A stretch of 35,687 bases of DNA from positions 1 through 35,687 of the forward strand of contig DAHUYL010000137.1 in the NCBI GenBank assembly GCA_027315255.1, read 5' to 3'. A program made the position numbers and the translations under genes. This DNA comes from Solirubrobacterales bacterium. Its GTDB lineage: Bacteria > Actinomycetota > Thermoleophilia > Solirubrobacterales > Solirubrobacteraceae. The notes beneath the pieces are model-generated. The model searched no databases. It was not told the origin of the DNA and saw only the letters and a list, made by a program, of their open reading frames with translations. Shown here piece after piece: positions 1-35,687 of the stretch; positions within the stretch are counted from its first letter, which is position 1; each line of letters opens with the position of its first letter.

Positions 1-1724
1 ACGCCCCTGCTGAACACCGGCTGGCCGGACGCGGGACCGAACAGCGGGTCGCTGGGGTAGTACCAGCGCATCAGCAGCGTGCCGCTCGACGGGAACTTCA
101 GATGCACGTCGAAGTAGCCCTGCTGCGAGCTGGTCGTGACCGTGTCGAGCAGCGCGTAGCCGCCGCCCGTGGTGGACTTGAACAGGAGCTGCGCTTTCAC
201 GCTCTTCGTCTTGGTGTCGTGCATCGCGTAGTAGGCCGGCCGCACGGCTCCCCACACCTCGAGCGGCTGGTTCGAGCTCGACGCCGTCGTATTCGGCATG
301 TACAGCGGCAGCCGCCAGGCCGCGTAGCCCGGCTTCGGCCGGCCGCCGAAGAACAGCAGGCCGCTCGCGTAGCCGCCGTAGTTGGTCGCGAAATTGGCCG
401 GCTCGTCGTCGGTCAGCAGGTACTGCTCGAACGACGCGACCTGCGGGTTCTTCCAGGAGAGGTACTCCGCCCAGTTGTCGTAATACGCGGCCGTGTCCGG
501 TGACACGTACGGCGAGCGGTCCCTCGAGTTCGGGCGCTTCGGCGGGGAGGTGATGTAGCCGAACTCGGTGTTCCAGATCGGCAGATGCCGGTGCGAACCG
601 TACGTCGCGAACGAGCGGTTGAGCGCGGAGGTGAGGTTGCCGATCGTCCCGAACGAGGCGAACGTCCGGACGAGCTTGGCCCAGACCGCGGGCGAGTACG
701 GCTTCGGGGTGATCTCGGAGTCGTAGTTCTCTTCCTTGTTGGGCGGGTACCAGCGCATGTAGAAGTGGTCGGAGAAGCCGGCCGCGTTGAACAGTCCCGG
801 GTTCTGCGCCGCGAACGTGCGCGTCGCCGCCACGGTCGTCGGGCAGCCCTCGAGCGCCGCGAGCCTGCCACGCAGCGGCCGGTAGTTCGCGTCGACGCAG
901 TACAGCGACTGGACGAACGTCGTCGGCGCCATCCCGTTGAACCAGCCGAACGCCATCGCGGTCGCGCGCGGCGCGAGCTCGCCGATCAGGAAGCCGTCCG
1001 CGCCGTGCCCGGTCGCTCGCAGGGCCGCATACCCGGCCGCGACGAGCTGGCGATACATGCGCGGGCTGTCGGGCACGCCCGGATGGCCCGGCAGCGCCTG
1101 CGGCGCGAGGCTCGGACCGTAGTCGGGCTCGTTCCAGATCGACCAGAACGCGACCCGCGGCAGGTCACCCTTGTTGCCGCGCATGATCCGCCGCGCCTGC
1201 GGGTTGTAGCTGCCGCTGTAGCGCTCGCCGATCGCGCGCACGAACTGCCCGAAGTCGCCGGCGTTCGGATTCCACTGGTGGAACGGGTAGCCCGTGCACC
1301 GGCACGCCTTGTTCGTCGGCATCCCCGGCCCCGTCGCCCACAGCGGCGCACCGCCGACGATGTTGAAGTTGATCTGCATCCCGTAGTCGGCGGCATATCG
1401 GACGATCGCGTCATACGGCGCCCAGGCGGCGTTCGAGTACGCCGCCGGGTTGCTCGCGTTGAAGCGCGCCGGAGCCTTGAACGAGTTGGGGTTGGGGGCG
1501 ATGAACTCCCAGCGGATCGCGACCCGCACCTGCTGAGCACCGAGCTGGCGGAAGCGCTCGAGCGTCGCCGCCGGGTTCGACAGCATCTGCGCGTCGTCCT
1601 GGATGATCGCCACCTGGTTGCTCGCCGCCCGAGCGGGCGGGACGCCCGCGGCGAGGGCCGCGAACGCGAACAGCGTGATGAGCAGCGCCGCTGACGGCCG
1701 ACGCCGGATCCGAACTCCGTTCAT
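1..1724 (-). CDS. Secreted GH-A clan glycosidase-like protein (3' end outside window)
   Basis: The reading frame runs off the left edge, so at least 574 residues are present and the C-terminus is missing. The N-terminus (basic residues, hydrophobic stretch about 14-29, then ARA at 32-34) looks like a Sec signal peptide. A TIM-barrel glycosidase of the GH39/GH5-like type is suggested by IWNEP, with candidate acid/base Glu199, and IWNTEFGY, with candidate nucleophile Glu387. Beta-rich sequence follows the barrel. The ATG is chosen because it overlaps the stop codon of the upstream paralogue as ATGA, so the two genes are probably translationally coupled. Both share the WNEP and WNTE blocks, a conserved LYCV segment and a QYLLTD block, so they arose by tandem duplication. 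Substrate is unknown; polysaccharide or surface-glycan hydrolysis is inferred. Confidence in the fold is high, in the exact family low. Confidence 0.85.
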   Translation of the reverse strand, partial: MNGVRIRRRPSAALLITLFAFAALAAGVPPARAASNQVAIIQDDAQMLSNPAATLERFRQLGAQQVRVAIRWEFIAPNPNSFKAPARFNASNPAAYSNAAWAPYDAIVRYAADYGMQINFNIVGGAPLWATGPGMPTNKACRCTGYPFHQWNPNAGDFGQFVRAIGERYSGSYNPQARRIMRGNKGDLPRVAFWSIWNEPDYGPSLAPQALPGHPGVPDSPRMYRQLVAAGYAALRATGHGADGFLIGELAPRATAMAFGWFNGMAPTTFVQSLYCVDANYRPLRGRLAALEGCPTTVAATRTFAAQNPGLFNAAGFSDHFYMRWYPPNKEENYDSEITPKPYSPAVWAKLVRTFASFGTIGNLTSALNRSFATYGSHRHLPIWNTEFGYITSPPKRPNSRDRSPYVSPDTAAYYDNWAEYLSWKNPQVASFEQYLLTDDEPANFATNYGGYASGLLFFGGRPKPGYAAWRLPLYMPNTTASSSNQPLEVWGAVRPAYYAMHDTKTKSVKAQLLFKSTTGGGYALLDTVTTSSQQGYFDVHLKFPSSGTLLMRWYYPSDPLFGPASGQPVFSRG

Positions 1725-3394
1725 TTCGAGGCCTCCGTGATCGCTTGGGTGCGGCTGTGCAGCATCGGCCCGGAACCGTTCCACGCCAGCCGGACGGCAC
1801 CGCTGCCGGAGAAGCGGACGGCCGTCGTGAAGTAGCCGTTGCTGCCCTTGGCAAGGGTCAGGCGGCTGACCGTTCCCCACTGGTGGCTGCCGGCCGGCTC
1901 GAACTGAACCTGAACGACCTGCGGACGGCCGGTCCTGGCCTGCGTCACGGGAGCGGGGCGCACGCACCCCCACACTACCAGCGGCGTCCGGCGCGGGGCG
2001 CTCGTCCGAGGCAGCCACAGCGGCATCCTGAACGCGTCGAACACGATCGGCTTCTGCTGCCCGGTGAAGAACTCGAGGCCCGTCATGAAGTGCGACTTGT
2101 TGGCCGGGACCGGATCGGTCAGCAGGTACTGGTCGTAGCTGCGCAGCCGCGGATCGAGCCAGCTCAGGTACTCGGACTCGTTCAGGTATGCCGCCGCCGT
2201 CGGCAGCGGCAGCCCGTAGGTCGCGTTGTCGGGCGGGTCCGTTCGGTAGCCGTATTCGGTGTTCCAGATCGGCAGGCGGACGGTGCGCCCGTACGCGGCC
2301 GCCGCGCGGTCGAGCGTCGACTCGACGTTCGGCAGCGCCGGGAAGTCCGCCGCGTCGTTGCCGATCAGGCCCGGCGTCTTGACCGTCGGCGCGGTCAGGT
2401 CCGGATACGGGTGGACGGCGAACCCGCTCGCGTCGAACAGCGCCGGGTTCTCGGCGGCGAACCGCTGCGAGCCCGCACTCGTCGACGGGCAGCCGCGCTC
2501 GCTGGCGGCGACGCCCTGGAGCGGCCTGAAGTCCGATCCGACGCAGTACAGCGCCCGGACGAATCGCAGCGGCTGCAGCGGCTCGAACGTGCCCGGGTTC
2601 AGGTAGCCGTGCGGCGCGGTCTCGCCGAACAGGATCGTGTCGGTGCGCGGGGTGTGGCCGGTCTGGGCGAGCGCGTCCCAGCCGGCCGCCAGCAGCGCGC
2701 GGTAGAACCTCGGCGAGACCTCCACGGTGCCGTTGTCGGTGGTCGCCGGCGCCAGGTAGATCCCGTAGTTGGGCTCGTTCCACAGCGACCAGAAGTTCAC
2801 TCGGGGAAGCGGCGAGGCTGCGCCGGGCGGCTTGAAGTGACCGCCGTAGCGCTTGCCGAGCGCGCGCACGAACTGGCCGAAGTCACGTGCCGACGGCTCC
2901 CAGTCGGCCGCGTAGATGCCGCGCGCCGGGCCGCCTGGGCCCGCCGCCCAGCGGGGCGCCGGCGGGCCGACCGTGAAGTCGAGCCCGATTTCGACCTTCG
3001 CTGCGGCGCGCACGATCCGGTCGTAGACGACCCAGTTGGTCGCCGGGTACGCATTCGGGTCGGCGGCGTCGAAGCGGGCAGGCGCCCGCTTCGCCATCGG
3101 CTTCGGAGCCAGCCCGCCGAGGCCTCCCCAGGGGACGTACACCCGCACGCGATCGATCCCCAGCGACTTGAAGAATCGAAGTGCCGCCGGCGGATCGGCG
3201 TGCAGGAACCCTTCGGCCTCGATGATCGACTCGAGGTCCGAATGGCCGGACGGAAGCCGCGGGGGTCGCGGTCCGCTCGACCCGCCGCACGCCGACACTG
3301 CGAGCGCGGCCAGCAGCGCGGCGGCGCCGGCCAGCAGCGCGGTCCTGCGCCTTGGCGGCCGCGCGGGACGGTGGTCGTCGGAGGCGAGGGTCAC
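1721..3394 (-). CDS. GH-A clan glycosidase-like lipoprotein
   Basis: A 557-residue protein starting at GTG. It has a lipoprotein signal: Arg-rich N-region, hydrophobic core about 19-33, and lipobox VSAC with Cys36 as the lipidated residue. The mature part resembles GH39/GH5-type barrels, with LWNEP (Glu207) and IWNTEYGY (Glu380) as the likely catalytic pair. It is the paralogue of the next gene downstream, but this copy is predicted to be anchored to the membrane while the other is released. Its TGA overlaps the next ATG by 3 bases (ATGA). No Shine-Dalgarno is visible before the GTG, and a possible -10 (TACTTT) lies at 3427-3432 on the minus strand. It is divergent from a membrane glycosyltransferase, which suggests a shared role in surface or exopolysaccharide metabolism (inference). 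Confidence 0.88.
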   Translation of the reverse strand: MTLASDDHRPARPPRRRTALLAGAAALLAALAVSACGGSSGPRPPRLPSGHSDLESIIEAEGFLHADPPAALRFFKSLGIDRVRVYVPWGGLGGLAPKPMAKRAPARFDAADPNAYPATNWVVYDRIVRAAAKVEIGLDFTVGPPAPRWAAGPGGPARGIYAADWEPSARDFGQFVRALGKRYGGHFKPPGAASPLPRVNFWSLWNEPNYGIYLAPATTDNGTVEVSPRFYRALLAAGWDALAQTGHTPRTDTILFGETAPHGYLNPGTFEPLQPLRFVRALYCVGSDFRPLQGVAASERGCPSTSAGSQRFAAENPALFDASGFAVHPYPDLTAPTVKTPGLIGNDAADFPALPNVESTLDRAAAAYGRTVRLPIWNTEYGYRTDPPDNATYGLPLPTAAAYLNESEYLSWLDPRLRSYDQYLLTDPVPANKSHFMTGLEFFTGQQKPIVFDAFRMPLWLPRTSAPRRTPLVVWGCVRPAPVTQARTGRPQVVQVQFEPAGSHQWGTVSRLTLAKGSNGYFTTAVRFSGSGAVRLAWNGSGPMLHSRTQAITEASK

Positions 3395-3460
3395 TTGGAT
3401 CGAGGCAGGAACGGCACGGGCGGCCGAAAGTAGCGGGGCTGGTGACCGCGATCCCGCCCG

Positions 3461-3491
3461 GGACCGGGTCTTCCGCGGTCCTTCTTACACT
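3461..3491 (+). promoter_or_regulatory. Promoter of the GT-C glycosyltransferase, leaderless type
   Basis: TACACT at 3486-3491 ends six bases before the ATG at 3498, so the predicted transcript begins at or next to the A of the start codon. No convincing -35 is seen. A 6-bp inverted repeat, GGACCG (3461-3466) and CGGTCC (3476-3481), sits just upstream of the -10 and could be an operator. Confidence 0.55.
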
Positions 3492-3497
3492 GGCGTC

Positions 3498-5075
3498 ATG
3501 CTTGCGCAGCCGCAAACGCGTGGCGTCGCGGCCGCAGCCAGGCAACGGATGCTAGCGCGTCCCGATCCGGCCTCGATCGGTCCGGCGGGGTGGCTCGTGC
3601 TGGCGATCACGGGCGTCGCGGCCCTGCTGCGGTTCGCGACGATCACCAGCCAGAGCTTCTGGGTCGACGAGGCCACGACCGTCCACGAGGTGTCGCTCTC
3701 GTTCGGGCAGATGCTGCACCAGCTGCGGATCGAGGAGACGACGCCGCCCCTGTACTTCGCGCTGGCATGGGTCTGGACGCGGGTGTTCGGCGCAGGGGAG
3801 CTGGGGATCCGCTCGCTGTCGGCGCTCGCGGGCGTCGCGCTCGTGCCGGTCGCCTACCTGTGCGGGCGCGAGCTCGTGTCGCGTGCCGCCGGCGTCGTCG
3901 CGGCGGCGCTGGTCGCCGTCAGCCCGTTCATGATCTGGTACTCGCAGGAGGCCCGCTCCTACATGCTGTTCGCGCTGCTCAGCGGGCTCTCGTTCCTGTT
4001 CGCGGCGCGCGCCGCGCGGACGCGGGCGAGCGGCGACTTCGCGATCTGGAGCGTGAGCTCCGCGCTGGCGGTGCTGACCCACTTCTTCGCCGGCTTCCTG
4101 ATCGCTCCCGAGGCGGTGTGGCTCGTGTGGCTGCTGCGAGCCGACCGGCGCGCGCTGCGAGCGGCGTTGCTCGCGTGCGCCGTGGTCGCGGCGGCACAGG
4201 GCGCGGTGCTGCCGATCGCGATCGGCGACACCTCGCATCCGCTGAACTGGATCCCGAACACGCTCTCGCTGTCGACGCGGATCTACGAGACGCCGGTCGA
4301 CTTCGCCGTATCGCAGCTGTACCGGAGCCCGGGCTTGTACGTGACCTCGAGCACGCTCGCGCTCGTCGGGCTGCTCGGCACGGCGCTGCTGGCGGCGGTC
4401 GCGGCGGCGATCCTGTGGCGCGGCGGTGGGCGCCGCGAGCGCAGCGGCGCCACGTACGCCGCGGGTGTCGGCCTCGTCACCGTGCTGGTCCCGATCGTCC
4501 TCGCGTGGCTCGGCCGCGACTACGTCTTCAGCCGCAACTTCATCGCAGCCTGGGTGCCGCTCGCGGTCGCGCTCGCTGCCGCCTGCACGGCGCCGCGGGC
4601 GCGCGGCGCTGGGGTGACGCTGGCGGTCGTGCTGGTGGGCGGGTTCGCGTGGGCGGGGGTGACGCTCGCCGGCGAGCCGACGCTGCAGCGATCGGACTGG
4701 CGTGACGCCGCGGCCGCGCTCGGTCGCCCGCTCGGGCCGCGGCTGATCGTCGCCGCGGACGGCAACTTCGGCGAGCAGCCGTTGGCGGTCTACCTGCGGC
4801 TGCCGTTCAGCTACCTCGGGACGCCGACGCAGGCGCCGGCGGTGCGGATCGTCGAGGTCGACTTCGTTGGCGACGCCCACTACGCGTACCTGCTGCGCCG
4901 GCCGCTGTTCCCGGGCATGCGACTGCTTCGCACGCGGGTCGTGAGTGGCGGGCTCGAGGTGTGGCGGTTCGCGCTGGCGCCGCCCGGCTGGACGGCGTCG
5001 GAGTTCGGGATCACGGCGAACATTCGGGAGCTCTTTCACCTCAAGACGACACCTTCCGTGCTGTTCCAGCGTTAA
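3498..5075 (+). CDS. GT-C family membrane glycosyltransferase (PMT/ArnT-like)
   Basis: 525 residues with about ten or more hydrophobic segments. Early in the protein, FWVDEATT carries the Asp-Glu pair typical of polyprenyl-phosphate-sugar-dependent GT-C enzymes, and the segment YSQEARSY is a hallmark of the same superfamily. Enzymes of this family move a sugar from a lipid carrier to an acceptor on the outer face of the membrane; donor and acceptor cannot be read from the sequence. The open frame extends further upstream, but the ATG at 3498 is chosen because it immediately follows a -10 element and because the upstream extension overlaps the divergent lipoprotein gene. An in-frame ATG at 3549 is an alternative start. 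The gene is divergent from two glycosidase paralogues. Confidence 0.88.
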   Translation: MLAQPQTRGVAAAARQRMLARPDPASIGPAGWLVLAITGVAALLRFATITSQSFWVDEATTVHEVSLSFGQMLHQLRIEETTPPLYFALAWVWTRVFGAGELGIRSLSALAGVALVPVAYLCGRELVSRAAGVVAAALVAVSPFMIWYSQEARSYMLFALLSGLSFLFAARAARTRASGDFAIWSVSSALAVLTHFFAGFLIAPEAVWLVWLLRADRRALRAALLACAVVAAAQGAVLPIAIGDTSHPLNWIPNTLSLSTRIYETPVDFAVSQLYRSPGLYVTSSTLALVGLLGTALLAAVAAAILWRGGGRRERSGATYAAGVGLVTVLVPIVLAWLGRDYVFSRNFIAAWVPLAVALAAACTAPRARGAGVTLAVVLVGGFAWAGVTLAGEPTLQRSDWRDAAAALGRPLGPRLIVAADGNFGEQPLAVYLRLPFSYLGTPTQAPAVRIVEVDFVGDAHYAYLLRRPLFPGMRLLRTRVVSGGLEVWRFALAPPGWTASEFGITANIRELFHLKTTPSVLFQR

Positions 5076-5129
5076 CGCCGGCCGATGAGCCGTCCCGTCA
5101 CCTCGCAGCCCGTCTTCGCTCCGACGCCG

Positions 5130-5135
5130 TACAGT
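5130..5135 (+). promoter_or_regulatory. -10 element, near-leaderless promoter
   Basis: TACAGT nine bases upstream of the ATG at 5145. The spacing predicts a 5' leader of only about 2-4 bases. No clear -35. Confidence 0.45.
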
Positions 5136-5144
5136 TCCCGCGTC

Positions 5145-5840
5145 ATGCGTCGGCTCCGCCTGCTCTCGATCGTCTGCCTCGTTGCCGGCGGCCTTGTGGT
5201 TGCCGCCGGCAACGCCACGGCGAAGTCGCCGTCGCCCACCACCACGACGACGACCACGCAGTCACACACCTCGACATCGCCCGGCAGGCCACACCCGCAC
5301 AAGGCCAGGAAGCGGCCACACGCCTCCACGACGACGACCCGCACGTCGACGACGACACACGCGAAGCGCACGTCGACGACGACGCACACGACGACGACCC
5401 GCACGTCGACGACCAAGACGCGGCCGCACAAGCCCCGATCGACGCTGCCGTCAGCCGCCAACGACTGCTACCACAACCAGCGGCTCACCCACCACTACTC
5501 GATCGCCGAGCTGCAGAACGCGCTGGCGACGATGCCGGCCGAGCTGAAGGTCTACACCGCGTGCTACTCGGTGATCCAGAGCCAGCTGCTCGCGCAGGAG
5601 AGCAAGACCGGTGGCGGCGGTGGGACCGGGTCCTCGGGCGGCTCGTTCATCTCGACGCCGCTCCTGATCGTGCTGATCGCGATCGTGCTCGGCGGTGGCG
5701 GGCTCGCGTATGTGGCCTATCGGCGGAGCGCCGGCGGGGGCGAGCAATCCGGCGACGGCGGCGCCGAGCCGTCCGATCACGGCGCGGCGGAGCCACCTGA
5801 CGAGGGCGGCGACGAGCCGCCGACCGCAGCCGGCGGCTGA
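5145..5840 (+). CDS. Thr-rich secreted protein with conserved Cys-pair domain and C-terminal TM
   Basis: 231 residues. The ATG at 5145 is preferred over one 60 bases upstream because it puts a signal peptide (MRRLRLL, then hydrophobic, ending NATAK) at the N-terminus and follows a -10. Order of parts: signal peptide 1-25; Thr/Arg/His-rich low-complexity stretch about 28-100, encoded partly by 27-bp identical repeats at 5327-5353 and 5387-5413; a compact domain about 106-150 that starts NDCYHNQRL and contains YTACYSVI; Gly linker; TM segment about 168-190; acidic Gly/Pro/Glu tail. The compact domain has two Cys and a Tyr-Ser-X3-Leu core, a pattern I associate with uncharacterised proteins of this lineage but cannot name. 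It is probably anchored by the C-terminal TM with a cytoplasmic tail. Function unknown. Confidence 0.8.
   Translation: MRRLRLLSIVCLVAGGLVVAAGNATAKSPSPTTTTTTTQSHTSTSPGRPHPHKARKRPHASTTTTRTSTTTHAKRTSTTTHTTTTRTSTTKTRPHKPRSTLPSAANDCYHNQRLTHHYSIAELQNALATMPAELKVYTACYSVIQSQLLAQESKTGGGGGTGSSGGSFISTPLLIVLIAIVLGGGGLAYVAYRRSAGGGEQSGDGGAEPSDHGAAEPPDEGGDEPPTAAGG
5181..5213 (+). other. 12-bp perfect inverted repeat inside signal-peptide codons
   Basis: GTTGCCGGCGGC (5181-5192) and GCCGCCGGCAAC (5202-5213) are perfect complements separated by a 9-base loop. In the mRNA this hairpin would begin about 36 bases after the start codon. It may tune early elongation or simply reflect Ala/Gly codons. Confidence 0.6.
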
Positions 5841-5889
5841 CCCGCTCCCTGGCTCGCAGGCGGTGCGCTTGGCGCCGCCGGGGCTCCTC

Positions 5890-5895
5890 TACACT
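5890..5895 (+). promoter_or_regulatory. -10 element of ispG
   Basis: TACACT nine bases before the ATG at 5905. A weak -35 candidate TTGGCG lies at 5869-5874 with a short 15-base spacer. No Shine-Dalgarno fits between, so near-leaderless initiation is likely. Confidence 0.55.
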
Positions 5896-5904
5896 GGTCC
5901 GCGC

Positions 5905-7179
5905 ATGGCATCCGAGCGCCAGATCAACGTCGGCGGCGTGCAGATCGGTGGCGGCGCACCGGTCGCGGTCCAGACGATGACGAAGACCGAGACCGCCGAT
6001 CTGGCCGCCACGATGGCGCAGATCCGGCGCGTGGCCGAGGCTGGTGCCGATCTCGTCCGCTGCGCGGTGCCGCGCGAGAAGGACGCCGACGCGCTGCGGA
6101 CGATCGTGCGCGAGTCGCCGATCCCGGTGATCGCCGACATCCACTTCAACCACACGCTCGCGCTGAAGGCGCTCGATGCCGGGGCCCACTGCGTGCGCCT
6201 GAATCCGGGCAACATCGGCGGCCCGGACAAGGTTGCCGAGGTCGTCCGGCGCGCCCGCGAGCTGGGCACGCCGCTGCGGATCGGGGTCAACTCCGGGTCG
6301 CTGCCGGCCCACCTGCGCGAGCTCGAGTACACCAACCCGGTCGAGGCGCTGGTCGCCGCCGCGCTCGGGGTCGTCGAGCTGATGGCGCAGCTCGACTTCA
6401 CCGACTTCAAGGTGTCGATGAAGTCGACGAGCGTTCCCAACACGATCGCCTCGAACCGGCTGCTGGCCGACAAGATCCCGTACCCGCTGCACCTGGGCGT
6501 GACCGAGGCCGGCACCAAGTGGTCGGGATCGCTGAAGTCGGCCGTCGGGCTGGGAACGCTGCTCGCCGACGGGATCGGCGACACGATCCGGATCTCGCTC
6601 TCGACCTTCCACGCCGAGGAGGAGGTCAAGGTCGCCTGGGAGATCCTGAAGGCGCTGAGGCTCCGTCGCCGCGGCCCCGACCTGATCGCCTGCCCGACGT
6701 GCGGCCGGCTGCAGTTCGACATGGACACGGTCGTCGCCGAGATCGAGCGGCGGCTCGAGGCCTACGAGGACCCGATCGAGGTGTCGGTGCTCGGCTGCGC
6801 GGTGAACGGGATCGGCGAGGCGCGCCACGCGGACTTCGGGATCACCGGCGCCAAGGACGCCGGCGCGATCTACTCGAAGGGCAAGATGCTGCGCAAGGTC
6901 AGGACCGAGGATCTCGTCGACGAGCTGTTCGTCGAGATCGACAAGTACTACGCCGCCGGCAAGCGCGTCGTGCGCGACGAGCGCGCCGCGGCCGAGGCCG
7001 AGCAGTGGCTCGCCGAGAACGAGGACGCCACCGCGATCACGCCCGAGCGGCTGGCCGCGCTCGAGGCGGAGGCCGCGGCCACCGAGCGGGACTCGCCCGT
7101 CGCCGGCCGCCGCTTCACCCGCGCCGCTGGTCCTCCCGCGGGCTTGGCGCGGGAGGACCAAGGGCGGGACGCCGCTTGA
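5905..7179 (+). CDS. ispG: 4-hydroxy-3-methylbut-2-en-1-yl diphosphate synthase (IspG/GcpE)
   Basis: 424 residues. IspG converts ME-cPP to HMBPP in the penultimate step of the MEP isoprenoid pathway, using a [4Fe-4S] cluster. The cluster ligands are visible as CPTCGR (Cys263, Cys266) and VLGCAVNGIGEA (Cys298). The N-terminal TIM-barrel motifs VQTMTKT, IADIHFN and RLNPGNIG are present. The ATG at 5905 follows a -10 element. The C-terminus is extended by roughly 40-50 Ala/Glu-rich residues beyond the conserved core; the last coding stretch contains a perfect 13-bp hairpin (7128-7160). It is monocistronic by appearance and convergent with sodA. Confidence 0.97.
   Translation: MASERQINVGGVQIGGGAPVAVQTMTKTETADLAATMAQIRRVAEAGADLVRCAVPREKDADALRTIVRESPIPVIADIHFNHTLALKALDAGAHCVRLNPGNIGGPDKVAEVVRRARELGTPLRIGVNSGSLPAHLRELEYTNPVEALVAAALGVVELMAQLDFTDFKVSMKSTSVPNTIASNRLLADKIPYPLHLGVTEAGTKWSGSLKSAVGLGTLLADGIGDTIRISLSTFHAEEEVKVAWEILKALRLRRRGPDLIACPTCGRLQFDMDTVVAEIERRLEAYEDPIEVSVLGCAVNGIGEARHADFGITGAKDAGAIYSKGKMLRKVRTEDLVDELFVEIDKYYAAGKRVVRDERAAAEAEQWLAENEDATAITPERLAALEAEAAATERDSPVAGRRFTRAAGPPAGLAREDQGRDAA
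7128..7160 (+). terminator. Strong hairpin at the 3' end of ispG
   Basis: TGGTCCTCCCGCG (7128-7140) and CGCGGGAGGACCA (7148-7160) form a perfect 13-bp stem with a 7-base loop. It lies inside the ispG frame, ending 17 bases before the stop codon. There is no T-tract. It could act as a U-less actinobacterial terminator or protect the mRNA 3' end. Confidence 0.5.
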
Positions 7180-7191
7180 CCTAGCGGCTCA

Positions 7192-7252
7192 TCCTGCAAT
7201 TCCGCACCCATTCGAGCGCGCCCTCGCTCTCGGTGGGCACGGACCTACAGGA
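7192..7252. terminator. Nested hairpin between convergent ispG and sodA
   Basis: Pairing arms are TCCTG/CAGGA (7192-7196, 7248-7252), CCG/CGG (7202-7204, 7240-7242), CCCA/TGGG (7207-7210, 7234-7237) and GAGCG/CGCTC (7214-7218, 7225-7229). The bulged rod-like fold fills nearly the whole gap between the two stop codons. A bidirectional terminator is the simplest reading; a small RNA is possible. Confidence 0.45.
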
Positions 7253-7266
7253 CGAACCACTGACGG

Positions 7267-7881
7267 CTACGCCGCCGCCGCGAAACCGGAGGCGACGGCA
7301 TCCCAGTCGACCACGTTCCACCAGGCGTCGATGTAGTCGGGCCGGCGGTTCTGGTACTTGAGGTAGTAGGCGTGCTCCCACACGTCGACGCCCAGCAGCG
7401 GCGTCTGGCCGTCGGCGATCGGGTTGTCCTGGTTGGCGGTCGAGACGACCGCCAGGCCCGAGCCGTCGTGCACCAGCCACGCCCACCCGGAACCGAAGCG
7501 TCCGACGCCGGCGGCCTTGAACTTCGCCTTGAACTCGTCGAACGAGCCGAACGTCGAGTCGAGCGCCTGGCGCAGGGCGCCGTCGGGCTCGGGGCGGGCG
7601 GGATCCGATACCGGCTTCATCCAGGTCCAGAACAGCGAGTGGTTGTAATGGCCGCCCGCGTTGTTGCGGACCGGTGTCTGCCTGTCCGCCGGCAGTGAGC
7701 CGAGGTTGCGCAGCACGTCCTCGACGGCCGCGTCGGCCAGGTCGGTCCCCTCCAGGGCGGCGTTGGCGTTGGTCACGTAGGCCTGGTGGTGCTTGTCGTG
7801 GTGGACGCGCATGGTGGCCCCGTCGATGTGCGGCTCGAGCGCGTCGTAGTCGTAGGGGAGCGGCGGAACTTCGAATGGCAT
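7267..7881 (-). CDS. sodA: Superoxide dismutase, Mn/Fe family
   Basis: 204 residues, full length for the family. It dismutates superoxide in the cytoplasm. Metal ligands can be assigned from conserved blocks: His27 in VHHDKHH, His81 in [10 protein letters not shown], and Asp166 and His170 in DVWEHAYY. The QDNP segment (Gln151-Asp152) fits the Mn-type second-sphere pattern, so Mn is more likely than Fe, though this should be measured. ATG start with AAGGAG five bases upstream. It faces ispG convergently, with a hairpin between them, and is divergent from proS. Confidence 0.97.
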
Positions 7882-7886
7882 CTGGG

Positions 7887-7892
7887 CTCCTT
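7887..7892 (-). promoter_or_regulatory. Shine-Dalgarno of sodA
   Basis: AAGGAG on the minus strand, five bases before the ATG. It is one of the few canonical ribosome binding sites in the window and contrasts with the leaderless pattern of neighbouring genes. Confidence 0.8.
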
Positions 7893-7978
7893 GGTGGGTG
7901 GTTCAGCTGCGGACATGCTTATCAGAGCACATCCGTACTCGCGGCGGCCCACGCGGGTCGCGTGAGCCGGCGCCCGAG

Positions 7979-7984
7979 TAGATT
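7979..7984 (+). promoter_or_regulatory. -10 element of proS
   Basis: TAGATT 14 bases upstream of the ATG at 7999, predicting a leader of about 7-8 bases with no Shine-Dalgarno. Confidence 0.4.
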
Positions 7985-7998
7985 TCCGATCAGCCACG

Positions 7999-9696
7999 AT
8001 GCCCCGCCTGTCCGAGTACCTGCTGCCGACCGAGCGTGACCCGCCCGCCGATGCCGAGGCGATCAGCCACAAGCTGATGGTCCGCGCCGGGCTGATCCGG
8101 CAGGTCGGCTCGGGGCTGTGGTCATGGCTGCCGGCCGGCTGGCGCACCCACCAGCGGATCGTCCAGATCGTCCGCGAGGAGATGGACGCGATCGGCGGCC
8201 AGGAGCTCCTGCTGCCGGTGCTCCAGCCGGCCGAGGTGTGGCGTCGCACCGGCAGGTATGGGATCGAGGAGCTGTTCAAGCTGAAGGACCGCCGCGGCGC
8301 CGACATGGTTCTGGCGATGACCCACGAGGAGGTGATCACCACCCACGCCGCCCAGGCGATCCGCTCCTACCGCGACCTGCCGATGATCCTGTACCACTTC
8401 CAGGTCAAGGAGCGCGACGAGCCGCGGCCGCGCGCCGGGGTGCTGCGAACCCGGGAGTTCGTCATGAAGGACTCCTACAGCTTCGACCTCGACCGCGAGG
8501 GGCTCGAGGCCTCCTACGAGCGGCACATCGCCGCCTACGACCGGATGTTCGACCGCTGCGGGCTCGAGTGGTATCGCGTCCACGCCGACGTCGGCATGAT
8601 GGGCGGGCACGGAGCCGACGAGTACATGGCGCCGTGCGCCGCGGGCGAGAACGAGGTGGCGCTCGCCCCGGGGTACGCGGCCAATGTCGAGGTCGCGACG
8701 GCCGACCCGCAGCCCGTGGCACTGCCGCCGCAGCTGACCGCGCCGGAGGCCGTCGAAACCCCTGGCATGACGACGATCGAGGCGGTCGCCACGCACCTGG
8801 CGCTGCCGCCCGGCGCGCTGCTCAAGGCCTTCCCGGTGATCAAGCAGGAGGGAGGGGAGCTCGTGATGGTCGTGGTCCGTGGCGACCACCGCGTCAACGA
8901 GATCAAGCTCCGCAACGCGTTGCGCTCCGACTTCCGCCCGGCCCATCCCCAGGAGATCGAGGAGCGGATCGGCCCGCCCGGCTACATCGGGCCGGTGGGC
9001 ACCGAGATTCCGATCCTGCTCGACGCCGGCGCGGCCGCCAACGGCGCCGGCGGCTCCTACGTGACCGGGGCCAACCGCTCCGGCGCCCATCTACGCGGGG
9101 TCGAGCCGGGCCGCGACTTCGGCTTCGAGCTCGTCGACGTCCGTGCCGTCGTCGCCGGCGACACCCACGCGGGCGCCACGATCCGGATCGAGCCGGCGAT
9201 CGAGGTCGGCAACCTGTTCAAGCTCGGGACCCGCTACAGCGAGCCGCTCGGCGCCACCTATCTCGATCAGGGCGGCAACGCCAAGCTGATCTGGATGGGG
9301 TCCTACGGTTTCGGGCCGGCGCGCACCGCCGCAGCGGCGGTCGAGCAGTTCGCCGACGCCAAGGGGATCTCGTGGCCGCGCGCGATCAGCCCGTTCGACG
9401 TCCACCTGGTGACGCTCGGGAAGCCGGGCAGCGCCGAGCTGGCGCTGTCCGAGCGGCTCTACGACGAGCTGCAGGCGCTCGGACTCGCGGTCCTGTACGA
9501 CGACCGCGAGTCCGGACCGGGGGAGAAGTTCGCCGATGCCGAGCTGCTCGGCTGCCCGGCGCGGGTCACGGTCGGCCGCCGCACGCTCGAGGCGGGTGAG
9601 CTCGAGGTGCAGGTCCGCCGCGGGCTCGAGGCACGGACGGTCCCGCTCGAGGGCGCGGCCGACGCGGTCGCCGAGCTGTGGCGGACCCTGGCGTAG
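7999..9696 (+). CDS. proS: Prolyl-tRNA synthetase, bacterial type
   Basis: 565 residues, usual for the bacterial form with an editing insertion. It charges tRNA-Pro with proline. The class II catalytic core is seen in the N-terminal third (GLWSWLPAGWR, motif 2 around RPRAGVLRTREFVMKDSYSF, and HADVGMMGGHGADEYM). The INS editing domain spans roughly residues 235-390, followed by the motif 3 region (GSYGFGPARTAAAAVEQ) and an anticodon-binding domain at the C-terminus. The ATG follows a -10 element. The stop codon overlaps the GTG of pgsA by 19 bases, so the two are probably co-transcribed. Confidence 0.97.
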   Translation: MPRLSEYLLPTERDPPADAEAISHKLMVRAGLIRQVGSGLWSWLPAGWRTHQRIVQIVREEMDAIGGQELLLPVLQPAEVWRRTGRYGIEELFKLKDRRGADMVLAMTHEEVITTHAAQAIRSYRDLPMILYHFQVKERDEPRPRAGVLRTREFVMKDSYSFDLDREGLEASYERHIAAYDRMFDRCGLEWYRVHADVGMMGGHGADEYMAPCAAGENEVALAPGYAANVEVATADPQPVALPPQLTAPEAVETPGMTTIEAVATHLALPPGALLKAFPVIKQEGGELVMVVVRGDHRVNEIKLRNALRSDFRPAHPQEIEERIGPPGYIGPVGTEIPILLDAGAAANGAGGSYVTGANRSGAHLRGVEPGRDFGFELVDVRAVVAGDTHAGATIRIEPAIEVGNLFKLGTRYSEPLGATYLDQGGNAKLIWMGSYGFGPARTAAAAVEQFADAKGISWPRAISPFDVHLVTLGKPGSAELALSERLYDELQALGLAVLYDDRESGPGEKFADAELLGCPARVTVGRRTLEAGELEVQVRRGLEARTVPLEGAADAVAELWRTLA

Positions 9697-10331
9697 CGCC
9701 GCCGGCAGTCCCGCCCGCACGAACCAGGCGGCGGCTGTTCGGGATCGACCGCTCGGGGCCGCCGCCGGCATCGACCCGTGCCGGCCAGCCGCTGAATCCG
9801 TGGACGATCCCCAACGCGATCGGCTTCGCCCGGCTGGCGCTGATCCCCGTCTTCCTGGCGGTCGCACTGTCGAGTCGCGACGGCCAGGATGCGCTCGCCG
9901 TCGTGCTGTTCGCAGTGATCGGCTGGGCTGACTACCTCGACGGCTTCACCGCTCGGCTGACCGGGCAGTACAGCCGGCTGGGGGCGCTGCTCGATCCGGT
10001 CATCGACCGGCTGCTGGTGATCTCGGGGATGGCGGTCGCGTGGGACTTCACGCTGCTTCCACGCTGGGCGATCGCGGTCGTCGTCGCGCGTGAGCTGACG
10101 ATGCTCGCGCTCAGCCGCTACGCGCTCGTGCGCGGAGTCGAGATCGAGATCAACTGGGCCGGACGGCTCGGCGTCGCACCGACGATGGGGGCGCCGTTCT
10201 TCGCGATGGCCGGGGTGCACTGGCTGGCGCTGATCATGCTGTACGCGGGGCTTGCGCTCGCGCTCGCTGCGACGGCCCTGTACATGCGGCGCGGGTTGCA
10301 CGAGCTTCGCAAACTCTCAAGCTCAGATTGA
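9678..10331 (+). CDS. pgsA: CDP-alcohol phosphatidyltransferase, PgsA type
   Basis: 217 residues, integral membrane with about 5-6 hydrophobic segments. The CDP-alcohol phosphotransferase signature D-X2-DG-X2-AR-X8-G-X3-D-X3-D is intact in the segment starting DYLDGFTAR and ending DPVIDR. PgsA makes phosphatidylglycerophosphate from CDP-diacylglycerol and glycerol-3-phosphate; a related phosphatidyltransferase cannot be excluded. The N-terminus has a Pro/Arg-rich cytoplasmic tail before the first TM. The GTG start overlaps proS by 19 bases. The stop codon overlaps the -35 of the next promoter. A pgsA-like gene also lies a few genes upstream of garA in mycobacteria, so this neighbourhood looks conserved. 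Confidence 0.88.
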   Translation: MADPGVAPPAVPPARTRRRLFGIDRSGPPPASTRAGQPLNPWTIPNAIGFARLALIPVFLAVALSSRDGQDALAVVLFAVIGWADYLDGFTARLTGQYSRLGALLDPVIDRLLVISGMAVAWDFTLLPRWAIAVVVARELTMLALSRYALVRGVEIEINWAGRLGVAPTMGAPFFAMAGVHWLALIMLYAGLALALAATALYMRRGLHELRKLSSSD

Positions 10332-10355
10332 CCCTGCGGTTTGCCCGGATATACT
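10328..10355 (+). promoter_or_regulatory. Housekeeping-type promoter of the rsiG-garA-ftsR operon
   Basis: TTGACC (10328-10333), 16-base spacer, TATACT (10350-10355). This is the best -35/-10 pair I see in the window. The -35 overlaps the stop codon of pgsA. Predicted transcription start is near 10362, giving a leader of about 42 bases. A second -10, TAGATT at 10392-10397, is six bases before the ATG and could drive a leaderless transcript. Confidence 0.7.
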
Positions 10356-10403
10356 CGCCCCGGCACGCCACCACCACACAAGGACGGGGGGTAGATTAGG
10401 GGT

Positions 10404-10673
10404 ATGGACACGTTTCCGGATCTCGGCTCGCTGACCGATCAGGAGCTGAAGGACCTGATCAAGGAGCTGACCAACGAGGAGATCGAGATCTCCTACAAGC
10501 GGCGGATCCTCCACGGGAAGATCGACATCCTCCGCGCTGAGCTCGTCAATCGGTTGCGCAAGAAGGAGGAGGGCGGCGAGCTGGTGATCACCGGCGCCGA
10601 CGTCCAGCAGCTCACCGACATCCTTGCCGGGCGGGTGCCGCCCGCCGCCGAGAGCCCCGACGGGCTCGAGTAG
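10404..10673 (+). CDS. rsiG: Small RsiG-like protein, putative c-di-GMP-binding anti-sigma factor
   Basis: 89 residues, almost entirely predicted helical (about 10-56), then a short segment VITGADVQQLTDIL (61-74) and a Pro/Glu tail. RsiG of Streptomyces is an anti-sigma factor that binds WhiG with c-di-GMP as co-factor, using the motif E-X3-S-X2-R-X3-Q-X3-D in antiparallel coiled-coil helices. Here one copy reads Glu26, Ser30, Arg33, His37, Asp41, so His replaces Gln. A single motif suggests a homodimer, as described for the short RsiG of Rubrobacter. No whiG-like sigma gene is in the window, so the partner is unknown. It is the first gene of an operon with an FHA protein 26 bases downstream and a MerR regulator. 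The family call is strong; ligand binding is inferred. Confidence 0.72.
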   Translation: MDTFPDLGSLTDQELKDLIKELTNEEIEISYKRRILHGKIDILRAELVNRLRKKEEGGELVITGADVQQLTDILAGRVPPAAESPDGLE

Positions 10674-10699
10674 CCCCGAGGCGGGACGGGCGCAACGCG

Positions 10700-11167
10700 G
10701 TGGCTCAGCACTGCCCAGAGTGCGGCTTCGCCAACGCTGACGGCGCCAACTACTGCCAGCGGTGCGGCGCCTACCTCGGCGGCGGCGAGGCGGCGACGGG
10801 CGCGACGACGGCCGCCTTTCGCGTCGGCGAGACGGGTGAGCTCGAGGAGGTCTCGCTGAAGGACATCGTCGCCCGCGGCGCGATGCTCGTGATCCGCGCC
10901 GGCGGCGGTCGCGCCGGCGAGATGTTCCAGCTCGACGGCGACCGGATGACCGTCGGCCGTCGCCCCGATGCCGACTTGTTCCTCGATGACGTCACGGTCT
11001 CGCGCGACCACGCCGTGATCGTTCGCCGCGGCGACAACTACTTCCTCGACGACTGCGGGTCGCTGAACGGCACCTACGTCAACCGCCAGCGAATCGAGTC
11101 GCACCGGCTGGGCGATGGCGACGAGCTGCAGATCGGCAAGTACAAGCTCGCGTTCCTGAGCCGCTGA
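10700..11167 (+). CDS. garA: Zinc-ribbon FHA-domain protein, GarA/OdhI type
   Basis: 155 residues from a GTG start. N-terminal zinc ribbon: CPECG (Cys5, Cys8) and CQRCG (Cys19, Cys22). Then a Thr-containing linker and an FHA domain at about 61-155 with the phosphothreonine-binding residues Gly86-Arg87, Ser101, His104 and Asn123. GarA/OdhI proteins switch between inhibiting 2-oxoglutarate metabolism enzymes and binding their own phosphorylated N-terminal Thr; the linker here has ATTAAFR with Thr36-Thr37, reminiscent of the ETTS-V-FR site. The gene is followed directly by an ftsR-like MerR gene, the order seen for garA/odhI in mycobacteria and corynebacteria. TGATG junction with the next gene. 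Target enzymes and kinase are not visible here. Confidence 0.82.
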   Translation: MAQHCPECGFANADGANYCQRCGAYLGGGEAATGATTAAFRVGETGELEEVSLKDIVARGAMLVIRAGGGRAGEMFQLDGDRMTVGRRPDADLFLDDVTVSRDHAVIVRRGDNYFLDDCGSLNGTYVNRQRIESHRLGDGDELQIGKYKLAFLSR

Positions 11168-11949
11168 TGGCGACCGACGACCGCACCGCCTCACCGCTCG
11201 AGCTCCCGGACGCGGCCGCGGCGCCAGACGGCGCCCGGCCGGCTCAGAAGGCGGTCACGATCGGCGCCGTCTGCAAGGCGCTGGTCCAGGAGTTCCCCGA
11301 CATCTCGATCTCGAAGATCCGCTACCTCGAGGACCAGAAGCTGCTCGCGCCACGCCGGACGCAAGGGGGATACCGGCTCTATACGCAGGCCGACGTCCAG
11401 CGATTGCGGACGATCCTGCGGCTTCAGCGCGACGAGTTCCTGCCGCTGCGGGTGATCCGCCAGGAGCTCGCCGGCGGGCGCGCAGAGCGGGAGGCGGTCG
11501 CGTCGCAGGCCGGCACGACCGCCGAAGCGCGGACGCCGCGCCGCGCCGCGACCGTGATCTGGCGCGACCCCGGCGCCGTCTACACGCTCGAGGAGGTGGT
11601 CGAGGAGACAGGTGCAGATGCCCGGCTGGTCGCCGAGCTCGTCGAGTACGGGGTGATCCGCGGTCAGAACCGCAGCGGCCGCGCGTACTTCGACGAGACC
11701 GAGCGCGAGATCGTCCGCGCGGTGGCCGAGCTCGCCCGCTACGGCGTCGGCGGGCGGAACCTCCGCGTGTTCCGCAGCTCCGCCGATCGCGAGGCGCAGC
11801 TGTTGCAGAGCATCCTCGCGCCGGCGCTGCGCTCCCGCAATCCCGAACGCCGCAAGGAGGCGATCGAGACGCTCGAGAACCTCGCATCGGTCACCACTCA
11901 CCTCAAGCACCTGCTGTTGATCAACGACCTGCGTAAGATCGCGACGTAA
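11167..11949 (+). CDS. ftsR: MerR-family transcriptional regulator, FtsR-like
   Basis: 260 residues. The N-terminal MerR winged helix covers about 34-105 and contains the block ISISKIRYLEDQKLLAPRRT followed by GGYRLYTQADVQRL. It closely resembles FtsR of Corynebacterium, an activator of the cell-division gene ftsZ, which is encoded next to odhI. A second region (about 130-190) starts YTLEEVVEETGADARLV and looks like a partner HTH/SAP-like fold; the C-terminus is helical. There is no Cys-based metal site, so this is not a metal sensor. The ATG overlaps the TGA of the FHA gene by one base. The gene ends five bases before apt. Regulation of cell division is inferred from family and synteny. Confidence 0.82.
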   Translation: MATDDRTASPLELPDAAAAPDGARPAQKAVTIGAVCKALVQEFPDISISKIRYLEDQKLLAPRRTQGGYRLYTQADVQRLRTILRLQRDEFLPLRVIRQELAGGRAEREAVASQAGTTAEARTPRRAATVIWRDPGAVYTLEEVVEETGADARLVAELVEYGVIRGQNRSGRAYFDETEREIVRAVAELARYGVGGRNLRVFRSSADREAQLLQSILAPALRSRNPERRKEAIETLENLASVTTHLKHLLLINDLRKIAT

Positions 11950-11954
11950 CGGCC

Positions 11955-12500
11955 GTGTCGGCAGCCCGCGCCCCAGGTTCGATCGATCTCAGCGGCTATG
12001 TCCGCGATATCCCGGACTTCCCGCGGCCGGGAATCCTGTTCCGCGACATCACGCCGCTGCTGCTCGACCCGCGCGCGCTCGACGCCGCCGTCGCCCGGCT
12101 GACCCAGTTCGGGCGGAACCGCGAGATCGACTTCGTCGTCGCCGCCGAGGCACGCGGCTTCATCCTGGGCGGTGCGCTCGCGCGCGAGCTGCACGCCGGC
12201 TTCATCCCGGCGCGCAAGCGCGGCCGCCTGCCCGCCGACACGGTGACCACCGAGTACGCGCTCGAGTACGGCATCGACGCGCTCGAGATGCACGCCGACG
12301 CGTTCGCCGGCGGCGCTCGCGTACTCGTGCACGACGACCTGCTGGCAACCGGCGGCACGGCCGCGGCGCTGGCGGACCTGGTGACCAAGCTGGGCGGCGA
12401 GATCGTCGCCTGCGCGTTCCTCGTCGAGCTCACGTTCCTGGGCGGGCGCGAGCGGCTCGCACCCCACTTCGTCCATTCGCTGATCGCCTACGACAGGTAG
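11955..12500 (+). CDS. apt: Adenine phosphoribosyltransferase
   Basis: 181 residues from a GTG start. It condenses adenine with PRPP to AMP in purine salvage. The N-terminal block IPDFPRPGILFRDITPLL is diagnostic for Apt, and the PRPP-binding loop VLVHDDLLATGGTAAAL is intact with both acidic residues and the Thr-Gly-Gly turn. The gene is five bases behind the MerR gene and six bases ahead of the next one, so it belongs to the same transcription unit. TAAGAT at 11934-11939, inside the end of the MerR gene, might provide an internal promoter but the spacing is long. Confidence 0.95.
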   Translation: MSAARAPGSIDLSGYVRDIPDFPRPGILFRDITPLLLDPRALDAAVARLTQFGRNREIDFVVAAEARGFILGGALARELHAGFIPARKRGRLPADTVTTEYALEYGIDALEMHADAFAGGARVLVHDDLLATGGTAAALADLVTKLGGEIVACAFLVELTFLGGRERLAPHFVHSLIAYDR

Positions 12501-12506
12501 GCGGTC

Positions 12507-12965
12507 GTGCGGGTTCGGCGCAGCGCGCGCGTCGCGGCCGCGCCCGAAGCAGTCTGGGAGCTGATCGTCGACCCGCGCCGGCTGCCGCGCTGGTGGCCGG
12601 GGGTAGAGCGGATCGAGGGCGTCGACGAGGGCCGCGCCACCTTCACGCAGGTGCTCGTCAGCAAGCGCGGGCGCCCGGTGCGCGCCGACTTTCGGGTCCC
12701 GCTGCTCGAGGCTCCGAGGCGCGTGGTCTGGGAGCAGGAGCTCGCCGGGACGCCGTTCGAGCGCGTGCTGTCGAGCTCCGTGACCGACCTGTCGCTGGAC
12801 GGCGCAGGAGCCCAGACGGTGGTGACGATCGAGCGCCGACAGCGTCTGCGAGGGCTCTCGCACGCCGGCGGCTGGATGCTGCGCCGCGCCACCCGCCGGC
12901 AGCTCGACGGTGCGCTCGAGGGGTTGGGAGCGCTGTTTGGGGACGGCGGCCGGCCGAGCGGCTGA
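12507..12965 (+). CDS. SRPBCC (START-like) domain protein
   Basis: 152 residues from a GTG start. The helix-grip fold of polyketide cyclase/dehydrase-type SRPBCC proteins is indicated by the opening VRRSARVAAAPEAVWELIVDPRRLPRWWPGV-like pattern (beta strand, then helix with Val-Trp-Glu-Leu and the Trp-Trp pair) and by alternating beta strands with a C-terminal amphipathic helix rich in Arg and Leu. Such proteins bind hydrophobic ligands; ligand and role are unknown. It is the last gene of the rsiG-garA-ftsR-apt unit, six bases after apt, and converges on a minus-strand membrane protein gene. Confidence 0.8.
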   Translation: MRVRRSARVAAAPEAVWELIVDPRRLPRWWPGVERIEGVDEGRATFTQVLVSKRGRPVRADFRVPLLEAPRRVVWEQELAGTPFERVLSSSVTDLSLDGAGAQTVVTIERRQRLRGLSHAGGWMLRRATRRQLDGALEGLGALFGDGGRPSG

Positions 12966-12988
12966 CAGGATTGCCGCGCCGTGAACAG

Positions 12989-13034
12989 CAGGGGGCCCGG
13001 ATTTCCGGCCACGTCGGCCGCAAATCCACCCCTG
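12989..13034. terminator. Long hairpin between convergent genes
   Basis: Outer arms CAGGGG (12989-12994) and CCCCTG (13029-13034), then GGATTT (12999-13004) and AAATCC (13022-13027), then GGCC (13007-13010) and GGCC (13016-13019). It fills the 81-base gap between two converging genes. No T-tract; a bidirectional terminator is likely. Confidence 0.55.
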
Positions 13035-13046
13035 GGCCGGCAATCC

Positions 13047-14183
13047 CTACGACAGCTTGAACGCGCCGCGCAGGACGATCGTCCCCGGTTGCTTGGGGTC
13101 GACCTGGGTCTCGAGCGTCAGCAGCACCTGCTTGTACGAGCCCGCGTTGGCGGGCAGCTGCCCCTCGGTCTCGAGCTTGCCCGCCTTCGTCACGCGCGTG
13201 TCGACGAAGCCGACCCGGGTGGCGCTCGACGGCGAGTTGTACAGCCACACGGCGTACGCGTTGTGGAGCGTGTTGGCGGGGAGTCCCTGTGCGGCGATCA
13301 CGATCCCGAGCGTCGCACCGTCGCGGATCACGTCCGCCTCCCCGACCGTCTGCTTGGCGCCGGTCGGCGATGTGAGCGTGAGCGTCGCGAGCCGCGTCGC
13401 TGCCGGAGTTGTGGCGGTCGTGGTCGCCGGGGTGCCGGCGGTCGTGTGCTGCTTTGGCTTGTTCGAGTTGCCGCCACTGTTCACGACCAGCGCGATCACG
13501 ACGCCGGCGATGATCAACACGCCGACCAGTGCCAGCAGGATCGCGCCACCGCGGCGCGAGCTGCGAGCCATCCCGGGGGTGACCGGCGAGCCGACGCCGC
13601 CCATCCCGCCGAGCTCGAGCTCGGACGGCCGCCGGCGCGGGCGGCGCTCCGCAACCGGCTCTGCGACCGGCGGCGCTGTGACCAGCGGCTCGGCAGGCGC
13701 TTCGGTCCCGGTGCGGTAGGACTCGGCTTCGTACGGCGCAGCGCCGTACGCGGCCTCGTCGACGTGGTCCTCGGCGGGCACGGGCTCGAGCTCCTCTGCC
13801 GGCGGTGACACGGCTCGCACAGACTCGAGCTGCCCGAAACTGTCGGGGATCTCGGGCAGCGGCGTCGACGTGAGCCCGGCGAGCTCGGCGGCGACGGCCT
13901 CTGCCCATGCCCTGTCGGACGGCGAGCGGCCGAGCTGGGCGTAGACCTGCTCTGCCACCTTCGGCGGAAGCTGCCCGAGCAGGTAGTCGGTGAACAGCGA
14001 CCGCTGCAGCGTCGGAATCGCATTCGGGGGACCGAGCTTGTCGAACGCGTCGAGCGCGCGCTGGCGGCCGGCCGCGCGATCGATCGACAGCATCGCGGCG
14101 ATCGCGTCATAGCCACGGCCGCGCTGCAGGATCAGCTGCAGGACGGCACGCTGGTCCGCGGGGAGGCTGTCTAGCGTGGCCAT
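13047..14183 (-). CDS. Membrane-anchored protein with RskA-like C-terminal domain
   Basis: 378 residues. The start at 14183 is chosen over the longer open frame because it follows a -10 (TACTCT) by nine bases and avoids overlap with the divergent thioesterase gene. Layout: helical cytoplasmic N-domain 1-110, with a DQRAVLQLILQRGRGYDAIA segment reminiscent of sigma region 4-type helix-turn-helix; acidic/Pro-rich linker 110-210; one TM segment 213-234; Thr-rich stalk; extracytoplasmic domain about 255-378. That last domain resembles the C-terminal beta-sandwich of anti-sigma-K factors (AVWLYN, VGFVDTRV, then a value-like LLTLE block). No zinc-binding anti-sigma Cys/His motif is present. A transmembrane signalling role is inferred; there is no named family. 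Confidence 0.75.
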   Translation of the reverse strand: MATLDSLPADQRAVLQLILQRGRGYDAIAAMLSIDRAAGRQRALDAFDKLGPPNAIPTLQRSLFTDYLLGQLPPKVAEQVYAQLGRSPSDRAWAEAVAAELAGLTSTPLPEIPDSFGQLESVRAVSPPAEELEPVPAEDHVDEAAYGAAPYEAESYRTGTEAPAEPLVTAPPVAEPVAERRPRRRPSELELGGMGGVGSPVTPGMARSSRRGGAILLALVGVLIIAGVVIALVVNSGGNSNKPKQHTTAGTPATTTATTPAATRLATLTLTSPTGAKQTVGEADVIRDGATLGIVIAAQGLPANTLHNAYAVWLYNSPSSATRVGFVDTRVTKAGKLETEGQLPANAGSYKQVLLTLETQVDPKQPGTIVLRGAFKLS

Positions 14184-14192
14184 CGCGCCCGA

Positions 14193-14220
14193 AGAGTAGA
14201 GGAGCCGGCTGCGGTAGGGT
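14193..14220. promoter_or_regulatory. Divergent pair of leaderless-type promoters
   Basis: On the minus strand TACTCT (14193-14198) lies nine bases before the ATG at 14183. On the plus strand TAGGGT (14215-14220) lies eight bases before the GTG at 14229. The two start codons are only 45 bases apart, so the promoters overlap back to back and may compete for polymerase. Confidence 0.5.
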
Positions 14221-14228
14221 CCGCGGCC

Positions 14229-14657
14229 GTGCAGCTCGAGCTCCCGCATCGGTCCACATCCGGATTCGACGGACTCCTCGGCCTGGTCTGGACCGAGCTC
14301 AGCGACGACCGCGTCGCCGCCCACGTCGCCGTCCGGGACGAGCTGCTCCAGCCCGCCGGACTCGTCCACGGAGGCGTCTACGCGGCGATCGCAGAGAGCA
14401 TCGCGTCGACCGCGACGGTGCTCGCGCTCGGCGGCGGCACGGGCGCCGCGGTCGGGCTCTCGAACCAGACGAGCTTTCTGCGGCCGATCTCGGCCGGCAC
14501 GATCCACGCTGTCGCGCTGCGCAGGCACGCCGGTCGCAGCACGTGGGTGTGGGAGGTCGAGATCACCGACGACGAGGGCCGCCTGTGCGCGCTGACGCGG
14601 ATGACCGTCGCCGTGCGCAGCGCCGCAGCGGCCGCCGGCAGCTCCCAGCCCGGCTAG
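14229..14657 (+). CDS. Hotdog-fold thioesterase, PaaI type
   Basis: 142 residues from a GTG start. The PaaI/YbgC-like hotdog signature is clear: LLQPAGLVHGGVYAAIAESIAS, where the His-Gly-Gly turn and following helix form the active-site region and the Glu in the helix is the likely general base. It is followed by NQTSFLRPISAGTIHAVA and a beta strand pattern typical of acyl-CoA thioesterases. Substrate unknown; aromatic or short acyl-CoAs are common for the family. The gene stands immediately upstream of a decayed IS110 element, and its Ala/Ser-rich end looks natural rather than truncated. Confidence 0.88.
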   Translation: MQLELPHRSTSGFDGLLGLVWTELSDDRVAAHVAVRDELLQPAGLVHGGVYAAIAESIASTATVLALGGGTGAAVGLSNQTSFLRPISAGTIHAVALRRHAGRSTWVWEVEITDDEGRLCALTRMTVAVRSAAAAAGSSQPG

Positions 14658-14708
14658 TGGCCCGACCCCCTAGACGCCCTACGGAGGATGATTTGCCGGG
14701 ACGTTGAA

Positions 14709-14790
14709 GGCCGGACCTCGGTCGCATTTTGCGGGGGTTTGCCTGGCCGGAGAGTGGCTCCGGCTGACCCCATACGAAGGAGGTCCGGCC
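14709..14790 (+). ncRNA. Structured leader, candidate IS110 bridge RNA region
   Basis: Outer stem GGCCGGACCTC (14709-14719) with GAGGTCCGGCC (14780-14790), perfect 11 bp. Inner stem GCCGGAG (14746-14752) with CTCCGGC (14758-14764), perfect 7 bp with a 5-base loop. IS110-group elements encode a bridge RNA in the non-coding end upstream of the transposase, which makes this a candidate remnant. The AAGGAGG at 14777-14783 is partly inside the outer stem, so sequestering the ribosome binding site is an alternative or additional role. Confidence 0.4.
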
Positions 14791-14807
14791 GTGACTGGAA
14801 CGATGAC

Positions 14808-15873
14808 ATGGCCGCGATCGATGTCCACGCGCGCTCGACGTATGCGGCGTCGCTGGACGTGCTGACCGGCGAGCTGTCGAGGCGGCGGTTCGATACCGGG
14901 GCGGTGGAGCCGGTGGTCGAGTGGCTGGGTGGCTTGCCTGGGCCGGTGCGTGCCTGCTACGAGGCGGGACCGACCGGGCTCGGGATGTATCGGGCGGCGG
15001 TGGCGGCGGGGGTCGACTGTCAGGTGATCGCGCCGTCGGAGCCGCCACGGCCGGCTGGGGATCGCAACAGGTCCGACCGCCGGGATACCGACCTGCTCTC
15101 GCGGCAGTTGATGACCGGGGCGCTCACGCCGGTCGCGGTTCCCTCGGCGACGTTCGAGGCCGCGCGGGATCTCGCCAGAGCGCGCGAGCAGGTCAGGCTC
15201 GACTTGATGCGCTGCCGGCATCGGCTGTCGAAGCTGCTGCTGCGTCACGGCCGGGTGTGGGACCGCACGGCGTGGACGATGGTGCACCGCCAGCGGCTTC
15301 ATGCGCAGCGGTTCGAGCAGCAGAGCACCGAGCTGGCGTTCATCGGCAACTTGGCCGCCTGCGACGGGCTGAGGGCCCGCAGAGAGGCGCTCGACGAGCG
15401 GCTCTCGAGGGTCGCGCCGGCCCCGGAGTTCTGGCCGCTGGTCCGCCGGTTGCGCGCGTTCCGTGGGATCGACACGCTCTCGGCGCTGGTCGTGGTGCTC
15501 GAGGTCGCAGACTTCACCCGGTTCCCGCGCGCGGTGCGGCTCGGCTCGTGGCTTGGGCTGGTGCCGTCCCGTCAGCAGTCCGGCGAGTCAGACGTGCCGG
15601 GTCGATCACCAAGACCGGCTCCAAGTACGCCCGGCGGATCGTGGTCGAGGCCTCTTGGCACTAGTGCCCTTCCACCGGGGCACAGCCGCGCGTTGTACGA
15701 GCGCCAGCAGGGGCTGCCCGACCACGTCCTGCGAATCGCCTCACGCGCCCAGAGCCGCCTCTACCGCGTGCACAAGCGGATGCGGGAGCGCAAGAAGCCC
15801 GGCAAATGTGGTCGTGGTCGCGTGCGCGCGCGAGCTCGCCTGCTTCCTCTGGGCCGCGGCGACCGCTCCATAG
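14808..15873 (+). pseudogene. IS110-family transposase, frameshifted
   Basis: The intact protein would have about 355 residues. The N-terminal DEDD (RuvC-like) domain is readable: Asp in AAIDVHA, Glu in CYEAGPTGLG, and the Asp pair in SDRRDTDLLSRQL. The central helical region and the start of the C-terminal Transposase_20 domain (FRGIDTLSALVVVLEV, LGLVPSRQQSGES) stay in the same frame to about 15590. The continuation GSITKTGSKYARRIVVEASWH is in another frame and ends at a stop at 15662-15664. ALYERQQGLPDHVLRIASRAQ returns to the first frame, and NVVVVACARELACFLWAAA is in the third frame. So at least three indels have broken it. AAGGAGG at 14777 fits a GTG at 14791 that is out of frame with the ATG at 14808, suggesting a fourth. 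It should be inactive. Confidence 0.85.
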
Positions 15874-16427
15874 CCCAGCCTGACAGCCCGCTCCTGCTCG
15901 GGTGGGGAGGCGCCGGGCCCCGAAGTCCGCTGGTACGCGCGGTACTGCTATGGGCAGCCCTCACCAGGCCACGCCCGCTTCTAGACACGCGCTGGGCCGG
16001 CGACGCAACCAGCAGGTGGAGCGCTCGTCGCCAACGACCGTGGGTGCACGGCGCAGCGCCAGACCGGCGTCGACGAGCTCAGCCCCAGCCGCCGACCGGC
16101 ACAACCGCGCCAGCACCGGCCCCGCGACCACACCCCGCGCACCCACGCCCCCATACGCAGCCGATCCGCACCACCCCAACCGCAAACCTCGGTGCTGTCG
16201 AGCTTATGCCGTTTCCACGCGACCCACCGACCGTGACCCGCACCCAGGGCCGGCAGCGCCCGACCGCGCACCTCCTCACCCCCGCAGGACGACACCCGCA
16301 AGCGACCCCGCGAATCCAGCTGTGCCCGGATCGCGCGCACCCAATCCCGACCCCCCGAGTGCGGCGACGCGCTCGCCCCCAGCGTCGCAGACCGCCCGAC
16401 GATCGCGATCAACCCGACAAAGCACTG
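15874..16427. other. 554-base C-skewed stretch with no recognisable gene
   Basis: Between the transposase remnant and the DUF3105-like gene. From about 16080 the plus strand is strikingly rich in C and poor in G. Open frames exist on both strands (for example 15981-16412 on the minus strand), but none shows a recognisable motif, a plausible start signal or the expected third-position G/C pattern. The minus strand reads like a degraded coding region (WVAWKRHKLDS is the most protein-like piece). It may be a gene ruined after the IS insertion. Confidence 0.5.
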
Positions 16428-16997
16428 CTAGGAGCCGGGGCCGAGCGTCGGGCCGCTGCCGCCCGCGCCGTGCCCGAGCCAGTCCTGGGCGAACTGCGTC
16501 AGCGCTCCTCGATCGACCGTGCGCGACCGCAGCATCCGGGTCCACGCAAGCGCGAGCACACCTTCGACACCCGGCCGCCGTGCGAGCACGACGGCCAACC
16601 CGCTGGCCGCCAGCGACCGGGTGAACGGACCCGACAGGCGGGTGGCCAGCGCCAGCAGCCCGCGCGGCGGCTGCCGCGACCCGTACAGGAACAGGACGTC
16701 CCCGAGCGACAGCGCCGACAGGATCTGGTCGTTGCTGAGCCGAGCGCCGTCGCGGCGGATCGCAGAGAGCACGTGCGGGCCGCTGGTCGGCGGGTCGGAG
16801 TCATACAGCGGCTCGATCGAGCCCTTCGGAATCAGCTGGTCGCCCTGGCTGGCGAACTGCAACCCGGGCCCGGGGCCATCGGCCACCGCCGGTTGGTCGT
16901 GACTCGTGAAGTAGCCGGAGAGGAGCGCGATCAGCAGGACTGCCAGCACGATCCCGGCGAACAGGACGATGATCCGCTCGACCCAGGCGAATCTCAT
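16428..16997 (-). CDS. DUF3105-like membrane-anchored protein
   Basis: 189 residues. One N-terminal TM segment (about 8-28), then an exported domain containing YDSDPPTSGPH (64-74), the hallmark of DUF3105 proteins, followed by SLGDVLFLYG and a C-terminal helical region. The usual DUF3105 pattern has further His residues for possible metal binding; only one clear His is present in the motif here, so the domain may be divergent. The ATG overlaps the stop codon of the upstream acyltransferase by ATGA, which fixes the start and implies coupling. Role unknown; the link to lipid storage is only by operon. Confidence 0.78.
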   Translation of the reverse strand: MRFAWVERIIVLFAGIVLAVLLIALLSGYFTSHDQPAVADGPGPGLQFASQGDQLIPKGSIEPLYDSDPPTSGPHVLSAIRRDGARLSNDQILSALSLGDVLFLYGSRQPPRGLLALATRLSGPFTRSLAASGLAVVLARRPGVEGVLALAWTRMLRSRTVDRGALTQFAQDWLGHGAGGSGPTLGPGS

Positions 16998-18478
16998 GAG
17001 ACCGCATGGATCCGGCGCTGGCCGCGCCGCCCACCACGCGCTGCGGACGCGCCCGGCCCGGCCGGCCCGGCCGGCGTGACCGGGGCGAGGGCTCGGGCGG
17101 TCGCGACCAGTTCGTCGATCGCGGTTCGCAGCTCGGCGGCAAGCACTTCCACGTCCGACAGCGCGTCGTAGTCGGCGACCAGCCCGAACGCCACCGTGCC
17201 GTTGTAGCTCATCGCGGCGACCCCGAGCACGGTGTTCTCCGCCAGCGGGACCATCGGGTAGATCGCCTCGAGCCGGCGTCCGAGCATGTACAACGGCTGC
17301 TGCGGCCCGGGTACGTTCGTGACGACCAGGTTGAACATCCGCTGGCGCGCTTGCAGGCGCGCCGCCTGCGCGAGGATCGTCGGCGGGGCGAATGTCGCCA
17401 GCTCGGTCAGCGCGCGTGCCCCGAGCACCTGGCCGGAGCGCTTGAGCGCAGCCGTGGCGGCGACGATCTCCTCGAGCCGCCGGGCGGGGTCTGCGATCCC
17501 GACCGGCAGCGGCACCCAGATTGCCGCCACGCGGTTGCCGACCGTGCCGTGCTCGGCGGTGTCGCGGACGGACACCGGCACCATTGCGCGCAGGACCAGA
17601 TCTTTCGTCGGCTGACCGTGCGCTCGCAGATGGGCGCCGAGCGCTCCCGCTACCGCCGCCAGCACGACGTCGTTCACCGTCCCGCCGAGCGCGTCCTTGA
17701 CGGCCTTCAGCGCGGCCAGCGTGACCTGGACCCAGGTGACGCGCCGGTGCGGGCCGATCCGGACGTTCAACGGGCTTCGGGGCGCCGGGCGGACGCCGGC
17801 GCTCGTGATCGCGCTGAGCCCGGCAGCGACATCGCCGGCCTTTGCGACCAGCTCCCCGGGCCGGCGGGCGGCCGCCCGCAGCTCGCGCGCGAGCTCGAGG
17901 GGGGCGGTGGCGCGCTCCAGTAGCGCGTCGGCGAGCAGCTGCGACGAAGTCGGGAGCGGCCGCGGGATCCACGGCGCAGCGGGCGGCGCCACCGGCGCCG
18001 GCTCCGGCGAGACGTCGAACAGCACCGTCAGGAGGTCGACCCCGGACACGCCGTCGACGAGCGCATGGTGGGTCTTGGTCAGGATCGCGAACCGTCCGTC
18101 AGCCAGGCCCTCGACCAGCCACAGCTCCCACAGCGGCCGTGAGCGGTCGAGCGCCTGCGAGAACACGCGTCCTGCGAGCCGCTTCAGCTGGGCGTCGCCG
18201 CCCGGCCGCGGAAGCGCAGTGTGGCGGACGTGGTAGGTCAGCTGGAAGTGGGGATCGTCGACCCACGCTGGCCGGCCCTGGCGCAACGGCACGAACGCGA
18301 GCCGCTGGCGGTAGCGGGCAACCAGGTGCAGCCGGCCGCCGATCGCGGTGAGCAGGTCGTGGTACGCCGGGGCATCGCCGCAGAACACGGCGCAGGCGGC
18401 CACGTGCATGTGGGTTGCACCGCCCTCGAGATGCAGGAACGAGCTGTCGAGCCCGGTCAGCCGGTCGGGATTCGCCAC
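16994..18478 (-). CDS. Wax ester synthase / diacylglycerol acyltransferase (WS/DGAT)
   Basis: 494 residues from GTG 18478. The enzyme esterifies acyl-CoA with diacylglycerol or fatty alcohol to make storage triacylglycerol or wax esters at the membrane. The catalytic HHXXXDG motif is intact as HHALVDG (137-143, His138 and Asp142 key). PLWELWLVEGL just before it and the NDVVLA and NVPGP blocks further on are also typical. The N-terminus RLTGLDSSFLHLEGG matches the family start, which favours this GTG over an ATG 60 bases upstream. GAGAAT (18485-18490, minus) is six bases before the GTG. It is followed by a coupled DUF3105-like gene and is divergent from the riboswitch-controlled DPBB protein gene. 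Confidence 0.93.
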   Translation of the reverse strand: MANPDRLTGLDSSFLHLEGGATHMHVAACAVFCGDAPAYHDLLTAIGGRLHLVARYRQRLAFVPLRQGRPAWVDDPHFQLTYHVRHTALPRPGGDAQLKRLAGRVFSQALDRSRPLWELWLVEGLADGRFAILTKTHHALVDGVSGVDLLTVLFDVSPEPAPVAPPAAPWIPRPLPTSSQLLADALLERATAPLELARELRAAARRPGELVAKAGDVAAGLSAITSAGVRPAPRSPLNVRIGPHRRVTWVQVTLAALKAVKDALGGTVNDVVLAAVAGALGAHLRAHGQPTKDLVLRAMVPVSVRDTAEHGTVGNRVAAIWVPLPVGIADPARRLEEIVAATAALKRSGQVLGARALTELATFAPPTILAQAARLQARQRMFNLVVTNVPGPQQPLYMLGRRLEAIYPMVPLAENTVLGVAAMSYNGTVAFGLVADYDALSDVEVLAAELRTAIDELVATARALAPVTPAGPAGPGASAARGGRRGQRRIHAVS

Positions 18479-18484
18479 GGGGTG

Positions 18485-18508
18485 ATTCTCGCAGGGGCAC
18501 CGTGCCCC
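18485..18508 (-). promoter_or_regulatory. Promoter and palindromic operator candidate of WS/DGAT
   Basis: GAGAAT (complement 18485-18490) is a -10 candidate six bases from the GTG. Directly upstream, GGGGCAC (18494-18500) and GTGCCCC (18502-18508) form a perfect 7-bp inverted repeat with a one-base centre, placed where a repressor would block polymerase. Confidence 0.45.
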
Positions 18509-18539
18509 GCCGGTGACGGCCGACGAGCGCCAGATCATG

Positions 18540-18555
18540 TGTGACCGGTGTCACA
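18540..18555. promoter_or_regulatory. CRP/GlxR-type operator, perfect TGTGA-N6-TCACA
   Basis: TGTGACCGGTGTCACA matches the CRP half-sites on both sides with the canonical six-base spacing. Its centre is at about -41.5 relative to a start predicted from CACACT (18577-18582) for the rightward DPBB gene, the class II activator position. It is at about -69 for the leftward WS/DGAT promoter. Both assignments depend on predicted start sites. Confidence 0.75.
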
Positions 18556-18576
18556 CGCGCTGGCCGACCGAGCTGC

Positions 18577-18582
18577 CACACT
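18577..18582 (+). promoter_or_regulatory. -10 candidate for the riboswitch-DPBB transcript
   Basis: CACACT, predicting a transcript start near 18589, just before the riboswitch. No -35 is recognisable, as expected for an activator-dependent promoter with the operator at -41.5. Confidence 0.4.
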
Positions 18583-18596
18583 CTCGCGGTCGACCT

Positions 18597-18785
18597 GCCG
18601 AGTCGCCTTCGCCCGGTGCGATGGCGAACGGGGGACCCAATGCCGGGTGTGCATCTCTCCACCCGGCCGGGGCGAATCGGTTGCCCGGCCCACAGCCGGC
18701 CGCAGCCGTAGCGACGACGCGGAGCCGCTCTGAGCGGCTCACGGCGTCGCCGCGAGCCCGTCAGCTAACCCCGTAGGCGCCCGGT
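18597..18785 (+). promoter_or_regulatory. ydaO/yuaA-type c-di-AMP riboswitch
   Basis: The conserved blocks appear in the right order. They are GGGGGACCCAA (18630-18640), GGGGCGAATC (18669-18678), a variable stem GAGCCGCT/AGCGGCTC (18722-18729, 18733-18740) enclosed by GCGACG/CGTCGC (18711-18716, 18745-18750), and finally GAGCCCGTCAGCTAACCCCG followed by TAGGCG (18754-18779). CGCC near 18604 can close the P1 stem with GGCG at 18776-18779. In Actinobacteria this class precedes wall hydrolase genes and lowers expression when c-di-AMP binds. No intrinsic terminator is seen downstream; control may act on the AAGGAGG at 18798-18804. Exact ends are approximate. Confidence 0.92.
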
Positions 18786-18797
18786 CGGAAGAACAAG

Positions 18798-18804
18798 AAG
18801 GAGG
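18798..18804 (+). promoter_or_regulatory. Shine-Dalgarno of the DPBB gene
   Basis: AAGGAGG, nine bases before the ATG at 18814 and about 18 bases after the P1 stem of the riboswitch. A strong site, so translation is a plausible point of control. Confidence 0.75.
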
Positions 18805-18813
18805 CCCTCAGGG

Positions 18814-19536
18814 ATGAGGACCAGACATGTCCCGCACGCAGCCGAATTGGCCGCTGTGGTTGTGATGCTCGCGATTCCCAGCTCGGCCTACGCGCTGACG
18901 AGCGGTCAGCCCCGTGGCCGGGTCCCATTGACCAGGCACCCCGTCCAGCAGCGGCCGAGGCACCCCGCCGATCGGCACCGGCCGCGCCATCCGCGTCCCC
19001 AGCCGGTCCGCTTCCACATCGTCGACCGGGTCGTCGACACGGTCGCAGGCCGGCCAGCGACGGTGCACGGCTGGCTCGTGCCGGGCGCTGCGGGGCGCAC
19101 GGTCCGGCTGCTGGCCGGCGCCGGGCGCGGCTGGGCGCCGCTCGCGACAGCCCGTACCGGCCGCTACGGGGGGTTCACGCTGCGTTACGTGTTGAGCACC
19201 ACCGGGACCCGCTGGTTGCGCGTCAGCTTTGGCGGCGACCACTTCAGCAAGGCGAGCACGGCGCCCGCGGGCAGCACGGTCGCCTTGACCGCAAGGGTCG
19301 CATCGTGGTACGTCGACGCGGGCAGCACCGCCTGCGGGTTCCACGCGTTCTACGGAGTCGCCAGCCGCACGCTGCCGTGCGGCACCCACGTGACCTTGAG
19401 CTACCAGGGCCGAAGCGTGACCGCGACGGTCGACGACCGCGGCCCGTATGTCTACGGCCGCGATTACGACCTCAACCAGAACACCGCCGCCGCGCTCGGA
19501 ATGTACGGGGTGGCGACTGTGCTGGCGTCCGCCTGA
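18814..19536 (+). CDS. Secreted RlpA-like double-psi beta-barrel (DPBB) protein
   Basis: 240 residues. Signal peptide about 1-27 (hydrophobic AAVVVMLAIPSSAYA), basic Pro/His/Arg-rich linker 30-66, an Ig-like beta domain about 67-160, then a DPBB domain 163-238. DPBB proteins of this type (RlpA, and the barrel attached to some Rpf proteins) act on or bind peptidoglycan. ASWYVDAG, TACGF, LPCGT and VDDRGPYVYGRDYDL are readable; Cys174 and Cys189 probably form a disulfide. The residue normally His in the A-H-R-TLP motif is Ser184 here, while the Asp of DDRGP (207/208) is kept, so lytic activity may be altered. The ATG is set by a strong Shine-Dalgarno behind a c-di-AMP riboswitch. Confidence 0.88.
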   Translation: MRTRHVPHAAELAAVVVMLAIPSSAYALTSGQPRGRVPLTRHPVQQRPRHPADRHRPRHPRPQPVRFHIVDRVVDTVAGRPATVHGWLVPGAAGRTVRLLAGAGRGWAPLATARTGRYGGFTLRYVLSTTGTRWLRVSFGGDHFSKASTAPAGSTVALTARVASWYVDAGSTACGFHAFYGVASRTLPCGTHVTLSYQGRSVTATVDDRGPYVYGRDYDLNQNTAAALGMYGVATVLASA

Positions 19537-19572
19537 CGCCGCGCGGCGGTCCGTCCGCGCCGGGCGATTTCC

Positions 19573-20640
19573 TTGCCTGTCGTGGACGGCCGCTGCGTCG
19601 CGCACCTCGACATGGACGCGTTCTACGTGTCGGTCGAGCTGCGCCGCCGGCCGCAGCTGCGCGGAGCGCCGGTGGTCGTCTCCGGCAGCGGACCGCGCGC
19701 CGTCGTCACCACCGCCTCCTACGAGGCACGCCGCTACGGGGTCGGCTCGGCGATCCCGGCCGCGCGGGCGCGCCGCCTGTGCCCGCACGCCACCTTCCTC
19801 GAGCCCGACTTCGACTACTACCGGGCGGCGTCTCGAGAGGTCATGGCGATCGTCCGCGAGCATGTCGAGCGGGTCGAGGTGGTCGGGCTCGACGAGGCCT
19901 ACCTCGAGCTGACCGGCCTGCCAGCGCCAAAGGCCGGAATGCGGCGTCTGCGTGCCGAGATCGAGCGCGTCACCGGGTTGACGTCGTCGGTCGGGATCGG
20001 GCCCAACAAGCTGGTTGCGAAGGTCGCGTCCGATGCCGAGAAGCCCGGCGGCTTCGTCGTCCTCAGCCGCGAGCAGGCGTGCGTCCGGTTCGCCGACGCT
20101 CCGTGCGGGATGATCCCGGGAATCGGGGAGCGAACGGTGCAGCGGCTGGCCGCGCTCGGGATCCGGACGGTCGGACAGCTGGCAGCCGCTGACAGCGCGG
20201 CCCTCGCGACCGGGGGGTTCGGTGGCCGGATTCCCGAGCACCTCAGCGCGCTCGCCCGGTTCGAGCACGAGGGGGCGGTGACGGAGGAGCGCAAGGTGGC
20301 CTCGGAGTCGCGCGAGACGACTTTCGACGCCGACGTCGCCGACGCAGGCGAGCTCGAGCGGAAGCTGTCGCGGCTGACCGCCGAGCTGTGCGACGCGCTC
20401 GAGCGCCGCCACCTGCAAGGGCGCACGATCGGGATCAAGGTGCGGCTCGACGACTTCTCCACGCACACGCGCGCACGGACGCTCGCAGCGCCCGTGCGCG
20501 CCGCGGCGCACGTCGAACCGGTCGCGCTCGAGCTGCTGCGCCGGTTCGCCGCATCGCGCCCGGTGCGGCTGCTCGGCGTGCGCGTCGCCGGGCTCGAGCC
20601 GGTCGGCGAAGCGATGGCTCAACTGAGCCTGAACGTGTGA
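19573..20640 (+). CDS. dinB: DNA polymerase IV (Y family)
   Basis: 355 residues if TTG 19573 is the start; GTG 19582 in frame is an equally possible start. Translesion polymerase. The catalytic acidic residues are present in HLDMDAFYVSVE (Asp13, Asp15) and VVGLDEAYLEL (Asp107, Glu108). The little finger and helix-hairpin-helix parts follow (SVGIGPNKLVAKVASDAEKP, IPGIGERTVQRLAALGI). The C-terminus lacks an obvious beta-clamp-binding QLxLF end: the protein stops at MAQLSLNV, in which QLSLN may serve as a weak clamp motif. No LexA-type box is seen upstream in the 36 bases after the DPBB gene. Its stop is one base from the stop of the convergent thioredoxin gene. Confidence 0.95.
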   Translation: MPVVDGRCVAHLDMDAFYVSVELRRRPQLRGAPVVVSGSGPRAVVTTASYEARRYGVGSAIPAARARRLCPHATFLEPDFDYYRAASREVMAIVREHVERVEVVGLDEAYLELTGLPAPKAGMRRLRAEIERVTGLTSSVGIGPNKLVAKVASDAEKPGGFVVLSREQACVRFADAPCGMIPGIGERTVQRLAALGIRTVGQLAAADSAALATGGFGGRIPEHLSALARFEHEGAVTEERKVASESRETTFDADVADAGELERKLSRLTAELCDALERRHLQGRTIGIKVRLDDFSTHTRARTLAAPVRAAAHVEPVALELLRRFAASRPVRLLGVRVAGLEPVGEAMAQLSLNV

Positions 20641-20641
20641 G

Positions 20642-21406
20642 TCAGTAGAGGGCGGCAGCCAGCCGCCGGCGCGACGCGCGCGCGAGGTCGCTGTCGACCC
20701 CGAGCTCGTCGAGCACGCCGACGATCACCCGTCGCAGGTCGTCCTTGCGGCCGTCGGCGGCGGGCCGCGCGGTGAGCAGCAGGTCGAGGCCGCGGTCGCG
20801 ATCGCCGGCGTCGAGCGCGGCGAACGCGTCCGGCAGGTCCGCGGGGATCGCTGCCTCGCCGGCCGCGAGCGCCTGCTCGAGGGCGATCCGGGCGGCCAGC
20901 CCGTCGGCGACGAAGCTGCCCTGGACCCGGCTGAGGATCTCGAGCGCCTCCCTTGTCTCACCGCGCGCGATCAGCAACCGCGCGAGCGGCACCGCGGCGT
21001 CGGCCCGACCGGGCTCGAGCTCGACCGCGCGGCGTAGCGACGCCTCGTCGCCGACGGCGACGAGCCCGTCGGCCTCGGACGGAACGAGCGCATCGAGGAA
21101 CCGGTCGACCGCCTGGGGCGGCTGCGCGCCGACGAACTCGGCGACGACCCGTCCGTCGCGGAACGCCTTGACGGCTGGGATCCCCTGGATCTGAAAGGCG
21201 CGGGCGAGCTGCTGATTGGAGTCGACGTCGACCTTGACCAGCTCGACGGCACCGGCGCGCTGCGCGACCGCGCGCTCGAGCAGTGGCCCCAGCTGGCGGC
21301 ACGGGCCGCACCACTCGGCCCAGAAGTCGACGACGACCGGCACCGTCCGGCTGCGTTCGATGACTGCTTGGGCGAAGGTGGCTTCGGTCACATCCACGGC
21401 ACTCAT
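20642..21406 (-). CDS. Thioredoxin-fold protein with C-terminal TPR region (CnoX/YbbN-like)
   Basis: 254 residues from ATG 21406. The thioredoxin domain (about 1-110) has the WCGPC redox site (Trp32 to Cys36) and the cis-Pro loop GIPAVKAF. The rest is helical with TPR-like repeats (residues about 125-250), matching the tetratricopeptide thioredoxin family exemplified by CnoX, a holdase/redoxin. Most CnoX proteins of enterobacteria lack one Cys; this one keeps both, so it may be a real oxidoreductase. The start is chosen at MSAVDVTEATF because a longer open frame upstream overlaps the divergent hydrolase. It converges on dinB with one base between the stop codons. Confidence 0.9.
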   Translation of the reverse strand: MSAVDVTEATFAQAVIERSRTVPVVVDFWAEWCGPCRQLGPLLERAVAQRAGAVELVKVDVDSNQQLARAFQIQGIPAVKAFRDGRVVAEFVGAQPPQAVDRFLDALVPSEADGLVAVGDEASLRRAVELEPGRADAAVPLARLLIARGETREALEILSRVQGSFVADGLAARIALEQALAAGEAAIPADLPDAFAALDAGDRDRGLDLLLTARPAADGRKDDLRRVIVGVLDELGVDSDLARASRRRLAAALY

Positions 21407-21439
21407 GGTAGCCGTGGGCGATCGGCTAGAAATCGAACG

Positions 21440-22309
21440 GTGACCGACGAGCTCGTGATCGAACGCGACGGCGTCAGGCTCGCCGTCGAGGACACAGGCG
21501 AGCGGCCGGGGGACAGGCCCCCGGTGGTGCTGCTGCACGGCCTCACTGCGACGCGCCGCTACGTCGTGATGGGGTCACGCCTCCTGGAGCGGGCCGGCCA
21601 CCGCGTGATCGCCTACGACGCGCGCGGCCACGGCCGCTCCTGGCCGGCTCCCGATCCGGCCGCGTATGGATACGAGAAGCTGGTGAGCGACCTGGAGGCG
21701 GTGCTCGACGGGCTGGGGATCGAGCGGGCGGTGCTCGCAGGCGCCTCGATGGGCGCCCATACATTGCTGTCGTTCGCGCTGCGCAAGGGCGAACGGATCG
21801 CGGGCCTGGTTGTCATAACGCCGGCGTACGCGGGAAGCTCGAACCTGGGGGACCGCGACTTCGACCGCTGGGACGCGCTCGCAGCCGGCCTGCGGGCCCG
21901 CGGCGTGGACGGCTTCCTCGAGGCGTACGGCACGCCGCGCGTGCCGCCGGCGCTGCGCGACACGGTGCTGAAGGTGATTCGTCAGCGGCTGGCGCTGCAC
22001 GAGCATCCGGAGGCGGTCGCGGACGCGCTCCAGACGGTGCCGCGGTCGCGGCCGTTCGGAGAGGTGGCGGAGCTCGGGGCGATCGAAGTCCCGGTGGCGG
22101 TGGTCGCCTCGAACGACGTGGCCGACCCCGAGCATCCGCGGGCGGTCGGCGAGGCGTACGCGGCGGCGATCCCGGGTGCGCGACTCGTCACCGACCCGGA
22201 GGATCGAGGAACCGCGGGTGGCGGGAGCATCTCGCCGATCGCGTGGCAGGGGAGCCGGCTGTCCCACGTGATCGCCGAGGTGGCGCAGGCGGGCAGGCAT
22301 CGAGCGTGA
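21440..22309 (+). CDS. Alpha/beta hydrolase
   Basis: 289 residues from GTG 21440. The alpha/beta hydrolase core is clear: LLHGLTATRR (oxyanion loop), YDARGHGRS, and the nucleophile elbow GASMGAH with Ser103. An acidic residue in VVASNDVADPEHP is a likely triad member; the His is probably His274 in LSHVIAEV or one close to it. Substrate unknown. A weak -10-like TAGAAA lies seven bases before the GTG. The extreme C-terminus appears to have been changed by a 38-base tandem duplication at 22267-22342. The gene is divergent from the thioredoxin-TPR gene and converges on a secreted Fn3-like protein. Confidence 0.87.
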   Translation: MTDELVIERDGVRLAVEDTGERPGDRPPVVLLHGLTATRRYVVMGSRLLERAGHRVIAYDARGHGRSWPAPDPAAYGYEKLVSDLEAVLDGLGIERAVLAGASMGAHTLLSFALRKGERIAGLVVITPAYAGSSNLGDRDFDRWDALAAGLRARGVDGFLEAYGTPRVPPALRDTVLKVIRQRLALHEHPEAVADALQTVPRSRPFGEVAELGAIEVPVAVVASNDVADPEHPRAVGEAYAAAIPGARLVTDPEDRGTAGGGSISPIAWQGSRLSHVIAEVAQAGRHRA

Positions 22310-22342
22310 TCGCCGAGGTGGTGCACGCGGCTATCCGAGGGT
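22267..22342 (+). repeat. 38-base tandem duplication at the hydrolase 3' end
   Basis: CGTGATCGCCGAGGTGG occurs at 22267-22283 and again at 22305-22321, offset 38 bases, and similarity continues for about nine more bases with two or three differences. As 38 is not a multiple of three, the second copy is read in a new frame and provides the present TGA (22307-22309). Confidence 0.8.
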
Positions 22343-23362
22343 GATCAGCTGAGTTGGCGAGCTCGCGGGCGCCAGCCACGGGTTGCCGCTGAAGCGGACG
22401 ACCACCCGCAGCTGGACGGTCCTGCCGGCGGGTCCGCGACCCGGCACGTGCCGGATCCTGACGCCGCCGGAGAACGTGCACGTCGGGGTGAGGGGAACGG
22501 TCGCGTGCGCTACGGTCGTGCGACCTTCGGTGAACCTGATCAGCGCCACGCCGGTGCAGACGACCGACGGCGGGTTGGTCGAGGGATTCACCACGTGGCC
22601 GAGCGTCCTGAACACGAACGGTCCACTGCGGCGGTGACGCGGGCTCGTCGACGCGGCCACCTTGGGCTTCGGACGCGGGAACGGGAACGTCTCGAACGTG
22701 GCGTCCTGCCCGGTGGCGGCAGCGACCGTCCCGTGGGTCGCCACCAGCTGGTAGTGGAAGGTGATGCCCGGCTCGAGTGCTAGCAACTGAGCGGTGACGT
22801 TGACCGGCGCGGCACCCGGCGGGAGCTCGGCCGGCGTGGTCTGGAATCCGTACGCGGCTGAGGGCCCGTACCTGAAGTAGTACGTGGTCGGCGCACTCTC
22901 CGGGACGATCGAGCCGGTCAGCGTGGCCGAGTTCGTGTTGATCCCCTGGGCCGGGCCGGTGGTCGCCTGCGGCGGCAGGCTGCCGGTCGTGCGGAACGTC
23001 TTGATCGCGCCGGTCGCCGTCCCGGCGGCGTTCGTCGCCTCGATCCGGTAGTAGTACGTCGTGCCCGGCGTCAGCCCGCCGATCGCCGACTTCACCGCGA
23101 TCGCCTTCCCGCCGGCTCCGGCGCTTGCGGTCGGACCCTGGGCGCCGAGCGTCGCGACGGTGCCGTACTGGAACGCATACGTCGTCGGGGCTCCATTCGG
23201 GATCACCGTCCCGGTCAGCACGACGCTCGTATCGGCCACCGCGCCGGCTCCGGTGGTGATCACCGTCGGCGAGGCCGCCGCCAGTGCTAGACCGGTGGCC
23301 GTCAGGCCTGAGGCGGTCGACAAGCTACCCGCGGCGACGAGCAACAGCATTCGCTTGCGCAT
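22331..23362 (-). CDS. Secreted protein with two Fn3-like repeats
   Basis: 343 residues from ATG 23362, set by AAGGAG five bases upstream. Signal peptide about 1-28 (MRKRMLLLVAAGSLS then a hydrophobic stretch ending ALAAA). Two homologous beta domains: about 30-125 and 130-228. Each has a T-X-VLTG or ATLTGSI strand, an APTTY-F-YG block and an L-PG-T-YYYR or FHYQL strand, the fibronectin type III-like pattern that is common in secreted proteins of this lineage. A Pro/Lys-rich hinge (about 232-250) leads to a C-terminal beta domain with one Cys pair (VVCTG, PTCTFSG). Probably a surface or matrix protein; no catalytic motif is visible. The last codons overlap nothing but stand 21 bases from the convergent hydrolase. 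Confidence 0.82.
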   Translation of the reverse strand: MRKRMLLLVAAGSLSTASGLTATGLALAAASPTVITTGAGAVADTSVVLTGTVIPNGAPTTYAFQYGTVATLGAQGPTASAGAGGKAIAVKSAIGGLTPGTTYYYRIEATNAAGTATGAIKTFRTTGSLPPQATTGPAQGINTNSATLTGSIVPESAPTTYYFRYGPSAAYGFQTTPAELPPGAAPVNVTAQLLALEPGITFHYQLVATHGTVAAATGQDATFETFPFPRPKPKVAASTSPRHRRSGPFVFRTLGHVVNPSTNPPSVVCTGVALIRFTEGRTTVAHATVPLTPTCTFSGGVRIRHVPGRGPAGRTVQLRVVVRFSGNPWLAPASSPTQLITLG

Positions 23363-23367
23363 CGCGT

Positions 23368-23373
23368 CTCCTT
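23368..23373 (-). promoter_or_regulatory. Shine-Dalgarno of the Fn3-like gene
   Basis: AAGGAG, minus strand, five bases before the ATG. It decides the start against a much longer open frame reaching to 24043. Confidence 0.75.
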
Positions 23374-23453
23374 CCTCACAAGCAGTTCTGAGCTGTTGAT
23401 ACCCCGGCGCCGGGCGAAGTAGCGGCGCCCGGCGATCGCTAATGAGAGTCGAA

Positions 23454-23459
23454 TACGAT
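23454..23459 (+). promoter_or_regulatory. -10 element of tag
   Basis: TACGAT eight bases before the GTG at 23468; a near-leaderless arrangement without Shine-Dalgarno. Confidence 0.5.
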
Positions 23460-23467
23460 CGCCGGCG

Positions 23468-24106
23468 GTGAGCGCCGAGGCGGTCGATCCGAGCGGGGTC
23501 GTCCGCGGAGAGGACGGCGTCCACCGCTGCTGGTGGGCCGACTCGACCTCTGACTACCGCGCGTACCACGATCGCGAGTGGGGCGTTCCGGTCGGCGACG
23601 ACGTCCGCCTGTTCGAGAAGCTGACGCTGGAGGGCTTCCAGGCGGGCCTGTCCTGGCTGACGATCCTGCGAAAGCGAGAGGCGTTCCGCGCCGCGTTCGC
23701 CGGCTTCCGGTTCGAGCAGGTCGCGCGGTTCGACGAACGCGACGTCGCACGGCTGCTCGCCGACGCCTCGATCGTCCGCCACCGCGGCAAGATCGAAGCC
23801 GCGATCAACAACGCGCGCTGCGCGGTCGAGCTGGCCGAGGCCGAGGGCTCGATTGCTGCGTACGTGTGGCGATTCGAGCCGGCCGCGCGGCCGGTGGCGC
23901 TCGATCGCGCGGCGCTGCTCGAGCGGTCGCAGTCGCCCGAGTCGCGCGCGCTCGCTCGCGATCTCAAGCGACGCGGCTGGCGGTTCGTCGGCCCGACCAC
24001 CGTCTACGCGTTCATGCAGGCGATGGGCCTCGTCGACGATCACCTCGCGGGCTGCGACGCGCGAGCGAGCGTGGAGGCTGCGCGCGAGCGCTTCGTCCGG
24101 CCCTGA
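23468..24106 (+). CDS. tag: DNA-3-methyladenine glycosylase I
   Basis: 212 residues from a GTG start. Tag removes 3-methyladenine from alkylated DNA in base excision repair. RCWWADSTSDYRAYHDREWG near the N-terminus and LTLEGFQAGLSWLTIL are family signatures, with the recognition-pocket Glu in LEGFQ. The zinc-snap residues can be assigned to the N-terminal Cys of RCWW, the His of AYHDREW and the C-terminal His and Cys of VDDHLAGC. RGWRFVGPTTVYAFMQAMG is the conserved late block. The start follows a -10 element by eight bases. It is divergent from the secreted Fn3-like gene. Confidence 0.96.
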   Translation: MSAEAVDPSGVVRGEDGVHRCWWADSTSDYRAYHDREWGVPVGDDVRLFEKLTLEGFQAGLSWLTILRKREAFRAAFAGFRFEQVARFDERDVARLLADASIVRHRGKIEAAINNARCAVELAEAEGSIAAYVWRFEPAARPVALDRAALLERSQSPESRALARDLKRRGWRFVGPTTVYAFMQAMGLVDDHLAGCDARASVEAARERFVRP

Positions 24107-24135
24107 ACGACGCTGGTGCCGAGCACTCCCTACGC

Positions 24136-24208
24136 TCGATAATCGATGTTATGACGACAAGGATGGTCGTGCGAGCGTGTGACTTTCCGTACCGTCAAGT
24201 CGTATGCT
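24136..24208 (+). promoter_or_regulatory. AT-rich promoter region of the ABC exporter operon
   Basis: TATGCT (24203-24208) is 11 bases before the ATG at 24220. Upstream lies a perfect palindrome TCGATAATCGA (24136-24146) and the AT-rich ATAATCGATGTTAT (24139-24152), unusual for this genome and a candidate operator for the winged-helix regulator encoded two genes downstream. Confidence 0.4.
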
Positions 24209-24219
24209 AACTTGCCGGT

Positions 24220-24690
24220 ATGGAAAATCGGTCTTCTGGTTCGGTCCCTCCGAGCCTGGCTCGCGAGCAGCTTCGGGCCGCCCGCGAAGCGCAGGAGTCA
24301 TCCGTTCGGCGTTCGATGCTCCCGGCGGGGTTCATCCTCGCGCTGAGCGTTTTTTGCGGAGCTCAGACGATCGCGCCTGCCTACAAGGGACCGGGTGACG
24401 TGGTGAGCCTCGTCGCGGCCGTGTGGTTCCTTGTCGAGCTGTCGAGGCTGTCCGCTCGTAACCAGTGGCGTCCGTTGCGTTCGTTGCCGAAGCCGAGGTG
24501 GGGCGTCATTGGCGTGACGCTGATCTGTGCCGCGCTGCTTGCTGGGGTGCTCGGGCCGCACCTGCTCGCCAGCCGCAGCAATTCGCCGATTGCGAGCTGG
24601 GGCCTTGGTGCAGCCGTGACTGTGTTAGTCGCGGGCTGCCTGTTCGCTGCGAACGCTTCGTACCGGCGTCGTGCACATCGCGGGTGGTAA
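24220..24690 (+). CDS. Small membrane protein, four predicted TM segments
   Basis: 156 residues. A hydrophilic N-terminus with an amphipathic Arg/Glu/Ala helix (13-32) is followed by TM segments at about 35-52, 60-75, 92-112 and 122-142, and a basic C-terminus. No family is recognised. It is the first gene of a unit with a winged-helix regulator, an ABC ATPase and an ABC-2 permease; its stop overlaps the GTG of the regulator. In similar operons the small membrane protein can be an accessory of the exporter or the sensor for the regulator, but neither can be shown here. Base composition near its start is less GC-rich than in most neighbours. Confidence 0.78.
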   Translation: MENRSSGSVPPSLAREQLRAAREAQESSVRRSMLPAGFILALSVFCGAQTIAPAYKGPGDVVSLVAAVWFLVELSRLSARNQWRPLRSLPKPRWGVIGVTLICAALLAGVLGPHLLASRSNSPIASWGLGAAVTVLVAGCLFAANASYRRRAHRGW

Positions 24691-25073
24691 CGGTGAGCGA
24701 AGCGGCGTTCGACGAGCTGATCCACGCGCCGTTGCGTCTGCGGATCTGCGCGATGCTCTCGCCGGTGCGGCGGTTGGCGTTCTCCGAGATACGGGACAGC
24801 CTGGGAGTCTCGGATTCGGTGTTGAGCAAGCACCTGTCCGCACTCGCCGAGGTCGGGTATGTGGAGGTTTGCCGGGTGCGCGCGGATTCGCGCTCTCGGC
24901 GGCAGGTCGCGCTCACCAAGCCGGGGCGGACTGCCTTGCGCGGGCACCTGGCAGCCCTGCGAGCGATCGCCGCCGCGGCCGAACCGGCGATGGCCGAGGA
25001 GCCGTCCGGTACCCGTGCCCCGCAGCTCCGCCAGGCCCGTCGAGAGGTCGCCCTCGATCCTCGGATCGCGTAG
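24684..25073 (+). CDS. Winged-helix transcriptional regulator
   Basis: 129 residues from GTG 24684 (overlapping the previous stop by seven bases); GTG 24693 is an alternative. The wHTH is clear: ELIHAPLRLRICAML, then FSEIRDSLGVSDSVLSKHLSALAEVGYVEV as recognition region and the wing SRRQVALTKPGR. It belongs to the small ArsR/MarR-like regulators with a trans-acting domain often found next to ABC exporters. No metal-binding Cys cluster. C-terminal helix about 85-105 probably mediates dimerisation. It likely represses its own operon, with the palindrome near 24141 as candidate site (inference). Confidence 0.85.
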   Translation: MVTVSEAAFDELIHAPLRLRICAMLSPVRRLAFSEIRDSLGVSDSVLSKHLSALAEVGYVEVCRVRADSRSRRQVALTKPGRTALRGHLAALRAIAAAAEPAMAEEPSGTRAPQLRQARREVALDPRIA

Positions 25074-25080
25074 GTAGCGA

Positions 25081-25875
25081 GTGCTACGGGGTCTTGTCGG
25101 GTCGATCGACTCGGGCGAGATCCTGGACGTCCGAGACCTGTCAGTCGTCCATGGAGCGAGGAAGGCTGTGGACGGAGTCAGCTTCCGTGTCGCGCGCGGC
25201 GAGGTCTTTGGTCTTCTCGGCCGCAACGGAGCCGGCAAGTCGAGCACGCTCAGCGCGATCGAGGGGCTGATCGCACCTCGCTCGGGGGAGGTGCTCCTCG
25301 ATGGGATCGACGTCCGCCGCCACCCTGTGCATGCGAAGGCCAGGCTGGGAGTGCAACTGCAGGCGACCAGCTTTCAGCCACAGCTGACGATCACCCAGAT
25401 CGTGAGGCTCTACGCGGCGCTCTATGGAGTCCGCATGGCCGGCCGAGAAGTCGCCGAGGGGCTGCACGGGATCGGACTTGGCGGCGAGGCGGGCAAGGCG
25501 TTCAAGCAGCTCTCCGGCGGACAGCAGCAACGCCTCTCCCTCTACATCGCGACGGTCCACCAACCGGCTCTGCTGCTGCTCGACGAGCCCACGGTCGGCC
25601 TTGATCCTCAGTCGCGACGTCAACTCTGGGCCCGGATCGAGGACGTCCGAGAGCGCGGCGGCAGCATTCTCCTGACCACGCACTCGATGGAGGAGGCCGA
25701 GGCGCTCTGCGACCGGGTGGCGATCATCGACCGTGGCGCGCTGCTGACGTGCGAGACCCCCAGGAACCTGATCGAGATGCACAAGCACGACCCCGAGGTT
25801 CGCAAGCTCGCCCACGGTCAGGTCACGCTGGAGGACGTGTTCGTCGGTCTCACCGGGAGCCAGATCCGTGAATAG
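25081..25875 (+). CDS. ABC transporter ATP-binding protein, ABC-2 exporter type
   Basis: 264 residues from GTG. All ATPase motifs are intact: Walker A GRNGAGKSS (47-55), Q-loop around Gln92-Gln94, signature LSGGQQQR (144-151), Walker B LLLLDEP (164-170) and the switch His201. The length and the GALLTCETPRNLIE end match drug- or lipid-exporting DrrA/NodI-type ATPases. The downstream permease starts inside its last codons. Substrate unknown. Confidence 0.94.
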   Translation: MLRGLVGSIDSGEILDVRDLSVVHGARKAVDGVSFRVARGEVFGLLGRNGAGKSSTLSAIEGLIAPRSGEVLLDGIDVRRHPVHAKARLGVQLQATSFQPQLTITQIVRLYAALYGVRMAGREVAEGLHGIGLGGEAGKAFKQLSGGQQQRLSLYIATVHQPALLLLDEPTVGLDPQSRRQLWARIEDVRERGGSILLTTHSMEEAEALCDRVAIIDRGALLTCETPRNLIEMHKHDPEVRKLAHGQVTLEDVFVGLTGSQIRE

Positions 25876-26638
25876 CCGCTCGCCCGGTTCCCGGCCGTCG
25901 CTGTGGCTTGCGTTCAGCGCGCTGCTGCGCGCCGACCTCGCCGTGCTCATCAAGAACCGGCGTGCGCTGCTGCTCAGCATCCTCCTGCCAATCATCGTTC
26001 TAGCTCTCGGCAGCTCCAGCCGCGAATCGCACCACATCGGGGGGCCCCTGTCCGTCATCGGGCTGGCGATCGCGCTCGGACTCATCTCAACCTCGATCCT
26101 CGGCTATGCCCTCACGATCGCAAGCGACCGGGAACAGGGCGTCTTCCAACGCCTTCGCGTCACGCCCACTCCGGTCTGGGCGATCATGACCAGCCGCCTC
26201 ACAACGCAGGCCCTCGCGAACGTCCTGCTCGCGCTGGCCGTCGTGATCGTCGGCAGCGTGATCCACCACCTCTCCATCACCCCCGGCGAGTATGCGCTCG
26301 TGCTCCTGGTCTCGGTCCTCGCCGGCGCTGTCTTTCTCAGCATCGGCCAGGCGCTCGTCGGCCTGATGAAATCAGCCGACAGCGTCAACGCCGCAGCTCG
26401 CGCGGTGGTCGTCGGCCTCATCCTGCTCGCAGCCTTCGGGCAGAGAGGGTCGCTCGGCACCACCGGGGGATCGATCACCCGCTGGTCCCCCGTCGGCGCG
26501 GTCATGACACTCTTCGCCGCCGTCCTCAACACCCCTGCGTGGGACACGCGCGACTCACTCAGCCTGCTGGCATGCGCCGGATACATGCTCGTGTTCGCCG
26601 CGATCGGGATCAAGTGGTTTCGATGGGACGCACGATGA
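25868..26638 (+). CDS. ABC-2 type permease
   Basis: 256 residues from GTG 25868, overlapping the ATPase gene by eight bases. Six hydrophobic segments follow a short basic N-terminus with a first interface helix (AVLIKNRRALLLSILLPIIVLAL). The block REQGVFQRLRVTPTPVWAIM is the coupling-type loop typical of ABC-2 permeases, where ATPase contact is made. Forms the membrane part of the exporter with the preceding ATPase. It is followed by a cruciform-like terminator candidate. Confidence 0.9.
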   Translation: MNSRSPGSRPSLWLAFSALLRADLAVLIKNRRALLLSILLPIIVLALGSSSRESHHIGGPLSVIGLAIALGLISTSILGYALTIASDREQGVFQRLRVTPTPVWAIMTSRLTTQALANVLLALAVVIVGSVIHHLSITPGEYALVLLVSVLAGAVFLSIGQALVGLMKSADSVNAAARAVVVGLILLAAFGQRGSLGTTGGSITRWSPVGAVMTLFAAVLNTPAWDTRDSLSLLACAGYMLVFAAIGIKWFRWDAR

Positions 26639-26652
26639 CCAGCTCCCGGGCA

Positions 26653-26703
26653 ATGTCGTTGCACGTGAGCCGAGCGCAGGCTGAACAGCTCGCTCAACGA
26701 CAT
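26653..26703. terminator. Hairpin between convergent exporter and kinase genes
   Basis: ATGTCGTTG (26653-26661) pairs perfectly with CAACGACAT (26695-26703). Inside, CGAGC (26671-26675) pairs with GCTCG (26688-26692). It is in the 89-base gap between two convergent genes; no T-tract. Confidence 0.5.
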
Positions 26704-26727
26704 CACAGGCGCGCCGCGACGCCGGGC

Positions 26728-27660
26728 TCAGTCGACCAGCCCGGCGACGCTCGCGTGCGCCTGGGCGCGAAGGCGATCCGTGACGAGGACCGCCTCCGAC
26801 ACAGCGAACGCCAGGGCCCACGACCAGACGCGGCCGGCACACAGGCCGGCCGCGGCCGCCACGAGCTCGCAGCGCTCGCGGACGCCCTCGCCGGGACGAT
26901 GCGCGAGCGCCCAGAACGCCGCGTCGAGGCACGGGTCGCCGATGCACGGCCGCGGGTCGATCGCCCGCCAGCGACCGCCTGCCTCCACCAGCAGGTTCTT
27001 GTCGATGAAGTCGCCGTGCAGCAGCCGCCGCGCGGGCGTGCCGCGGTCGAGCTCGAGCGCCGACGCGTGCGCCGCCTCGATCGCCGCGTGATCGACCATG
27101 CCGCCGGCAAAGGTCCCGCTGTCGAGGAGCCCGTGGGCACGCCGGAAGCGCCAGCCGAGCTCCACCGCCGCCGGCGGGATCTCGGCCGGAGCCGCGGCCG
27201 GATCGAGGTGCAGCGCCGACAGCAGCGCCGCGGCCGCCGCTGCATCCGAACGCTCCGGGCCGGGCGAGACGGCCGTCCCGGGGCGGATCGCCTCGAGCAC
27301 GAGCACGCGCCCCTCGTCGCCGGACCACAGCAACCGGCACGCGCCCCTCCCGCCCCACGCGGCCAGCGCCGCCGCCTCGGCCCGCGCGCTCGCCGCGCGC
27401 GGATCGGACAGCTTCAGCACGACCGGCGCGCCGCCCGCCACCGGCTCGCACAGCAGCGCCGCCGACAGCACCCCGCCCGGCAGCGACCGCGCCCCGCGCA
27501 CGCCGAGCGTCCGCTGCCAGCGCGCGGCCAGCTCCGGCAGCGCGGCCAGGAAGCGCAGCGCGTCGTCGCCGTCGAGCCGCTCGCGGATGCTGATCGCAGC
27601 CGGCGAGATGCCGAGCGCGGCGAGCGCCGCCAGATCGAGCTCCAAACGGTCGGCGGGCAT
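26728..27660 (-). CDS. Aminoglycoside/hydroxyurea phosphotransferase-like kinase, APH(6) type
   Basis: 310 residues from ATG 27660. Kinase-like fold: LLHGDFIDKNLL (catalytic Asp217, Asn222) and RAIDPRPCIGDPCLDAAFWA (metal-binding Asp235) match the APH(6)/streptomycin 6-kinase group, where the IDP-X3-GDP pattern is characteristic. VVLKLSD provides the ATP-binding Lys in the N-lobe. Members phosphorylate streptomycin or hydroxyurea, but many chromosomal homologues in soil Actinobacteria have no proven drug substrate, so resistance should not be assumed. Very Ala-rich, in line with the genome. It is divergent from a two-TM protein gene and convergent with the exporter operon. Confidence 0.85.
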   Translation of the reverse strand: MPADRLELDLAALAALGISPAAISIRERLDGDDALRFLAALPELAARWQRTLGVRGARSLPGGVLSAALLCEPVAGGAPVVLKLSDPRAASARAEAAALAAWGGRGACRLLWSGDEGRVLVLEAIRPGTAVSPGPERSDAAAAAALLSALHLDPAAAPAEIPPAAVELGWRFRRAHGLLDSGTFAGGMVDHAAIEAAHASALELDRGTPARRLLHGDFIDKNLLVEAGGRWRAIDPRPCIGDPCLDAAFWALAHRPGEGVRERCELVAAAAGLCAGRVWSWALAFAVSEAVLVTDRLRAQAHASVAGLVD

Positions 27661-27708
27661 CGCCGCAGAAGTCCATCACCTCGCCCGTTCGCGCGGCGGG
27701 CCGGCGAC

Positions 27709-27714
27709 TACACT
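27709..27714 (+). promoter_or_regulatory. -10 element, near-leaderless promoter
   Basis: TACACT nine bases before the ATG at 27724, identical in sequence and spacing to the ispG promoter. Confidence 0.55.
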
Positions 27715-27723
27715 TCTGGCGCG

Positions 27724-28374
27724 ATGGCCAAGCAGCAGCGCGTCCTGCGGATCGAGCAGAAGAATCAGCTGGCCGCGATCCAGCAGCTCGAGTCCCGGTC
27801 CGACGAAGAGCTCGAAGGCGAGACCCGGTTCCGCGCCGCGGCCCAGGCGATTCTCGGCGCGCGGGCCGCGGAGAGGTTCGACGCGAAGGCTGCGCGCGCC
27901 CATTTCCAGAAGGCACTCGTCGCCGCCCGCCCGCAGGAGCGGCTGCAGATCAAGCGGATGGCGGACGTGTCGCTGGCGGCCGCCGAGCGCCGCGCCGGCG
28001 ACCTCAAGACGGCGACCGAGAAGCTCGGCGTCGAGGGACCGACGGGCCGCCAGCTGTTCTGGCTGAGGGTGGTGGGAGTGCTGGCGCCGCCGTCGAGCGC
28101 CGGCGCGCTCGCGCGGACGCGCGGGATCGTGCTCGTGATCGCGCTGATCGTCGCAGTGCTGGCGGCGGCGTTCGGGATCGTCAGCCTGATCTCGCTCCCG
28201 ATCGGGGTATCGCTCGACCTGCGCATCTTCTGGAGCCTCGCGCTGATGATCGTCGTCGCGGTCGGGCTGTTCTTCTTCGGGCGCCGAAAGCAGAAGGCGG
28301 CGGAGGCCAAGCGCGCCGAGGCGATCGCGGCACGTGCACCCGCCGGCCGGGCGGCCGGACGCGCGCGCCGCTGA
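27724..28374 (+). CDS. Conserved-type membrane protein with helical N-domain and two TM segments
   Basis: 216 residues. N-terminal cytoplasmic helical domain about 1-110 (AQAILGARAAERFDAKAARAHFQKALVAA resembles a TPR-like helix pair). Hydrophobic hairpin with two TM segments about 137-160 and 168-190, separated by a short loop. Basic C-terminal tail rich in Lys, Ala and Arg. No catalytic motif and no named family recognised. The ATG follows a TACACT -10 element by nine bases. Its stop is seven bases before the SRAP gene, so the two are probably co-transcribed. Confidence 0.8.
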   Translation: MAKQQRVLRIEQKNQLAAIQQLESRSDEELEGETRFRAAAQAILGARAAERFDAKAARAHFQKALVAARPQERLQIKRMADVSLAAAERRAGDLKTATEKLGVEGPTGRQLFWLRVVGVLAPPSSAGALARTRGIVLVIALIVAVLAAAFGIVSLISLPIGVSLDLRIFWSLALMIVVAVGLFFFGRRKQKAAEAKRAEAIAARAPAGRAAGRARR

Positions 28375-28381
28375 CCGTCCC

Positions 28382-29119
28382 GTGTGCGGACGCTATTCGC
28401 TGGCGGTCCCCGATCCGGGGCGGCTGCGGTCGCGCTTTGCGCTCGGAGAGTCGGTCGAGATCCGCCGGCGGTACAACGTCGCGCCCGGGGACGCGGTGCT
28501 CGCCGTCACCACCGACCGGGACGGGCGGCCGCGTGGCGAGCTGCTGCGGTGGGGGCTGGTGCCGCCGTGGTCGAGCGCGCCGGGCGCCGCCGGCAAGCTG
28601 ATCAATGCGCGGGGCGAGACGGTGGCGGAGCGGCCCGCGTTCCGCGGCGCGTTCGAGCGGTTCAGGTGCCTGATCATCGCCGACGGGTTCTACGAGTGGC
28701 GGCGCCGCTCAGAGCACGAGACCACGAAGGCCAAGCAGGCGTTTCACATCACCAGGACCGGCGGCGAGCCGTTCGCGTTCGCCGGCCTGTGGTCGGTGTG
28801 GCACCGCGGCGCGCCCGACGAGATCCGCTCGTGCGCGATCGTGACCGCCGCCGCCAACGAAGCCGTGGCAGCGCTGCACGATCGCATGCCGGTGATCCTC
28901 GAGGCGGGCGACGAGGCGGACTGGCTCGACCGCGCCACGCCGGCCGAGCACCTCCGAGCGCTGCTGCGCGGGCTCCCGGCGGCGCAGACGTCGCTGCGTG
29001 CCGTCAGCGCCGCGGTCAACGACGCGCGCTACGACGGTCCCGGGTGCCTGGCCGGCGCCGACGCCGACACCGGCGGCGCCGGTGACGAAGCTCATCGCAC
29101 GCAGTCCACGCTGTTCTAA
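28382..29119 (+). CDS. SRAP-domain protein (HMCES/YedK family)
   Basis: 245 residues. SRAP proteins form a covalent thiazolidine link with abasic sites in single-stranded DNA through the N-terminal Cys. The start is fixed at GTG 28382 because Cys must be residue 2: the protein begins MCGRYS. Other active-site residues are in place: Asn32 and Asn75 (RRYNVAP, INARGET), Glu105 (DGFYEW) and His166 (LHDRMPVIL). A stretch of open frame upstream would mask the Cys and is rejected. The C-terminal 25 residues are low complexity. Located just behind the two-TM protein gene; no DNA repair neighbours here. Confidence 0.95.
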   Translation: MCGRYSLAVPDPGRLRSRFALGESVEIRRRYNVAPGDAVLAVTTDRDGRPRGELLRWGLVPPWSSAPGAAGKLINARGETVAERPAFRGAFERFRCLIIADGFYEWRRRSEHETTKAKQAFHITRTGGEPFAFAGLWSVWHRGAPDEIRSCAIVTAAANEAVAALHDRMPVILEAGDEADWLDRATPAEHLRALLRGLPAAQTSLRAVSAAVNDARYDGPGCLAGADADTGGAGDEAHRTQSTLF

Positions 29120-29142
29120 GGCGAGCAGCGCGCGCCGGCCGT

Positions 29143-29148
29143 GATAAT
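29143..29148 (+). promoter_or_regulatory. -10 element of the HAD-DAGK-murT-gatD operon
   Basis: GATAAT eight bases before the GTG at 29157. It would drive the six overlapping genes to 35012. No -35 or Shine-Dalgarno recognised. Confidence 0.45.
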
Positions 29149-29156
29149 CCGGCGCG

Positions 29157-29978
29157 GTGCCCCTCTCCCCCCTGCTCGGCGGCTACGACCACGTACTGCT
29201 CGACCTCGACGGCTGCGTCTGGGTCGGTGACGCGGCCACACCGCGCGCGCCCGAGGCGATCGCGGCGATCCGCGCGGCGGGCAAGACGCTCGCGTTCGTC
29301 ACCAACGACGGTCGCCGGACGCCCGAGGAGTACGTCCGCAAGCTCTGGTCGATGGGCTGTACAGCCGCCGTCGAGGAGATCGTGACGGTCGGCTCGGCCG
29401 TCCAGCACGTGCTGTCGGAGATCGAGCCCGGGGCGGGCGCATACGTGATCGGCGCGCCCGCGGTCGTCCGCCACGTCGCCGACGCCGGGCACCGGGTCCT
29501 CAACCGGACGCCACGCGCGGAGAGCGCCGACATCGTCGTCGTGGTGGGCCACGATGCGTTCGACTACGACGAGCTGACGGTCGCGATGCGCGCCGTGCTC
29601 GCCGGCGCGCAGATCGTCTGCGGCGGTCGCGACGCGACGTTCCCGACCGACGACGGGATCAGGCCGGGCACCGGCGCGATCGTCGCGGCGCTCGAATACG
29701 CGACCGGCGCGCGCGCCCGCAGCGTCGGCAAACCGGAGCCGCAGATGTTCAAGACCGCGCTCGACCGGCTCGGCGCCGCCCGAGCAGATCACCGCGCTGG
29801 GCGCGCACTCGTCGTCGGCGACCGGCTCGACGCGGACCTCGGCGGTGCCGCCGCCGCCGGGCTCGATGCGGCGATCGTCCTGTCCGGCGTGACCACCGCG
29901 TCCCAGGCGCAGGCGGCCGAAGACCCCGCCCCGGTCGCGATCGCGGCCGACCTGGCTACGCTCGTGCTGGGCCCCTGA
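29157..29978 (+). CDS. HAD-superfamily IIA phosphatase (NagD-like)
   Basis: 273 residues from GTG. HAD motif I is LLDLDGCVW (nucleophile Asp16, Asp18), motif II is FVTNDGRR, motif III Lys is in SVGKPEPQMF, and motif IV is VVGDRLDADLGGAAAAG. Type IIA cap between motifs II and III. The family includes NagD-type nucleotide phosphatases, p-nitrophenyl phosphatases and phosphoglycolate-type enzymes; the substrate cannot be told. First gene of a six-gene unit; the TGA overlaps the ATG of the lipid kinase by one base. Confidence 0.9.
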   Translation: MPLSPLLGGYDHVLLDLDGCVWVGDAATPRAPEAIAAIRAAGKTLAFVTNDGRRTPEEYVRKLWSMGCTAAVEEIVTVGSAVQHVLSEIEPGAGAYVIGAPAVVRHVADAGHRVLNRTPRAESADIVVVVGHDAFDYDELTVAMRAVLAGAQIVCGGRDATFPTDDGIRPGTGAIVAALEYATGARARSVGKPEPQMFKTALDRLGAARADHRAGRALVVGDRLDADLGGAAAAGLDAAIVLSGVTTASQAQAAEDPAPVAIAADLATLVLGP

Positions 29979-30880
29979 TGCTTTCGCTGATCGTCAACCC
30001 AGGCTCGGGCGGCGGTCGCGCCGGGCGGGCGCTCGCCGCCGTGTCCTCGGCGCTGCGCGACCGCGGGCTCGAGCACCGGGTCGCGACCACCCGCAGCCTC
30101 GACCATGCCCGTGAGCTGGCGCTGACGGCGGCGGCGGCGGGCGAGACGGCGGTCGCGCTCGGCGGGGACGGGCTGGTTGGGGCCGTCGCGGGCGCGCTGC
30201 GCGACACCGCGGGCGTGCTGGGGGTGCTCCCCGGCGGGCGCGGAAACGACCTCGCGCGGGTGCTCGGGATCCCGCTGCACCCGGTCGCCGCGTGCGAGGT
30301 GCTGCGCTCGGGGACGGTGCGGCGGCTCGACCTGGGCGTGGCCGGCGGCGCGACGTTCGTCGGCATCGCCAGCTGCGGGTTCGACTCGGAGGCCAACCGC
30401 TTCGCCAACGAGGCGCGCTGGATCCGCGGCCGGCTCGTCTACACCTATGGGGGACTGCGCGCGCTGGCGGGCTGGTGGCCCGCCAGCTTCGAGTTGCGGC
30501 TGGACGGCGCGACGCGCACGGTGACCGGCTACACGGTCGCAATCGCCAACTCGGCGTGCTACGGCGGCGGGATGCGGCTCGCGCCGGATGCCGCGCTCGA
30601 CGACGGGCTTCTGGACGTCGTCACGATCGCCGAGCTGCCGAAGCTGGAGTTCCTGCGCGCGCTGCCGAAGGTGTTCGCCGGGGCGCACGTCGGGCTGCCG
30701 CAGGTCGAGATCCATCGCGCGCGTGAGGTCGAGGTCAGCGCCGACCGGCCGTTTGCCATGTATGCCGACGGCGATCCGGTCGCTTCGCTGCCGGTCACGG
30801 TCAGGGTGCTCCCGGCCGCGGTGAGCGTGCTGGCGCCCGCACGGGACGGGGGCGGCGGGCCCGGCGGGTCCAGCGGGTGA
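29978..30880 (+). CDS. Diacylglycerol kinase-family lipid kinase
   Basis: 300 residues. The DAGK catalytic (YegS/DgkB-like) domain is evident from VNPGSGGGRAG near the N-terminus, the nucleotide-binding GGDG (62-65) and LPGGRGNDLARVLG. The C-terminal beta-sandwich has DGLLDVV and MYADGDP as in the family. It phosphorylates diacylglycerol or a related lipid, feeding phospholipid synthesis or recycling of lipids released by envelope synthesis. TGATG junction upstream, GTGA overlap with murT downstream. Confidence 0.92.
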   Translation: MLSLIVNPGSGGGRAGRALAAVSSALRDRGLEHRVATTRSLDHARELALTAAAAGETAVALGGDGLVGAVAGALRDTAGVLGVLPGGRGNDLARVLGIPLHPVAACEVLRSGTVRRLDLGVAGGATFVGIASCGFDSEANRFANEARWIRGRLVYTYGGLRALAGWWPASFELRLDGATRTVTGYTVAIANSACYGGGMRLAPDAALDDGLLDVVTIAELPKLEFLRALPKVFAGAHVGLPQVEIHRAREVEVSADRPFAMYADGDPVASLPVTVRVLPAAVSVLAPARDGGGGPGGSSG

Positions 30881-32259
30881 CAGCGCTCGACGCGAAGATC
30901 GTCGCAGCGCGGACGGTCGGAACGCTCGTACGCCGCGCGGGGCGGGGCGGCGGCACGAGCCTGCCCGGCAAGCTGCTGATCGCGCTCGAGCCGCGAGCGA
31001 TCGGCGAGCTGGCGGCGCGGCTTCCGGATGGATGCGCGGTGATCTCGGCGACCAACGGGAAGACCACGACGGCGGCGATGGTCGCGTCGATCCTCGCGCG
31101 CTCCGGGCACCGGCTCGTGCACAACCGCGCCGGCGCGAACATGGCCGGCGGGATCGCCTCGACGCTGCTCGCCTCCGCGCGTCGCGGCGGCCGGATCGAC
31201 GGCGACCTCGGGCTGTTCGAGGTCGACGAGTTCTGGCTCGCTCGCGTCATCGACGAGCTCCACCCGCGGGCGGTCCTGCTCTCGAACCTGTTCCGCGACC
31301 AGCTCGACCGCTACGGCGAGCTCGAGACGATCGCCGACCGCTGGGCCGGCGTGGCCGCGGCGCTCCCGGCCGCGAGCCGCCTCGTCCTCTGCGCCGACGA
31401 CCCGCTGATCGCCGATCTCGGCCGCTCGGCCGCAGCGGAGGTGAGCTACTTCGGGGTCGAGGACCCGGCGGTCGCGTTGCCGGCGATGCAGCACGCCGCC
31501 GACTCGAAGCACTGCCGGCGGTGCGGAGCGGCGTACCGCTACGAGTCGATCTACGTCGGCCACCTCGGTTCCTACCACTGCCCGAGCTGCGGCCAGCGGC
31601 GCCCCGAGCCGTCGATCCGCGCCGAGGCCGTGGTGCTGGAGGGGGTGGCCTCGGCGACGTTCACGCTGGTCATGCCCGCGGGATCGCGGCGGGTGCGGCT
31701 GCCGCTGCCAGGGCTCTATAACGTCTACAACGCCCTCGGCGCCGCGGCGCTCGGACTCGCGCTCGGCGCGCGGCTCGATGCGATCGCCGCCGGACTCGAG
31801 GCGGTCAGCGCCGCGTTCGGCCGTGCCGAACGGATCATGGTTGGCGATGTGGAGCTGTCGATCCTCTTGATCAAGAACCCCGCCGGTGCCAACGAGATCC
31901 TCCGGACGCTCGCGCTCGAGCCGGGTTCGCTCGATCTGCTGGCGCTGCTCAACGACCGCACCGCCGACGGGCGGGACGTCTCCTGGGTGTGGGACGCCGA
32001 CTTCGAGCTGGTCGCGAGCAAGGTCTCGAGCGCCGTCTGCTCCGGGACGCGGGCCGCGGAGCTGGCGCTGCGGCTGAAGTACGCGGGCGTGCCGGTGCGG
32101 CGGCTGCGGGTGGTGCCCGAGCCGGCGCAGGCGCTCGACGCGGCGCTCGCCGGCACAGCGGGCGGACGGCTGTTCGCGTTGCCGACCTACACGGCGCTGC
32201 TCGCGCTGCGCGAGGAACTGGCCGAGCGGGGACATGCGCCCGGCTGGTGGGCACCATGA
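30877..32259 (+). CDS. murT: Lipid II isoglutaminyl synthase, MurT subunit
   Basis: 460 residues from GTG, overlapping the kinase gene by four bases. MurT is the ATP-using Mur-ligase-like subunit that, with GatD, amidates the D-Glu of lipid II to D-isoglutamine. The P-loop is ATNGKTTT (58-65). A Cys4 zinc ribbon, a MurT-specific insertion, is seen at Cys213, Cys216, Cys235 and Cys238. The Mur ligase centre follows, then the C-terminal DUF1727 region with KNPAGANEIL and WVWDADFELV. Its partner gatD is not directly adjacent: a methyltransferase gene lies between them, with an ATGA overlap. Confidence 0.96.
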   Translation: MTALDAKIVAARTVGTLVRRAGRGGGTSLPGKLLIALEPRAIGELAARLPDGCAVISATNGKTTTAAMVASILARSGHRLVHNRAGANMAGGIASTLLASARRGGRIDGDLGLFEVDEFWLARVIDELHPRAVLLSNLFRDQLDRYGELETIADRWAGVAAALPAASRLVLCADDPLIADLGRSAAAEVSYFGVEDPAVALPAMQHAADSKHCRRCGAAYRYESIYVGHLGSYHCPSCGQRRPEPSIRAEAVVLEGVASATFTLVMPAGSRRVRLPLPGLYNVYNALGAAALGLALGARLDAIAAGLEAVSAAFGRAERIMVGDVELSILLIKNPAGANEILRTLALEPGSLDLLALLNDRTADGRDVSWVWDADFELVASKVSSAVCSGTRAAELALRLKYAGVPVRRLRVVPEPAQALDAALAGTAGGRLFALPTYTALLALREELAERGHAPGWWAP

Positions 32260-32975
32260 CGAGCGTTATCTGGCACGACCTCGAGTGCGGCGGCTACCAC
32301 GAGGACATCGCGCTGTGGCTCGCGCTGGCGGGCGAGCGCGGCGATCCGGTGCTGGACGTCGGCGCCGGCACCGGCCGCGTGACGCTCGCGCTCGCCCGGG
32401 CGGGCCATCGGGTTGTAGCTCTCGACAGCGACCCCGAGCTGCTGGGTGAGCTCGCGCGGCGGGCGCCGGGGCTCGCGGTCGAGACAGTCGTCGACGACGC
32501 CCGCTCGTTCGCGCTCGCCGGCCGCCGGTTCCCGCTCGTGCTGGTCCCGATGCAGACGGTGCAGCTGCTCGGCGGGACCGCGGGCCGGGCCGCGTTCCTG
32601 CGTCGCGCTCGCGCGCACCTCGCCGCCGGCGGGGTGGTCGCGGTCGCGATCGCCGAGCAGTTCGAGGAGTTCGAGGTGCAGGACGGCGAACCGGGGCCGC
32701 TGCCGGACATGGGCGAGCGCGACGGCGTCGTGTACGCCAGCCTGCCGACCGCGGTGCGCCGCAATGGGGCGACGTTCGTGCTCGCGCGTCGGCGCGAGAC
32801 CGTCGATCCGGCAGGACGGCGAACGGTCAGCGAGGACCGGATCGCGCTCGACATCGTGACCGTGCGGATGCTCGAGCGCGAGGCTCGCACGGCCGGGCTG
32901 CGACGGCTGGGAGTCCGCCGGATCGCGCCGACGGACGCCCACGTCGGCAGCGAAGTGGTGATGTTCGGTGCATGA
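32256..32975 (+). CDS. Class I SAM-dependent methyltransferase
   Basis: 239 residues from ATG 32256. Rossmann-fold motif I is VLDVGAGTGRVTLAL (32-46), motif II is the acidic end of VVALDSD, and motif IV is around PLVLVPMQTVQLL. The family resembles small-molecule methyltransferases (Methyltransf_25 type). It overlaps murT by four bases and gatD by eight, so it is fully embedded in the operon. It might modify a wall precursor or a neighbouring metabolite; the sequence does not tell. N-terminal HDLECGGYHEDI carries a His/Cys/Tyr-rich piece that may contribute to substrate binding. Confidence 0.88.
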   Translation: MTSVIWHDLECGGYHEDIALWLALAGERGDPVLDVGAGTGRVTLALARAGHRVVALDSDPELLGELARRAPGLAVETVVDDARSFALAGRRFPLVLVPMQTVQLLGGTAGRAAFLRRARAHLAAGGVVAVAIAEQFEEFEVQDGEPGPLPDMGERDGVVYASLPTAVRRNGATFVLARRRETVDPAGRRTVSEDRIALDIVTVRMLEREARTAGLRRLGVRRIAPTDAHVGSEVVMFGA

Positions 32976-33720
32976 GTCGACGGCCACGCTGCGGGTCTGC
33001 GCGCTGTACCCGGATCTGATGAACATCTATGCCGACCGCGGCAACCTGCTGATGCTCGAACGCCGCTGCCGCTGGCGCGGTCTCGGCTTCGCGCTCGACG
33101 GCGCGGGGCTCGGCGACGCGCTCGATCCCGGCGGCGCCGACCTCTACTACGTCGGCGGCGGTCAGGACCGCGACCAGGAGCTGTGCGCCGGCGACCTCGT
33201 GGAGCACAAGCGCGAGGCGCTCCACGCCGCCGCCGCTCGCGGGGCGGTCGTGCTCGCGGTCTGCGGCGGCTTCCAGCTGCTCGGCCACAGCTACGCGCTC
33301 GGCGGACGGACGCTGCCGGGCGCCGGGCTCGTCGACCTGCGCACGGTCCGCGCCGACGGCCCGCGGCTGATCGGCAACGTCGCGATCGAGCTCGCGATCG
33401 AGAGCCGTTTCGACGGCGTCGCGAACCGCGTGCTGGCGGGATTCGAGAACCACGGCGGCAGGACCCACCTGGGGCCCGGGGTGAAGCCACTGGGCCGGGT
33501 GCTGCGCGGCCACGGCAACAACGGCGCGGACGGGCTCGAAGGGGTGCGCGCCGGCAACGTGATCGGCACCTACCTGCACGGTCCGCTGCTGCCGAAGAAC
33601 GCCTGGTTCGCCGACTGGCTGATCGCCACCGCGCTGCGGCTGGAGCGCCCGCTCGCTCCCCTCGACGACGCGCTCGAGGACCTCGCCCACGCCGACGCAC
33701 GGAAGGCGGCCGGTCTGTGA
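32968..33720 (+). CDS. gatD: Lipid II isoglutaminyl synthase, glutaminase subunit GatD
   Basis: 250 residues from GTG 32968. CobB/CobQ-like glutamine amidotransferase. Catalytic Cys99 in VLAVCGGFQLLG and His204 in GTYLHGPLLPKN are both present, as is YPDLMNIYADRGN at the N-terminus and the GGGQDRDQ oxyanion-loop region. Supplies ammonia from glutamine to MurT. Overlaps the methyltransferase gene by eight bases and the next gene by four (GTGA). Together with murT this indicates amidated peptidoglycan in this organism. Confidence 0.95.
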   Translation: MHESTATLRVCALYPDLMNIYADRGNLLMLERRCRWRGLGFALDGAGLGDALDPGGADLYYVGGGQDRDQELCAGDLVEHKREALHAAAARGAVVLAVCGGFQLLGHSYALGGRTLPGAGLVDLRTVRADGPRLIGNVAIELAIESRFDGVANRVLAGFENHGGRTHLGPGVKPLGRVLRGHGNNGADGLEGVRAGNVIGTYLHGPLLPKNAWFADWLIATALRLERPLAPLDDALEDLAHADARKAAGL

Positions 33721-35012
33721 TCGAGCACGTCAGGCGTGGGCGGTCGACGCGGTCCCTGGCCGCGCTGCTGTCTGCGACCCTGCTCGCAGGCGGCGGGCTC
33801 GCGGGCTGCGGGCTGAGCGGCTCGCTCTCCCCCAGCACGCAGCGGGACAGCGCGATCGTCGGGAGCACCGTGACGGGCAGCTTCACGGGCCAGACCGGAT
33901 CCGGGCCGACCGCGACGGCCACGACCGCGCCGAGCACGACCGGCGTGACCGGACCGGTCGGCACGAGTGGATCGACCGGGGCGACCGGCACGACCGGATC
34001 GACCAGCCCGCCGGGGGCGCTCAGCACGCCCACGACGACGCCGACTGCGACCTCGACGACGCCCCCCGGCGCCCCCACCGTCCCGACGGCGACGACCGGC
34101 GGCTGCGGATCGCTGACGACCACGACCGGTGGCGCGAGCCTGCTCTGCCCGACGCCGACGACCACCACCGTCCTGCCGGGAACCGGGCTGCCGACGATCG
34201 CGATCGGCGATCAGAACACGCCGGAGCAGTTCGTGCTCGGCGAGCTCTACCGGATCGCGCTCGACGACTACGGCTACTCCACGACGCTCGCTCAGAACAT
34301 CGGCACGCCGACGACCCCGGTGCAGGCGCTGGAGCAGGGCACGCTCGACCTCTACCCGGCGTACATCAACCAATGGGACACGAGCGTCGCCGGGATCGGC
34401 CGCGGCTTCCGGTCGCTCCGGGCTGCGTATGGGGCCGGCCAGCACTACGCCGCTCAGCACCACCTCGAGCTGCTGGCGCCGACACGCTTCTACAACACGG
34501 ATGCGATCGCGGTGCCGACGACGTTCGCCCGGGCCCACCGCCTGCGCTCGCTGGTCGACCTCGCGGCGATGGTCGATCCCGTCAGCCTCGGCACGCCGCT
34601 CGAGTACTCTCAGCCCGGCGGACTGCTGTCGACGCTCGAGCAGAGCTACGGGCTGGTGCCGGGGTCGACTCCCCAGATCGACATCGGCTCCCAGTACAGC
34701 GAGCTCTGGTCGGGCGCGATGCAGGCCGCATTCGTGCAGACGACCGACTGGCAGCTGTCCTGGCCCGAGTACACGGTGCTGCGCGACCCGATGCACGTGT
34801 TCGGCGTCGGCAACGTGGTTCCGGTCACGACCGAGCAGGTGGTCGCTGCCGAGGGACCGACGTTCACGCAGCTGATCGACTGGATCGACTCGAAGCTGAC
34901 GATGAAGGCGATCCGCCGGCTCAACTATCTGGTCGTCGAGCGCAACGAGCAGCCGAGCGACGTCGCGACGGCCTTCCTCGCGCGAAACGGCCTCGTGCCG
35001 CTCGGCCAGTGA
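33717..35012 (+). CDS. OpuAC-family glycine betaine/osmoprotectant-binding lipoprotein
   Basis: 431 residues from GTG 33717, which overlaps the stop of gatD by GTGA. Lipoprotein signal with lipobox LAGC (Cys31). Residues about 33-150 are an unusually long Thr/Ser/Gly/Pro tether that should span the wall. The binding domain, about 155-431, has TIAIGDQNTPEQFVLGELY and ALEQGTLDLYPAYINQW, the pattern of ABC-type quaternary amine-binding proteins (ProX/OpuAC). No permease or ATPase is nearby, so it may serve an unlinked transporter or act as a sensor. Its stop codon is inside a palindrome shared with dut. Confidence 0.85.
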   Translation: MIEHVRRGRSTRSLAALLSATLLAGGGLAGCGLSGSLSPSTQRDSAIVGSTVTGSFTGQTGSGPTATATTAPSTTGVTGPVGTSGSTGATGTTGSTSPPGALSTPTTTPTATSTTPPGAPTVPTATTGGCGSLTTTTGGASLLCPTPTTTTVLPGTGLPTIAIGDQNTPEQFVLGELYRIALDDYGYSTTLAQNIGTPTTPVQALEQGTLDLYPAYINQWDTSVAGIGRGFRSLRAAYGAGQHYAAQHHLELLAPTRFYNTDAIAVPTTFARAHRLRSLVDLAAMVDPVSLGTPLEYSQPGGLLSTLEQSYGLVPGSTPQIDIGSQYSELWSGAMQAAFVQTTDWQLSWPEYTVLRDPMHVFGVGNVVPVTTEQVVAAEGPTFTQLIDWIDSKLTMKAIRRLNYLVVERNEQPSDVATAFLARNGLVPLGQ

Positions 35013-35025
35013 GCCGCCGGCTCAC
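35009..35025. terminator. Palindrome containing both convergent stop codons
   Basis: GTGAGCC (35009-35015), a three-base loop, and GGCTCAC (35019-35025). The plus-strand TGA (35010-35012) and the minus-strand TGA of dut (complement 35022-35024) both lie in the arms. Likely a bidirectional terminator, though without a T-tract. Confidence 0.6.
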
Positions 35026-35465
35026 GACCCGCTCGACCCGAACCCGCCTGTGTCGCGCGCCGAGCCGCCGAGCGACTCGACCTCGGTCACCACCGGCGCC
35101 CACACGTCGACGAGCACGAGCTGGGCGATCCTGTCGCCGGCTGCGAGCTCGCAGCGCTGCATGCGGTCGGTGTTGAGCAGCAGCACGACGAGCTCGCCGC
35201 GGTAGCCGGCGTCGATCAAACCGGGGGCGTTGACGAGCGCGAGCCCGTGGCGCGCCGCCAGGCCCGAGCGTGGCAGCACGAGGCCGGCGCGGCCGTGAGG
35301 GATCTCGATCGCGATCCCGGTGCGAACCGGCGCCCGGGCACCGGGCTCCAGCACGACCGCCTCGAGCGCGTACAGATCGAGCCCGGCGTCACCCGGGTAC
35401 GCTCGCGTGGGCAGTCGCGCCCGCGGGTCGAGCCGCAGCACCGGCAGGGCCGGCTCGGTGCTCAC
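35022..35465 (-). CDS. dut: dUTP diphosphatase (dUTPase)
   Basis: 147 residues from GTG. Hydrolyses dUTP to dUMP, keeping uracil out of DNA and supplying dTMP synthesis. The trimeric dUTPase motifs can be followed in order: PGDAGLDLYA, LPRSGLAARHGL, PGLIDAGYRGE with the catalytic Asp, GDRIAQLVL, and the C-terminal arm RDTGGFGSSG. The GTG overlaps the TGA of the upstream hflX by GTGA, implying an operon. Converges with the OpuAC-type gene. Confidence 0.96.
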   Translation of the reverse strand: MSTEPALPVLRLDPRARLPTRAYPGDAGLDLYALEAVVLEPGARAPVRTGIAIEIPHGRAGLVLPRSGLAARHGLALVNAPGLIDAGYRGELVVLLLNTDRMQRCELAAGDRIAQLVLVDVWAPVVTEVESLGGSARDTGGFGSSGS

Positions 35466-35687
35466 CCCGCCTGCGGGGTCAGCGCGAAGCGCGCGTAGCG
35501 GGCCGCGACCGCCGCGGGCAGGCGGACCGACACGCGTACGCCGTCGGCCGTCTCCTCGCGGGTGAGGTCGCCGGCCAGTTCATGCAGCTCGGCGAGCCGC
35601 GCCCCTTCCGAGTACGGGATCAGCAGCTCCACGTCGAGCAGCGAGCGGGCGAATTCGTCCTCGATCCGCTCGCACAGCTCCTCGAGC
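35462..35687 (-). CDS. hflX: GTPase HflX, C-terminal end (5' part outside window)
   Basis: The last 74 residues are seen. The G domain is missing. The segment ELLIPYSEGARLAELHELAG and the later GVRVSVRLPAAVAARYARF match the C-terminal domain of HflX-type GTPases, which recycle stalled ribosomes. The identification rests on this short tail, so confidence is moderate. Stop overlaps the dut start (GTGA). Confidence 0.7.
   Translation of the reverse strand, partial: LEELCERIEDEFARSLLDVELLIPYSEGARLAELHELAGDLTREETADGVRVSVRLPAAVAARYARFALTPQAG

What the first reader, a model, noticed from the sequence alone, without database searches (positions are those of the whole stretch)
18540..18804. A cAMP-type operator and a c-di-AMP riboswitch stacked in front of a wall-protein gene
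A perfect TGTGA-N6-TCACA (18540-18555) is centred at -41.5 from the start predicted by CACACT (18577-18582). The transcript then begins just before a clear ydaO-type riboswitch (about 18597-18785), and the gene encodes a secreted DPBB protein. The same combination, Crp plus ydaO riboswitch, is known for rpfA in Streptomyces. Here it appears on a different wall protein, and the operator is shared with a divergent triacylglycerol/wax ester synthase gene. One switch could link carbon status, osmotic/wall signalling and storage lipid synthesis. The motifs are seen in sequence; the logic is inferred.
Basis: partly seen in the sequence, partly recalled or inferred. Interest (0 to 1): 0.8.

Follow-up and report, generated by a model that had tools for sequence, protein, structure and literature searches.

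The report
cAMP-site promoter feeding a c-di-AMP riboswitch
A secreted cell-wall-type protein gene in a soil actinobacterium (order Solirubrobacterales) appears to be switched by two nucleotide signals in series, a cAMP-receptor (CRP) binding site that positions the promoter and a c-di-AMP riboswitch that begins right at the transcript start; the layout recurs across the order, and in several related genera a DNA-damage (LexA) site is added on top.

Summary
The perfect TGTGA-N6-TCACA (18540-18555) is the only perfect copy in the 4.3-Mb genome. A c-di-AMP (ydaO, RF00379) riboswitch follows at 18591-18787. Rfam scores it below cut-off (28.3 vs 38 bits), but every helix is intact, orthologous leaders reach 49 bits, and covariation is strong.

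Comparison supports the CRP reading: 26 of 30 orthologous leaders carry the box with at most one mismatch, against none of 31 other c-di-AMP riboswitches. A -10 element TANNNT lies 20-22 nt after the box in 41 of 56 loci (1.3 expected), placing the box at about -41.5. The genome encodes one CRP, one diadenylate cyclase (DisA) and class III cyclases.

Two claims fail or weaken. The divergent wax-ester synthase shows its own leaderless promoter at variable distance from the box, so the storage-lipid link is unsupported. No terminator fits, so the switch probably acts on translation.

New: in 13 genomes of four genera a LexA box covers the start site, adding a DNA-damage input; the window lacks it.

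CRP plus c-di-AMP control is known for rpfA (Streptomyces) and nlpC (Corynebacterium). This is a new, order-wide instance on a double-psi beta-barrel protein. Nothing was tested in the laboratory.

The parts
18540..18555 (.). CRP-type operator TGTGACCGGTGTCACA (perfect palindromic half-sites, N6 spacer)
   Evidence: conserved in 26 of 30 orthologous leaders with at most one mismatch
18577..18582 (+). -10 hexamer CACACT; predicted +1 about 18589, so the box is centred near -41.5
   Evidence: sequence; TANNNT 20-22 nt after the box in 41 of 56 loci, 1.3 expected; none conserved on the other side
18591..18787 (+). c-di-AMP (ydaO/yuaA, RF00379) riboswitch aptamer, P1 closing at 18591-18599 / 18776-18787
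   Evidence: 28.3 bits; helices and covariation; orthologues 28-49 bits
18798..18804 (+). Shine-Dalgarno AAGGAGG, 11 nt after the aptamer; no room for an intrinsic terminator
   Evidence: sequence; same layout in most relatives; no + strand terminator-like site before the gene
18814..19536 (+). secreted protein with C-terminal double-psi beta-barrel domain (DPBB_1), 240 aa
   Evidence: RlpA subfamily model far below cut-off
16994..18478 (-). divergent wax ester/diacylglycerol acyltransferase; likely GTG start at 18478 (ORF could extend to 18538). Neighbour, not shown to be controlled by the box
18485..18490 (-). possible -10 (GAGAAT) of a leaderless acyltransferase transcript, 12 nt before GTG 18478
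   Evidence: sequence; similar hexamers before orthologues; inferred
19573..20640 (+). dinB (DNA polymerase IV), co-directional neighbour 36 nt downstream; probably a separate transcript in most relatives

Best explanation
A two-stage control region. cAMP-CRP binds 18540-18555 and, as a class II activator overlapping the -35 region, recruits RNA polymerase to a promoter whose -10 is 18577-18582. The transcript starts near 18589, so its first bases form P1 of a c-di-AMP riboswitch (18591-18787). With c-di-AMP bound, expression of the secreted DPBB protein is lowered, most likely at translation initiation because the Shine-Dalgarno follows the aptamer by 11 nt and no terminator fits. The protein is therefore made when cAMP is high and c-di-AMP is low. 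Shown by sequence and comparison: site, promoter geometry, aptamer and target. Inferred: CRP identity at the site, activation rather than repression, OFF polarity and the translational mechanism.
For: Only perfect box in the genome. Box with 0-1 mismatches in 26/30 orthologous leaders chosen without regard to the box, against 0/31 other c-di-AMP riboswitch loci. Order-wide box-plus-aptamer pattern in 46/232 genomes, reversed control 0. -10 at fixed distance in 41/56, 1.3 expected, only on the riboswitch side. RF00379 hit, orthologues up to 49 bits, covariation with 0/500 shuffles reaching it, all nine counted P2 pairs with two-sided changes, fold recovered independently. One stand-alone CRP with cNMP and Crp HTH domains, DisA beside radA as the only DAC, three class III cyclase matches. 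Precedents: CRP/GlxR plus c-di-AMP switches on rpfA and nlpC; the nlpC switch acts on translation and is OFF (PMC9960051).
Against: No experiment. The window's aptamer scores below Rfam's cut-off. Its -10 (CACACT) is weaker than the TANNNT of relatives. Forcing P1 in silico did not change Shine-Dalgarno accessibility consistently, so the expression platform is unexplained. Four of 30 orthologues lack a recognisable box. The genome is 92% complete, so another CRP-like regulator or cyclase could be missing.
Confidence: 0.77

Rival explanations
1. The box is a bidirectional operator: CRP controls both the DPBB gene and the divergent wax ester/triacylglycerol synthase, tying storage lipid to wall remodelling.
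For: The acyltransferase remains the divergent neighbour in 29 of 54 loci, including another family of the order. In the window its likely start is about 70 nt from the box centre, compatible in principle with class I activation.
Against: No conserved -10 at a fixed distance on that side. Box-to-start distance varies from about 35 to 195 nt with the gene's own -10 near its start codon.
Confidence: 0.15
2. CRP represses rather than activates: the palindrome excludes RNA polymerase from the -35 region.
For: The box covers the -35 position, where a repressor would also sit.
Against: The fixed distance of 20-22 nt between box and -10 and the absence of a -35 hexamer are what a class II activator needs; a repressor would tolerate other spacings.
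Confidence: 0.15
3. The riboswitch works by premature transcription termination, as in Bacillus ydaO.
For: Described for Bacillus ydaO; Streptomyces rpfA transcript levels rise without the riboswitch (PMC9960051, PMC10117811).
Against: About 10-25 nt separate aptamer and Shine-Dalgarno in nearly all relatives, with no hairpin-plus-T run. Rho or pausing is not excluded.
Confidence: 0.2
4. Chance: an isolated palindrome near a decayed riboswitch.
For: A perfect box is expected roughly once by chance in a genome of this size and composition (own estimate); the Rfam score is below cut-off.
Against: Conserved box, spacing and fold across genera and families.
Confidence: 0.02

Closest known systems
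rpfA leader of Streptomyces coelicolor/venezuelae (Crp plus ydaO riboswitch)
   Same: cAMP and c-di-AMP both act on a wall-related actinobacterial gene through promoter and riboswitch (PMC9960051, PMC10117811; original St-Onge 2015 not held here).
   Different: Target is a muralytic Rpf, not a DPBB protein. The original paper was not held, so its box-to-riboswitch spacing was not compared; four Streptomyces loci from a tight-spacing search had no ydaO hit.
nlpC operon of Corynebacterium glutamicum (GlxR plus c-di-AMP riboswitch)
   Same: CRP-family regulator at the promoter, c-di-AMP riboswitch in the leader, wall-acting product, no terminator, translational OFF switch (PMC9960051).
   Different: NlpC/P60 peptidase; further regulators MtrA and EsrR; class II geometry not documented in what was read.
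gbpA of Vibrio cholerae (CRP plus c-di-GMP riboswitch)
   Same: CRP and a cyclic-dinucleotide riboswitch in series on one secreted protein (PMC4545359, abstract only).
   Different: Other dinucleotide, other riboswitch class, other phylum.
SOS-controlled wall-acting genes of actinobacteria (for example Rv2719c/ChiZ; from memory)
   Same: LexA box on a gene for a wall-acting protein, as in the relatives found here.
   Different: No CRP site or riboswitch known to me; the window has no LexA box.

Membership tests
c-di-AMP riboswitch (RF00379) | covariance-model score at or above the gathering cut-off (38 bits) | tested here: not met
   28.3 bits for the window; 12 of 18 matching leaders of its genus exceed 38
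c-di-AMP riboswitch (RF00379) | full-length match with all consensus helices and conserved core (GGGGGACCCA, GGGGCGAAUC, CAGCUAACCCCGUAGGC) | tested here: met
   model positions 1-134; helices intact; invariant core across 39 leaders; covariation
c-di-AMP riboswitch (RF00379) | binds c-di-AMP and changes expression | not testable with these tools
   needs in-line probing and reporter assays; DisA is present
class II CRP-dependent promoter | TGTGA-N6-TCACA centred near -41.5 relative to the start | tested here: met
   box to -10 spacing in the window and 41 of 56 loci; start inferred, not mapped
class II CRP-dependent promoter | cAMP-binding CRP encoded in the genome | tested here: met
   C203 protein, PF00027 and PF13545; recognition helix SRESASR keeps R/E/R seen in E. 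coli SRETVGR (residue roles from memory)
class II CRP-dependent promoter | binding and cAMP-dependent activation | not testable with these tools
   needs footprinting and transcription assays
RlpA lytic transglycosylase | TIGR00413 score above cut-off | tested here: not met
   25.2 bits against 82.15
DPBB_1 domain proteins (PF03330) | PF03330 above gathering score | tested here: met
   39.9 bits against 28.8
LexA/SOS regulon | LexA box at the promoter | tested here: not met
   none near the window promoter; present in 13 genomes of four genera of the family

The most novel reading that the evidence does not exclude
Across Solirubrobacterales a single promoter-leader module integrates three signals on a secreted wall-type protein: cAMP through CRP, c-di-AMP through a riboswitch at the transcript start, and, in at least four genera, DNA damage through LexA. 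Because the one c-di-AMP cyclase found in the window's genome is the DNA-scanning DisA, DNA damage could raise expression by two routes at once (LexA cleavage, and less c-di-AMP).
Probability: 0.4. Interest if true: 0.68.

Novelty: new variant of a known kind. Interest (0 to 1): 0.52.

Why it matters
It shows that pairing a CRP-dependent promoter with a c-di-AMP riboswitch is not a peculiarity of Streptomyces or Corynebacterium but is kept, with near-fixed geometry, on another wall-type gene across an order with little molecular study. In relatives it gains a third, DNA-damage input at the same start site, which makes the proposed link between DisA, DNA integrity and wall remodelling testable in one short DNA segment. 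It also points to another c-di-AMP riboswitch without a terminator, a rare type so far.

Tried and rejected
1. Shared operator with the acyltransferase: rejected for lack of any conserved promoter geometry.
2. A DPBB-dinB operon that would place dinB under the riboswitch: attractive because dinB is co-directional in 29 loci. Set aside because about 20 of them have a TANNNT 12-17 nt before the dinB start (a leaderless promoter), sometimes with its own LexA box. In the window no such -10 is seen, so read-through is open there.
3. Same tight architecture outside the order: the eight hits in other classes and the Streptomyces, Modestobacter, Acidimicrobiaceae and other loci tested had no c-di-AMP riboswitch above cut-off. 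The exception, L134, is a MAG named only Actinomycetota.
4. Shine-Dalgarno sequestration by P1 formation: no consistent change in a partition-function test.
6. One Pfam call failed on coordinates and was not repeated, so lexA, imuB and dnaE2 were recognised by eye from their sequences.

Full report
What is there. The window is contig C206 of a 4.3-Mb draft genome. It belongs to the order Solirubrobacterales, class Thermoleophilia: record titles of loci that coincide with G-handle matches read Solirubrobacterales, Solirubrobacteraceae and, in the same genus, only 'Actinomycetes bacterium'. The sequence 18540-18555 reads TGTGACCGGTGTCACA. It is the only perfect copy in the genome. Eighteen further places have one mismatch, against nine control matches, so there is a modest excess of CRP-type sites. 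From base composition I estimate about one perfect copy by chance per genome, so the box alone would prove little; conservation decides.

The riboswitch. Rfam finds nothing at its gathering cut-off. With relaxed filters RF00379 matches end to end at 28.3 bits, E 1.2e-4. The genome holds two stronger c-di-AMP riboswitches, 81 and 50 bits. Of 19 leaders of the genus searched together, 18 match, at 28 to 49 bits, 12 of them above the cut-off. I traced the helices by hand: 62 of 63 proposed pairs form in the window. On an alignment of 39 leaders, 45 of 62 pairs show two-sided changes, and no shuffle out of 500 reached any of the measures. The slid controls fall from 81% to about 40% paired. RNAalifold recovered P1, P2 and the core helices by itself. 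P2 is a 10-position hairpin stem (one mismatch) in the window, and the Rfam alignment misplaces it, which helps explain the low score. The outermost pairs of P1 (18591-18595 with 18783-18787) are kept in only about half of the sequences.

The promoter. Thirty best DPBB orthologues were chosen by protein similarity only. Nineteen have a perfect box and seven a box with one mismatch in the leader. In 31 other c-di-AMP riboswitch loci from the same set of genomes no box with at most one mismatch lies from 600 nt upstream to 150 nt into the aptamer. An order-wide search for box, 70-95 nt, then GGGGNNCCNA matched 46 of 232 genomes with no match of the reversed control. In 56 de-duplicated loci TANNNT lies 20, 21 or 22 nt after the box in 41 (1.3 expected from shuffles), and NANNNT in 54. 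The other side of the palindrome has no such element. This fixes the start about 41 nt from the box centre, the class II position, and makes the promoter point at the riboswitch. In the window the hexamer is CACACT, a weaker form shared by several members of its genus.

The expression platform. After the aptamer come about 10-25 nt and a Shine-Dalgarno in most relatives. No terminator-like site lies on the + strand before the gene. The precedent is the Corynebacterium glutamicum nlpC switch, which lacks a terminator and acts on translation as an OFF switch (PMC9960051). A thermodynamic test of Shine-Dalgarno access gave no clear answer, so the coupling remains unexplained.

Trans-acting parts. 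The genome encodes one stand-alone CRP (C203, cNMP_binding plus HTH_Crp_2), related to Mycobacterium tuberculosis CRP (E 2.8e-24) and E. coli CAP (E about 4e-19). The other cNMP domains that I could inspect sit in other kinds of proteins; one locus (L118) gave no readable ORF. There is one diadenylate cyclase, a DisA with a C-terminal helix-hairpin-helix, beside radA (gene names read from the translations), and three class III cyclase matches, of which only one is strong.

Target and neighbours. The gene encodes a secreted protein with a C-terminal double-psi beta-barrel (PF03330). It does not meet the RlpA subfamily model, so 'wall protein' is a reasonable but untested label. Actinobacterial c-di-AMP riboswitches are mostly on wall-related genes (PMC9960051). 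The divergent acyltransferase is a frequent neighbour, but its promoter appears independent. dinB lies downstream in many relatives, but mostly with its own leaderless -10.

A third input in relatives. In 13 genomes from four genera of the family a GAACN4GTTC palindrome lies 28-31 nt after the box, over the start site. One further locus with a one-mismatch box has it too (L031). In one of these genomes (G035) the same motif precedes genes that I read as lexA, dnaE2, imuB and a second dinB, so it is very likely the LexA box. The motif occurs 19 times there against 0 for the reversed control. The window's own genus lacks it at this promoter. Since DisA makes less c-di-AMP at stalled forks in Bacillus subtilis (PMC8227628), an OFF riboswitch and LexA cleavage would push in the same direction. 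This is inference.

Verdict. The two-signal logic is a known kind with a new target and order-wide conservation. The storage-lipid link is not supported. The added LexA site in relatives is the most novel element.

Noticed in passing
L026, L027, L086, L087, L089, L090, L261, L263, L267-L270, L273, L295-L300, L302-L308: LexA box (GAACN4GTTC) over the predicted start site of the DPBB gene in four genera, between the -10 and the riboswitch.
   Followed up: yes
L292, L293, L294, L309, L310: CRP box followed by a LexA box also in front of a Lys/Ala-rich, histone H1- or phasin-like gene in two families of the order. Possible second CRP-plus-SOS target.
   Followed up: partly
window 19573-20640 and orthologous loci: dinB directly downstream of the DPBB gene in many relatives, mostly with a leaderless -10 of its own and sometimes a LexA box (L024, L025, L027, L090, L093).
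   Followed up: partly
L002 (G000:C216:8427-8585, minus strand) with G000:C216:7516-7725: A second DPBB paralogue in the same genome appears to lie under a second c-di-AMP riboswitch, without a CRP box.
   Followed up: partly
L001 1501-1657 and the ORF from about 1665: The strongest c-di-AMP riboswitch of the genome (81 bits) precedes a short protein with a C-terminal hydrophobic segment, not identified.
   Followed up: no
window about 14688-15700: ORF start resembles a transposase of the IS110 type (MAAIDVHARSTYAASLD...), apparently frameshifted; read by eye only.
   Followed up: no
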